Shown here: positions 1 through 44,410 of the stretch, in pieces
How positions within the stretch are numbered: the stretch's first letter is position 1
Layout: every line of letters starts with the position of its first letter
Assembly: GCA_022424905.1 (NCBI GenBank)
Contig: JAKMGP010000139.1
Span: forward strand, 1 to 44,410
Direction of reading: 5' to 3'
Source: Akkermansiaceae bacterium
Lineage (GTDB): Bacteria; Verrucomicrobiota; Verrucomicrobiia; Verrucomicrobiales; Akkermansiaceae
Length of the DNA stretch: 44,410 bases
Translations under genes and position numbers: made by a program
Notes under the pieces: model-generated
Told to the model about the DNA's origin: nothing
Databases searched by the model: none
The model's input: only the letters and a program-made list of their open reading frames with translations

Positions 1-156
1 CTTGGCCGCCGCTTTTAAATAAACACCCGAAGAGCCGGATGATTTATCTTGCCGCGACTTGGCTGCGAAGTATCATTACCCGGGAAGGGGAATTTCACGG
101 GGATTCCTGCGCCAGATAAAAACCGGAGCGTAGCCTCCAAGACTATAGACACGATA

Positions 157-858
157 ATGAAACTGAAAAACACACAGAAAATAAAGGGCTTCACCTTGGT
201 GGAGCTGCTCGTGGTGATTGCAATCATCGCGGTTCTTGCTGGAATCGCGACTCCGCTCATCCTAAAGGCTCAAAAAGCCGGTGACCGAACCAAAGCACTC
301 GCCAACGCGAAATCGGTTGTTGGTGGCTTGTTGAGTTTCAAGAGTGACAAAGGAGCTTACCCTTGCCGATCAACTCGCGAACTCCTTGAAGACGAAGGTA
401 TCGACTTCCTTCCTCCTGGAAATGATGCCAATGCCTATCTCGCCCAGTTAGTGGCTACCGACAATATCGACACCGAAAAAGCGTTTTTCGCTCCAGGTGT
501 CATTGGCGCCAAAGAAGGAGACAATATTAAAGGAAGCTCAGACAAATTGCTCGCTCGTGGCGAGAATAGCTTCGCCTACATTATGGCCGAAGACGAAGCC
601 CCCCTTACTGACACCAAAAGCTACACACCTCTTGTGATTGCTCCGATTAAGAGCGGTGGCGACAACCCTCGTTTCGATGGTGGCCCTTACGGCGACAAGT
701 ATGTTTACGGTCTTGTCGACGGATCATCCTCTGCGGGTGACATTGCCGAAGATGGAACCGCCAAATCCTCCGGACGTGAAAGTTTCTTCCAAACCGGCCG
801 GGACTCCCTCTTCGGAAACGACACTCCTGTGGTGAAGCTACCAACTGGAATCCAGTAA
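157..858 (+). CDS. Type II pseudopilin-like protein (prepilin N-terminal methylation domain)
   Basis: The 233-residue product has a class III prepilin signal at residues 1-35: a short basic leader, the cleavage site KG|FTLVELLVV (G11/F12), Glu at +5 of the mature protein, and a hydrophobic helix. The rest is a soluble Gly/Asp-rich domain, as in GspG/GspH-type pseudopilins. It would be cleaved and methylated by a prepilin peptidase and act in a type II secretion or type IV pilus-like apparatus in the inner membrane. The ATG at 157 is chosen because the open frame back to 49 adds 36 residues that would bury the leader. No pilus or secretion genes are adjacent, so the machine it serves is unknown. 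A strong terminator follows 32 bp after the stop. Confidence 0.88.
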   Translation: MKLKNTQKIKGFTLVELLVVIAIIAVLAGIATPLILKAQKAGDRTKALANAKSVVGGLLSFKSDKGAYPCRSTRELLEDEGIDFLPPGNDANAYLAQLVATDNIDTEKAFFAPGVIGAKEGDNIKGSSDKLLARGENSFAYIMAEDEAPLTDTKSYTPLVIAPIKSGGDNPRFDGGPYGDKYVYGLVDGSSSAGDIAEDGTAKSSGRESFFQTGRDSLFGNDTPVVKLPTGIQ

Positions 859-889
859 TCACTGGCCTAGCTACACGCTCAATTTCTAG

Positions 890-917
890 GCGGGCCTCTT
901 CAGAGGCCCGCTTTTTT
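890..917 (+). terminator. Rho-independent terminator of the pseudopilin gene
   Basis: A perfect 10-bp GC-rich stem (GCGGGCCTCT at 890-899 pairing with AGAGGCCCGC at 902-911) has a two-base apparent loop and is followed directly by six T residues (912-917). It isolates the pseudopilin gene from the next gene. Confidence 0.92.
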
Positions 918-1103
918 AGGTATAGAACCCAATGGTTTCGTAATTTAATACTCAGGTGACAAAGCATCTCGCCTATTCTTTCATTTTCCTTGAATAACCC
1001 ATTCATATTTCCGTAATCGAATGGGGCTATCTTCCGAGGCCATGACTTCATCGGAAAATCCCATTTGCCCATCTCTCGACCTCTGTCATGTTAGGCTTGA
1101 ACT

Positions 1104-1532
1104 ATGGAAGAGCTCACAACCGAAACCATCATCAATCAAGGCGCATTCATGCCTTATCCGGTCTCGACTCTAAGTCCCAAAATCGTCCCCAACGATCTTT
1201 CCACTTTCAAATCACGCGGTATCAGCCAGGTCGAGCGCGAGCTTCAACAAAAGCTTGTCCAGATGCGCGAAGAGTATGTTGCCACAATCGAGCATTTTAA
1301 CTGGAACAAGCTTGTCTATGAGGCCGACATCAATTTCGAACCTATTGTGGGCGAAACCTATCATCTTTATCGGATTCGTGGTGCAAATCTCCTTTCCATG
1401 ATCGCCCCCGACCAATGGCCTCACCCACACCTCGCAAGCTTTCGGCTTAATGTAGACCGGCAATGGGAGCTCATCGAAGCGAGCGTAGAAGGACGCTCGC
1501 TTTTCACTGACGAAGAGGTTACAGATCTCTAG
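1104..1532 (+). CDS. DUF2452-like conserved protein of unknown function
   Basis: The product is 142 residues, cytosolic, with no signal or membrane segment. The middle holds a predicted helix (about residues 35-65) and then the run FEPIVGETYHLYR, followed by a LLSMIAPDQW segment. This resembles what I recall of the DUF2452 (C1orf50-like) family, where an FxPIxGxxYxLY...SLIxPxxW core is conserved. Function is unknown. The ATG at 1104 is the first in frame; a second Met at codon 16 (MPYPVSTLSPK) is also a plausible start. It lies 8 bp upstream of lpxA and is probably cotranscribed with it. The family call is from memory and not searched. Confidence 0.6.
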   Translation: MEELTTETIINQGAFMPYPVSTLSPKIVPNDLSTFKSRGISQVERELQQKLVQMREEYVATIEHFNWNKLVYEADINFEPIVGETYHLYRIRGANLLSMIAPDQWPHPHLASFRLNVDRQWELIEASVEGRSLFTDEEVTDL

Positions 1533-1540
1533 AAGTCAGC

Positions 1541-2311
1541 ATGATTCATCCAACCGCAATTGTCTCACCCAACGCAAAAATCGGAGCCGATACCGAGATC
1601 GGCCCTTACTGTGTCATTGAAGCAAACGTCACTCTGGGCGAACGATGTAAGCTCCACTCGCACGTCGTTATTCACGGCAACAGTGACATCGGCAACGAAA
1701 ATGAATTTTTTCCCTTTGCTGCAATCGGCATTAAATCACAGGACCTCAAATATTCCGGAGAACCAACTGCACTCGTAATAGGAGATCGCAACGTCTTTCG
1801 TGAAAACACAACTGTCCACCGCGGAACGGAAGAGGACTCCCCGACCCGAATTGGCTCAGATAATCTTTGCCTCTCCTATGCTCACATCGCACACGATTGC
1901 CAGGTCGGAAATAACATCATCCTCTCCAACAACGGAACCCTCGCTGGCCATGTTCACATCGCTGACTACGCTATCATCTCCGGCCTCACTGCCGTCCATC
2001 AGTTCTGCAAGGTAGGAGCGCATTCCATTACCGGAGGAATCTCCAAGATCGTTCAGGATATCCCACCCTTCACAATCGTCGACGGAAACCCATCCACCGT
2101 CCGCGGGGTCAACCAAGTTGGCCTCCAAAGACGCGGGTTTAGTGATGAAGACATCCGAGCTCTCCGAACTGCCTACAAAAAACTCTTTCTCAAAAAAGAC
2201 ACCAATCTTACCAAAGCCGTTAAGACCCTCGATCCAGCAGTTTCGAGCAATAAGAAAGTATGTGAACTTCTTGCCTTTATCGAAGACTCAAAACGCGGGG
2301 TCATCCGCTAA
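1541..2311 (+). CDS. lpxA: UDP-N-acetylglucosamine O-acyltransferase LpxA
   Basis: This cytosolic enzyme makes the first step of lipid A synthesis, transferring a 3-hydroxyacyl chain from acyl carrier protein to the 3-OH of UDP-GlcNAc. The 256-residue product has the expected left-handed beta-helix of hexapeptide repeats (residues 1-185, starting IHPTAIVSPNAKIG). The SYAHIAHDCQVGN segment places the catalytic His at 118 (E. coli His125), and a GNPSTVRGVNQVGL segment leads into the C-terminal helical domain. Length matches the family (about 255-265). The usual neighbours lpxD, fabZ and lpxB are absent; it follows a DUF2452-like gene and converges on pfkA, overlapping its stop codon by 4 bp. 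Its presence implies an LPS-bearing outer membrane. Confidence 0.96.
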   Translation: MIHPTAIVSPNAKIGADTEIGPYCVIEANVTLGERCKLHSHVVIHGNSDIGNENEFFPFAAIGIKSQDLKYSGEPTALVIGDRNVFRENTTVHRGTEEDSPTRIGSDNLCLSYAHIAHDCQVGNNIILSNNGTLAGHVHIADYAIISGLTAVHQFCKVGAHSITGGISKIVQDIPPFTIVDGNPSTVRGVNQVGLQRRGFSDEDIRALRTAYKKLFLKKDTNLTKAVKTLDPAVSSNKKVCELLAFIEDSKRGVIR

Positions 2312-3273
2312 CAACTTAATCCGCGAACCAAATCAAGCAGACTGGCCTCACACTCATGCTTGGTATCAGAGATCTGATGGATCGAGGAACTGCCAAACCG
2401 CCCATTCCTAAAAGTCACGACCCGGTTGGTATCACCAGCTAGCAGGTGATCAACTGCGGCGACTGCAAATTTATAGGCCATAATCCGATCATAAACTGTC
2501 GGGGAACCGCCTCGCTGGACATGACCCAAAACGGTTAGACGGGCATCCATATCCAAAAAGTCGCCCATCCACCGTGTTAGAGGTTCGGCCATACCAGTCC
2601 CTTCCGCAACAATCCCTAAAACATAGCGTTTTCCATCTGCGCGTTGTTGCCGCAATCTTTCGCCAACCGCATCGAGATCATACTTAATCTCCGGAACCAG
2701 ACAGACTTCCGCACCATTTGCAAGGGCGCTTACCATCGCGAGATACCCACAATCACGTCCCATCGTTTCGATTACAAATGCCCTCGAAAAAGAGGACGCA
2801 GTATCACGAATACTATCTACACTCGACCGAATCATATTGAGTGCTGTGTCGACTCCAAGGCAGTAATCGGTCCCCGAAATGTCGTTATCAATCGTCGCGG
2901 GAATACCAGCAAACGGTACTTTGAAATCGACGTAGAATTGGTTTAATGCGTTGAAGGAACCATCTCCACCAATGATGATTAGTTTTGAAATGCCAAAATT
3001 CTGCAAATTATCAAAAGCTTGCTTTCTAAATTCATATTCAAAAAATCGCTTCGATCTCGAGGAGCCAAGCGCAGTCCCACCCCGATAGAGCATACCACTC
3101 AGACGCTCAGGCGTAGCTTCTTTGATCCACCCCTCAATCAAGCCTCTCAATCCCCATTCAACCAAGTAGGGAACCATCCCCTTCTTGCGGGCATAATCAG
3201 CAGCTGATTTCACCGCGGGATTCATCCCCGCAGCATCTCCGCCGGAAGTTAGGATTGCAATTTTTTCACTCAA
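2308..3273 (-). CDS. pfkA: 6-phosphofructokinase (ATP-type)
   Basis: Glycolytic enzyme that phosphorylates fructose 6-phosphate. The 321-residue length is typical. Motifs: GGDAAGMN (11-18) at the nucleotide loop; IGGDGSF, where Gly105 after GGD favours ATP over pyrophosphate; GIPATIDND (123-131) with catalytic Asp129; ETMGRDCG (169-176); and a later GHVQRGGSP effector/substrate segment. Ala126 replaces the Gly usual in ATP enzymes at the GxPxTIDND position; PPi-dependent enzymes have Lys there. The only plausible start in frame is a TTG at 3273, as a stop lies a few codons upstream and no ATG is available. It follows the PAS-PP2C gene by 33 bp, so it may be last in that operon. Confidence 0.94.
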   Translation of the reverse strand: MSEKIAILTSGGDAAGMNPAVKSAADYARKKGMVPYLVEWGLRGLIEGWIKEATPERLSGMLYRGGTALGSSRSKRFFEYEFRKQAFDNLQNFGISKLIIIGGDGSFNALNQFYVDFKVPFAGIPATIDNDISGTDYCLGVDTALNMIRSSVDSIRDTASSFSRAFVIETMGRDCGYLAMVSALANGAEVCLVPEIKYDLDAVGERLRQQRADGKRYVLGIVAEGTGMAEPLTRWMGDFLDMDARLTVLGHVQRGGSPTVYDRIMAYKFAVAAVDHLLAGDTNRVVTFRNGRFGSSSIHQISDTKHECEASLLDLVRGLSC

Positions 3274-3306
3274 GCTGGAGTTCCAATATCACAGATATTA
3301 GCGATC

Positions 3307-5310
3307 TCAAGCCCGGTGCCCAAAATCGACCCCCAAAACACAGAGATCATCCTCAAAAACCTTTTCAGCTGCAAAATTAACAGCGGCGTCCACTACCCGG
3401 TCGATCGCGTCCACCATTCGATCTCCACTCTGTAGCGCTTCACACATTTTAGCTACGCCAAACTCTTGTCCATCAACACCCAGAACCTCAAAGAGACCAT
3501 CGGTAAAGGTCCAAATTCCATCCAGAGATTCCACAGGAAGACACATTTCAGGGAATTTGAACTCTGGGACCATTCCCAATCCAGGACCTTGAGCCTCAGA
3601 TCCCAATTCTAAAATTTCAACCACTCCATTCCGACTCACAATGGGATTCGGATGGCCAGCTGAAGCGATTTTCAGCTCACCACGCTCTAAGTCCACGTAA
3701 CCATAAATAGCGGTCGCAAAAATCAATTGACTAGTTCGTTCGAGTAGATGGGACAAGCCATCATTCAATCCCTCCAAAAACGCCCCTGGCTGCCTCCCCA
3801 GAGTCTCTCCCTGCTTTTCAAGCAAACCACGCAACATCGAAACAATCAGTGCCGAACGCACGCCGTGCCCCATAACATCACAAACAAAAAAACCTGCCTT
3901 CCCTTCACCCAGTGGAATCACCTCAAAGAAGTCTCCTGCTAGATGAGACGCCGGTTGATGACGATGATGGAAATCCGCAGTCCGCCCACTTTCCTGACAT
4001 GCAATAGCCGGAATAACACTAGGCAAAGCCGCCTGCTGAATCTCTCGCGCCAGTCCCAACTGCTCTTCAAGAGCCTCATTCTGACGTCCCAAAACCCTCG
4101 TGATTTTCTCAAGCTGTTGCTTCGTTTCAATCAACTTAGTCACATCCGAAGAAACTCCAAAAATTCCTCGCAAGGTTCCGTCCGGCAAATACCACGGATA
4201 TTTCGAAGACACAGCCCAGGAAACATGGTCATCCTTCCAAGATATTTCCTCAAGCTTCCTCACCACCGGCTTACCGGTAGCCATGATTTCCCGTTCATCC
4301 CGGATCGATTCCTGGACCAGCTTCTCTCCAAAAAAGTGACTATCACTTTTGCCCACCGCCTCATCCGGAGATTTAGCTCCCACAAGGTCAGCCATTCTTC
4401 GATTCACCAAAACGAAGTTTGAATCCAAATCTTTAAAGTAAACAAACACCGGCATATTATCGATCACTAACCGAAGAAGGTGGCGTTCTTCACTAATCTC
4501 CTGATTTACTACCCTCAATTTTTCCGCAATCTGCTCAAGGTTCCGTTCGGTTTCGATTAGCTCGGTCACATCATGAGTCAGCCCAAAAGTCCCGAGTAAC
4601 TCTCCATTCAATCCGCGCCACACTTTTTTAGTCACTAAACTCCACGACTCATGCCCGTCCCCCCAGATTTCATGCTCCAACTTCTCCTCCTGACCAACCT
4701 CCGTCTCCATAATTTCAAGCTCTCGGGCCCGCGAGAAATCGGCATGCTCCTTTTCAAAAAAATCGTGGTCCCTTTTCCCGATCAAATTCGAAATCGTTCC
4801 AGCTCCCACGCGTTGAGCAGTTGACCGATTTGCCCGCATAAAGCGTGAATCCTTGTCCTTGAAATAAACATTAATGGGAACCCGATCTAAAATCAAATCG
4901 ATCATCTTGCGTTCCTCGGCCAGCGCCTTCTCCGCAAAGCGTCGCTTTGAAATATCAATTAGGCTTCCGACCAAGCGCATCAAGGTCCCATCGTCATCCC
5001 GCAATGGCAAAGCCCTCGCTCTAAACCATTTCCACTCGCCCGAATTTGTGCGAATTCTAGCCTCATCTGCAAATAACTTCCCACCCCGATGCAGGACACG
5101 ATTCAGCTTCCGAGTAAACCTTGCAAAATCTTCGGGATGCACGTGTTGCTCCGGTTTTTCTAAGATGTTTGGCGCCCCAAAACGTCCATAACCCAAAAAT
5201 CCGAGCAGACGATTAGAATAGTAGATCTCCCCCGTCTGAAGATCCCAATCAAGAATCCCCTCATTCGAAGCCTTGAGGGCCAAATCAAGCCTCTCCTCTT
5301 CCAAACTCAT
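3307..5310 (-). CDS. PAS-PAS-PAS-PP2C (SpoIIE/RsbU-type) phosphatase, catalytic residues intact
   Basis: The protein has three PAS domains (about residues 5-120, 130-255 and 280-395), a short coiled linker ending LAREIQQAALP, and a C-terminal SpoIIE/PP2C domain. This class dephosphorylates anti-sigma antagonists or related partners in response to a PAS-sensed signal. Metal-binding motifs are kept: AGDFFE (Asp460), CDVMGHG (Asp478), TDGLFE (Asp604) and EDDLCVL (Asp654/655). PAS2 and PAS3 each carry a NVYFKDxxSRF-like motif and look like an internal duplication. No membrane segment is visible, so it is probably cytosolic. The start at 5310 (667 aa) gives an ATGA overlap with the upstream paralogue and aligns with that protein's Met1; a longer frame to 5337 exists. 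The partner protein is unknown. Confidence 0.88.
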   Translation of the reverse strand: MSLEEERLDLALKASNEGILDWDLQTGEIYYSNRLLGFLGYGRFGAPNILEKPEQHVHPEDFARFTRKLNRVLHRGGKLFADEARIRTNSGEWKWFRARALPLRDDDGTLMRLVGSLIDISKRRFAEKALAEERKMIDLILDRVPINVYFKDKDSRFMRANRSTAQRVGAGTISNLIGKRDHDFFEKEHADFSRARELEIMETEVGQEEKLEHEIWGDGHESWSLVTKKVWRGLNGELLGTFGLTHDVTELIETERNLEQIAEKLRVVNQEISEERHLLRLVIDNMPVFVYFKDLDSNFVLVNRRMADLVGAKSPDEAVGKSDSHFFGEKLVQESIRDEREIMATGKPVVRKLEEISWKDDHVSWAVSSKYPWYLPDGTLRGIFGVSSDVTKLIETKQQLEKITRVLGRQNEALEEQLGLAREIQQAALPSVIPAIACQESGRTADFHHRHQPASHLAGDFFEVIPLGEGKAGFFVCDVMGHGVRSALIVSMLRGLLEKQGETLGRQPGAFLEGLNDGLSHLLERTSQLIFATAIYGYVDLERGELKIASAGHPNPIVSRNGVVEILELGSEAQGPGLGMVPEFKFPEMCLPVESLDGIWTFTDGLFEVLGVDGQEFGVAKMCEALQSGDRMVDAIDRVVDAAVNFAAEKVFEDDLCVLGVDFGHRA

Positions 5311-7298
5311 CTCGTGATCTCCCATCCCAACAAACAAATTGCATTTTTAAATTCCTGAGATCCTCCAAAATTCTTTACTGACTCTGCAAGTCTCTCCATT
5401 ACCCGGTCTAAATCACCACCTCGCTCAACTTCTTCTAGCATCCGCGTTACTCCAAATTTCTCACCCTCGACGTTACTCGTATTCTGAAATCCCTCGGTAA
5501 AACAAATTAACCTCCGGAAGCCTGACAGCGGCGCCGATACCGTTCCATAGCTATTATTCTCAGCAATGCCCAAAGCCGGCCCGCAAGCATGAACCGGCGG
5601 CACGAGCTGACGAACCCCATCATCAAAAACTGCAATCGGATTCACATGTCCGGCGATCGAAAGTTGAATCTCTCCTTTTGTCAAATCCACTAACCCGTAA
5701 AACGCTGTCACCTTAGTCTCATGCCCCGAGCCCAACAATAAGTGAGACAGCCCCACGTTTATTCCCGTCAAAAAATTCCCTGCGTCTCCGGCTGAGGCAA
5801 TCTCCTTCTCGATCAACCCTCGTAACATCGAAACGATCAAGGCCGAGCTTACCCCCTTATCAAAAACCTCACCCATTAAAAAACCAACCCGATCCGACGC
5901 AAGAGGTAGAACCTCAAAAAACTCACCTGTTAACAGGCGAGCTGGCTCATAAAGACGGAAAAAATTCATGGATGCTCCACCCCCAAAAACTGTTGGGAAT
6001 TTGTCAGGCAAAAGCGCCTGCTGCACTTCCCTCGCTAGCTCTAACTCTTCGGCCATCTCCCGATTTTTTCTTTCGTAAGTTGTAGCGAGCTTCCGAAGAT
6101 CCGATTGCGCCTGCATCAAATCAGAAATATCGCTTGAGACCCCAAAAGTTCCCACTACATCTCCCTCACTGTCACGCCAGGGATACTTTGATGTCATCAC
6201 CCAAGTCTCTTTTTCTCCTCCCCAAACCTCCTTCTCAATCTCCCCCGCGATTGCCACACCCAATTCCATAATCTGTTTCTCATCAGCTTCGGTCTTCCTC
6301 CAATGTTCTTCGGAAAAAATATCCCGGTCCGACTTATCATAAAGCTCCTCCGGACAGCTGAACCCAAACCACTCTGCAATCGCCTGATTCGCGATCACAA
6401 ATTCATGATCACGGTTCTTAAAATAAACATGCAAAGGCACACTATCAAAAACGAGGCGCAGCCTCTCTCGTTCCTCTTCGATTAAATGATTTTGTGCATT
6501 AAGTTGCGAGGTCACCTTTTCCTGGGCTTCACGGGTTCTTATCAATTTAGAAATATCAATAGTTACTCCGAAAGTTCCCCTCACTTGGCCATCATGGCCG
6601 ATCCATGCATGCTTCGTGCTCTTAACCCATGTGTCTTCGCGATCATGCCACTTCTCATGCTCCGTCAAATCCTCAACACCACCGCCCGAAGCCATAATCT
6701 CCTTCTCAACCAACCGAGCATTTCTTGCATGTTCATCGCTGAAAAAATCAGCATCTGATTTACCGATCAAATCCTTTGCCGAACTCAAGCCCATCTTTCT
6801 GGCTGTCGGTAAGTTCGCCATCACGAAGCGCGACTCCTCATCTTTCAAATACACATTCATGGGAATGTTATCCAGCAAGGTTTCAATGAGGTGCCTCTCC
6901 TCTGCTAGCTGCCTTTCCGCCTCCTTGCGTTTTGAAATATCGATCAAGCTACCTGCGATTCGCGTCACCTTCCCAAGCCCATCCCGCACCGGCGTTCCCC
7001 GAACCCGAAACGACTTCCAGTCACCCCTTTTGGTTTTCACCCTAGGCTCTACTGCGAACAGATCCTCGCCCTCTTGTAAAACTCGACGCAGAGCTTCATC
7101 CACCGCAGCCACTGAGGGCAGATCCATGTGCTCGCCACGGTCCTGGAAAAAGTTTGGCATCTCGCTCTTGCGATACCCCATAAATCGACACATCCGCGGA
7201 GAATAATAGATGGTACCTTTCACAAGGTCCCAGTCCCAGATACCTTCTCTCGAGGCTTGGAGCACCACCTGCAGCCGGTTTTCTTTCCAACTTGCCAT
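5307..7298 (-). CDS. PAS-PAS-PAS-PP2C paralogue with degenerate catalytic site (probable pseudophosphatase)
   Basis: This 663-residue protein is colinear with the next gene from its first residues (EGIWDWD versus EGILDWD) to its end. It has three PAS domains (about 8-123, 127-252, 277-396), the linker LAREVQQALLP, and a SpoIIE-like C-terminal domain. Every metal-ligand motif is altered: TGEFFE (Glu459 for Asp), GEVFDKG (Glu477 for Asp, with GHG lost), TEGFQ (Glu602 for Asp) and KNAICLL (Asn652-Ala653 for Asp-Asp). The fold-core residues around them, such as SALIVSMLRG, are kept, so the domain is probably folded but not catalytic in the usual way. I infer a decoy, scaffold or regulatory role beside its active neighbour. 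The genes overlap by 4 bp. Confidence 0.85.
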   Translation of the reverse strand: MASWKENRLQVVLQASREGIWDWDLVKGTIYYSPRMCRFMGYRKSEMPNFFQDRGEHMDLPSVAAVDEALRRVLQEGEDLFAVEPRVKTKRGDWKSFRVRGTPVRDGLGKVTRIAGSLIDISKRKEAERQLAEERHLIETLLDNIPMNVYLKDEESRFVMANLPTARKMGLSSAKDLIGKSDADFFSDEHARNARLVEKEIMASGGGVEDLTEHEKWHDREDTWVKSTKHAWIGHDGQVRGTFGVTIDISKLIRTREAQEKVTSQLNAQNHLIEEERERLRLVFDSVPLHVYFKNRDHEFVIANQAIAEWFGFSCPEELYDKSDRDIFSEEHWRKTEADEKQIMELGVAIAGEIEKEVWGGEKETWVMTSKYPWRDSEGDVVGTFGVSSDISDLMQAQSDLRKLATTYERKNREMAEELELAREVQQALLPDKFPTVFGGGASMNFFRLYEPARLLTGEFFEVLPLASDRVGFLMGEVFDKGVSSALIVSMLRGLIEKEIASAGDAGNFLTGINVGLSHLLLGSGHETKVTAFYGLVDLTKGEIQLSIAGHVNPIAVFDDGVRQLVPPVHACGPALGIAENNSYGTVSAPLSGFRRLICFTEGFQNTSNVEGEKFGVTRMLEEVERGGDLDRVMERLAESVKNFGGSQEFKNAICLLGWEITR

Positions 7299-7361
7299 CC
7301 TTTGAAGAAAGGGAACACCACTTATCCCCTAGCCTCAACGCAAAAGATAATAAACTCGAAA

Positions 7362-8753
7362 TCAATCGAGGAATTTACCGGGGTTTAAAATACCCTTGGG
7401 ATCAAAAGCATTCTTAACCGTATGGTGTGCCGCAAAAGCCACCTCTCCGAGGGCACCCTTAATCCATGGTTTTTTAGCCAATCCGACCCCATGTTCTCCC
7501 GTAATCACCCCCCCGTTTTCGAGCACCCAAGTGAAGAGAACATTTAACGCCGCATCTGCTTTTGCTCGAACCCCCGGATCATCATAATCCTCCACCATTA
7601 AATTTGTATGAATATTACCATCACCAGCATGGCCAAAACAGGCCACCGAAATCCCGGTCTTTTTTTCGAGTCCCGCCGCAAAAGCAGCCAACTCCACTAA
7701 TTTGGACCGAGGAACGACAATATCCTCATTTAGTTTCGTCAAACCTGTTGCTCGCAGAGAATAAGAAAAGTCGCGGCGTAATTGCCAAACCTTTTCGCAA
7801 GCCTCTTCATCAGCATGAAATTCGCTCGATAAGGCACCCACTTTATTAAGCACCTCTTCCAACTCTTCCAATTCACTCGCCACAGCCTTGGCTCGCCCGT
7901 CGATCTCGACAATCAAATGAGCCTTGCCCGGACGTAACGATCCCTCTCCCAAATAAGCTCGCGCAGCTTTTAGCGTGAACTCATCCGTAATCTCAAGGGC
8001 AGATGGAAGATGTCCTGAATTTAGAATCGCCTGCACTGCACCAGCGGCATCAACAAACTCCGGAAACGTCGCTGTAAGCATCGCACGAGTCTGCGGATGA
8101 GGAATAATACGCAAGGTCGCCTCGGTGATCACTCCAAGCATTCCTTCACTCCCCACAAAAAGATGCAATAAATCAAAGCCCGTCTTGTTTTTATGACACC
8201 GGCCTCCGACATGCAGAATCTCCCCACTTGCCAAAACCACCTCCAAACCAAGAACATAGTTCTTTGTCACCCCATATTTCAAACAACGAGGGCCACCTGC
8301 GTTCGTAGCCAAATTTCCACCGATCGAGCACTCATTCAAAGAGGCCGGATCCGGCGGATAATACCAACCAAGTTCACTCACCGCATCTTGTAGATCTTTT
8401 AAAATCACCCCCGGTTGTGTCACCACCACACCATCCTCCGGGCTGATCTCCACCACCGACTTCATCCTCGCCACCGACAAGGCAATTCCACCCTCTACCG
8501 GCACACACCCACCAACATAACCAACTCCTGCGCCGCGAGTCGTCACCGGAATTCCCCGTTCATTGGCAAACTTCATCACCGCCACTACATCATCCCGACA
8601 TTCCGCAAAAACGACCACCTCCGGTAAATGCGAAAAATTCCACCGATCTGTTCCATGCTCCTCAAGCACTTCCGCAACCGTTGAAACCTTCTCAGCACTC
8701 AAACATGCTCTCAATTCGCTAATCACGGACTCTTGTTGCCAAAGTCTTCTCAA
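7362..8753 (-). CDS. glcD: FAD-linked 2-hydroxyacid oxidase (GlcD/D-lactate dehydrogenase type)
   Basis: A VAO-type flavoenzyme that oxidises glycolate, D-lactate or a similar 2-hydroxyacid. Motifs: the FAD-binding run RGAGVGYVGG, DPASLNECSIGGNLATNAGG, FVGSEGMLGVIT, the C-terminal GHAGDGNIHTN and TGEHGVGLAKKPW, ending in FDPKGILNPGK. The 463 residues fit single-subunit GlcD-like proteins; no glcE or glcF is adjacent. The exact substrate cannot be read from sequence. No ATG start exists: the frame opens at TTG 8753 just after a stop, and GTG at 8726 (MISELRACL) is an alternative that fits the family's N-terminus. It lies 63 bp upstream of the PAS-PP2C pair, on the same strand. Confidence 0.9.
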   Translation of the reverse strand: MRRLWQQESVISELRACLSAEKVSTVAEVLEEHGTDRWNFSHLPEVVVFAECRDDVVAVMKFANERGIPVTTRGAGVGYVGGCVPVEGGIALSVARMKSVVEISPEDGVVVTQPGVILKDLQDAVSELGWYYPPDPASLNECSIGGNLATNAGGPRCLKYGVTKNYVLGLEVVLASGEILHVGGRCHKNKTGFDLLHLFVGSEGMLGVITEATLRIIPHPQTRAMLTATFPEFVDAAGAVQAILNSGHLPSALEITDEFTLKAARAYLGEGSLRPGKAHLIVEIDGRAKAVASELEELEEVLNKVGALSSEFHADEEACEKVWQLRRDFSYSLRATGLTKLNEDIVVPRSKLVELAAFAAGLEKKTGISVACFGHAGDGNIHTNLMVEDYDDPGVRAKADAALNVLFTWVLENGGVITGEHGVGLAKKPWIKGALGEVAFAAHHTVKNAFDPKGILNPGKFLD

Positions 8754-8870
8754 AACTGCAACTCATACAAAAAATAGCACGGTCCGACATCCACTCTAAA
8801 GTGAGCTAAAATGAAGAAAGTCCACGATAAGCAGCCTTTGCAAAGAGCAACTAAAAATTCTCCATGGGTT

Positions 8871-8925
8871 CCCCCTTGCCTATCGGCGAGGGGGACAGAG
8901 CAATAGCACATTTTTGAGATGCTCT
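8871..8925. other. Two consecutive inverted repeats in the glcD / phosphoesterase divergent region
   Basis: The first is a 10-bp stem with a 4-nt loop (CCCCCTTGCC at 8871-8880, GGCGAGGGGG at 8885-8894), perfect except for one G-U-type pair on the plus-strand RNA. The second pairs AGAGCA (8897-8902) with TGCTCT (8920-8925). No T-run follows either, so they are not ordinary terminators. They lie 10-64 bp ahead of a short ORF that leads into the phosphoesterase gene, so a leader-RNA or operator role is possible. The rest of 8754-8934 shows nothing I can assign. Confidence 0.5.
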
Positions 8926-8934
8926 CGGCAAAAA

Positions 8935-9069
8935 ATGGACCTCACTTCTCAGGACGCCGCCGAACATCGAAAGCTTCAGGCCTTGAACCGAGCCCATATC
9001 GACCAGAAAGCCACCACCTTCAAAATTAGGGAAGACTACACAGCTCTATTCCGTATCATATCCTCATGA
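8935..9069 (+). CDS. Small 44-residue ORF overlapping the phosphoesterase start
   Basis: ATG at 8935 opens 44 codons whose TGA stop overlaps the ATG of the phosphoesterase in an ATGA junction (9066-9069), the arrangement of translationally coupled genes. The codons favour C or G in third positions (GAC, GCC, CAG, ATC, ACC) like neighbouring genes. The peptide is charged and helical-looking (AEHRKLQALNRAHIDQK at residues 9-25) with no signal peptide or membrane segment. It has no recognisable family. Two hairpins lie just upstream. It could instead be a chance open frame, since no clear ribosome binding site is visible. Confidence 0.4.
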   Translation: MDLTSQDAAEHRKLQALNRAHIDQKATTFKIREDYTALFRIISS

Positions 9070-11069
9070 GATTCATCTTCTCCTTTTCCTTCCTCCTCTG
9101 CATCACTTCAGCCCTTGCTGCCCCCCCTATCAATCCCAACATCGGTCACAATCACCATCATCATCGTCACGGAGAAAAGCACGAAACAGTCGCACCTACT
9201 CCTGCCCGCTTTGTCACTTCCCGTAAACGCAGTGTCGAACTACCCCTTCCCAACGAAAAAGAGGCCTTCACTTTTATTGTTTATGGAGATCGCACTGGGG
9301 GACCGCCTGAAGGCGTTTCCGTGCTCGCCGACGCAGTTCGTGATACCAACCTTCTCGAACCCGATTTCGTCATGACGGTTGGTGATCTCATCAATGGATA
9401 CAGTAACGAGGAAATCTGGATGACCCAGATGAAGGAATACAAGTCCATTATGAGCCAACTCGCATGCCCGTGGTTTCCCGTCGCCGGAAACCATGACATC
9501 TACTGGCGAGGTAAGGATAAAAGTAAAAAGCCCGAAGGTGAAATGGAAGCTGCATATGAAATGCACTTCGGTCCACTCTGGTATGCCTTCGAGCACAAAA
9601 ACTCTTGGTTCATCATCCTCTACTCTGATGAAGGTGATCCTCAAACTGGAGAAAAAACCTTTGGGAAACCCGCCGCTCAGAAAATGAGTCCTGAGCAATT
9701 CTCTTGGCTCGACCAGACTCTCACCAAGGCTAAAGGTGCCGAGCACGTCTTTCTCTTTCTTCACCATCCAAGATGGCTAGGACGCGGCTATGGCGACGAC
9801 TGGGATAAAGTTCACAGGCGTCTCGCCGCTTCTGGTAATGTCTCCGCGGTCTTCGCAGGCCACATTCATACCATGCGCTACGACGGCCCCAAGGATGGCA
9901 TTGAATATGTCACCCTTGCCACTACTGGCGGCGGCCAATCCAGCTCTATTCCCCAAGCCGGATACCTTCATCACTATGATATTGTCACCGTCCGCAAAGA
10001 CCGCATTTCACTGGCAGCTGTCCCAGTCGGCGAGGTTCTCGACGTCCGCGAAATCACTGGCGAATTGGTTTCACAAGTCAACAAAGTGAAAAGGTCACCT
10101 GTGAAAATTTCACCTTACCTCACACTTAAAAATAACGAAGGTGGGCAACATCAATTATCGATTACTTTGAACAACCCGAGCGACCGCCCCGTCGCAACCG
10201 TGATATCTAGCAGCAACCCCAGCTTGGATTTCCGTTGGCAGCCCGATCACCAGCACACCACTCTAAAACCTGGAGAAACAAAAGAATTAAACTTTAACCT
10301 CTCTTGGGATGATCATCTCACCAAAAGCAACTTTAGCGGCCCTTCTTTTCACATCGATTCCGAATACCTCGCCAAAGGATTCGCCTACGAAATTCCGAGG
10401 AGAACGATTTCTGTGCCACTTGATTTGGAACTTAGCAGCAAGACCGACCTCCAAAATGGCGCGGTTCGCTTCAGCGGATCGAACACCGCTCTCTCGATCC
10501 CTTCGAATCGCTTTGCTATCAAGAAAGAAGTTACCCTTGAATGCCGCTTCAAGGCCGAGACCCTTGCCGGGCGAACCGGGCTTGTCACGAAGACTGAAAA
10601 TTCTGGTTACGGAATCTTTATCAGTGACGGGAGACCCGACTTCTCGGTAAATCTCGATGGTAAATATCTCAGTGCCACCGCATCATCCACTCTGCTGAAA
10701 ACCGACCAATGGCATACACTCGCGGGAATTTATGATGGCAGGGAGGCCCGCCTCTACCTCGACGGAAAACTTATCGCCTCAGCCCTAGGAACTGGAAAAT
10801 TCAAGGACAACAGGCTCCCGCTAATGATTGGCGCAGACGTCAACCATCAGGGCCAACCCACTTCTTTTTTTAAGGGCTTGATCGATTACGTTTCCCTCAC
10901 CCCAAAAGCTCTTTACTCAGGTGAGACCTCTACTGCGAACGGAGACCGAAAAGCCGCTATCATCGATCTACAACTCAATGAAAATATCGGCCCCTGGCAT
11001 CCCGATGCATCGGAATCAAAGGCACATGCAATAGCAATTGGTGGTGTCAAGATTGAAGCCATTAAGTAG
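9066..11069 (+). CDS. Secreted calcineurin-like metallophosphoesterase with LamG domain
   Basis: The 667-residue protein starts with a Sec signal peptide (residues 1-18, cut after SALA), then a His-rich tract HNHHHHRHGEKH (28-39). The phosphoesterase domain (about 67-320) has all metal motifs: YGDR (Asp75), VGDL (Asp107), GNHD (141-144), LHHP (233-235) and GHIH (265-268). A beta-sandwich linker follows (about 345-455), then a concanavalin/LamG-like domain (about 465-640; SNRFAIKKEVTLECRF, QWHTLAGIYDG, LYLDGKLI). It probably hydrolyses a phosphomonoester or diester outside the cytoplasm while binding glycan. The His tract is likely a natural metal-binding segment. The gene overlaps a 44-codon ORF upstream; a small membrane-protein gene follows 7 bp after its stop. 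Confidence 0.9.
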   Translation: MRFIFSFSFLLCITSALAAPPINPNIGHNHHHHRHGEKHETVAPTPARFVTSRKRSVELPLPNEKEAFTFIVYGDRTGGPPEGVSVLADAVRDTNLLEPDFVMTVGDLINGYSNEEIWMTQMKEYKSIMSQLACPWFPVAGNHDIYWRGKDKSKKPEGEMEAAYEMHFGPLWYAFEHKNSWFIILYSDEGDPQTGEKTFGKPAAQKMSPEQFSWLDQTLTKAKGAEHVFLFLHHPRWLGRGYGDDWDKVHRRLAASGNVSAVFAGHIHTMRYDGPKDGIEYVTLATTGGGQSSSIPQAGYLHHYDIVTVRKDRISLAAVPVGEVLDVREITGELVSQVNKVKRSPVKISPYLTLKNNEGGQHQLSITLNNPSDRPVATVISSSNPSLDFRWQPDHQHTTLKPGETKELNFNLSWDDHLTKSNFSGPSFHIDSEYLAKGFAYEIPRRTISVPLDLELSSKTDLQNGAVRFSGSNTALSIPSNRFAIKKEVTLECRFKAETLAGRTGLVTKTENSGYGIFISDGRPDFSVNLDGKYLSATASSTLLKTDQWHTLAGIYDGREARLYLDGKLIASALGTGKFKDNRLPLMIGADVNHQGQPTSFFKGLIDYVSLTPKALYSGETSTANGDRKAAIIDLQLNENIGPWHPDASESKAHAIAIGGVKIEAIK

Positions 11070-11076
11070 CCTGAGC

Positions 11077-11481
11077 ATGTTTTTCTACTTTCTAATTATT
11101 CAACTTGCAACATGCGCGGCTATGACCGGTATCATCTGGATGGTTCAGGTCGCAATTTATCCGCTTTTTGGACATTTGAAGGGGGCCACATTTGATGACT
11201 ATCACGCGCACTACATGAAGCGAGTGACTTATGTCATAGCTCCCCTCATGCTTATTGAGGTAGTATGTTGCGCTGCGTGTCTATACCTCGGTGATTGGCA
11301 GGTAATGGCACCCTCTAGCCTTCTTCTCGCAGCCGTCTGGGCTTCAACCGCATTCATCCAAGTCCCCCAGCATGCAAAACTCACCCCAGAAACAGTCCGA
11401 TCCCTAGTTTACACAAATTGGATACGAAGCATCGCGTGGACCGCGAGGACCGCCCTGCTAGCTTGGCTAGCAGTCGCATGA
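11077..11481 (+). CDS. Small integral membrane protein, four predicted helices
   Basis: The 134-residue product has about four hydrophobic helices: residues 1-25, 50-70, 75-95 and 115-134. Landmarks are WMVQVAIYPLFGHL after helix 1, a FDDYHAHYMKR loop, and a FIQVPQHAKL...LVYTNWIRSIAWTAR segment before the last helix. I recall this pattern of His-rich loop plus TNWIRxxxWxxR in uncharacterised four-helix proteins of aquatic bacteria, but cannot name a family. The ATG at 11077 starts the hydrophobic stretch directly; an in-frame extension to 11038 overlaps the phosphoesterase gene and is less likely. It is 7 bp downstream of the phosphoesterase, so probably cotranscribed. Confidence 0.75.
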   Translation: MFFYFLIIQLATCAAMTGIIWMVQVAIYPLFGHLKGATFDDYHAHYMKRVTYVIAPLMLIEVVCCAACLYLGDWQVMAPSSLLLAAVWASTAFIQVPQHAKLTPETVRSLVYTNWIRSIAWTARTALLAWLAVA

Positions 11482-11535
11482 ATTCCAAAAGTTCTCATTG
11501 ATCAGCCTTTTGTTCACTCATCTTCTAGGAAAACG

Positions 11536-11553
11536 GATTGCCAAGCGGCAATC
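11536..11553. promoter_or_regulatory. Perfect 7-bp inverted repeat upstream of nadB
   Basis: GATTGCC-AAGC-GGCAATC is an 18-bp symmetric element ending 23 bp before the nadB ATG. It has no T-run, so it is not a terminator. It could be an operator for a regulator of NAD synthesis or a translation-controlling hairpin in the 5' leader. No regulator gene is nearby, so this is inference. Confidence 0.45.
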
Positions 11554-11576
11554 TGAAGCCAAGATTTTGTTTTCCA

Positions 11577-13193
11577 ATGTCTGACTTTCTTGTGATCGGT
11601 TCCGGTATCGCCGGGCTTTCCTTTGCTATCAAAGCTGCCGGCTTCGGCACCGTGACTGTCATCACGAAAGGCAAGGTTCTTGAATCTAACACTGCATGGG
11701 CTCAGGGCGGCATCTCAGCAGTCCTTCCTGAAGGACTACGCGATCCGGATGACAACTATGAAAAGCACATCGCAGATACCCTTGAAGCAGGTGCCGGACT
11801 TTGCAACGAGGAAGCCGTCCGCACAATCGTGGAGGAAGGGAGCAAGACCATCGACGAATTGGTGGCATGGGGCACTAATTTTGATAAAAATAATAACGAT
11901 CCAAATCGTTATTCGCTTGGCAAAGAAGGTGGTCACTCTGAACGCCGAGTCCTTCACGCTAAAGACACGACTGGCCGCGAGATTGCCACCTCGCTTGTCG
12001 AAACCGCAAGACGTCACCCTCAAATTACACTGCTCGAGAATCACTATGCTATTGACCTCATTACCACTGGAAAACTCGGCGTCGTCACCGACAACCGAGT
12101 TCTAGGGGCTTACGTTCTGGAGATTAAATCCGGAGATGTCAAAGTCATGGAGTCGCCCCGAGTCATCGTCGCCACGGGCGGCTGTGGGAAATCATACTTA
12201 TACACCACTAATCCAGATTCAGCGACAGGTGATGGCCTAGCTATGTGTTGGAGAGCCGGAGCCTCGGTCTCAAATATGGAGTTTGTTCAATTTCACCCCA
12301 CCTGCTTTTACAACCCTGCCGCCACTGGCCCAGAAGCCCGCTCCTTTTTAGTCTCAGAAGCCGTTCGAGGCGAAGGTGCCTTACTGATTAATGGTCAAGG
12401 ACACCAATTCGTTAATGACCATGACCCGCGTGGATCGCTCGCAGCTCGTGACATCGTAGCCCGTGCCATCGACACCGAAATCAAACGCACCGGCGCGCCC
12501 TGTGTCTTTCTTGATGTTTCTCCACTCGGCGAAACCTTCACCGAGCGTTTTCCTTTCATTCACGAAACTCTCCTTTCCTTCGGTCACGATGCACTCAAGA
12601 AGCCCATTCCGGTCGTGCCCGCCGCTCATTATCAATGCGGAGGAGTGGAAACCGACCTTTTTGGGAAAACCTCGGTGCGCGGGCTATACGCTATCGGAGA
12701 AGTTGCTAGTACAGGACTTCACGGCGCAAATCGACTTGCCTCAAACAGCCTTCTTGAAGGCAACGTTCTTGCCAGACGTGCTCTCGGTGAAATCATGCGC
12801 CTTTACCCTCCGTCGAAAGAAGTCCCGACAGCACCCGCAATCCCAATATGGGAAACCGGCAATGCAGCCCCACCCGATGAATTGGTGAACATTTACCACG
12901 CTTGGGATGAACTTCGTCGAACTATGCAGGATTACGTCTCCATTGTGAGAACCGATAATCGCCTACGTCGTGCTGCCTACCGCCTCCAAAATCTTCGCCG
13001 TGAGGTCAAGGAATTCTACTGGGGTTACACTCTTACCCCCGATATCCTCGAGCTAAGAAACCTCGTAGCGACCGCATCCCTAATCGTCGACTCAGCCCTT
13101 CTCAGAAAAGAATCACGTGGATCTCACCATACTCTAGACTATCCACACCGTGAACAAAGATTCGATCAAGACACAGTCTTGCGAAGATTCTAA
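11577..13193 (+). CDS. nadB: L-aspartate oxidase NadB
   Basis: First enzyme of de novo NAD synthesis: a cytosolic FAD protein oxidising L-aspartate to iminoaspartate for quinolinate synthase (NadA). Motifs: dinucleotide fold IGSGIAGLSFA (7-17), SNTAWAQGGIS (37-47), GGHSERRVLHAKDTTGREI (118-136), GGCGKSYLYTTNP, VQFHPTCFY, SEAVRGEGALL, DPRGSLAARDIVARAID, and the C-terminal flavin segment YAIGEVASTGLHGANRLASN. At 538 residues it matches the family. The ATG at 11577 puts the FAD motif at the N-terminus; a 13-residue upstream extension adds nothing recognisable. The related fumarate reductase/SdhA family is less likely given the SERRVLHA and GLHGANRLASNS signatures. nadA and nadC are not in the window. 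Confidence 0.95.
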   Translation: MSDFLVIGSGIAGLSFAIKAAGFGTVTVITKGKVLESNTAWAQGGISAVLPEGLRDPDDNYEKHIADTLEAGAGLCNEEAVRTIVEEGSKTIDELVAWGTNFDKNNNDPNRYSLGKEGGHSERRVLHAKDTTGREIATSLVETARRHPQITLLENHYAIDLITTGKLGVVTDNRVLGAYVLEIKSGDVKVMESPRVIVATGGCGKSYLYTTNPDSATGDGLAMCWRAGASVSNMEFVQFHPTCFYNPAATGPEARSFLVSEAVRGEGALLINGQGHQFVNDHDPRGSLAARDIVARAIDTEIKRTGAPCVFLDVSPLGETFTERFPFIHETLLSFGHDALKKPIPVVPAAHYQCGGVETDLFGKTSVRGLYAIGEVASTGLHGANRLASNSLLEGNVLARRALGEIMRLYPPSKEVPTAPAIPIWETGNAAPPDELVNIYHAWDELRRTMQDYVSIVRTDNRLRRAAYRLQNLRREVKEFYWGYTLTPDILELRNLVATASLIVDSALLRKESRGSHHTLDYPHREQRFDQDTVLRRF

Positions 13194-13244
13194 TTCATCT
13201 TTCGAAGCTAAATCTTTCGGATTCGCATGTCGCGTCAGAAGAGA

Positions 13245-13271
13245 GTCTGCCTCAAACACTCTTGGGCAGAC
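13245..13271. other. Inverted repeat between convergent nadB and the 98-residue gene
   Basis: GTCTGCC (13245-13251) pairs with GGCAGAC (13265-13271) across a 13-nt loop, sitting in the only gap between the two convergent genes. There is no T-run on either side, so it can only be offered as a possible factor-dependent or weak bidirectional terminator. Confidence 0.3.
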
Positions 13272-13278
13272 CCACTGC

Positions 13279-13575
13279 CTAAAGCTGATATTCTCCGTCC
13301 TCGTCCGTGCCATACCAACCAAGCTCCCGAAATGCTGTGACGATGGGAATCTCAAGATGATCATCTTCGCCTTCCGCAAACTCAATAGTTGCAGAGCGAG
13401 TCATGCCACGCTCGGAAGCAATACTGATGACAGTCTTATTAGGCGGAAGATTGATCCAGTCCCCCCAGTCCTTTTTATCATGCTTTGGCTCGAGCCCCTG
13501 ATCATGAAGTGACGATACAACCTGCTTGATCGATGAGGCTTTTTTGGCTTCGGGAATATGTAGAATAGTTTCCAT
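13279..13575 (-). CDS. Hypothetical 98-residue protein at the end of the sugar operon
   Basis: A small, acidic, probably cytosolic protein (98 residues) beginning METILHIPEAKKASSIKQVV, with a Lys/Asp/Trp-rich centre (KKDWGDWINLPPNKT) and an acidic tail. I do not recognise a family. The ATG at 13575 is preferred because the residues upstream (to 13623) look unlike a protein start and run into the gap after the oxidoreductase. It follows the Gfo/Idh gene by 65 bp on the same strand and may be read with it, but its link to the pathway is not shown. Confidence 0.65.
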   Translation of the reverse strand: METILHIPEAKKASSIKQVVSSLHDQGLEPKHDKKDWGDWINLPPNKTVISIASERGMTRSATIEFAEGEDDHLEIPIVTAFRELGWYGTDEDGEYQL

Positions 13576-13640
13576 TACGAGTGTGCTTCGCACAGCATCA
13601 CCGATCAAAGTGGCTTGCGGCAAGAGCGAAAGACCCCAAC

Positions 13641-14789
13641 TTAAACTTTTATCCAGGAACCAGACTTATGACTCTCCCATGACTTGGCCGCAAGATCGAC
13701 GCCTTTTGCTCCCTCTCGAAGAGTCCAAGGGAACGGCTCATCTCGTGCAATGTGCTTCAGGAAGAGCTCCCACTGAACTTTAAAAGCGTTTTCACAAGGC
13801 CCCGCATCAACGATATCCCAATTAGCATAATAATCGATCGGGCTATCCACATCAGGGTTCCAGACTGGACGAGGCGTATTATCGAGGCTCTGAGCCCAGC
13901 ACTTACGAAGCCCGACAATTGCACTCCCTTTAGTTCCATCGACCTGCATGGTTAGCAGATCATCGCGGCGAACCCTTACATCCCAAGATGAGTTGAATTG
14001 ACAGACCACCCCAGTCTTGGTCTTAAATAATGCGTAGGCCGCATCGTCCGCCGTACATTGATAGGGATTCCCATCCTCTCCAATCCGCTCAGGCAAGTGA
14101 GTGGCAGCATGGGTAAACACCTCAGAGATTTCGCCGAAAAGATTATCGATGACATAGCGCCAGTGGCAATGCATATCGATAATGATCCCTCCACCATCTT
14201 CCTGACGGTAATTCCAACTTGGACGTTGGGACGCCTGATTTGCATCGTGGCCGGAAAAAACCCAATACCCAAACTCGCCTCGCACCGAAAGGATTTCTCC
14301 AAAAAAACCTTCATCGCGCAATTTTAAAAAAGCCTGAATCCCAGGCAACCAAAGCTTGTCCTGAACAGTCCCATTTTTCACTCCAGCCGTCTCTGCAATC
14401 TCGGCTATTCTGAACGCTTCCGAAGGATCAACCGCCGTCGGCTTTTCACAGTAGATGTGTTTTCCGGCTGCGATTGCGCGCTCTAAAAAGCCAATACGAT
14501 AAGGAGTCCCTGACGCATCGAAGAAAATCGAGTAGGAATCATCCGCAAGGACCGCATCAAGATCCGTAGAATATTTTTCTACTCCATACTCGATTGCAAG
14601 TGCCTTCAATTTTTCCTCATTCCGCCCAATCAAGACCGGCTCGGGCATGAGTCGCACACCATCTCCAAGCTCAACCCCACCCTGCTCTCGAATTGCTAAA
14701 ATCGACCGCGCCAAATGTTGATTAGTTCCCATTCTTCCAGTGACGCCATTCATGATGACTCCGATCCGCTCGATATTTTCCGTGCTCAT
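13641..14789 (-). CDS. Gfo/Idh/MocA-family NAD(P)-dependent oxidoreductase
   Basis: The 382-residue product has an N-terminal Rossmann half (residues 1-125; GVIMNGVTGRMG at 10-21) and the family's EKP motif at 115-117 in YCEKPTAV, where the Lys is the usual catalytic residue. A C-terminal alpha/beta domain carries GGGIIIDMHCHW (199-210), giving the DxxxH-type active-site motif (Asp205, His209). Members oxidise or reduce sugars, inositols and sugar acids. The substrate cannot be read from sequence. The ATG overlaps the isomerase stop (ATGA), so the two are translationally coupled. With the isomerase, LacI regulator and DapA-like lyase it forms a catabolic operon. Confidence 0.9.
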   Translation of the reverse strand: MSTENIERIGVIMNGVTGRMGTNQHLARSILAIREQGGVELGDGVRLMPEPVLIGRNEEKLKALAIEYGVEKYSTDLDAVLADDSYSIFFDASGTPYRIGFLERAIAAGKHIYCEKPTAVDPSEAFRIAEIAETAGVKNGTVQDKLWLPGIQAFLKLRDEGFFGEILSVRGEFGYWVFSGHDANQASQRPSWNYRQEDGGGIIIDMHCHWRYVIDNLFGEISEVFTHAATHLPERIGEDGNPYQCTADDAAYALFKTKTGVVCQFNSSWDVRVRRDDLLTMQVDGTKGSAIVGLRKCWAQSLDNTPRPVWNPDVDSPIDYYANWDIVDAGPCENAFKVQWELFLKHIARDEPFPWTLREGAKGVDLAAKSWESHKSGSWIKV

Positions 14790-15610
14790 AATAATTGATA
14801 AACTTTGTCGTAGGCGTAGAGGATTTCATCAAGAAATTCCCCTTGATCGCACTCCCACCATTTGGATGAAAAAATCTCCACTTCGCGAAATCCTTCAAAC
14901 CCTACATCCCTCATCATCTCATCAATTCCATGAAGATCACAACATCCTTCCCCCATGATCCCACGATCTAAAAGCAGGTGACTCTGATCAGGTTTAAAAT
15001 CACAAATATGGTACGCGTCCAGCCAACCATTTTTGGCACATCGTTGAATTTGCTCGGCGAGATCAAGCTCCCACCAAACATGATAAACATCTAGGGCTAT
15101 CCCCACATTATAATGATTAACCTCTTCACATAAGTCATTCGCTATCCGGAGCGATGGAATCGCCGAGCGATCACCAGCATAAACAGGATGAAGTGGCTCA
15201 ATCAAAAGTCTTACCCCATGAGACGCTGCCTCATCGGCAAGCGTCCCGATCGCGTCGCGAATTTGCTCATAATTTTCCCGCGGACTTTGCCCAACCGTAG
15301 CTCCACAAACCAAAACTAATGAAGGAAGCCCCAAGATTTCCGCCTCACGAATCAACTGACGGTTTTCTTCAAGCGCGTCCCTCCTCTCCCTCTCCAGCTT
15401 CCCAGTAAAAAACCCTCCTCGGACATATGAAATTCCACGTAGTCCTGCATCGCGCACCTGGCGCGCAACCGAACAAAGATCCTCACCTTCAACTGTCTCA
15501 CGCCAAATCGAAATCCCCCCAATACCACGCCTCGCATATCCCTCGATACACTCATCAATCGACCACGGCTTAGTCGTAAAAGTATGGACGGCAAGATCTT
15601 GATAATTCAT
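14786..15610 (-). CDS. Sugar phosphate isomerase/epimerase-like TIM-barrel protein
   Basis: The 274-residue product matches the AP-endonuclease-2/xylose isomerase-like superfamily used for sugar and inositol isomerisation. Candidate metal ligands sit at the ends of barrel strands: Glu138 (LLIEPLHP), Asp174 (IALDVYHVWWE), His201 (DAYHICDF) and Glu245 (REVEIFSS). The N-terminus lacks a signal peptide, so it is cytosolic. The ATG at 15610 comes 3 bp after the LacI stop, and its own stop overlaps the oxidoreductase start. Such isomerase/oxidoreductase pairs often process oxidised sugars or inositols; which one here is unknown. Confidence 0.88.
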   Translation of the reverse strand: MNYQDLAVHTFTTKPWSIDECIEGYARRGIGGISIWRETVEGEDLCSVARQVRDAGLRGISYVRGGFFTGKLERERRDALEENRQLIREAEILGLPSLVLVCGATVGQSPRENYEQIRDAIGTLADEAASHGVRLLIEPLHPVYAGDRSAIPSLRIANDLCEEVNHYNVGIALDVYHVWWELDLAEQIQRCAKNGWLDAYHICDFKPDQSHLLLDRGIMGEGCCDLHGIDEMMRDVGFEGFREVEIFSSKWWECDQGEFLDEILYAYDKVYQLL

Positions 15611-15613
15611 CGT

Positions 15614-16618
15614 TTAAGTAGTTTCCCCAATAAATAATTCCCCCTTAATCAAAAGGGTATTCATGCTCTTCTCGCGCTGCACGATCTCAGACTGAAGAGA
15701 CCGCCCAACCTCTCTGGACAATTCAAAAACAGAAAGACTTACCGAAGTCAGCTTAGGATGAGCAATTTCGTGAATAGGGCCACAATCACAACCAGTCACC
15801 CTCACATCATCAGGAATTTTCAAACCAAGTGATCTCAATTGCTGGATGAGGATGATTCCCACAACATCATTAAATCCCACGAAGGTTCGCACCCCTCGAT
15901 CATAGAGTGCCTTCACATGATCGGTAGTAATTTCGCTGGGACTCTCGACCTTCGACTGATCAGCTGACGGATCAAAATCGATTCCATATTCCAAACATCC
16001 TTCTGAGAATCCGTTTAATCGGGCACGGGTGAGATCACCAAACCCCCCATAGTAAATATAGCAGCAGTCGCCACTCACATCTCGTTCGGCAAGATGACCA
16101 GCAAGTTGTTTCATGGCGTCCTGATGATCACTGATCACGTGCCTTACTCCACGCACCATGCGGTTCAGAACTACACAGGGCGCTCCGCGCTCCTTAATCT
16201 CACTCAAAACCCGACCTGAGGGACGGTGAAATGCAAAAACAAACCCATCCACCTCTCCTCCTTTTTTATGGGGAAAGGGCTGATATTTATCCGAAGATGT
16301 TTCGACAATCAGATTAGCGACCGATGGAAGGAGGCCTTCGCGAAGCCCTTCAGTCAAAGTCATGAAATTGTAGAATAATTGAGTGCTCCGTTCCTTAGCT
16401 GGAGGCAAAACAAGCTTGATAGTGAGGATAGATCTCTCGGCGTGTCGCTTCTGAGAACGTCTGACGTAGCCGAGTTCTTTTGCGATGGACTCAACATGTA
16501 ATCGAACATCCTCCCCAATTAGCATCGATCCACCAATCGCGCGAGAAACGGTCGCTTTCGAAACGCCTGCCTTCTCGGCTACCTTAGCCATCGTCACTTT
16601 TTCAACTGCTCCACTCAT
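15614..16618 (-). CDS. LacI-family transcriptional regulator
   Basis: A helix-turn-helix at residues 8-28 (VTMAKVAEKAGVSKATVSRA) is followed by an ESIAKELGY segment and a periplasmic-binding-protein-like effector domain (about 65-334). The hinge after LGY (VRRSQKRHAERS) departs from the common NxxARxL pattern, so DNA bending by the hinge helix may differ. The gene sits inside the operon, one base after the DapA-like gene stop and 3 bp before the isomerase gene, so it most likely represses its own operon in response to a sugar-derived ligand. No clear operator palindrome was found in the short spacers. Confidence 0.92.
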   Translation of the reverse strand: MSGAVEKVTMAKVAEKAGVSKATVSRAIGGSMLIGEDVRLHVESIAKELGYVRRSQKRHAERSILTIKLVLPPAKERSTQLFYNFMTLTEGLREGLLPSVANLIVETSSDKYQPFPHKKGGEVDGFVFAFHRPSGRVLSEIKERGAPCVVLNRMVRGVRHVISDHQDAMKQLAGHLAERDVSGDCCYIYYGGFGDLTRARLNGFSEGCLEYGIDFDPSADQSKVESPSEITTDHVKALYDRGVRTFVGFNDVVGIILIQQLRSLGLKIPDDVRVTGCDCGPIHEIAHPKLTSVSLSVFELSREVGRSLQSEIVQREKSMNTLLIKGELFIGETT

Positions 16619-16619
16619 T

Positions 16620-17564
16620 TCAAAAGTAGCCTAATCGCTTGGCGCAATCTTTCATAATATCGACCTCCCAATCCGGCCGGCGGGGACAGAGCTTGTGAGG
16701 TTCACTCGTTGGGATACGCCCAAGAAGATGTTGAAAAACGGCGCAGCTATGTTTGTAAGCCGGAACGGAGTCCCGGAATCCCACGTTTCCCAGATATTGA
16801 AGGGCGTCATTTAATTCGAAATAGTCCGCATCATTGATGCTCCACAACCTGTCTCGCTCGGCAAATTTCTCTGGGCAAAACGCAGCAAGACCAAGGAGAT
16901 AATCAGAGCCATATTCGATCATATCAATCCCAAGATCGTTTCCTGTATATATTCGAAAACCGGGCCTTACTTCATCCCGTAAAGCAAGGCGCTTCAGCTC
17001 CTCATCTCGGCTAAGTGAGGAATGCTTGATTCCCTTCAGGGCGGGGATACCCATCAATCCGCGAATCACTTCCTCACTGTAAATCATTCCATTAGGCGCA
17101 AACATCTGGCCTAACTCAAAACCAAGAACCGACTCATAGGGTTCGCAAACTTTGGTATAAAGCTCGATAATCTCGTCACTCACCCACTCGTGGAAACGTG
17201 TCGTCTGAAAAAGAATAGGTGTCCCCCCACGCTCAGCAATCGCATCAGCTCCCCTGCGATAAAGATCGACCAAGTCGCCCTCCAGACCTTCTACGAAGAC
17301 CCCAGCTACAAAAGGTCGGTGGTCACCAAGCGCCTCACGTGTCCAATCTAAAACCTTCGCACGTTCGTCATTTGAAAGGTAATTGGCATAACCTGTATCC
17401 ATATTCACGGCACATTTTAATCCCGCCTCTTCCGTTCGCTGTATCGCAGTCTGAAACGCATCCCGCGCTATCGAACCATCTTCTTCAAAAGGAAGGAGAC
17501 ACGCAGCCATCCCCTCAGGCTTTCGCCTCAATGTTCGCATCAGCAACCGATCCTCTAGCTTCAT
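16620..17564 (-). CDS. DapA/NanA-family lyase, atypical active site
   Basis: A 314-residue TIM-barrel protein of the dihydrodipicolinate synthase/N-acetylneuraminate lyase superfamily, which forms or cleaves C-C bonds via a Lys Schiff base. The candidate Lys is 180 in ALKGIKHSSLSRDEE, and YTGND and GLAAFCPE follow as in family members. Two other hallmarks differ: the usual GTTGE-like loop reads NMDTGYAN (54-61), and the catalytic Tyr of the YNxP motif is missing (ILFQTTRF, 117-124). It may therefore use a 2-keto sugar acid or similar, not the DapA reaction. The ATG at 17564 is preferred over 17600, which would add 12 residues. It heads the operon and begins 40 bp after the CotH-protein stop. 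Confidence 0.82.
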   Translation of the reverse strand: MKLEDRLLMRTLRRKPEGMAACLLPFEEDGSIARDAFQTAIQRTEEAGLKCAVNMDTGYANYLSNDERAKVLDWTREALGDHRPFVAGVFVEGLEGDLVDLYRRGADAIAERGGTPILFQTTRFHEWVSDEIIELYTKVCEPYESVLGFELGQMFAPNGMIYSEEVIRGLMGIPALKGIKHSSLSRDEELKRLALRDEVRPGFRIYTGNDLGIDMIEYGSDYLLGLAAFCPEKFAERDRLWSINDADYFELNDALQYLGNVGFRDSVPAYKHSCAVFQHLLGRIPTSEPHKLCPRRPDWEVDIMKDCAKRLGYF

Positions 17565-17603
17565 GGTGGCGAGAATTAGTTGCACGCAACAAATTCGCAA
17601 GAC

Positions 17604-20600
17604 TTAATTCAACGAATCTACCTGAACCCTGAGGCGCATGAATGTTTTCTCGGAGTCTGAAACAAGCGTATCACCAAAGACCCTCAGAACTACTGTCCCA
17701 TCACCATTATCAATTGGGGCCTCAACTAGCCCTGTTTGTTGGGCCCACTCAACCAAATCGCTACCTGCCTCAACAGTCACCACCAAGTCAACCGCATTAG
17801 CCTGCGTCCGGTATGTCATAATTTGTCGATCAACACCCTCGATCTCCTGAATCGAAACCTTATAGCCTAAGTGCTCATCTGCGATGAAAGGGTCTAATCC
17901 CAGCGCATATTCGAAGAGATTACTAAGCGAATCTCCATCTAGATCAGCACCAGCGCCAGAAACCAATGGATCAGCCAATTGCGCATCAGTGAAATTTTGA
18001 TATTTCCAACCTTGGTAAGTGAGTCCCACCACAACCGAATCAGCCCCAGGATCCCCTCCAACCTCCTGGCTCACTCCCCAGTTTCGAACTAAGTCAAAAT
18101 CCTTAAAAGAAGTCTCTGAAGGATCGCGAACAATCAGCGAATGCCCCTGATCATCCGCCATCGGAAACCACCCACCCTCATAAGAAAATTCGAGGATATT
18201 CTCCCCAACCGAATCAATAATCTGAATTATTTCTCCACCATTATTAAGGCTTCCTGAAAATTCTCCCGCCACCGGCAAACCTGATCCAAACCGTAAATCG
18301 AAAGCCACTCGATTGGCCACAACCAAGAGCCGCTCGCCTTGCAATAGGTCAATCCCGGCACCAAAAGTCATCGTGACACCATCAACAAACTGAACCCCGC
18401 TCATCCTTAAAGTTTCTGATCCGGTGTTCATCAACTCAATAAACTCGAAATCTGAGGCCGCTAAATTTGGAATTATCCCTAACTCCGCAGCAGTCGGCTC
18501 CTTTGGCGCATACAAAATTTCCGTCACCCTAAGAGCCGTTTGAGCTGGCGTCGGATTTCCGGGGAAAGTCAAGGTGTCGATGATTGTTCCGATCTCGTCA
18601 CTCAGAGTAATAGCCTCCCCACGGGCTGAGAGTTGACCTTGATAACCACTGACAAGATACCTTTTTTCGTTAGCTTTTGGACTGACTAAACGCGCTCGAA
18701 ACCCAACTGCTTTCCGACCAACATGAAGGGTGCCATTCTTAGGAATCACCACTCCTGCTGGAAGAATCATAGAAATACCGCCCGCAAGCTCCCAACCTGA
18801 ACAATCAACCGCAAAATTGTTTGGATTATCTAGAGTAAAATACTCCCCACTTTGATCAACTGATGCTCCGGAGCTTGCCGGATTGAAATCGACTATCCCG
18901 ATATTGATTAATGGCGCAGCTGGTTGTCTTCCAGGCAACTCCCCCAGCCCATAGAGCTGGGCCCTTCTAGTTGGGATATATTCGTTGAGAATCCGATCAG
19001 CAGCTGGACGCATCGCATTTCTATTCCCCCAAGAACCCCACTTTTGGTAATCGAGATCGGCATCATCTCCTCCTGATCCTGGAGAACTCTTATTTGGATC
19101 AATCAAAGCTACCAATTCGTTGACTCGAGTCGCAAGATAGTCCACCGGAGCCACCGGCGAACCATACATTTGATCCATCAGGGTCCGCACCCTACGCCGG
19201 AACATTCCGTTCAAAACAGAATCATCAAAAACCAATTTCTTCATCCGATTTGATGGCCCAGCACGAAGATTATTATTCCCAAACACATCATCAAAGTAAG
19301 CTGGACCACTCCGCCAATTCCGTCCTAAACACAGATCAATATCCCACACTAAAGGCCGCCATTCCCCTGTCTTATTCGTATCTCGATAAACGTAATAATT
19401 CTTATGTCCGTGGTCTCGATTATTGGTCATGTCCAGTGCCGCTAGGTAATTGATCAAGCCCGGAATATGCATGTGATCATAACCATATCGAAGCCTCGCT
19501 TCGCCGCTCAATCCAAGGCCAGAAACAAGCGCGGATAAGTCTGAATTATTCTCATCCTTACGAGTCTTCTTGTTCACCCCGCTATTTGAGGAATCAAGCC
19601 GATTATACATCTTATAGAGAGCTCCCTGGCCATCAAGATTGACCCTCTCCAAATAACGGTCATCGCCATCCTCTACGAGATCTGCCGTACTGAAAAATTG
19701 TCCGTTCTGCTGAACTCGAACCGGAAACGAATAGTGGGCCGGATGTCCAGCCATACGCATGATTTCATATCCAATTGTATTGCGAGTCTTTGATTTATCC
19801 GCCCAATTAGTAATTAGGTTTATATCCTTGGCGCGCTTTCCGCCATCGTAGGGAAGGAAGCGATCTCCCTTATTAAAGTCAAAATCGAAACTCTTCTTCG
19901 GAAAACTACCAGTCGATTGTCCGTGTTTGTCAGCCTGAATGTTATCGTAAAACTCGCCCTGATAATAAATCGAACCCCGTGATCCGCTATCTCTTTCAGC
20001 ACCTGAGGGACTCGCGGTAAACCAATGGAGGACCGGCAAATTGGAACTCACGACCGATGAGTCCTCGGCAATCGTTCCAAAGTATTGTGGGGAATCCCGA
20101 GAATCGGGGTAGGGAGGAGCGACCGTATCGGAGTTTTTAGAATCCGTTGCCGTCACCTTCCAGCGCAGCATCTGACCCGGCAAAAGATCATTTACAGGAA
20201 TGAGCGCCGTATAAATACCATCACCCGCCAAGGCATCGGACCCAGTGCCATCGTCAACCATCGAGAGATCTACTTCCGAATCATACATAATTCGCCAGGA
20301 CAGCGTAACTGAGGCAATAGGATTAAGCGTCCCGACGATCTCACTCTCAATGACCAACCCACCTGCTGCCGGATCGATTGGAGCTAAATCATCAGCCACC
20401 ATCCGAATAATCGGGCCCAGTTCTGATTCACCCGCCGAATTTGCCTCATAAGGTGTTGGCCTTGAAAAATAAGCTTTCTCTAAGGAACCAGTGACACGAG
20501 AGCTCAGGAGCTCAGCGCCAAAAAGGGCATCCGAACTGCTGAGACTCCGGTTTAGCCCATGGATACAGAGGACATTTTCTCCCACGTTCAAAAGCGTCGT

Positions 20601-21596
20601 GTTAATCAGAAAGTCCTCACCAGCCAAAGCATCGGAATCACTATTTGAGGCCGTCGCAGATGATGCATAATCCAAGGCACTCGAGGAGGGGCTATTGGAC
20701 TCAGCTACAGAATCGGGATCACCATTCAAGTATGCCACAAATCCATCATCGTAATTTATCCTTAAAACCAGATTGGAAAAAGCGCTTGGATCCTCCACCC
20801 AAAAAGGGATCCTGATATAAACGGTCGTCTTCTTCGTATAAAGCTCCTCGCGAAGGTCGGTTGCAATAACATCATAATATTGGTCGTTATTCGTTTGTCC
20901 ATAACCGTGAGGAGTTGCTCCAGAGATCCATAATGAATCATCAAAATTTGTTCCAATCCAAGAATCCAAATTCGCACCATCCTGAACATCATAATCACTG
21001 TTGGATGGCACTAGATAAGTTGCATCGGACCCTAAGGGAGCCAAGGTTTCAGTTAAAATCTGCTGCTTGAGACCATATGAAACATTCGTCACTTGGATTG
21101 GATACGCAGGACCATAATCTTGTTCCACCGTCACGCCATCCGGCCGGATGATTCCCAGATATTCTCCGGAAGTTGAAAGTTTAAAATTGGTATGGAGTTC
21201 AGCCCCCGAAACCTTGCGATCTTTATCCGAAGCAAAAACCACAAGGCTTTGCGACGGCTCCAATGCTAACTCAGGAAAAGTCCACTTAGTAAGATCGTTG
21301 CGATCATCGGTGAGGTACCAGCCCGCAAGATTGACGGATGAATTACCCGGGTTGTAGATCTCTATCCAATCCTCGTCATCACCATCCTCGTCACGCAACC
21401 CTGACTGATTTGACGCCATAAACTCCGAAATGACGAGCATCTGCGACTTCGCTACCGGAGCTCCCAACAGAAGACAGAAGACCCAAAACCCGTATCTAAA
21501 ACCGGCAAAAACCCTAGAATTCTCTCCCAGTATTCTCTGGAAAGCCTTGCCAAATGGACGCTCCGCCCACCTGGGATAAACTGAAGGTTTAATCAT
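17604..21596 (-). CDS. Giant secreted CotH-kinase/lamin-tail multidomain protein
   Basis: The 1330-residue protein has a long N-terminal extension with a signal-like helix (FRYGFWVFCLLLGAPVAKSQ, 33-52). A lamin-tail domain follows (about 54-170, with DEDWIEIYNPG). Next comes a beta-sandwich with LRINYDDGFVAYLNG, then a CotH-like domain in the middle (KKSFDFDFNKGDRF; NYYVYRD; WRPLVWDIDLCLGRN). Two more lamin-tail domains follow (DFNPASSG...; ILYAPKEP...FEFIELMNTGS). A C-terminal ADLDGDSLSNLFEYALGLDP motif is typical of large exported PVC proteins. CotH proteins are atypical kinases that act on spore-coat or surface proteins. It is probably exported and acts at the cell surface; no substrate is evident. 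Repeated low-complexity Ser/Asp stretches are present. Confidence 0.85.
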   Translation of the reverse strand: MIKPSVYPRWAERPFGKAFQRILGENSRVFAGFRYGFWVFCLLLGAPVAKSQMLVISEFMASNQSGLRDEDGDDEDWIEIYNPGNSSVNLAGWYLTDDRNDLTKWTFPELALEPSQSLVVFASDKDRKVSGAELHTNFKLSTSGEYLGIIRPDGVTVEQDYGPAYPIQVTNVSYGLKQQILTETLAPLGSDATYLVPSNSDYDVQDGANLDSWIGTNFDDSLWISGATPHGYGQTNNDQYYDVIATDLREELYTKKTTVYIRIPFWVEDPSAFSNLVLRINYDDGFVAYLNGDPDSVAESNSPSSSALDYASSATASNSDSDALAGEDFLINTTLLNVGENVLCIHGLNRSLSSSDALFGAELLSSRVTGSLEKAYFSRPTPYEANSAGESELGPIIRMVADDLAPIDPAAGGLVIESEIVGTLNPIASVTLSWRIMYDSEVDLSMVDDGTGSDALAGDGIYTALIPVNDLLPGQMLRWKVTATDSKNSDTVAPPYPDSRDSPQYFGTIAEDSSVVSSNLPVLHWFTASPSGAERDSGSRGSIYYQGEFYDNIQADKHGQSTGSFPKKSFDFDFNKGDRFLPYDGGKRAKDINLITNWADKSKTRNTIGYEIMRMAGHPAHYSFPVRVQQNGQFFSTADLVEDGDDRYLERVNLDGQGALYKMYNRLDSSNSGVNKKTRKDENNSDLSALVSGLGLSGEARLRYGYDHMHIPGLINYLAALDMTNNRDHGHKNYYVYRDTNKTGEWRPLVWDIDLCLGRNWRSGPAYFDDVFGNNNLRAGPSNRMKKLVFDDSVLNGMFRRRVRTLMDQMYGSPVAPVDYLATRVNELVALIDPNKSSPGSGGDDADLDYQKWGSWGNRNAMRPAADRILNEYIPTRRAQLYGLGELPGRQPAAPLINIGIVDFNPASSGASVDQSGEYFTLDNPNNFAVDCSGWELAGGISMILPAGVVIPKNGTLHVGRKAVGFRARLVSPKANEKRYLVSGYQGQLSARGEAITLSDEIGTIIDTLTFPGNPTPAQTALRVTEILYAPKEPTAAELGIIPNLAASDFEFIELMNTGSETLRMSGVQFVDGVTMTFGAGIDLLQGERLLVVANRVAFDLRFGSGLPVAGEFSGSLNNGGEIIQIIDSVGENILEFSYEGGWFPMADDQGHSLIVRDPSETSFKDFDLVRNWGVSQEVGGDPGADSVVVGLTYQGWKYQNFTDAQLADPLVSGAGADLDGDSLSNLFEYALGLDPFIADEHLGYKVSIQEIEGVDRQIMTYRTQANAVDLVVTVEAGSDLVEWAQQTGLVEAPIDNGDGTVVLRVFGDTLVSDSEKTFMRLRVQVDSLN

Positions 21597-21776
21597 CTAT
21601 AATCGTCTTAAATTTTATTACAAAACCCATCCAAGTTTAGTCGTGACCTGACATCGTCTAGGCTTAACTTTCCCTATCATTCTTCAAAAAACACTGAAGG
21701 AGCTAGCTCTCGAGAAGATCATACTACTTAATAAAATTTTCAAGATTGTCCTCCTTCATGATTTTGGCTTCATCAG

Positions 21777-22802
21777 TTATCCCATCGGATACCTAATCTC
21801 ATTGCTCACTTCGTCTATTAAGGTAAGCGTTTTTTCGTCCAATTGCAAACCCGCCGCTTTAAGAATCGGCTCCATTTGTTTCGCCGCGCGCACACCCACA
21901 ATCGTCGCCGCCACAAAATCATGCTGTTTGCTCCAAGCTGTCGCTAGAGTCGTCACATCAAGATCCAGCTCCTTTGCGATTTCGCCAAAACGCTTCGTCG
22001 AGGCAATTGTCCGATCGTTCACAAAACGCGTCGCCATGGCCCGTTGACGTGCTCCCCCCGTTGTTAGGTATTCGGAAAAGCGCGCGCCATCAGGAACCCT
22101 ATCGTTATATTTCCCCGTCAAAACTCCACCCGCTAATGGGCTATAAGGCAAAAGGCTCACATTTTCTCTCCGCAAACATTCGGCTAACTCATACTCGTCC
22201 CGACGATTGTTCAGTGAAAAATTATTTTGTATCGTATCAATGCGAGTCATCCCTCCTAGATCACTTGTCCACAGGCTCTTCATGACTCCATAAGAATTAT
22301 CGTTACTCAGCCCAATCGCTCGCACTTTCCCCTCTTTTACAAATTCATCAAGAACCTCGAGAGTATCCGCCGCCCTCATCCCGTGATCTGGCCAGTGAAT
22401 CTGATATAGATCAAGGTAGTCCGTCCCAAGACGACTCAAACTTCCCTCCAAAGCTTTTCGCAAATGAACACGATCGAGGGCCGCTTTCCCATGACGAATC
22501 GGCGGACAAAACCAGCCATGAGCCGCTCCCGCCACCTTTGTCGCCAAAATCACTGACTCACGAGGCTTCGACTTTAGCCATTCCCCAACCCATTCTTCGG
22601 TTAAGCCAGCCAACTCCGCCGTTGGAGGCACAGGATAGACTTCCGCGGTATCAAAAAAGTCGATTCCAGATTCAATGGATTCATCCATAATCCGGAAACT
22701 CTCTTGCTTATCCGCCTGCGTTCCGAAAGTCATGGTCCCCATACAAATTTCACTGACTACAATTCCACTTGTTCCTAGTCGCCTTTTTTCCATACCTCCC
22801 AT
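21777..22802 (-). CDS. Aldo/keto reductase
   Basis: A 341-residue NADPH-dependent (beta/alpha)8 oxidoreductase that reduces aldehydes or ketones. The AKR tetrad is present: Asp51 and Tyr56 in FFDTAEVYP, Lys89 in ATKVAG, and His136 in YQIHWPDHG. The C-terminal TIVGVRAAKQME segment matches the cofactor site. MGTMTFG near residue 21 and an AELAGLTEEW insert point to the Tas-like AKR group. Two in-frame ATGs (22802 and 22793) are both plausible, with purine-rich sequence in front of each. It stands alone, with an uncharacterised gap on its 5' side and 180 bp before the CotH gene. Confidence 0.92.
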   Translation of the reverse strand: MGGMEKRRLGTSGIVVSEICMGTMTFGTQADKQESFRIMDESIESGIDFFDTAEVYPVPPTAELAGLTEEWVGEWLKSKPRESVILATKVAGAAHGWFCPPIRHGKAALDRVHLRKALEGSLSRLGTDYLDLYQIHWPDHGMRAADTLEVLDEFVKEGKVRAIGLSNDNSYGVMKSLWTSDLGGMTRIDTIQNNFSLNNRRDEYELAECLRRENVSLLPYSPLAGGVLTGKYNDRVPDGARFSEYLTTGGARQRAMATRFVNDRTIASTKRFGEIAKELDLDVTTLATAWSKQHDFVAATIVGVRAAKQMEPILKAAGLQLDEKTLTLIDEVSNEIRYPMG

Positions 22803-23106
22803 TCTCCTCAGGCCCTTCTAACAGGCAAGCGACTTCGCACTTAACCTCCAATTTCCACTCGTGTTTTCAAGATCACCATCGTTCGCATCTCCATTAGGGG
22901 CCACCGCTGACCACTCTACTCTTATCATTCAGTGAACTGCCGCCACCAATTGCCTGAACCACTCCTCTGGATTTCTCAAATAAGTCTAACTTTCATGGTT
23001 ACCATATTTGGACCTCCGGCAATTTTGGTAACATCAGAGCGAACTACACTAACAGCCCTCAGCTTCTGAGTTAAGAAACGTCATTTCCGGAGCATCATCT
23101 CTCGGT
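22803..23106. other. Intergenic region between aldo/keto reductase and beta-propeller operon
   Basis: This 304-bp gap should hold the aldo/keto reductase promoter and the 3' end of the cytochrome operon. I see no gene of useful length. An imperfect repeat pair is visible: GTTACCA (22998-23004) and TGGTAAC (23026-23032), 21 bp apart and perfectly complementary. No terminator with a T-run was found. Confidence 0.5.
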
Positions 23107-24585
23107 CTATTTTTTCGGGACCTCGTTCACGGTATAGTAGGCATGACGGTGAAGTAATTCATCTCCGTCACTCGAACGCAAGGCACCAAGCTCAAATTCG
23201 TGGACATGCCCCTTTTTTAGGGTTTCTAATTCAATAACCACAGACATCCCATCGTTTGCTACTTTTGCTGATTTCACTACTGGCTCGGTCTGATTAATCT
23301 CCGGTCCACCATAGCCTCGATGGTATTTATGCGTGAAAGTCTTCACTACAAAAGTCGTCGGATCACCTGCTAACTTCGTTTCGACCTTTTTGGTGAATTC
23401 CAATTTGAACCCTTTCGGAGTGATTGTCACTTCCTCAATCTCAAAAGGCATCTTACCAGACCACTCAAGGCGCTCTAAAGCGAAAGGCTTCAATCCCCGC
23501 ACAGGCCAACCACGATTTGTTCCGCCGGCCAACAACCTCCCCTTCGGAGTAAACTGAACGTTTAAAATTCCAGTTGAGAGCTCCTCGCGAAACGGATAAC
23601 ACGCCCCCTGCCAAACTCCATTTACTTGCTCAGTAGTAGCACGCATAATGAGAGATTGAGTGTAATCTCCAAGAAAGATTTGATCCTCGAATGGCCCAAA
23701 CTTCCCCTTCGTCTTATCTAGCACGAATCCGGTGATTGAACGCCCCATACGAATATAGGGAAAGATCACCGCGTAAGGGACCAACTCGGCAACCTTTTCC
23801 TTCTCAACCATAATACTTGAACCCGACTCAGGGGTCACCGGCTCCTCCAAACCTTGTGCATATTGATACCAATTGTAACTCGCCGGGTGCCCCATAAATC
23901 CACCCTCCTTGACAAACTTTAAACTACACGAAGAATTCCACGGTCCCTGACTCTCGATATAGAAGACCGCCCCCTCTTTATTAAATCCAATCCCGCCCGG
24001 GCTCCGCATTCCACTTGCGATGGGGATACTTTTTCCATCAGGGGTAATTTTAAACCCCCAACCACGGAAAAGCGCTCGAGAATGGTAAGATGCCGATAAG
24101 CCCAATGCAACGTAGAGGTTCCCCTCCTGATCAAACTTCGACCCAAAGGCATACTCATGATAATTAGCATAACCCCAAGCATCCGAAATCACCTCAAAAA
24201 GATCAGCTTTCCCATCTCCGTTCGTGTCCGAAACCTTAGTTAACTCTGCACTGTGAGTTACGTAGAGCGCATCATCTTTCCATGATAAGCCAAAAATCTC
24301 ATCAAGCCCGGTTGCGAACATCTCATACTTAGGCTCCGGCCGCTCGTCGTCGATGCCCGATACAAAGAAGATATCGCCCCGGCGCGTTCCTATTGCGATT
24401 CGACCATCCGGTAATTGCTCAAAGGCACCCGCCTCAATCACGAGATCCTTTGGAATCGGAACTTGGACCACCGGAAAAAATTCACGCTCCCGATCCGCTG
24501 TGCCCCAGCGATCACCCACCTCTTCGGCTGTCATCGACGCCATCAACAGCGCCACCATCATTGTCACTTTAGCGAAGAATTTCAT
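23107..24585 (-). CDS. Secreted beta-propeller (sorbosone/glucose dehydrogenase-like) protein
   Basis: The 492-residue product has a Sec signal peptide (1-20, MVALLMASMTAEE) and repeated propeller motifs: LPDGRIAIGTRRGDIF, GLDEIFGLSWKDDALYV, DTNGDGKADLFEVI, GNLYVALGLSASYHS, IASGMRSPGGIGF and GRLLAGGTNRGWP. The pattern matches GDH/sorbosone-dehydrogenase-like propellers that PVC bacteria fuse or pair with cytochrome c domains. The C-terminal 90 residues form a beta-rich tail. Residues that bind PQQ or Ca cannot be assigned safely. It overlaps the cytochrome gene by 17 bp, so both are translated from one mRNA and probably form a periplasmic electron-transfer pair. The substrate is unknown. Confidence 0.8.
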   Translation of the reverse strand: MKFFAKVTMMVALLMASMTAEEVGDRWGTADREREFFPVVQVPIPKDLVIEAGAFEQLPDGRIAIGTRRGDIFFVSGIDDERPEPKYEMFATGLDEIFGLSWKDDALYVTHSAELTKVSDTNGDGKADLFEVISDAWGYANYHEYAFGSKFDQEGNLYVALGLSASYHSRALFRGWGFKITPDGKSIPIASGMRSPGGIGFNKEGAVFYIESQGPWNSSCSLKFVKEGGFMGHPASYNWYQYAQGLEEPVTPESGSSIMVEKEKVAELVPYAVIFPYIRMGRSITGFVLDKTKGKFGPFEDQIFLGDYTQSLIMRATTEQVNGVWQGACYPFREELSTGILNVQFTPKGRLLAGGTNRGWPVRGLKPFALERLEWSGKMPFEIEEVTITPKGFKLEFTKKVETKLAGDPTTFVVKTFTHKYHRGYGGPEINQTEPVVKSAKVANDGMSVVIELETLKKGHVHEFELGALRSSDGDELLHRHAYYTVNEVPKK

Positions 24586-26806
24586 AATTAATTGAGTAAG
24601 TGTTTTTTTCAGGCCCGAGTGGAATTTTCATGAGCAACTCCTGCTCGCCATCGACACCAATAGATCGCAAAACCGTCTCCACTCGACTTCCAAGTGTCAG
24701 CCTCAGATCAGCTGTCTTAAAAACTCCGCCAGATTCGCTTACAATCTGACCAGTAAGTGCTCGGAAGTGAAGCACGCCTGGTTTTTTGGCATCAAAATCA
24801 AACCTTCTTTTAAGGACCTTCTCGCTCTCCACTTCAAAGCGATCTTCGATTGCGACCTCTCCACACAGATAACGAAGGGTCGGATTCCCATTTTTTCCCA
24901 GGGCATAACCCCGAAAAGCATAGCCTAAATTTTTAGGATAAAGAGGGTCTGGATTTACCGGGTTCTCCTTCGTCATCACCGGCTTCAGGGGCCACTTTGA
25001 GCCGCTATCTTTCGGCCGCAAAAAAGCGACATCCTGCGCTAGCTGAATCGGTCGCTCCGAGGGATTAAAATCACCCGCTCCCTGCGACCGCCAATTAGCC
25101 GTGAGATACTCGCCCTTCCAAATTGCGGACAAAACTCCGTTCTCCAAATTAAAGGCATAGTTCAGGCCGCCTGGGAAGCCCACAGCAAGTCCGCGAAACC
25201 CTGCCACCCGACTCCGACCACGATAAACCCTCACCTTGTTATTGACCTCAAGCTTGTTGGGCTTCGATTGTAATCCTTTTGGATCACGTGCTGATCTTCC
25301 AAGTGAAAACTGATGCCAAAGCGCCCTCAACTGCTCATGGGTGTCACCTCCCATGATCTCAGTCTGCACTGCTTTTCCGTCCGGCCAGTAGTTCGGCATA
25401 ATGATTCCAGGACGATGCTTCGCCGGGTTTTTCATGAACTCGTAAAACCAACCCGGCTGCAATCGTTGGTAAGTCAGGATCAAATCGTAACCCTTCATTC
25501 CCGGTGATTCTTTCCCGTTGTAGTTATGACAGGAAATACAATTCAGGCCCTCCGTCCCGAGCAATAAATGCCCGCCATTCCTAACCATGGGTTGTTCTTG
25601 GCGATTTGGTGGAGGCAAGTCCACCTGTGGCAATTTATCTATCTTCGCCAAAACCTCCGGCAATCCTTCTAATGCCGTCCGACCAAACTGCGGCATCCGT
25701 GTCTTCATGTAAGGCCGCACCGAGAGACCATCATAAAGAACTTTATTCAACCACTCGAACTTTAACTTACCACCGATCTTCGTCAGCGGCGGTGGGATCC
25801 GGGCGGCATCACCAAGGGCTTCTTCAGTGGTATGGAAAAACTCATTAATCTCTTCTGCTACTCCACCAAAGTCATCACGAGTATGGCATGCGATACAGTT
25901 CAGCTGGGTCAGCTTCATTTCGATCCGAGCTTCGTCCGAAAAAAACACCGGCTCCTCCAGGGCCAAAGCAATCGCCTTAGCCTGATCATCAGACAACTGA
26001 TAATTTGCACCTTTACCAGTAAAGCATCCCTTCTTCAAATCGATGTTCTGCAACTTCGGCCCTTTGGCGGCCCCAGCATTCCCCATGGTGTGACAAGCCA
26101 CACAATCATACTTTTTAAAATTTGCCTTACCCAACGCAACTAGCTTGGCATCCGGCTTCACCGGCTTTCCAGCCTCCCCTCCCAAAAATGCCTCTAACGC
26201 GCTGGCTTCGGAGGAAGTAAGATTCATGTTTGGCATCCGACCTGAGGGCCGAACTTTAAGGGGGTCAAGCAGGAATCTAGCCAACGCTCCCTGCTGGTAT
26301 TTTTCACCGATATGCCCCAACGATCTCCCCCTTTCAGAATTTTTGCTCTGGGGAGAATGGCAGGAAATGCACCCGACTTCGTGAAAAATCTCGTGCCCCA
26401 ACTTGGCATCACCGGTCATCGCTTTGGCCTGCACCTCCTCGGAGGTCAATGACATCAAATAATGACTGATTGAATCACTCACCTCCGCCTTTTCAGCGTC
26501 TGGCAAACCACCCAAAACATCCGGCATAGTAGTGCCAGGATGAACCTCGTGAGGGTCCTTTAGATAGCGCTTTAAATAATCAAGATCCAACCTCGAACCG
26601 GCTTCACTCAGGTCAGGCGCCAATTTCATGGTGGTTGCGACCGGCACCTCGTGACAGGCTGCACACCGTAATTCCTCAATAAGGAGATGCCCCGTCTTAG
26701 CCTCATCAAGCGGATGGCTTCCATTAAGACCCGGAATGACCGGTGCCCCTAAGAGAATACCGGCATGCATGAGTGATAGGACAACAGCCGTGCTCAAAAA
26801 TCGCAT
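24569..26806 (-). CDS. Pentahaem cytochrome c, periplasmic
   Basis: The 745-residue product has a signal peptide (1-21) and five c-type haem sites CXXCH at about 48-52 (CAACH), 146-150 (CISCH), 235-239 (CVACH), 304-308 (CIACH) and 423-427 (CISCH). Methionines in MP motifs after each (MPD, MPN, MPQ, MPN near 94, 191, 371, 470) are likely axial ligands. A beta-rich C-terminal domain follows (about 515-745; RVAGFRGLAVGFPGGLNYAF). Such chains pass electrons from a periplasmic dehydrogenase. The start at 26806 gives the signal peptide directly; the frame extends 14 codons further. It is first in an operon with the beta-propeller. No oxidase genes are nearby. Confidence 0.85.
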   Translation of the reverse strand: MRFLSTAVVLSLMHAGILLGAPVIPGLNGSHPLDEAKTGHLLIEELRCAACHEVPVATTMKLAPDLSEAGSRLDLDYLKRYLKDPHEVHPGTTMPDVLGGLPDAEKAEVSDSISHYLMSLTSEEVQAKAMTGDAKLGHEIFHEVGCISCHSPQSKNSERGRSLGHIGEKYQQGALARFLLDPLKVRPSGRMPNMNLTSSEASALEAFLGGEAGKPVKPDAKLVALGKANFKKYDCVACHTMGNAGAAKGPKLQNIDLKKGCFTGKGANYQLSDDQAKAIALALEEPVFFSDEARIEMKLTQLNCIACHTRDDFGGVAEEINEFFHTTEEALGDAARIPPPLTKIGGKLKFEWLNKVLYDGLSVRPYMKTRMPQFGRTALEGLPEVLAKIDKLPQVDLPPPNRQEQPMVRNGGHLLLGTEGLNCISCHNYNGKESPGMKGYDLILTYQRLQPGWFYEFMKNPAKHRPGIIMPNYWPDGKAVQTEIMGGDTHEQLRALWHQFSLGRSARDPKGLQSKPNKLEVNNKVRVYRGRSRVAGFRGLAVGFPGGLNYAFNLENGVLSAIWKGEYLTANWRSQGAGDFNPSERPIQLAQDVAFLRPKDSGSKWPLKPVMTKENPVNPDPLYPKNLGYAFRGYALGKNGNPTLRYLCGEVAIEDRFEVESEKVLKRRFDFDAKKPGVLHFRALTGQIVSESGGVFKTADLRLTLGSRVETVLRSIGVDGEQELLMKIPLGPEKNTYSINYEILR

Positions 26807-26881
26807 AGCCAAATCCTGCCACCCGCACACTACATGGCAATCATCCATTTCACTGAAAACCTACCCACGGACGGGCACCAT

Positions 26882-27016
26882 TTATGGTTTGAAGGGAGCT
26901 TTTGGGTCACGTTGCATCGCTGGATTGAGTGAGGGCTTTCCATCCTTAATTCCAACCAAGATACCAGAGTTAATTGCAGGCTTTCCCATGTTGATCGCTT
27001 CTGCCCTCTCTTTCAT
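26882..27016 (-). CDS. Possible 44-residue small protein downstream of folP
   Basis: This ORF starts at ATG 27016, beginning MKERAEAINMGKPAINSG; the same frame could open from a TTG at 27085 that directly abuts the folP stop, giving 67 residues. It is basic, with Gly/Pro/Lys-rich composition (GIKDGKPSLNPAMQ) that looks protein-like, but no known family comes to mind. It lies between folP and the cytochrome operon on the same strand as both, where the promoter of the latter should be. There is no clear ribosome binding site. It may be a chance frame. Confidence 0.35.
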   Translation of the reverse strand: MKERAEAINMGKPAINSGILVGIKDGKPSLNPAMQRDPKAPFKP

Positions 27017-27085
27017 TTTGCCAAAATAACACTCGGTTCCATGCGAAAGAATGATACTCTCTTGGTGCTTAAGAATGGCTCCCAA

Positions 27086-27988
27086 TCAACTTCCCAAGAC
27101 CGCCTCAGTCATTCTTAAAACTTGGACCGCCTCCCTAACTTGATGAACCCGGTGGATCATGGCTCCTCGCTGGCGGGTGAGAGAGGTCAGCGCCTGGGTC
27201 GGAAACTCCCGGCGTGACATTGCTAAATCACCAAGCAATTGCCCAATAAGGGACTTACGCGAGAGCCCCATGAGAATTGGGCGATCATGAACTCGATAAT
27301 CTTCCACACGGTTTAGCAGTTCTAGATTGTGACTAAGGGATTTTCCAAACCCAATACCAGGGTCAAACACGATCCTCTCGGACTCAATTCCAGCGGACAC
27401 CAAAGTTTCGAATCGCTCCTCAAAAAAGTCTCCGATTTCAGAAACGACATCTTCGTAAGTTGGCGACTTTTGCATCGTGCGTGGATCCCCCTGCATATGC
27501 ATTACCACGATACCACAATCCGAACCAACACAAACATCAATCATGGCGGAATCTTGAAGCCCCGTCACATCATTCACGATCGCCGCCCCGGCCGCCAAAC
27601 CAGCCGCCGCAACTTCCGCCTTACAAGTATCGATAGACACCGCCACCGCTTCATTCGAAACCAACTTTTTGATCACTGGAATTACTCGCGAAATTTCATC
27701 ATCCAAGCCTACTTCAGCCGCACCAGGGCGGGTGGATTCACCGCCTACATCCAGAATATCAGCGCCTTCCTCGATGAAACGGCGGGCCGCAGCTACAGTG
27801 TCAACCGGGTCAAGGTGCAAACCTCCATCCGAAAACGAATCTGGGGTCACGTTGAGTATCGCCATGACCAGCGCCGTGTTATCGAGATCCCAACTAAATT
27901 TGCCTGCCTGCCACAAAACCCGAGAGCTTTCCGACTCATCTTCTGCAGGGTTGCACTCAGTCATCAGTTTCGGCATAATCTTGCGCAT
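27086..27988 (-). CDS. folP: Dihydropteroate synthase
   Basis: Cytosolic TIM-barrel enzyme of folate synthesis joining p-aminobenzoate to 6-hydroxymethyl-dihydropterin pyrophosphate. Motifs: MAILNVTPDSFSDGG (42-56), GGESTRPGA (82-90), VSIDTCKAEVA, IVNDVTGL, VVMHMQGDP, DPGIGFGKSLSHN, GLSRKSLIG, and a C-terminal RVHQVREAVQVLRM where family members usually have RVHDV. Length (300) is slightly long because about 35 extra N-terminal residues precede the first strand. ATGs at 27988, 27976 and 27964 are all possible. Only 15 bp separate it from a divergent gene, so promoters must overlap coding sequence. Confidence 0.95.
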   Translation of the reverse strand: MRKIMPKLMTECNPAEDESESSRVLWQAGKFSWDLDNTALVMAILNVTPDSFSDGGLHLDPVDTVAAARRFIEEGADILDVGGESTRPGAAEVGLDDEISRVIPVIKKLVSNEAVAVSIDTCKAEVAAAGLAAGAAIVNDVTGLQDSAMIDVCVGSDCGIVVMHMQGDPRTMQKSPTYEDVVSEIGDFFEERFETLVSAGIESERIVFDPGIGFGKSLSHNLELLNRVEDYRVHDRPILMGLSRKSLIGQLLGDLAMSRREFPTQALTSLTRQRGAMIHRVHQVREAVQVLRMTEAVLGS

Positions 27989-28003
27989 ACCACTATCATC
28001 TCA

Positions 28004-28615
28004 ATGAAAAAAGTAACCTACTTCATCATAGCCTCGTTATTCGCAGCAGGATCGGGCTTTTCAGACGAAGATCTTTGGGAATCCAAGGGGCCGCACGTTC
28101 GCATCAAAAAGAATGATCAGGATGGCTCATACGTTGTCTTCGAACGTTCACCTGACGACCGGCGACTCGTTAAAACAACCAAGAACGAAAATGGTGAAGT
28201 CAAAATGAAGGCCACCTACACGCGAGACACCAAGGGCTTCCTTAGGTATGGGCAGATTCATGATGGTCAAGGCGTCCTCATTTACCGGGTGCAGTATGGT
28301 TACGATAATGAGAGTGGTCAACTCGTGGCTGAACAGATGTTCGACGCCAGGGTAAAGCATTTCTTCCCCACTCTCGATAAAAACGGCCAGCGCAAGGAAA
28401 TGCCGATCCGCCGAGTCTACTATTTTTATGACTCTGAAGGGAATCAAAGTAAGGCTATTTCACTTGTCCCAAAGGCAGGGAAAACAGCGCGTGAGACCTT
28501 TAAGAAAACCAATAAGCCACTCGATCTCTACGGCGAGGAAGAAGGTTTCGACCCCAATAATTCCACGCGCCCGGATAGCCCCTTTGACGAAGAAAACAAG
28601 AAGAAGACTCGATGA
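28004..28615 (+). CDS. Secreted hypothetical protein, first of a three-gene overlap cluster
   Basis: The 203-residue protein has a Sec signal peptide (MKKVTYFIIASLFAAGSGFS). The mature part is rich in polar beta-strand-like segments with Y, K, D and G (YTRDTKGFLRYGQIHDGQ, YRVQYGYDNESGQ, RRVYYFYDSEGNQ) and ends in a Lys/Asp tail. It does not match a known family, though the short Y-x-Y-D-x-x-G repeats recall extracellular RHS/YD-like strands. The frame extends upstream to 27329 only as antisense of folP, so ATG 28004 is used. Its stop overlaps the next start (ATGA). Confidence 0.8.
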   Translation: MKKVTYFIIASLFAAGSGFSDEDLWESKGPHVRIKKNDQDGSYVVFERSPDDRRLVKTTKNENGEVKMKATYTRDTKGFLRYGQIHDGQGVLIYRVQYGYDNESGQLVAEQMFDARVKHFFPTLDKNGQRKEMPIRRVYYFYDSEGNQSKAISLVPKAGKTARETFKKTNKPLDLYGEEEGFDPNNSTRPDSPFDEENKKKTR

Positions 28616-29859
28616 GTCCTGAACGAGTTTTTCAAATCCTGACCATCTTGGGATTGGCAGCTGGCGGCTGGCTCTACGGGGACTATTGGAAAAAATCAAG
28701 TCTGCCCCCGTTAGACAACGATAGTGCCGCGACCTTACGCGCTGAAAACTCTGAATTGCTACAGCGTGTCGACGCTCTTGAAGACGAGCTCGCTCAGGTC
28801 CGCTCCATGCTATCTAATGGCCCTTTTCCAGTCCCCGATGAGATTATCTCTTGGGTCGAGAAAGACTATGATATGGTTTTTCTGAAAGCCCCCAATGTTC
28901 GCTTAGCCTCCCCCACCAAAATCAGGGACGCCGCCCACGCAAACCTCCGCCTAATCCATGGCGAAGTTGATCTGGAAAATGAAGGGCTTGCTTGGGAGCT
29001 CCTTGGGCTCCTTCCTCCGAATCAACGACTCTTCACCCAGCTCCTCTTTGTCAACAGCAGTGGAATCAAAGGGATCTGCGATCTTGGTGAACAGCGAATT
29101 CTCCTTTCGGAAAACTTCGATGCCATGAGCGTGCCCGATCGTTCAGTTCTGGTTCGTCTTCTTGGCCAACTTCTAGCCTACCAAAACTACCCCAAAAAAG
29201 AATGGGGCTCACGCGATGAATGGCAAGCATGGGAAGCTGTCCACACAGGTTCCGCCGCAGCTCAGCAAGCAAGATTTCTTCGTCGAAACCCCGCCGTAAA
29301 TGAAGCTGGTTGGAATGACCCGGAACCCGCCCGGGAGCAACTCCTCAACGATCTTGAGCCTGCACTTCAGGGGTTTTGTAACTTTCCCTTCATTGAGGGT
29401 GCCGATTTCTCTCGCTATTTCTTTATCGATTCCCGTGAAGCCTGGGCCGCGATGTTCCGGAACCCCCCGAGCACCACCTCCGCAGTTCTGCACCCGAATC
29501 AAAAAGAGCGTGGAACGGTTGAAATCTCTTTTCCAAGCTCCGGACCAGAGATCATACACGAAAATACAATTGGGGAACTAGGTCTCCGATTATGGCTTGA
29601 ACCCTTTACCGGCATGGACGAATCCGGGTTACTGGCAGAGCAATGGCGTGGTGATCGTTACCAGATACGCCGTCGCCCAGACAAGCAATTCACTCTTACT
29701 TGGAAGATTGCGTTGGCAGATGAAAAATCGACCAAAAGCCTCAAGGCAGAGGTGGAGCGCTCAATGATCCCGCACTTTCACGAGGCGCAGGCACCACGTA
29801 AGATCGAAGTGACTGTGTCAGACACAGTCTTAACTTTTACCAACTTGCCTAAGAAATGA
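28612..29859 (+). CDS. Membrane-anchored hypothetical protein with coiled coil
   Basis: The 415-residue protein starts with one N-terminal hydrophobic helix (about 8-24), then a coiled-coil-like stretch (43-66, LRAENSELLQRVDALEDELAQV). The rest is a long, soluble, probably extracytoplasmic domain with no recognised catalytic motif. A segment GEQRILLSENFDAMSVPDRS and a later RYFFIDSREAWAAMF are landmarks for searches. It shares ATGA overlaps with both neighbours, so its expression is coupled to the upstream secreted protein and the acylphosphatase downstream. Confidence 0.75.
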   Translation: MSPERVFQILTILGLAAGGWLYGDYWKKSSLPPLDNDSAATLRAENSELLQRVDALEDELAQVRSMLSNGPFPVPDEIISWVEKDYDMVFLKAPNVRLASPTKIRDAAHANLRLIHGEVDLENEGLAWELLGLLPPNQRLFTQLLFVNSSGIKGICDLGEQRILLSENFDAMSVPDRSVLVRLLGQLLAYQNYPKKEWGSRDEWQAWEAVHTGSAAAQQARFLRRNPAVNEAGWNDPEPAREQLLNDLEPALQGFCNFPFIEGADFSRYFFIDSREAWAAMFRNPPSTTSAVLHPNQKERGTVEISFPSSGPEIIHENTIGELGLRLWLEPFTGMDESGLLAEQWRGDRYQIRRRPDKQFTLTWKIALADEKSTKSLKAEVERSMIPHFHEAQAPRKIEVTVSDTVLTFTNLPKK

Positions 29860-30134
29860 ACATGGCCAAACGGATCAGTTTCAGTGGCCGAGTTCAGGGA
29901 GTGGGATTTCGTTATACCACCAAACAGCTCGCCCTTGGATTCGATATCGTTGGTTCAGTTCGTAACCGGGAAGATGGGACAGTCGAGCTGGAAGTGATGG
30001 GAGACGAGAAGGAAGTAAACGAATTTATTACCGAGATCGTCGAAGAATCTGAACTCGCTGGCCTGATTAAAGAACACCGCATTTGGGACATTGCCGAACT
30101 CGCAAATTGCCGAGGCTTCACAATCGCGAATTAA
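29856..30134 (+). CDS. acyP: Acylphosphatase
   Basis: A 92-residue enzyme hydrolysing acyl phosphates. The signature GRVQGVGFRY (11-20) is present, with Arg19 binding phosphate, and the catalytic Asn37 lies in VRNREDGTVELE. The alpha/beta ferredoxin-like fold is predicted throughout. It overlaps the upstream gene by 4 bp (ATGA). Its stop codon shares bases with the stop of the convergent metallopeptidase gene (TTAA), leaving no space for a terminator. Confidence 0.93.
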   Translation: MNMAKRISFSGRVQGVGFRYTTKQLALGFDIVGSVRNREDGTVELEVMGDEKEVNEFITEIVEESELAGLIKEHRIWDIAELANCRGFTIAN

Positions 30135-31348
30135 TCTTTGATGACGCGATAATATTTATGAGCCAAAGACGAGGCCGGACCGAAGGGGTCGTAGGTTCCT
30201 TCTTGCCCATCCGACCAAGAGAGTGGCCCTCCATTTCCGACAAAAGACGGGATCACACTGACCCAACTACAACCATCCGGCGACGTCTGCACAGTATACG
30301 TTGCACCGACTTCGGACATGAGCCGAATTGATAAGCCCCCATTGTTGCTGGACCCAATTTCGAGATCCAAATCAGGAGCCCGGGGAGGATTTTCGGAGAT
30401 CACACTCCAACCAAGATCCTTAAGAGCAGCAGCGTCTACATTTGTAATTTCAAGCCGTGTGATATCCCCACCCACATTAAAAACGGGCTCCATGAGAAGA
30501 TCCTGCAAATTGCCCGCACCTACTGTTCCAAAATATAAGGGGGTTCCGAGAGGAAAGATCTTTGAATGATATTCACCATCCCTCCAATGATAATCTTGCG
30601 ACGACGATTTGACGATCTCGAGCCCAACTACCTCTCCACCAGTATCAGCTTCAAGGGCCGCCACCGCATTTTCACCCACAAATCGATCCTCCACGATCAA
30701 ATCACGGAACTCTGCAACCGACCGGGCATTCAACCCTAAGCAATGGCCGATTTCGTGCACCGCAATGCTATAAAAATCCAAAGCCGTGCCTCCCTTTGGC
30801 TGCAAAAATCCAAAACTCCAATTCCGATCCAAATCAAATGAAACAGTTCCACCGATCACGGTAAGTGAGCTCACACCAAGATTGAAACCGCGATTAAGAA
30901 AACTTTCCGGATCAGCGTAAACCGAGGCTAAATTTCGAGCTCCGCCAATCGGAGCACCGCGGCCCGCGCCATCTAGCTTTCGGGCCCCTACATATAGAAT
31001 CCAAACATTTTTATCTAGCGAAAACCCTCCAAGATATTCATCAGCAGCGGGTTGCCCCACCTTGAAATAAAAATCACTCGCTTTACTGGCAGCGGCACTC
31101 AGCACATGATTCTTACCCGTCCCCGGATGAATAATTTCAAATCGCCCATCAACTAGCTCCTCATCCCTCATATCAACAGGAAGAAGAGTTTGGTTTACGA
31201 TCCGACTCCACCGAGCGGCGGCAGCCTCAATAACGACCTTCGCGGCAGGGTTGTCAAAAAATCCCTGACTATCGTATCGGTAATCAACCTTGATCTCAAT
31301 TCCTTTCAAAGGAACTAAAGCAATCATGAAGACCACCATAGATTTCAT
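30131..31348 (-). CDS. Secreted zinc metallopeptidase (metzincin-like)
   Basis: The 405-residue product has a short signal-like N-terminus (MKSMVVFMIALVPLKG). The zinc motif is HEIGHCLGLNA, with His198, Glu199 and His202. A matrixin would have a third His at position 11 of this motif, but Ala208 is there. Later YHW (His254) and LLMEP (Met286) fit a leishmanolysin-like layout with a distant third His and a Met-turn. Before that lies RNLASVYADPESFLN, and after it a beta-rich C-terminal region (about 340-405) with YTVQTSPDG, similar to domains in PVC secreted proteins. It is probably a periplasmic or extracellular protease. The second Met (31339) has an AAGGA upstream and may be the real start. 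Confidence 0.78.
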   Translation of the reverse strand: MKSMVVFMIALVPLKGIEIKVDYRYDSQGFFDNPAAKVVIEAAAARWSRIVNQTLLPVDMRDEELVDGRFEIIHPGTGKNHVLSAAASKASDFYFKVGQPAADEYLGGFSLDKNVWILYVGARKLDGAGRGAPIGGARNLASVYADPESFLNRGFNLGVSSLTVIGGTVSFDLDRNWSFGFLQPKGGTALDFYSIAVHEIGHCLGLNARSVAEFRDLIVEDRFVGENAVAALEADTGGEVVGLEIVKSSSQDYHWRDGEYHSKIFPLGTPLYFGTVGAGNLQDLLMEPVFNVGGDITRLEITNVDAAALKDLGWSVISENPPRAPDLDLEIGSSNNGGLSIRLMSEVGATYTVQTSPDGCSWVSVIPSFVGNGGPLSWSDGQEGTYDPFGPASSLAHKYYRVIKD

Positions 31349-31354
31349 CCTTAG

Positions 31355-31382
31355 AATATACCCGGATTTGGAACACTGACAA
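31355..31382 (-). promoter_or_regulatory. Candidate sigma70-type promoter for the metallopeptidase gene
   Basis: On the minus strand TTGTCA (31382-31377) and TATATT (31360-31355) are 16 bp apart, close to the -35/-10 consensus. Transcription would begin near 31348, so the leader would be very short or absent if the first ATG is used. This is read by eye and has not been tested. Confidence 0.35.
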
Positions 31383-31597
31383 CCAGGTTGTTAACATTTC
31401 TTAAATATCAAGGTGGGTTCTCGCTCTGCGTGGAAGGTGTGTGGTGCTTTTTAGAAGCAGGAATTACCCGTTTTTTCTGTCTTAGCCCCCTCAGCCCCTA
31501 AAATTAATATCAATAAGGTGAAAAAACGGCCGTGAAATGGTGGCCCCAAGATGAAACCTCATTTAAAAATGAGTCTGTATGATACTCGATCGTGGCT

Positions 31598-32095
31598 TCA
31601 GGCAATGCCCCGATGACGCAATTTTAAAAGCGCCCGAAAGAAAACCACCAAACCTCCCAAAAGAAAAAGGGCTGGGAACCATATCGAATATCCCGGAGCC
31701 TTCGTTTCGTGCTCGATAAGGACCTCCGTTGGATCATTAGGATTCACGAAAGCTGCCAACCTGCTTCCCACCGGAAACTTCTCAACGAAGGGCACTATCT
31801 TATTTTTTTTCTTCAAATACGGGTTTTCCCGGCGTTTTAGCCGCTCTCCCCGGTAAAATTTCCCACCAACCCGGTATTCGTAAACCAATTTATGGCGATA
31901 TTCCTTAGCCTTCCCGATTTGGCGGTCTTCTAGCTCGGAAACAACTACTACAGCGGGATAACTGGGCCATTCCTGCGTTTCTTTCGCCCGGATGTATCCA
32001 CGACCCAGAACAAAAACAAAAAAGCCGCCCATCACAGCCAGCGCTAGGCCGATAAACGCCAGATAGAGATATCCTCCGATGCCCTCGTTCTTCAC
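31598..32095 (-). CDS. DUF3592-like two-helix membrane protein
   Basis: A 165-residue protein with hydrophobic helices at about 8-32 and 137-157 and a basic soluble loop between. The loop has SYPAVVVVSELEDRQ, YRHKLVYEYRVGGKFYRGERL and PVGSRLAAFVNPNDPTEVLI, the pattern I recall for DUF3592, in which a beta domain lies between two membrane helices. The loop is predicted on one side of the inner membrane; its role is unknown. It begins at GTG 32095, as no ATG is in frame. It diverges from yqeY with a 78-bp spacer. Confidence 0.75.
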   Translation of the reverse strand: MKNEGIGGYLYLAFIGLALAVMGGFFVFVLGRGYIRAKETQEWPSYPAVVVVSELEDRQIGKAKEYRHKLVYEYRVGGKFYRGERLKRRENPYLKKKNKIVPFVEKFPVGSRLAAFVNPNDPTEVLIEHETKAPGYSIWFPALFLLGGLVVFFRALLKLRHRGIA

Positions 32096-32173
32096 ACCCG
32101 ACCCGTATCATAATCCTCCACTCTCGCAAGACCCGTGCTTGCACCTGAGCAAGATTCCGGCCAGAACATCCTT

Positions 32174-32629
32174 ATGAGCACTTTTGCAGAAAACGTGATG
32201 GACGACCTTAAGATCGCAATGAAAGCCAAAGACTCGGTGGCTCTCACCACTCTTCGCGCTCTCAAAACCGCTCTCACAAACGCCGCCATCGAATCGGGCA
32301 ACAAAGATAATGTCATCGAACAAGCCGATGCCCTTGCCATCGTCCGAAAACAAATTAAACAGCGTAACGATTCAATCGAGCAATTTGAAAATGCCGGTCG
32401 CTCCGAGCTCGCAGAAAAAGAAAAAGCGGAAATCGTCGTCCTCGAAAAATACCTACCTGCCGCCATGAGTTCTGAAGAAGTCTCAGCAATTGTGGCCACA
32501 GCTGTCGCCGAAACGGGAGCGACCAGCCGTTCCGACATGGGGAAGGTCATGGGTATCGTACAAGCGAAGACCGCCGGACGCGTCGACGGCAAGACCCTCT
32601 CCCAAGAGGTGATGAAGCACCTTTCCTGA
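32174..32629 (+). CDS. yqeY: GatB/YqeY domain protein
   Basis: A 151-residue helical protein with the family's N-terminal MSTFAENVMDDLKIAMKAKDSVALTTLRALK and the C-terminal MGKVMGIVQAKTAGRVDGKTLSQEV. The YqeY domain is the helical tail of the GatB subunit of tRNA amidotransferase; standalone YqeY probably acts in translation or tRNA binding, but its role is not settled. The ATG at 32174 gives the family N-terminus; the frame extends 13 codons upstream. It lies 73 bp before ispD on the same strand and may share its transcript. Confidence 0.92.
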   Translation: MSTFAENVMDDLKIAMKAKDSVALTTLRALKTALTNAAIESGNKDNVIEQADALAIVRKQIKQRNDSIEQFENAGRSELAEKEKAEIVVLEKYLPAAMSSEEVSAIVATAVAETGATSRSDMGKVMGIVQAKTAGRVDGKTLSQEVMKHLS

Positions 32630-32702
32630 AGGACGAGTAACTCAGCTCGAGAAATGGACCAATGGCCCCAAGTAATCCGAGCTGAAATCACACCCCAACT
32701 CA

Positions 32703-33344
32703 ATGAGCTTCGCCGCTATAATCGTCGCCTCTGGATCCTCACAACGCATGGGTTTTGATAAGCTCGCCGCACAGTGGAGGGGTAAGACGATTCTTTGGCA
32801 TAGTGTTCATGCCTTTTCTTCCCTCGAAGAAATCGCCCAAGTCATTGTTGTTACCCCGCCCGATCGTTTTGCTTGGCTGGCCGATCTTGGCCCAAAACTC
32901 AACCGCGTTAATGGAGGCAGGGAACGGTCCGACTCCGTAGCTGCCGGCCTTATGGCCCTAAAAAACGAAATTAGCCACGTTGCAATTCACGATGGCGCCC
33001 GCCCACTCGTTTCACCAGAGTCCATCCGTGCTACCTTCGCCGCTGCTGAAGCAACCGAGGCCGCGAGCCTCGCACGCCGGGTTACCGAAACATTGAAGCG
33101 GGCTACCCCGGAAGGCATCACATCGGAATCAGTCTCTCGGGACAACCTTTGGGTCATGGAAACACCCCAGATTTTTTCGAGAGACCTCATACAAAAAGCT
33201 TACCAAAGCGTCTCCTCCGGCGATACTACAATCACCGATGAAGTCTCTGCTCTTCAGCTCCTTAACCACGGCACCACCCTAGTGGAGAACCCCTCCCCAA
33301 ATCCCAAAATTACGATCAAAGCAGATCTTGATGCCCTTCCATAA
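32703..33344 (+). CDS. ispD: 2-C-methyl-D-erythritol 4-phosphate cytidylyltransferase
   Basis: This enzyme of the non-mevalonate (MEP) isoprenoid pathway makes CDP-methylerythritol from MEP and CTP. The 213-residue product shows the nucleotide-binding N-terminus IIVASGSSQRMGFDK (6-20), VNGGRERSDSVAAGL, HDGARPLVSPE, the substrate-binding ETPQIFSRDLI and ITDEVSALQ, and a short C-terminal NPKITIKADLD. It is slightly shorter than E. coli IspD (236) but has all core motifs. The usual ispF partner is absent; yqeY precedes it. Confidence 0.93.
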   Translation: MSFAAIIVASGSSQRMGFDKLAAQWRGKTILWHSVHAFSSLEEIAQVIVVTPPDRFAWLADLGPKLNRVNGGRERSDSVAAGLMALKNEISHVAIHDGARPLVSPESIRATFAAAEATEAASLARRVTETLKRATPEGITSESVSRDNLWVMETPQIFSRDLIQKAYQSVSSGDTTITDEVSALQLLNHGTTLVENPSPNPKITIKADLDALP

Positions 33345-33448
33345 TATCCAATATATCTAACGAGATCTCTGCGATGAAAAACAATTCCAAGCTATTACGA
33401 TGGCTCACCCCACTTCTTGAAGCGGGCTCCACGTGCCTTAATCACAGT

Positions 33449-34189
33449 ATGACAGTTTTAGGCAAAGGACTTTTCTTACTCATCAGCTTTCTGGTTCTGC
33501 AATCATGCTCCACCGGCAGCGATCCACAGCAATCCACTAAACAAGCCATCCTTATAGAGTGGCCTACCATCAAATCCACTATCTTGGCTCAAAGAAAAGT
33601 TGGGTATCCAAACTACGATCCAAAATGGATCTACGTGGTTGATCCGGCCACCCAGCAGATGAATGTCGTCTCTTTGAAAACTGGAGAAACCTACGAAACC
33701 CTTCGGTGTGGAACAGGTAAACGCGGCCTTGGTATTTCACATGCCCAAACTCCCCCTGGCTTCTTCACTATGGGCGGTGTACGCATTGCTAAAAATGCAG
33801 ATTCTTCCATTCAAACCGGTGACTCGAAAAGGGGCGTGAGCGGAATCTATGCCGAGATTCTTTACCCCCCGACCCATTCAGACTCCACGCTGCGGGGCTA
33901 TGTTCCAAACGGCGTCGTCATTCACTCTTACAACCCCAACGCTAGCAAAATGCTTTACCAGCGCCGCGCCCAGCGAAAAATAGGCCGTATTCCCTGCACT
34001 ACCGGCTGCCCAGTCCTCGAGATCGACGAGGCCCCGAGACTGGTCTCCTACCTTAAACAATCAGCCGGCAAGTTCGACCCTACCGCAAACCCCAACACCC
34101 ACCTCCAGGCCCTCATTCGCAGTGGTCAAGTTACCCAATACCATCGAGACCAACTCGGAGATCCCATATACATTCTCAATCGCCAGTAG
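33449..34189 (+). CDS. L,D-transpeptidase (YkuD_2-like) lipoprotein
   Basis: The 246-residue product has a lipoprotein signal (residues 1-20) with lipobox LQSC, so Cys20 is the likely lipidated residue. A YkuD-like domain covers about 85-215, with VVIHSYN (His159) and TTGCPVLE (Cys187) as the catalytic His/Cys pair. These enzymes form 3-3 crosslinks in peptidoglycan or attach lipoproteins to it; the TTGC form resembles the YkuD_2 subgroup. It is expected to be anchored to the periplasmic face of a membrane. The frame runs 25 codons further up, but ATG 33449 begins the lipoprotein leader. It converges on yrbL with a 17-bp gap and no terminator. Confidence 0.85.
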   Translation: MTVLGKGLFLLISFLVLQSCSTGSDPQQSTKQAILIEWPTIKSTILAQRKVGYPNYDPKWIYVVDPATQQMNVVSLKTGETYETLRCGTGKRGLGISHAQTPPGFFTMGGVRIAKNADSSIQTGDSKRGVSGIYAEILYPPTHSDSTLRGYVPNGVVIHSYNPNASKMLYQRRAQRKIGRIPCTTGCPVLEIDEAPRLVSYLKQSAGKFDPTANPNTHLQALIRSGQVTQYHRDQLGDPIYILNRQ

Positions 34190-34206
34190 AAATTGGCGGG
34201 ATCCGC

Positions 34207-34893
34207 TCAATCCTTTCTTTGGATGCCTTGGCTTTTCAGAGATTCCCCAGACTCTCGTTTCCCCAGAATTTCGTTCAATACGCAATCTTGTTTCCTCCGC
34301 CGTTTTCGAAAAACCCTTTTTTGCTCCCTTCGGAACCATTTTGCCAATGGAATCAACTGGCCAAAGGCATAACCATCGATTGCGAAGATTTGACACCTTC
34401 CATCCGCTTTTACCTGCACGGACAGATTGTCAGGTCGCGCTTCTACAAAGACCCAATGCTTGTCGAGCTGTTGCCAAAATTCTTCTAATGCTGCTTCACA
34501 CTCGGGAGTTAAACCATGTTGCCACACGTACTCTTTGAGCGAGAGAGAAACCTTTCCGTCGAAGTCTGTGATAAGATCCACTTCCAGCACAGGCCCCAAA
34601 TCTGAATCGACCATTTCATAGGCATGAGCCACGAAGTCCCAAGCAGGAGGCCCCACTCGCCGGGACAAGACCCGCGAAAAATGCAATTCTCCCTCATTCT
34701 CATGATAATACCACTTTGGACGCAAGAATCGCGCCACCGAATTGGCCCTCTTCCATCGATCACATTTATGCCAGTCCTCGGTCATCAACTTGAGACACCG
34801 GTCGCTTTTCTCGGGGTGGAGATAAACCTCACGATGATTCCCATGGGCAAAAGGACGTTGGTCACTTAAAATGATCACTTTTTCAATATCCAT
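34207..34893 (-). CDS. yrbL: YrbL-like protein, kinase fold
   Basis: A 228-residue cytosolic protein resembling YrbL, a PhoP-regulated kinase-like protein of E. coli. Kinase-like landmarks are GNHREVY (18-24) as the glycine loop, Lys35 in CLKLM, a catalytic-loop analogue EARPDNLSV (151-159) with Asn156, and AIDGYAFG (171-178) as the DFG-like metal site. The basic C-terminal tail (KWFRREQKRVFRKRRRK) is unusual. Its substrate is unknown. The ATG at 34893 is chosen because the extra 27 residues to 34974 lie in the divergent promoter region and look non-coding. Confidence 0.8.
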   Translation of the reverse strand: MDIEKVIILSDQRPFAHGNHREVYLHPEKSDRCLKLMTEDWHKCDRWKRANSVARFLRPKWYYHENEGELHFSRVLSRRVGPPAWDFVAHAYEMVDSDLGPVLEVDLITDFDGKVSLSLKEYVWQHGLTPECEAALEEFWQQLDKHWVFVEARPDNLSVQVKADGRCQIFAIDGYAFGQLIPLAKWFRREQKRVFRKRRRKQDCVLNEILGKRESGESLKSQGIQRKD

Positions 34894-34986
34894 AAACACT
34901 CCGAAATGGCAAGATAAGCCCCACTGCAAAATTTCTCTTTTTTGTAACAGATCATTTGTCGGCCTGCTATACATACTAGCAAAGTC

Positions 34987-36138
34987 ATGTCTTCAAAAAC
35001 GAAACTCCTTTCTACCATCGCACTCCTCGTTTTCGCGCTGGCTGTCGCGGTCTTTTTTATTTTTCGTAATGACAATCCTACGAAAACCGTCCTCACCGCA
35101 GAGCAGCTCTCCCGCTTTGAGGAAGGCATGTTTTATCGGACAATAGTAACCTCAACAGTTCAGGGACAAGTCGAAGATAGAGATTGGGGTCTCGGAAAGA
35201 AAATCACTCTCATTCACGAAGGCGAGACCGATTTTGTTCGCGAAGTAAAATCCGTTACCCAGGATCATACCGAAGTAGTGGTCGGCTTAGAAATTCTCAC
35301 AGCCCGCGATCTTGAAGTAACACTGGCTCTTGATGACGTGAATCTGCATCTCCCACCGGCCGTCGGAATTCTAGGAAGAGGAGCACGCAAAATCTTACTT
35401 CCCGGCCCGGAAGGTATCGCAATCGACATCGCCACTGATCGCGCCGCGGAATGGTTAAGAAGCGACGTCAATCGCCAAAAAGTTCTCTCGCGGATTAATT
35501 TCGCCGTTAAAGGCATGACCGGACAGGGTCTCGAAGAACACCTTCTCGAAGCTAAGCTCCAACCCCTTGAAGCCTATGAAGGTCTTACAGCTGAATACAC
35601 CTATGAAGCCGGTGAAGGACTCGTTGATTTTCAAACTAAGGCCACCCTTTCTAAGGAGAAAGAAGATCGGGTCAAAAACTTTTCAGTCTACAGCGAAGCT
35701 TACCTTCTTCCTGATACTGATCCCAATGGTCCCGATGAATGGGATGTTGATGTCAAGACCATCGCCCACCTACTGGCGCCCAGTAACGACCTTGATGTCA
35801 GCGGCACCCTGACCTTGAAGCGCGACTCGACCTACGGCGATGAAACACGTCTAAAAATTGTAAAAGGTAAGGTTGTCTTTTCTGGCTCCACCGACAAAAA
35901 CCAAGTCCTCGGAACTTGGGCCGCGCGCGGCTCCCTTTATTACAACCTGAAGACTCATAGCATTGTCGAAGGCAACCTGACCGGAGAAGTCTCGCTCGAA
36001 AGAAAGAGTACTGACCACGTTCTCTTCGAGAAAACTTTTAAAACTAAACCCAGCTACCGCGTCATTATAAAAGGTTACGCTACTAAGGACCCTAACCAAG
36101 CCCGCAAAGAAATTACTGGCGAGAAAACAGAGCGATGA
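34987..36138 (+). CDS. Membrane-anchored protein, first gene of the ABC half-transporter operon
   Basis: A 383-residue protein with a single N-terminal helix (about 7-26, STIALLVFALAVAVFFIF) and a large extracytoplasmic domain. The domain is mostly beta, with repeated hydrophobic strands (ITLIHEGETDFVREVKSV, HTEVVVGLEILTARDLEVTL, LTGEVSLERKSTDHVLF) and a central NRQKVLSRINFAVKGMTG. No known catalytic motif or family is recognised. The stop overlaps the ABC gene start (ATGA), so it is coupled to the transporter and may be a substrate-handling or periplasmic accessory subunit. The 93-bp gap to divergent yrbL should hold its promoter. Confidence 0.75.
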   Translation: MSSKTKLLSTIALLVFALAVAVFFIFRNDNPTKTVLTAEQLSRFEEGMFYRTIVTSTVQGQVEDRDWGLGKKITLIHEGETDFVREVKSVTQDHTEVVVGLEILTARDLEVTLALDDVNLHLPPAVGILGRGARKILLPGPEGIAIDIATDRAAEWLRSDVNRQKVLSRINFAVKGMTGQGLEEHLLEAKLQPLEAYEGLTAEYTYEAGEGLVDFQTKATLSKEKEDRVKNFSVYSEAYLLPDTDPNGPDEWDVDVKTIAHLLAPSNDLDVSGTLTLKRDSTYGDETRLKIVKGKVVFSGSTDKNQVLGTWAARGSLYYNLKTHSIVEGNLTGEVSLERKSTDHVLFEKTFKTKPSYRVIIKGYATKDPNQARKEITGEKTER

Positions 36139-37805
36139 TTAAGGGCGCAATTGGTTTGCAAATTGAGGGACTCACGATTCGTCAGAAGGACCTTACCATT
36201 CTTGACCACCTTTCACTCCACTTCGAGGCTGGTTCGCTGACCGGGCTCATCGGACCAAGTGGAGCAGGAAAAACAACCTTACTTCGAACTCTTGGACTGC
36301 GCCCCCCCAGCAAAAAGAATAAAGATCTCGGAATCGTTTCCATCATTGCGGGAACCGAGGCGACCCGGATTTCTGGAGCCAATCACCAGTCTCTTCTTGA
36401 AATCCTATCCTATGTTCCTCAGCAAGATCTTTTCCCGGATTACGCCAAAGTCGGTGAGGTCCTTGAAGAAGCACTCATCTTCTCCGGTTACGATGCCAGT
36501 CCTCTTTCAATTCTAGGGTCTGTAAACCTTTCCAAGGATTTTCTTGGAAAGGCTGTTTCACAACTTTCCGGCGGAGAAAGGCGCCGTCTCTCCCTAGCCC
36601 GGGCCCTTTGCTCCGGGCCTCGCATTCTCCTACTTGATGAGCCCACAAGTGGCCTCGACCTACCGGTAGCCCACGAAGTGATGCAGCTTTTACGGGAGCT
36701 TTGTGATCGCCACAACCTAACCATCGTGGTCACCAGCCATCTGCCCGGAACACTCGCAGTTTGCGATCGTGTCCTCGTAATGGAGAAAGGGGGAAAGCTG
36801 AGAGCGGATTACCGAGATATTCCAACCTTGCTTACCACCACTGCTGAAGCGGATCTATTTGAAAAAAGCACCTCAATTACACCAATCAAATCTTTTGACT
36901 ATATCGACTCTACTGACTCCAGTCGTGATTGGTGGAACCTCCACCACTTCGGAGTGATATTCCGACGCTCCGCCCGCCAATCTTTCCGTGACTACGGAGC
37001 CGCGGGCGTCACCATCATCCTACCCATTTTTCTGGCCGGGCTAATCGTATTTGCGCAATCACTTCACGGAAACAACAGCCCACGCTTCATTAACTTCTTC
37101 CTTTCGATCGCAGCTCTATGGATTGGAATGTCGCTCACAATCCGGGAAATAATTTCAACCCGCGCGCTTTACGCGATTGATGAACTCAGCGGACTCGGGA
37201 AATTCTCTTTTTTCCATGCTAAATCCGCCTTTGCTACCTTAATCGTAATTTTTAGCACTCTCCTTCTTTGCATCTCAACTTGGTTCTTTGTGTCCCTTTT
37301 TAACATCGACCCAAACGCAGTGGAATCTTCGGACTGGTTCGATGCTCGTGACTTCATTTCGCACTTTTTTATACTAGGTATCGTCTGCTTCTCAGGAACT
37401 ATGATCGGTCTATTGCTTTCGACCCTAGCCCGCTCCGAGCGGGGCGCGGTTGCCATGATGCCTATCGTTCTCCTTCCCCATGTTCTTCTCAGTAAATACG
37501 CCACCGGCTTTGCGGGAGAAGCGAACGACGCGCGCCTTACCCATCCATTCCACAGTCTTGATTTGAATAAGATCGACTACTCCAGCTTCACCTTAATCGA
37601 ACAAGGAAATTTTTGGGCTAGTCTCTTCGCATCCACTCGACACGCCACCTCAGTTTTTGATCAACTCGGTTCCGCTCGATTTTCCTTCAGCCAGATTTTT
37701 GGACTGGATTTTTGGGCTTTAATCATTCTCGTCACTAGTCAGGCGCTTCTGACTCTCATCATCTTCTGCTATTCCGCAAACTCTGCCATCCGACGAATCA
37801 AATGA
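36135..37805 (+). CDS. ABCG-like half-transporter (ATPase fused to ABC-2-type permease)
   Basis: The 556-residue protein has an N-terminal ATPase (1-230): Walker A GPSGAGKTT (40-48), Q-loop PQQD (95-98), signature LSGGERRRLSLARAL (144-158), Walker B ILLLDEPTSGLD (164-175) and H-loop VTSHLP with His202. A linker (about 230-270) leads to about six membrane helices (from 285 to the end), with a long loop before the last, as in ABC-2/ABCG exporters. It likely works as a homodimer and exports an unknown lipid, peptide or small molecule. It overlaps membrane-anchored proteins on both sides by 4 bp, which points to a dedicated complex. Confidence 0.92.
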   Translation: MIKGAIGLQIEGLTIRQKDLTILDHLSLHFEAGSLTGLIGPSGAGKTTLLRTLGLRPPSKKNKDLGIVSIIAGTEATRISGANHQSLLEILSYVPQQDLFPDYAKVGEVLEEALIFSGYDASPLSILGSVNLSKDFLGKAVSQLSGGERRRLSLARALCSGPRILLLDEPTSGLDLPVAHEVMQLLRELCDRHNLTIVVTSHLPGTLAVCDRVLVMEKGGKLRADYRDIPTLLTTTAEADLFEKSTSITPIKSFDYIDSTDSSRDWWNLHHFGVIFRRSARQSFRDYGAAGVTIILPIFLAGLIVFAQSLHGNNSPRFINFFLSIAALWIGMSLTIREIISTRALYAIDELSGLGKFSFFHAKSAFATLIVIFSTLLLCISTWFFVSLFNIDPNAVESSDWFDARDFISHFFILGIVCFSGTMIGLLLSTLARSERGAVAMMPIVLLPHVLLSKYATGFAGEANDARLTHPFHSLDLNKIDYSSFTLIEQGNFWASLFASTRHATSVFDQLGSARFSFSQIFGLDFWALIILVTSQALLTLIIFCYSANSAIRRIK

Positions 37806-39019
37806 GCAAACTCGACCCCATCGATAATGGAGTCCGGCGCTTCCGACCGGGAGTAATGATGGCACTCTGCGTCTTCTTTTTAATCGGCAGCGCTGCTCTA
37901 GTCTTTCAAAAGGTTCAAAACAAGCAGAGTGATTCCAATCTACCCCTCCCAACTAGCAAAATCAGCAAAGAGATTGAGAGGGTCCGGGGTAACCAGGGTC
38001 CACCGCCCATCCGACCATCTATCCATCCACTCAAGGGAAAACACCGATTCTTTCTCGCTGATGGCTGTCTCTACCGCTATCAGGAACTCAGCTTTACCCG
38101 TAATTTTAGTAATCAACACAATCATCCCGGCGCGGTCATTCGCGAAGGTGATCCTTGCCTCTGGAAGCTCGTAGGAATCTCCGGAAAAGAAGATGTTTAT
38201 CAGATCTTTTGCGCCGACCCTAATTTTCCTGATCTTCACGAACACAACCTCACTTACACTCGTTTTCAGGAAGACGGTGTCCCCCAAAATGACCATAGTC
38301 CCTTTATTACTCTCCGTAAAGACGACTACTGCGAATGGCAGATCCGCAAAGCGGGACCCAAGGACCAATACGAAGTATATTGCCTCAGCGGAAACAGCCC
38401 ATTTAAAGACGCCAGTCTTGCTTGGACCGACAAGCAAGAGGATCTCTCTTCAGATTTACTCTCCGCCACCCTCGGAGAAAACGGCAATCCTTCTTGGTGG
38501 ATCCTCCCAAAAGGTGAAAGCCCAAAAATCCCGCGCCGATCTTCTCACATGATTGTCATGAATCGAGGTCGGATTATGCATCAAGACGAATCATTGGAAG
38601 ACTTTGAAAAACATGGCCCTGAAATCTTCCGTGTTCAAATCAAAACAGCCGACGATAAGTTTGTGAGAGCGGCGAAACCGCTTGATTATGTCCAGCTTGT
38701 AAAGGCGATTCGTAATTCTGATCCTATCGTCAACCACCCTGATTTTCCAGCACTCATTGAGATGAATCCTTTAGCTCTTCTCGAGGGAGAGATTTCACTG
38801 AAACGTAAAGATCCAATGTTCCCCTTTATCGTTCCGCTCAAAGTGGCGCTCTACCCACATCTCATCCAAGAAATTAAGATGGAAAATACAAAATTTTGGA
38901 AAAACGATTGGGAAATCCTTGAGGACTTTCAAAGCCACCTCGACGAATCTGATATTGCCGACGGTCGCGTCTATCAAGGCACTAGGTTCACCTACATATT
39001 TATTTCATGGGATCCATGA
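37802..39019 (+). CDS. Membrane-anchored protein with tandem Cys/Trp repeats
   Basis: The 405-residue protein has one N-terminal helix (about 17-35) and a Pro-rich linker. The core holds two clear repeats and a weaker third: C119-L-W...YQIFC137 and C177-E-W...YEVYC194, then a SWWILP segment (231-236) without the cysteines. The repeats are about 58 residues apart and look like beta-trefoil-type units with an intrachain disulfide in each, suiting an oxidising compartment outside the cytoplasm. A C-terminal mixed domain (250-405) has no known motif. It overlaps the ABC gene and likely works with it. Family unknown. Confidence 0.72.
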   Translation: MSKLDPIDNGVRRFRPGVMMALCVFFLIGSAALVFQKVQNKQSDSNLPLPTSKISKEIERVRGNQGPPPIRPSIHPLKGKHRFFLADGCLYRYQELSFTRNFSNQHNHPGAVIREGDPCLWKLVGISGKEDVYQIFCADPNFPDLHEHNLTYTRFQEDGVPQNDHSPFITLRKDDYCEWQIRKAGPKDQYEVYCLSGNSPFKDASLAWTDKQEDLSSDLLSATLGENGNPSWWILPKGESPKIPRRSSHMIVMNRGRIMHQDESLEDFEKHGPEIFRVQIKTADDKFVRAAKPLDYVQLVKAIRNSDPIVNHPDFPALIEMNPLALLEGEISLKRKDPMFPFIVPLKVALYPHLIQEIKMENTKFWKNDWEILEDFQSHLDESDIADGRVYQGTRFTYIFISWDP

Positions 39020-39081
39020 AGCCCCTTGCGAGAAAAGCGTAGAAGAGGACCTAAACAAACCAAGATAAGCAGATTAGCGAG

Positions 39082-40302
39082 ATGGAACCTAAATTGACCA
39101 AATATTGGTTCGCGATCTACGTGCTCGCGGCCCTATTGACACTTGGCGGTTTTTTGAATCTTGGCATCTATTTTGGACCATTGTTAGAGGCATGGTTATT
39201 GGCAAAACTTGTTCCAGAAGTTTGGCACCCGGCAGTCGATGACCTCATTCATCGGCTTTTCTTTGAAGAATTTCGGGCATTCCTTGTCACGACCGGTTTT
39301 GGGCTAGGAATCATCATTGTTGGAATGGCTCTCTTTCCCCTGAAAGAAAAACTCTCGACGATTTATGAAGGAGAACGGTTTCCCGAACTCGAAAAACAAC
39401 GCCCCCACCCCCTCTGGCGTCAGGGTTTGGAGGAGGTAAAGCTAGCTTTTCTCTATCTTCTACTACAAGGAATGAGCTTCTTTCTAGCCGTCCAAGGCTA
39501 TCCTTTTTTAGCGGCACTTGGTGGGTCTCTCTCAATCGTCTACCTAGTGACCGCGATGGCCTTGGACCATTGTTCACCATTTTTTCAGCGCCGTAATCAA
39601 AAGATCCATGGCATTATCTGGATCCTTCTGCGGCACGCCCCCCTACGCACTACTTTACTTGGTCTTATCTGCATCGGTCCCGTCATTATTCTCGAGCGTC
39701 ACCTTTCAGCGTCACTCGAACCAACAGTCGCGATCGCTATTCTCGTCTTAAGCGAAGTTCTTGGGATGGCCTGCGCAACCCTTCTTGGGTGTCATCTCGG
39801 TTCGGCTCTCTTGAAAAAAGAAACTATCCTTCCCAGCCAACATCCTCCGAAATTGTGGACCTTTTCCTACCGGGTTACGATTTTTATTCTCACCATTTGG
39901 CTTGGAGTATTTTTTAGCTGGTGGGGAAACGGCGTGTACACTCATTACCAAATCATGAGATGCCAATACCAACCTCTCTGGAAAAGGACCGAATTCAAGA
40001 TTCGAGGAACCAAAGCTCTGGTAACCCTTCCACTACGAATTCAAAATAAATCGTCCAAACCCCTCGACGTTGGCAAACTCCAAATTGAGATGGACGGCGA
40101 AGGCATCCTCGACGGAGAGGTCATCCTCGACGGATCAACCATCCAGACTGGTGAGACCTCTATTATCTTGTTGAATTTTGAAGCTCAGCTCACTGAGGAA
40201 GCGCTTTCAGATCTTCCTCGCTTTCTCGAAGCGGAATATTCTGCACATTTGAACTTTGAGCCACCTCTCTCTACGCCTATCGCTCTGAAACTTTTTCCGT
40301 AA
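39082..40302 (+). CDS. Polytopic membrane protein with C-terminal beta domain
   Basis: A 406-residue protein with about seven hydrophobic helices in residues 10-285, including LAFLYLLLQGMSFFLAVQGY and LVTTGFGLGIIIVGMALF. The first 220 residues loosely recall the EI24/CysZ-like membrane proteins, and the soluble C-terminus (about 300-406; VTLPLRIQNKSSKPLDVGKL) resembles an LEA14-like beta-sandwich. Both comparisons are by eye and tentative. It lies 62 bp downstream of the Cys/Trp-repeat gene on the same strand, probably the last gene of the transporter cluster. No terminator was seen after it. Confidence 0.7.
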   Translation: MEPKLTKYWFAIYVLAALLTLGGFLNLGIYFGPLLEAWLLAKLVPEVWHPAVDDLIHRLFFEEFRAFLVTTGFGLGIIIVGMALFPLKEKLSTIYEGERFPELEKQRPHPLWRQGLEEVKLAFLYLLLQGMSFFLAVQGYPFLAALGGSLSIVYLVTAMALDHCSPFFQRRNQKIHGIIWILLRHAPLRTTLLGLICIGPVIILERHLSASLEPTVAIAILVLSEVLGMACATLLGCHLGSALLKKETILPSQHPPKLWTFSYRVTIFILTIWLGVFFSWWGNGVYTHYQIMRCQYQPLWKRTEFKIRGTKALVTLPLRIQNKSSKPLDVGKLQIEMDGEGILDGEVILDGSTIQTGETSIILLNFEAQLTEEALSDLPRFLEAEYSAHLNFEPPLSTPIALKLFP

Positions 40303-40444
40303 AACGAACTAGCTTATTGGAACTAGACCCACTCATTTAGGGCATTGAGCGCGAATCTACCAGAACCATCAGCGATCAGCCAAAAATGTGCAAGGATCAG
40401 GAGGCGAACTTCATAGAAAGGGCCTCATAACACCACCCAAGCAA

Positions 40445-40461
40445 ATTTAGACCGTCTAAAT
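40445..40461. promoter_or_regulatory. 17-bp perfect palindrome (ATTTAGAC-C-GTCTAAAT)
   Basis: Two 8-bp half-sites flank one central base, about 100 bp upstream of the acidic protein gene in an otherwise featureless 260-bp gap (40303-40562). The symmetry and AT-rich arms suit a dimeric repressor or activator site. No T-run follows, so it is not a terminator. Confidence 0.5.
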
Positions 40462-40562
40462 CATGAAGATTAGCCATCCAAAAGGACCAGACCGTTGAAC
40501 TGATTTGGCCATTCATAAAAAATTTTCTTTTTCCACAAGAAATCCAATTTTAGCGTTTCAGC

Positions 40563-40973
40563 ATGTCCAGCGGAATTAGCATCGTTTGCGAGCCCGAAAT
40601 TGAAGACCTTGAAGGTTATTTTGAGGAATTGGCAGCAGTTTATGAACAACTGGCTGGCCTTCTGAAAGAGGAGGGAGTCGACATCCTCCCCTACCTTTTT
40701 TGTCCAGACAGCGATCTTTCCGAAGAAGAAGCTGACGCTGCGGGGTATAGCAACGAAGACAAAGCGGTCATGAAAGTCATTGTGACCGAAGATTTCCATG
40801 ACGCCGACGAAGTTTACGATGACATTAATACGGCGGCAGATCTAATCCGCGCGATGGATGATGAGATTTTTGAGAATGGTAAAGAGGCTCTTCTCCAAGA
40901 TCTCGAAAGCCTCGCCGAAACACTCGAGATTCCTGTCGAAGAGAAAGTCACCGTGCAACTTCTCCGAGCGTAA
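40563..40973 (+). CDS. Acidic hypothetical protein
   Basis: A 136-residue soluble protein of very acidic composition (many Asp and Glu). Segments include EPEIEDLEGYFEELAAVYEQ, GVDILPYLFCPDSDLSEEE and VTEDFHDADEVYDDINTAA. It is probably alpha-helical, with no signal peptide and no recognised motif. It stands alone, with a palindrome in its upstream gap and a good terminator after it. Function unknown. Confidence 0.75.
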   Translation: MSSGISIVCEPEIEDLEGYFEELAAVYEQLAGLLKEEGVDILPYLFCPDSDLSEEEADAAGYSNEDKAVMKVIVTEDFHDADEVYDDINTAADLIRAMDDEIFENGKEALLQDLESLAETLEIPVEEKVTVQLLRA

Positions 40974-41007
40974 GTGGAGCAAACAAACAGATTCCAAAAT
41001 AAAAAAA

Positions 41008-41040
41008 CCGGACAATCTCAAAACTGTCCGGCTTTCTTTT
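41008..41040. terminator. Bidirectional rho-independent terminator
   Basis: CCGGACA (41008-41014) pairs with TGTCCGG (41025-41031) around a 10-nt loop. On the plus strand it is followed by CTTTCTTTT; on the minus strand it is followed by a T-run made by the seven A residues at 41001-41007. It lies between the convergent acidic-protein and barrel-protein genes and can serve both. Confidence 0.88.
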
Positions 41041-41059
41041 GAGAAATTAGGTCGTTCGC

Positions 41060-41638
41060 CTAAAAACGAAAACCAATCGAAAGATCATAAGCAGTAGTAT
41101 CTTCGACCACAAACTGGTCAGTCAGGAGCGCAAAGTCTTCTCTCCAAAGATGCCTGATACCAACCTGCGCAAAGAAACTCTTCCCAAGCTTAGCTCGGAA
41201 TCCCGCAAACGCCTGTCCTACAAAATTTCTATCGGAGTCAACCGAGAAATCAAAAGCATCATCTAAGCTAACGCGTTCAATACCGCCTCCAACTCCAGCG
41301 TAAAAAGAAATAGAACTACTTAATTTAGCTTCTAATTCGTAATTCAGTGTGAAGTTCGTAAAACTAATTTCTCCATTCTCGTAATACGGGACTCCTGCAA
41401 GATCTAGAAATTCGAGTTCGGCATCATCTGAATGGCCTAGAAATTCGAGGGATAGCGTATGAGAAACGGCATCGTCCTCGTAAACAGTTCCTCTAAGTTG
41501 CAGAAATCCATAACCTTTATCAGGGTCTTCCATAAATCCCCCACCAAGCATGATCCCTCCATTTATTCCAGCGAACTGAGCTTCGGAAACGGCAGTAAGC
41601 CCAACGATTCCCACGATTGTCATTAATGTTTTTTTCAT
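41060..41638 (-). CDS. Small outer-membrane beta-barrel protein
   Basis: A 192-residue protein with a signal peptide (1-20, ending VSEAQ) and alternating hydrophobic/polar strands: GYGFLQLRGTV, SHTLSLEFLG, ISFTNFTLNYELEAKL, SISFYAGVGGGIERV, NFVGQAFAGFRAKLG, SFFAQVGIRHLWR, and a terminal AYDLSIGFRF ending in Phe, the usual signal for the Bam machine. It resembles eight-strand OmpA/opacity-type barrels. It lies 18 bp downstream of the lipoprotein gene on the same strand and is probably cotranscribed with it. Ligand or function unknown. Confidence 0.85.
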   Translation of the reverse strand: MKKTLMTIVGIVGLTAVSEAQFAGINGGIMLGGGFMEDPDKGYGFLQLRGTVYEDDAVSHTLSLEFLGHSDDAELEFLDLAGVPYYENGEISFTNFTLNYELEAKLSSSISFYAGVGGGIERVSLDDAFDFSVDSDRNFVGQAFAGFRAKLGKSFFAQVGIRHLWREDFALLTDQFVVEDTTAYDLSIGFRF

Positions 41639-41656
41639 AATTTATTAAGAGTTTCT

Positions 41657-42226
41657 TTAGTCTTTCGTCTCATACGAGGATGCCCGAACTGATGTTGGTT
41701 GTGACGATCTATCATTGTGTCCCCAATCATTCTGGTCATCATCCCAAAATTCTTGATCAACTCCCACCCCCACTCCAATCACTGGAGCGGCACCCATCAA
41801 ATTTGAATTTAAAGTAACATGTTTTGGGACCAACTCCTTATAACGGTCACGATAAGACTCTGAGGCATCCTTGACTGTATGGATCGTGAATCCATTTTGG
41901 CTTTTGAAATTCGGAATTAAGGCGCCATTTTCAGCATAGATTTTTGTCTGATTGACTCCTCTCTTAAAACCAACAAGTGCTCCTCCAGCCTCAACAAAAT
42001 AGCGGCTCCTCGAGCTATAAAAAACCTCCAGAGTGCTCCCCTTGGTGATCAAAATATCACTTCCCTTCACGGTCTTACGGACCGTCTTCCCTGAAGGGAC
42101 CGTCAAATCTGCGCTTACAGTCCGAGAGCCAGAACAACTCGCAAAAAGCAAAACAGCTCCAGCAAGGAGGACAAGACGCGGAACGGACACGCTAATTAAA
42201 ACGAGAAAACCTGAATTTTTATTCAT
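41657..42226 (-). CDS. Putative lipoprotein paired with the barrel protein
   Basis: The 189-residue product has an N-terminal lipoprotein signal (about 1-32; LLAGAVLLFASC), where the Cys of FASC would be lipidated. The mature protein begins with a beta-rich region (SADLTVPSGKTVRKTV, KGSDILITKGSTLEVFYS, RGVNQTKIYAENGAL) that looks like a short beta-helix, and it ends in a disordered Asp/Ser-rich tail. The ATG at 42226 puts the signal at the N-terminus; upstream in-frame Mets to 42328 would bury it. With the barrel gene 18 bp away it may form an outer-membrane pair. Function unknown. Confidence 0.78.
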   Translation of the reverse strand: MNKNSGFLVLISVSVPRLVLLAGAVLLFASCSGSRTVSADLTVPSGKTVRKTVKGSDILITKGSTLEVFYSSRSRYFVEAGGALVGFKRGVNQTKIYAENGALIPNFKSQNGFTIHTVKDASESYRDRYKELVPKHVTLNSNLMGAAPVIGVGVGVDQEFWDDDQNDWGHNDRSSQPTSVRASSYETKD

Positions 42227-42318
42227 GCGATATATCAAATTACGATTTTTCCATAGTCTAATTTGAAGACAAGCTTTTTTCATGGTATCTATCAATTTAA
42301 AATCCCCCATGCTGAGAT

Positions 42319-42960
42319 TTATAAGCAAGATTGAATTGCCGACGGATCAGTATAGTCATCAAATCGCAAATCAGTTTCAATCCTCGGTCCAATTCCAATT
42401 AACTTCCAGTTGAGATTGCGACTCGCCGCGATATCCCATAATGCATCCCCAAAGTAGATCACTTCCGAGAAACGTGCTTGATGAAAGCGTGCAGCCCGAT
42501 CAAGCGCCTGAAGCATAATATGCTCTTGAACAACAGCATCCGAGGAGCTCGCAAGAGGAATGTCGGCGATTTCAAAACCCGCTGTCTCTAATTTATAACG
42601 CGCGGACGCTTCGTGGGCCCCAGTAGCAAGAGCAACCGCATAATCCGGCGACTCAACGAGAGCGCTGAAAAAATCAATCGCTCCCGGGATCGCTTGAAAC
42701 ATCGATTTTGGCTGTTCTCGGAGACCATTTACAAGGTGTGCGTGAAACGCTTTGGTGAGCGCCCCACTCATCGGTCGATCGCAGTAGCGCTGGGAAATTT
42801 CCTGAGCTATTCCGCTATCGGTCACAAATTGATATTGTGACCAGTCGGTCTCAAAGCGTTCCACCCCTAAAACCTCGCGGACGGACTGAATAAAGCATTC
42901 GGAATCAATCGCGTTTGTTTGCGTAAGAGTTCCTTCAATATCAAAGATTACAACTTTCAT
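42319..42960 (-). CDS. HAD-superfamily hydrolase with DxE motif
   Basis: A 213-residue phosphatase-like protein of the haloacid dehalogenase superfamily. Motif I is FDIEGTLT, with nucleophile Asp7 and Glu9 in place of the usual second Asp. Motif II is LATG (Thr113), a Lys at 123 may be motif III, and motif IV is YFGDALWD (Asp172/Asp176). A helical cap lies between about 15 and 85. The pattern resembles phosphoglycolate phosphatase-like proteins; DxE motif I occurs in some HAD enzymes such as enolase-phosphatase MtnC. The substrate is unknown. The start shares one base with the upstream VWA-gene stop (TAATG), so they are coupled. Confidence 0.86.
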   Translation of the reverse strand: MKVVIFDIEGTLTQTNAIDSECFIQSVREVLGVERFETDWSQYQFVTDSGIAQEISQRYCDRPMSGALTKAFHAHLVNGLREQPKSMFQAIPGAIDFFSALVESPDYAVALATGAHEASARYKLETAGFEIADIPLASSSDAVVQEHIMLQALDRAARFHQARFSEVIYFGDALWDIAASRNLNWKLIGIGPRIETDLRFDDYTDPSAIQSCL

Positions 42961-44036
42961 TAGTCGTAATCGGAACTCGTCATATCTTCAGCAGAGCCGC
43001 CAACAAGTCTCTTACCTTTGTAGATCATCGAGAATTTCCCGCCAGTTTCTTCCGCAATCATCAAAAGTTGGCCTGCGGGAGTTCCTGGAAGCTCAAAGGC
43101 AATGGTATCAATTGGAACCCCCTCTGGATTAAATTCCTCCATCTTTTCCAGAACGTAATCCGCATCAGTCGGTTCTCCGTCAGAGAGAAGGTAAACGATA
43201 TTCGGTTGCGGGCTCATGGAGAATGCCATTTTAAGAGGGGGATACCAGTTGGTTCCACCTTTAGCCGGCATTTTTTGGATCGCCTCAACTACAACGCTCT
43301 TGAGGCGCTCGGAGGCAGGATACCAATTTACCTCCGGCACTGTCCCATTTCCCCGAAATCCTTTCATGTAATGATTAGGACCTTCTGTATCGATGGTCCA
43401 ACCTGTGGTTGAGAAAAAAATCACAGACACATTCATGCTAGCCGGAAGAGAATTGATCGATCGGACGAGCTCTTTTTTTAGAGCCTGAATTCGAGTTCCG
43501 CCACCCCCTTCGGTATCCGACGCCATCGAGCCTGAGAAATCGACGATGAAAACCACATTCCTTCCTTTTCTCCGGCTACCAAAAAAGGTGGCACCACCAC
43601 CGCCATCGCCATCGCCTTCTCCAGTTCCAAATCCAGGCCCAAAATCTTCCTCCATCCCAAACAAACTATCGGGATTAGCCGTTACCGGAATAGGCACAGC
43701 CACTGGTGATTGAGACTGAGACGCGATGACCTTAGCCATCGAAGAACTTGCTCCTGGCGGCTTGGGCTGGGCATTATTAGTCAATTCCTTCATCCTAATC
43801 GGAGGTTCTTCCTCCGGGGTGGCCGCCTGATAGGTTACGATCTGGGGAATGTTCTTGGTAGTCGGAATCAGCGCGATGAGGGCGAGGATAGCGATCAAAA
43901 CACCAAATCCGAGAAGCGCGGTCACTGCCGACTGGACAGTTTCGCGACGACGCTGGCGATCCACAGCTATTTTGACAGCATGGCGATTTGCCGCGATTTG
44001 CGCGGTATCAGTTTCAGTCACATAAATGTCACTCAT
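42960..44036 (-). CDS. Membrane-anchored VWA-domain protein
   Basis: A 358-residue protein with a basic cytoplasmic N-terminus, one membrane helix (about 36-58), a Pro-rich stretch (74-95), a Gly-rich linker (133-148) and a von Willebrand A domain (about 158-340). The metal-dependent adhesion site is kept: DFSGS (166-170), Thr262 in GGTNWYPP, and Asp286 in LLSDGEPTD. The layout of N-terminal anchor, Pro-rich spacer and VWA recalls proteins beside ExbB/ExbD-like genes, but none are in view. It probably binds a ligand or partner on the periplasmic side. It is first in a two-gene unit with the HAD phosphatase. Confidence 0.88.
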   Translation of the reverse strand: MSDIYVTETDTAQIAANRHAVKIAVDRQRRRETVQSAVTALLGFGVLIAILALIALIPTTKNIPQIVTYQAATPEEEPPIRMKELTNNAQPKPPGASSSMAKVIASQSQSPVAVPIPVTANPDSLFGMEEDFGPGFGTGEGDGDGGGGATFFGSRRKGRNVVFIVDFSGSMASDTEGGGGTRIQALKKELVRSINSLPASMNVSVIFFSTTGWTIDTEGPNHYMKGFRGNGTVPEVNWYPASERLKSVVVEAIQKMPAKGGTNWYPPLKMAFSMSPQPNIVYLLSDGEPTDADYVLEKMEEFNPEGVPIDTIAFELPGTPAGQLLMIAEETGGKFSMIYKGKRLVGGSAEDMTSSDYD

Positions 44037-44110
44037 CGTCAGTGACTCAAGTTACTGGAGGTCGAGCCCACTGGCGAGGAGATTTAATAATCTCAAACCT
44101 ACCTTTCGAT

Positions 44111-44140
44111 AAAAAATGCCCTGCTGGTAACATCCAGCAG
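44111..44140 (-). terminator. Rho-independent terminator of the truncated gene
   Basis: On the minus strand CTGCTGG pairs with CCAGCAG (44140-44134 and 44127-44121) around a 6-nt loop, followed by GGCA and six T residues. It lies 31 bp after the stop of the partial gene at the window edge and before the VWA gene. Confidence 0.85.
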
Positions 44141-44170
44141 AGCGTCCAAGATTAAATCCCTAACTCAAAT

Positions 44171-44410
44171 TTACTTCATGTTAAAGTGAATCGAGCTCCG
44201 AGATTCACCATTTTCAATCCGGGTGTGGGCCGTCATATCTTCGAATTGGGCAAAGGCTGCAAGGAGCTTCTCAACCAATGGGAGGTTTTCATTAAAGTCA
44301 TCGCGCATGTATTCGTTTTCAAATATCTCCTCAGAGTTTTCTTTGAGTAACTTGACCCAGTACCCGGCCATCTCACGTGCGGCTGAGAAATTTATGCGCG
44401 TATAACTTCC
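44171..44410 (-). CDS. Partial C-terminus of an unknown protein
   Basis: The frame is open to the last base of the window, giving at least 79 residues of the C-terminal end. A Met at codon 14 could start a 66-residue protein, but no upstream stop is seen, so truncation is likelier. The segment has charged helices (AGYWVKLLKENSEEIFENEY) and ends with a GESRSSIHFNMK-type strand. I cannot assign a family. It terminates at a good hairpin just downstream. Confidence 0.6.
   Translation of the reverse strand, partial: GSYTRINFSAAREMAGYWVKLLKENSEEIFENEYMRDDFNENLPLVEKLLAAFAQFEDMTAHTRIENGESRSSIHFNMK

Follow-up and report, generated by a model that had tools for sequence, protein, structure and literature searches.

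The B. subtilis proteins RsbU, RsbP and SpoIIE are phosphatases with the same fold and metal motifs as the product of one gene of the locus described here, and with the same linker and the same switch helices, but they work with a dedicated kinase (RsbW or SpoIIAB), which was not found in the genomes we searched. To our knowledge, none of the three has a dead twin in its operon. Catalytically dead relatives of these enzymes have been described elsewhere. In E. coli RssB, a helical linker connects a sensor domain to a PP2C/SpoIIE-type domain that has no phosphatase function, and the protein acts as a PPM pseudophosphatase adaptor in the degradation of sigma-S (PMC5468089). The animal proteins PHLPP2 and TAB1 have kept the PPM fold and lost metal ligands, an event that in PHLPP2 has been dated on a tree (PMC12002173); PHLPP2 binds one zinc, TAB1 binds one manganese ion, and neither forms an operon with an active paralogue. 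A dead paralogue that activates its live partner by heterodimerisation has been demonstrated experimentally for MTMR2/MTMR13 and for trypanosome AdoMetDC/prozyme (PMC10211241, PMC5201418), both eukaryotic and of unrelated folds. The passage from enzyme to regulatory pseudoenzyme is usually inferred from end states.

In this work, we have analysed a window of 44,410 nucleotides from an Akkermansiaceae bacterium, in which a degenerate gene of this family adjoins an active one. Dead PPM domains are already known from E. coli RssB, TAB1 and PHLPP2; what looks new is an operonic active/dead pair with its intermediates preserved in one genus, and our literature search, which covered few subscription papers, found no bacterial SpoIIE-type pseudophosphatase paired with an active paralogue.

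A tandem pair of PAS-PP2C genes

Two colinear PAS-PAS-PAS-PP2C paralogues lie on the minus strand, the upstream copy (UP, 5307-7298, 663 aa) and the downstream copy (DOWN, 3307-5310, 667 aa), with 41% identity across 659 residues and 3 gap residues. The stop codon of UP and the start codon of DOWN share an ATGA (5307-5310, minus strand), which bears out the 4-bp overlap reported in the first-pass annotation and makes translational coupling of the two genes likely. A TTG at 5337, given as the start of DOWN in the mechanical ORF list, was set aside, as the ATG at 5310 fits the start of the paralogue. In UP (all coordinates on the minus strand), domain searches and fold matches place PAS1 at residues 8-121 (6936-7277) and PAS3 at residues 284-393 (6120-6449), and PAS2 spans about residues 137-253 (6540-6890). 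A helical linker, alpha0 (residues 392-428; 6015-6125), equal in length to that of DOWN, leads to the degenerate PP2C domain (residues 446-661; 5316-5963), in which the alpha1 switch helix (residues 482-500; 5799-5855) is retained. Both proteins therefore present the RsbP-like layout of N-terminal PAS, helical linker and PP2C, and both exceed the 25-bit cut-off of Pfam SpoIIE (PF07228), UP with 76.6 bits and DOWN with 126.4 bits.

The pair is found in all 26 other genomes of the same Akkermansiaceae genus, whose members are marine bacteria, and no case of UP without DOWN was seen in it. The order is UP, DOWN and then, in nearly all of these genomes, a phosphofructokinase gene (pfk; in the window at 2308-3273, minus strand). 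Genomes that are almost complete, for instance G021 (97%), show just the two SpoIIE-domain matches expected from UP and DOWN. In the tree, UP and DOWN are sister groups, each of them one clade (support 100/99 and 98/100), which shows one tandem duplication at the base of the genus, giving two active paralogues. A tandem pair in G034 is not supported as a product of the same duplication, both its copies being intact and placed outside the UP and DOWN clade.

Stepwise loss of the metal site

Aligned with the SGD, DGMGNG, SDG and EDD motifs of B. subtilis SpoIIE, DOWN reads LAGDFFE, CDVMGHG, FTDG and EDD. It thus has Asp at every metal motif, as expected of an active PPM phosphatase and as first annotated: D460 in the GD motif (3931-3933), D478 in DVMGHG (3877-3879), D604 in TDG (3499-3501) and D654-D655 in DD (3346-3351), all on the minus strand. 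UP does not. At the same columns, and on the same strand, it has LTGEFFE, with E459 at the metal Asp position of the GD motif (5922-5924); GEVFDKG, with E477 at that of DVMGHG (5868-5870) and DKG in place of GHG; FTEG, with E602 at that of TDG (5493-5495); and N652-A653 where the DD motif stood (5340-5345). The alignment upholds the substitutions originally reported for UP. A sequencing or chance artefact is ruled out, because the same state recurs in the orthologues of many other MAGs.

The motif states of UP across the genus form a graded series from intact to fully degenerate. The motifs are intact in eight early-branching genomes, and the loss starts once, in the ancestor of the other 19: DD and GHG went first, D477E and D459E came next in that order, TDG changed last and to various residues, and DD is gone from 19/19 derived copies. 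The first-pass annotation had regarded Asp in orthologues as contrary to a pseudophosphatase; Asp is indeed retained in those eight genomes, yet this does not refute a pseudophosphatase in the window and instead shows that the loss took place inside the genus. The same order of loss makes the idea that every catalytic Asp became Glu only half right. Of the five metal-site Asp, two became fixed Glu (E459 and E477, in 16/16 fully degenerate copies), the third is Glu in only some relatives (position 602 is E in 9/16, with D, S, G or Q in the rest), and the last two became Asn or Lys followed by Ala or Ser, so a designed set of Glu residues is rejected. The codon changes agree with this division, with no amino-acid and four synonymous changes at E459 and E477 and five amino-acid changes at position 602. 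DOWN of G024 may also be damaged, which counts against the regulatory model proposed below.

Loss of the metal site has not been followed by loss of the gene. The dN/dS of the PP2C domain is 0.083 in degenerate UP vs 0.075 in active DOWN, and along the whole UP gene it is about 0.06-0.08, equal to that of DOWN, which indicates that UP is maintained. UP is kept in all 27 genomes, that of the window included, and no stop codon was found in any of its copies. The predicted model of UP matches RssB, SiaA, Rv1364c and SpoIIE domains (Z 16.6-19.3), and the single-chain predictions of UP and DOWN reached pTM 0.40 and 0.42. With its fold kept, its metal ligands lost and its gene maintained, UP has the sequence hallmarks of a pseudophosphatase, and it is very probably an inactive, folded PP2C-like domain under purifying selection beside an active paralogue. 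The proposal of a folded pseudophosphatase shaped by patterned loss therefore holds for the fold, the selection and the probable inactivity, and fails for the all-Glu pattern.

A proposed regulatory role for UP

What could a dead phosphatase do beside a live one? Judging from the sequences, UP is probably a non-catalytic partner of active DOWN. UP and DOWN have almost the same alpha1 switch helix (0.84 identity), whereas identity drops to 0.32 in the catalytic stretch 467-481. Two of the three substrate-docking loops, as defined for RsbU/SpoIIE (PMC11418112), have relaxed in UP and not in DOWN (0.48 vs 0.77 and 0.52 vs 0.76); these are alpha2/beta4 and alpha3/4, whose conservation was lost after the metal site. 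Given the retained alpha1 and the relaxed loops, we prefer to see UP as a regulatory partner, probably one subunit of a heterodimer, rather than as a shield of the substrate, and related PPM phosphatases are linker-driven dimers through alpha1/alpha2 (PMC12143880). The conservation of alpha1 and of linker length extends to outgroup genomes, most of them single-copy, and so is no proof of a heterodimer; equal PAS and linker lengths were likewise rejected as proof, since nearly all outgroup proteins align there gap-free.

After a PAS-PP2C sensor phosphatase had been tandemly duplicated into two active paralogues, as the tree shows, UP lost its metal-site residues stepwise in one branch; we propose that it thereby became a presumably inactive pseudophosphatase and was retained as a regulatory partner of DOWN, most likely in a heterodimer; as a whole, this model has in our judgement an even chance of being correct. 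The two subunits would be joined via the PAS domains, the helical linker and the alpha1 switch helix, UP providing signal input and switch contacts and DOWN alone dephosphorylating the substrate. Such a heterodimer is an inference here, in contrast to those demonstrated for MTMR2/MTMR13 and AdoMetDC/prozyme. A bolder version, which we put forward tentatively, is that the two fixed Glu of UP take the place of the metal-bound state and hold the switch helix "on", which would make UP an obligate, metal-independent activator (a prozyme) of DOWN in a bacterial active/dead heterodimer whose origin can be read stepwise within one genus.

The first-pass annotation had left open whether UP would regulate, shield or compete, and it is regulation that our results favour. 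A shield, in which UP would bind the phosphorylated STAS protein, leave its phosphate in place and thereby compete with DOWN, would agree with the preserved fold, with a flap segment (562-592) whose conservation is higher in UP (0.62) than in DOWN (0.48) and with the precedent of the competitor pseudophosphatase STYX (PMC10211241), but relaxed docking loops are unexpected if STAS binding was selected, and we consider this role unlikely. We give no more credit to an adaptor of the RssB kind, in which catalysis-free UP would bind some other protein, be it a sigma factor, a protease or PFK, through its PP2C switch, independently of DOWN. P. aeruginosa RssB (Z 19.3) is indeed among the closest folds of UP, as is E. 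coli RssB (Z 15.2), the flap is conserved, and the pair is linked to pfk; however, no candidate partner was identified and UP is always accompanied by DOWN in the genus. Moreover, RssB has a receiver domain, lacks a C-terminal part of the fold and is not encoded alongside an active paralogue, whereas UP has three PAS domains, a full-length fold and an active twin next to it, and its match to NCBIfam RssB (NF045505) reaches 27.2 of 700 bits.

That UP is still an enzyme, its Glu-based site binding metal in another way and hydrolysing the same or another phosphoester, is highly unlikely: two acidic residues, at 459 and 477, are invariant as Glu and the full Asp set persists in UP orthologues of eight genomes, but the DD motif is lost from every derived copy, the TDG position varies freely, Gly and Ser included, and the PPM phosphatases known so far depend on two or three metals bound by these residues (PMC12002173). 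Decay after loss of use, with the Glu residues as a passing stage, could account for the stepwise loss and for the variability at 479-481 and 602, but it is already largely refuted by the dN/dS and the universal retention of UP, which also reject random decay, and is the least credible of these readings.

A single bacterial genus thus contains intact, half-lost and fully degenerate UP, in an operon that has not changed and with the active paralogue as internal control. Their order of loss (the acid pair and GHG, two fixed Asp-to-Glu changes, a free site) offers a series open to expression and assay, from which one could also learn if asymmetric heterodimers are a working form of PPM phosphatases.

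Candidate substrate and partner-switch components

The likely substrate is a stand-alone STAS protein, the only one of its kind in the genome, whose conserved DSTFMG loop would be the phospho-acceptor. Such a protein occurs in 21/27 genomes and in 13/13 of the good ones, with one copy in near-complete genomes such as G021, and it is unlinked to the pair: none of the pair loci examined across the genus has a STAS gene beside it. A free-standing kinase of the RsbW/SpoIIAB type (HATPase_c_2) was not found in the window's genome (a 92.8%-complete MAG), where only histidine kinases matched, nor was there a match at 1e-6 in G083, G074 and G062; the phosphorylation cycle is therefore incomplete in the window's genome, and this, like the missing linkage between the STAS gene and the pair, speaks against the proposed model. 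Among NCBIfam names, the sole match of the PP2C region was RssB (27-45 of 700 bits) and the best match of the STAS protein was RssC (26 of 250 bits), scores so far below both cut-offs that they indicate resemblance only to the Pseudomonas RssB/RssC system, a PP2C protein with a STAS partner. The other PP2C protein of the family, of ~490 aa, is encoded by a gene that adjoins a STAS gene.

Gene pair and metal motifs

The window, contig C11 of a 4.05 Mb MAG (92.8% complete), carries on its minus strand two genes, here called UP (7298-5307, 663 aa, the 5' gene) and DOWN (5310-3307, 667 aa, the 3' gene), which have the sequence ATGA in common. They are, as the first-pass annotation described them, colinear paralogues with a 4-bp overlap. 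Their identity is 41%, and in each a long helix joins three PAS domains to a PP2C/SpoIIE domain; no other SpoIIE domain was found in this genome. Orthologous contigs are recorded publicly under Akkermansiaceae or Verrucomicrobiota bacteria, including FRAM bins, a label suggestive of marine origin. PAS2 (residues 137-253 of the two proteins, P0001/P0002) is similar to PAS3, and related proteins in other genera (~530-600 aa) have one PAS fewer; PAS2 was gained by the genus ahead of the gene duplication. Elsewhere in the window, 17604-21596 encodes a protein of 1330 aa that combines two lamin-tail domains with a CotH kinase-like domain.

Alignment with B. subtilis SpoIIE confirmed Asp at all four metal motifs of DOWN. 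UP has E459, E477, E602 and N652-A653 at the aligned columns, precisely the residues first listed, and DKG where GHG is expected. The accompanying claim that every catalytic Asp had become Glu holds for 459, 477 and 602, but not for 652-653.

Duplication, order of loss and selection

The other 26 genomes of the genus all have UP followed by DOWN. In a maximum-likelihood tree built on PAS3 and PP2C, all UP copies form one clade (100/99) and all DOWN copies another (98/100), together separate from other genera (95/99), with lineage order broadly alike in both halves. Thus, a single tandem duplication preceded the radiation of the genus, and the loss in UP started once. Orthologues with Asp, which the first-pass annotation took as refuting, do exist, UP being fully intact in eight genomes (G001, G002, G005, G006, G008, G009, G012 and G018), but the loss set in later, in an ancestor shared by 19 UP copies. 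UP is partly lost in G022 (GD, DVAGQG, TDG, EA), G007 (GD, DVAGQG, SEG, SS) and G024 (GD, EVKGRG, TEG, NS), and degenerate in 16 genomes, the window's included. Mapped onto the tree, the loss starts with the acid pair and GHG, continues with D477E followed by D459E, and ends with the TDG Asp; few genomes define the sequence of the final steps. Across the degenerate copies the Glu set is constant at 459 and 477 (16/16 each), but 602 varies (E in 9, S in 3, G in 2, D and Q in one each), 652 is N or K, and 653 is A except for S in a single copy.

DOWN keeps its Asp set in every genome with the motif present except G024, whose DOWN (L060:2994-5087) has TEG for TDG and a deletion of ~5 residues directly before it; both paralogues may be impaired there, or the assembly faulty. 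The DOWN of G023 (L077:3366-5390) has a ~60-bp garbled stretch with two in-frame stops relative to G025, probably an assembly fault. In another genus, G034 carries a tandem pair of PAS-PP2C genes, both intact (L043:3908-7112), apparently an independent duplication, which offers a natural control: tandem copies with no loss.

Among nine close relatives, Nei-Gojobori dN/dS for the PP2C domain was 0.083 in degenerate UP versus 0.075 in DOWN (whole gene, 0.059 versus 0.064); mean changes per PP2C column were 1.93 and 1.81. Codons 459 and 477 of UP showed four synonymous and no amino-acid changes, and codon 602 five amino-acid changes. Since four of four synonymous changes would be improbable under neutral Glu (~0.001-0.012, by transition bias, in a post hoc, parsimony-based estimate), E459 and E477 look selected, beyond mere tolerance.

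A putative pseudophosphatase and the function it keeps

In the UP model (pLDDT 71, pTM 0.40) the PAS and PP2C folds are confident and their relative placement uncertain. Structural matches to the PP2C part include P. aeruginosa RssB (Z 19.3), SiaA (19.2), Rv1364c (18.7), SpoIIE (16.6) and E. coli RssB (15.2). With this fold, replaced metal ligands and dN/dS close to that of DOWN, UP is very probably a maintained PPM pseudophosphatase; the folded state proposed at first is supported, and inactivity is predicted from the substitutions. Dead PPM domains are already known in bacteria (RssB), as are active/dead pairs in eukaryotes; the literature searched described no active/dead pair of SpoIIE type within one operon.

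Such a protein had been suggested to regulate its active partner, or to shield or compete for the substrate. Phosphatases of this type are switched, as dimers, through a linker helix together with the alpha1/alpha2 switch helices (PMC12143880, PMC5468089), and recognize STAS substrates through three loops, alpha2/beta4, flap and alpha3/4 (PMC11418112). Alpha1 is conserved (UP 0.90, DOWN 0.87; 84% match between them). With loop boundaries that we set by homology, conservation in degenerate UP, intact UP and DOWN is 0.48, 0.72 and 0.77 for alpha2/beta4, and 0.52, 0.71 and 0.76 for alpha3/4; the flap is still conserved in UP (0.62). Alpha1 being kept and two of three substrate loops relaxed, retention of switch and dimer function is favoured over substrate binding, as read from sequence, and in the best reading UP may well regulate DOWN as its partner, probably in a heterodimer.

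Candidate substrate and gene neighbourhood

The proposed substrate is a stand-alone STAS protein with a DSTFMG loop, found in relatives across Akkermansiaceae, with one per genome in nearly all. Its gene lies immediately 5' of an ordinary ~490-aa PP2C gene across the family (loci L128-L143 and L105-L127), in eight other genera; this holds for 13 of the 16 loci L128-L143, the other three having relatives of UP/DOWN instead, and for the extra PP2C of G026 (L058). Several near-complete genomes of the genus (e.g. G021, 97% complete) keep STAS with two SpoIIE-domain matches only, the number that UP and DOWN would account for, so by elimination DOWN is likely the STAS phosphatase. No RsbW-type kinase was seen in the window's genome (92.8% complete), nor detected in three near-complete family genomes (G083, G074, G062).

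Directly after UP-DOWN lies the phosphofructokinase gene pfk in most genomes of the genus. This run (2308-7298 in the window) is conserved across nearly the whole genus, outgroup PP2C genes do not adjoin pfk, and there may be a connection with the control of glycolysis.

Follow-up and report, generated by a model that had tools for sequence, protein, structure and literature searches.

ABCG half-transporters, which comprise pigment, drug and sterol exporters of eukaryotes and their bacterial kin, carry an ATPase domain ahead of an ABC2-type permease in one polypeptide. In LptBFG and LolCDE the ATPase is separate from the permease, and in the LptB2FGC and LolCDE–LolA systems a periplasmic β protein, anchored or soluble, receives the cargo from the ABC exporter. 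In Mycobacterium tuberculosis, according to the available text of two papers, the ABC exporter Rv1747 has an N-terminal FHA domain and is encoded in an operon with the Ser/Thr kinase PknF (PMC3908365; PMC5549992). For DO-GTPase/GAP1 systems, the available text of the paper contains the word 'transporter' once and 'permease' nowhere (Kaur et al. 2020, PMC7159879).

We compared with these systems a four-gene unit, A to D, found in a 44,410-nucleotide stretch of Akkermansiaceae DNA (the window). Its transporter, B, likewise joins an ATPase domain to a permease behind it in a single chain, but it is coupled to A and, with 103.8 against 736.35 bits, falls far below the threshold for membership in the NCBIfam pigment precursor permease TIGR00955. 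The Lpt and Lol systems suggest by analogy how A might function, although ABC and permease are fused in B and A has no Pfam sequence match to their partners. The FHA–ABC exporter plus kinase arrangement of Rv1747–PknF recurs in five distant relatives of the unit (L042, L054, L056, L058 and L105), whereas B of the window has neither FHA domain nor adjoining kinase, and C and D are extra. An A-type partner belongs to the A–B unit and is not mentioned for Rv1747–PknF in the available text of the two papers (PMC3908365; PMC5549992). Genes similar to those of DO-GTPase/GAP1 systems lie beside some distant A–ABC loci, but none lies near the window unit.

The four-gene unit

ORF calling confirmed four reading frames, all encoded in one direction on the + strand at 34987-40302. 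Gene A (34987..36138; 383 amino acids) ends with the TGA stop at 36138 and gene B (36135..37805; 556 amino acids, also recognized by Pfam) begins with ATG at 36135, giving an ATGA overlap at 36135..36138. A second ATGA overlap, at 37802..37805, joins the end of B at 37805 to the start at 37802 of gene C (37802..39019; 405 amino acids), and gene D (39082..40302; 406 amino acids) starts 62 nt past C. The initial annotation had described an ABCG-like exporter with ATGA overlaps on both sides, which these positions confirm. Among the window and 12 relatives, the 4-nt A/B overlap was found in 13 of 13 loci, with ATA as the start codon of B in one (L024), and the 4-nt B/C overlap in 12 of 13, the exception being a 5-nt gap (L027). 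The C/D spacing was variable: 61–62 nt in the window and in its closest relatives, and elsewhere in the genus a 4-nt overlap (three loci), a 13-nt overlap (one) or 493 nt (one); two of the loci surveyed stop before D and C is frame-broken in one. Given how well the A/B and B/C overlaps are conserved in these loci, the A–B–C–D layout exceeds chance. A consensus promoter and terminator scan returned fewer promoter-like sites than shuffled sequences.

Across 27 genomes of the genus, A, C and D were present on an all-or-none basis. The unit is kept in 13 of the 27, leaving half of the genus without it, and in one genome (G003) only a deletion scar stands in its place. The dN/dS values against the window gene were 0.056–0.097 for A and 0.068–0.154 for B (dS computable in 10 of 12 pairs each), 0.103–0.209 for C (5 of 9 pairs) and 0.094–0.269 for D (7 of 8 pairs), and the four-gene set is evolving under purifying selection in the genus.

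Pfam placed ABC_tran at residues 23-172 of B (84.4 bits against a cut-off of 25) and ABC2_membrane at residues 272-454 (29.6 against 26.9 bits). Judged by this order of nucleotide-binding domain and then permease on one polypeptide, B is an ABCG-type half-transporter; simple hydropathy gave about six membrane helices. Its Walker A (residues 40-47), Q-loop (Q96), signature (144-148), Walker B (164-169) and H-loop (H202) were invariant in 13 genus rows, and the core letters of these motifs were invariant in 15 rows across the phylum. Pfam detected no FHA match in B of the window at E <= 1, and the protein lacks an N-terminal extension. PADLOC returned ATPase-level matches only, and B had no relative among the viral contigs searched.

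In A, simple hydropathy predicted one hydrophobic helix close to the N terminus (residues 7-25); the large domain of the protein is probably periplasmic. A belongs to a divergent family that has no Pfam name and occurs across Verrucomicrobiota beside ABC exporters. It reached no curated Pfam or NCBIfam cut-off, and 22 A rows searched against Pfam gave no match, LptC/LolA-type families included. A profile search against solved structures returned chance-level rows only. The structural model of A was poor (mean pLDDT 45.0): Foldseek gave no match at E <= 0.001 and the best VIA-align row reached Z 5.1, with LptD, CETP and LBP among the fold rows at Z 5 or less, within noise. PADLOC had no match for A, and our literature search, which covered open-licence papers, found no paper on it.

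The A–B pair in distant Verrucomicrobiota

We found A in 13 genomes outside the genus at E <= 0.001, all in distant Verrucomicrobiota, and in 13 of 13 of these loci an ABC gene follows it on the same strand at a distance of 2–42 bp. Every one of the adjoining ABC loci contains ABC_tran. An ABC2-type permease matched at E <= 0.001 in 11 of 13 and above the curated cut-off in eight; the permease matches of L042, L054 and L055 do not reach the Pfam cut-off, and L095 and L097 have a permease candidate without a Pfam name. Six distant A rows went into the search profile (A6), so their later scores are not independent; independent scores came from L095, L096, L105, L106, L107, L108 and the first A of L097. 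We set aside a 49-residue candidate A in G257 (E 0.009), which is over the 0.001 limit and has no adjoining ABC gene. A second, downstream A-like protein in L097 (E 0.004–0.008) is doubtful and stands outside the 13.

Trees of A and B were built from 14 loci, namely the window, three others of the genus and ten distant ones; of the 13 distant loci, L095, L097 and L106 were omitted as split or truncated. Both trees contain the clades G116+G364 (support 99/98 for A and 100/100 for B) and G232+G410 (100/100 in both), and both clades contradict taxonomy. Judging from these shared groupings, A and B seem to move together as one unit. Long-branch warnings apply to L054 and L096, and for B also to L055/L056 with L058/L105. 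Since A and B adjoin each other in distant Verrucomicrobiota, they probably work as a single machine and are not a chance row of genes.

The surroundings of the pair differ between the genus and its distant relatives. In 12 of 13 distant loci the ABC protein is extended at its N terminus, in six of 13 it carries an FHA domain, and Ser/Thr kinase genes adjoin five of the 13 pairs. DO-GTPase matches were found in four of 13, and DO-GTPase-like and GAP1-N2-like genes lie beside A–ABC in some loci (L058, L105, L106 and L096); all these matches are below curated cut-offs. In the window genus the extension is absent and C and D occupy the flank. Among A to D and the neighbouring genes scanned in the window there was no Ser/Thr kinase, only a YrbL-family gene on the opposite strand, and the window genes scanned included no DO-GTPase or GAP1 gene. 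Our searches turned up C and D in the window's genus alone, and in the samples searched they do not accompany A–B outside it; they belong to the unit only in this genus and look like local additions. The initial annotation had treated A and C alike. This likeness did not hold, A being a core partner across the phylum and C, with D, looking like a local addition; a profile comparison of A with C gave no support for a relationship.

Proposed machine and alternatives

We lean towards a reading in which A and B form one inner-membrane export machine, with A as its periplasmic subunit and with exchangeable control parts. A and B would sit together in the inner membrane, with B probably dimeric as other half-transporters are, and ATP use in the cytoplasm would drive substrate outwards. 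A would be anchored beside B through its single helix, and its periplasmic domain may receive the substrate or steady the permease. The cargo would most likely be a molecule of the envelope that is hydrophobic or linked to a lipid; that it is lipid-like is our guess by analogy. Most relatives carry an N-terminal extension on the ABC protein, often FHA, through which the exporter would be switched by a Ser/Thr kinase or GTPase-like protein encoded next door; Rv1747–PknF is a precedent. Since the window genus lacks this cytoplasmic part and has the membrane proteins C and D as additions, control or substrate hand-over may there be set from the periplasmic side. The initial annotation had suggested a dedicated export complex. 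For A–B this is well supported by the 13 of 13 distant loci and the common taxonomy-breaking clades; C and D, part of the unit in one genus, may share in it. The physical contact of A with B, outward transport, the cargo and the switching are what we infer. Counting against a machine are the lack of a substrate-naming gene and the signalling neighbours without obvious cargo, which also fit a signalling role. The half of the genus without the unit, the permeases below cut-off, the long-branch warnings and a model of A too poor to judge contact weigh in the same direction.

ABC proteins can also serve as signal devices, with BceAB and FtsEX as precedents, and the unit might be such a transmembrane device in place of a pump: A, C and D would sense the envelope, and the ATPase cycle would relay its state to cytoplasmic kinases or GTPases in other lineages. 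We consider this unlikely. The distant neighbours are indeed signalling proteins (kinases in 5/13, sub-threshold DO-GTPases in 4/13) and no biosynthetic gene is seen in the unit, but the permease half of B is of export type, its ATPase motifs are intact, and in the window genus, where cytoplasmic signalling parts are missing beside the unit, a signal would have no receiver. Somewhat less likely again is a route that brings lipids or lipoproteins to the outer membrane, in which A acts as an LptC/LolA-type carrier or bridge and C and D form further parts of the bridge. In favour of such a route are the position of A, an anchored and probably β-rich protein of the periplasm next to an ABC exporter, the diderm character of the phylum, and LptD, CETP and LBP among the weak fold rows; those rows, however, are within noise and come from a model with mean pLDDT 45, the 22 A rows lack a Pfam match to any such family, and the fusion of ABC and permease is unlike LptBFG or LolCDE.

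Drug exporters are found among ABCG-type proteins, and patchy presence in the genus would fit an optional trait. That the unit exports a drug, peptide or toxin, whether to compete or to protect the cell itself, is nevertheless improbable: the unit has no cargo, maturation or immunity gene, and PADLOC offers nothing beyond the ATPase of B. The unit contains no biosynthetic or cargo gene of any kind, so context does not name the substrate. That the four genes form an accidental row without common function we regard as very improbable. C and D show no kinship with A or B and do not accompany A–B outside the genus in the samples searched, but all-or-none presence, conserved overlaps and the constant company of A and B at a distance speak against it; for A–B, the accidental reading is strongly disfavoured.

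Returning to the export machine, a further and doubtful step would make A–B an undescribed class of signal-gated exporters of Verrucomicrobiota, with A as obligate periplasmic subunit. In most lineages A–B might act as the effector on which kinase and DO-GTPase/GAP1-like switches work, and in one marine Akkermansiaceae genus the new membrane proteins C and D would have shifted its control to the periplasm. A is a concrete, testable partner for a group of bacterial ABCG-type exporters and would link them to kinase and GTPase switches; as it stands beside an ABC gene in all 13 distant loci, it offers a way to track down the other members of the class. The window genus is a natural experiment, having the same A–B core without the cytoplasmic extension.

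Proteins C and D

Simple hydropathy predicted about seven membrane helices in D, with a tail of about 125 residues at its C terminus, in line with the polytopic protein first noted downstream, and gave C a single hydrophobic helix near the N terminus (residues 17-35). Single-helix anchoring of both flanking proteins, A and C, was thereby upheld, as was their lack of a known family at curated cut-offs; their β-rich character is suggested by low-confidence models of A and C. C and D reached no curated Pfam or NCBIfam cut-off and had no PADLOC match. Profile searches against solved structures gave chance-level rows only for C and no rows for D. Neither of the findings that would have counted against the initial annotation turned up: no copies of the genes stood in unrelated contexts, and A, C and D fell in no known family. 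Profile comparisons did not support kinship between the C-terminal domain of C and the C-terminal tails of neighbour proteins at distant loci, between C or D and the L042 kinase, or between D and the third protein of L057/L107/L108.

The model of C was poor (mean pLDDT 49.6), with no Foldseek match at E <= 0.001 and a best VIA-align Z of 5.1. Its C-terminal domain (about 245-403) is possibly C2-like: C2 domains made up most of the top 25 fold rows for residues 245-403, the best at Z 5.1 (3.7 Å, 92 aligned), under the noise level of 8, and Pfam gave no match. A β-trefoil is recognized by three homologous repeats of about 50 residues, and in the middle of C the third repeat (190-240) is tentative, matching weakly (P 0.012 and 0.16). 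This cysteine-containing region carries at least two tandem repeats, at about 80-131 and 132-188, which match each other at P 1.9e-6.

The four-gene unit in the window and its genus

The window is the entire contig 11 of a 4.05-Mb genome assembled in 347 contigs. Reading frames and locus comparison confirmed the four-gene layout proposed in the initial annotation, in that A (34987–36138), B (36135–37805), C (37802–39019) and D (39082–40302), all on the forward strand, are real, colinear and tightly coupled. The products also proved as described there: B, claimed as an ABCG-like exporter, is an ABCG-type half-transporter by its domains, with intact ATPase motifs; the flanking proteins A and C each have one membrane helix; and D is polytopic. 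Family searches placed neither A nor C in a family, as the annotation had held, and the same searches found no known family for D.

We searched 58 genomes for A, C and D: 27 from the genus, own genome counted, and 31 from other genera. A was present in 14 of the 27 and C and D in 13 each, and none of the three was detected in the 31. Presence sets agree within the genus save for two explained cases. In G020 a contig end falls inside C. In G003 nothing but an operon scar remains (L028:6209–6764), in which a degraded start of A (about 100 codons, lacking a start codon and holding two stops) continues into D's final 84 codons; the genes flanking the scar are still in place. Most simply, the middle of this operon was lost by one deletion. 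In G023 (locus L018), C is frame-broken near codons 28–37, which may be a sequencing error. dN/dS was well below 1 for all four genes wherever computable, with dS above 1 for farther pairs and no value from saturated pairs.

The A–B pair outside the genus

Profile searches for A beyond the genus found relatives in 1 of 286 genomes of the class, 6 of 384 in a second class sample, 5 of 387 across the phylum, 4 of 197 and 3 of 146 in the classes of G364 and G487, respectively, and 2 of 40 in the family of G314 (G314 again and G257, later dropped). These samples overlap; their union is 13 distinct genomes (G068, G116, G167, G232, G314, G364, G410, G425, G487, G529, G583, G660 and G792), and all 13 loci were read. 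In every one, an ABC gene lies directly downstream of A, on the same strand and 2–42 bp away. A is thus a rare family, yet always beside an ABC gene where found. C and D had no match in 178 other genomes of the class, using profiles built from few, similar rows that distant kin would escape. A is more widely spread than C and D. Of the four-gene synteny to be checked, the A–B part held outside the genus and the C–D part was not seen in the genomes searched. At one distant locus (L055:1–190, G116), the contig opens with a stretch of QGGN repeats ahead of A's domain, an odd low-complexity linker.

All 13 distant ABC proteins contain ABC_tran (Pfam). ABC2-type permease matches reached E ≤ 0.001 in 11 loci, and those of 8 loci exceeded the curated cut-off. 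The candidate permease of L095 and L097 is encoded separately, by the next reading frame, and carries no Pfam name. The divergent pair at L097 (5785–10649) comprises A, a separate ATPase, the possible permease frame and a second, doubtful A-like protein. Twelve of the proteins have an N-terminal extension, the ABC_tran match beginning at residue 113–302, compared with residue 34 in L097 and residue 23 in the window's B. The extension is an FHA domain (Pfam) in six (L042, L054, L055, L056, L058 and L105), and a Pkinase gene adjoins the pair in five (L042, L054, L056, L058 and L105). DO-GTPase matches, under the curated cut-off, occur in four (L058, L096, L105 and L106); at L055, L095 and L106 the contig ends close to A, and neighbours may be missed there. 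The window's unit has no extension, no FHA domain and no adjoining kinase of the Pkinase kind. Control parts look exchangeable. The row at L058 (6228–14001) consists of A, an FHA–ABC gene, a kinase gene whose DO-GTPase match falls under the cut-off, and a GAP1-N2-like gene (E = 0.046); it may connect ABC exporters to DO-GTPase systems. In the accessible text of a DO-GTPase/GAP1 survey (PMC7159879), the word 'transporter' occurs once and 'permease' not at all.

Apparent joint inheritance and a proposed working

One set of 14 loci supplied the trees of both A and B. In each tree G116, which belongs to the window's family, pairs with G364, a member of a different class-level group of the phylum (support 99/98 and 100/100 in the A and B trees, respectively), as G232 does with G410 (100/100 in each). 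Genomes of family f66 (G364, G410 and G583) are scattered over three positions. Since these taxonomy-breaking groups are common to both trees, the simplest reading is that A and B moved jointly by horizontal transfer, although long branches call for caution; joint transfer is what a two-part machine would predict.

No paper describing A or the A–B pair was found in the open-licence literature. We regard the pair as an exporter of known architecture joined by a faithful, hitherto undescribed partner, and C and D as two further new membrane proteins in this genus. Beyond gene layout, domain content and co-inheritance, we infer every step of how the unit might work. By analogy with Rv1747 of Mycobacterium tuberculosis, A would be the periplasmic subunit of B and the N-terminal extension of the ABC protein a cytoplasmic switch; C and D might stand in for the extension's control, or join in the hand-over. 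The main rival reading is that the ABC protein relays a signal, not cargo. Rv1747 is an FHA-bearing ABC exporter, for which the accessible text of one study concludes export of a cell-wall component from mutant data (PMC3908365); that of another proposes glycolipids (PIMs) as cargo, its authors calling proof still due (PMC5549992).

Protein C and the genes flanking the unit

C has six cysteines. Of the five that lie beyond its membrane helix, four are invariant across 10 rows and one is retained in 9. This pattern fits a C that would be exposed outside the cytoplasm. AlphaFold models were weak (mean pLDDT 45.0 for A and 49.6 for C), with C better at residues 251–320 (block means 61–84) and 341–405 (55–84). 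Fold matches to C 245–403 were mostly C2 domains, the best (Z = 5.1, 3.7 Å over 92 residues) lying within the stated noise. The repeat region of C has two copies with a good mutual match (P = 1.9e-6) and another that matches only weakly (P = 0.012), tentatively suggesting a trefoil.

Upstream lies a YrbL-family gene (34207–34974, reverse strand; 92.1 bits against a cut-off of 31.5) that points away from A; the longest frame of this gene begins 12 bp from A's start. It adjoins the unit in some relatives and is broken in L020; we did not count it as part of the unit because L022, L023, L025 and the scar locus L028 gave no match to it beside the unit. Downstream, the gene for a 136-aa protein (40563–40973, forward strand; no family over cut-off) has kept its place by the unit in 9 of 13 compared loci of the genus, counting the scar locus; the other four (L024–L027) end short of it. 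A family search identified an anchored von Willebrand factor A protein (42960–44036, reverse strand), with 76–98% identity in relatives at full coverage; other conserved genes lie between it and the unit.
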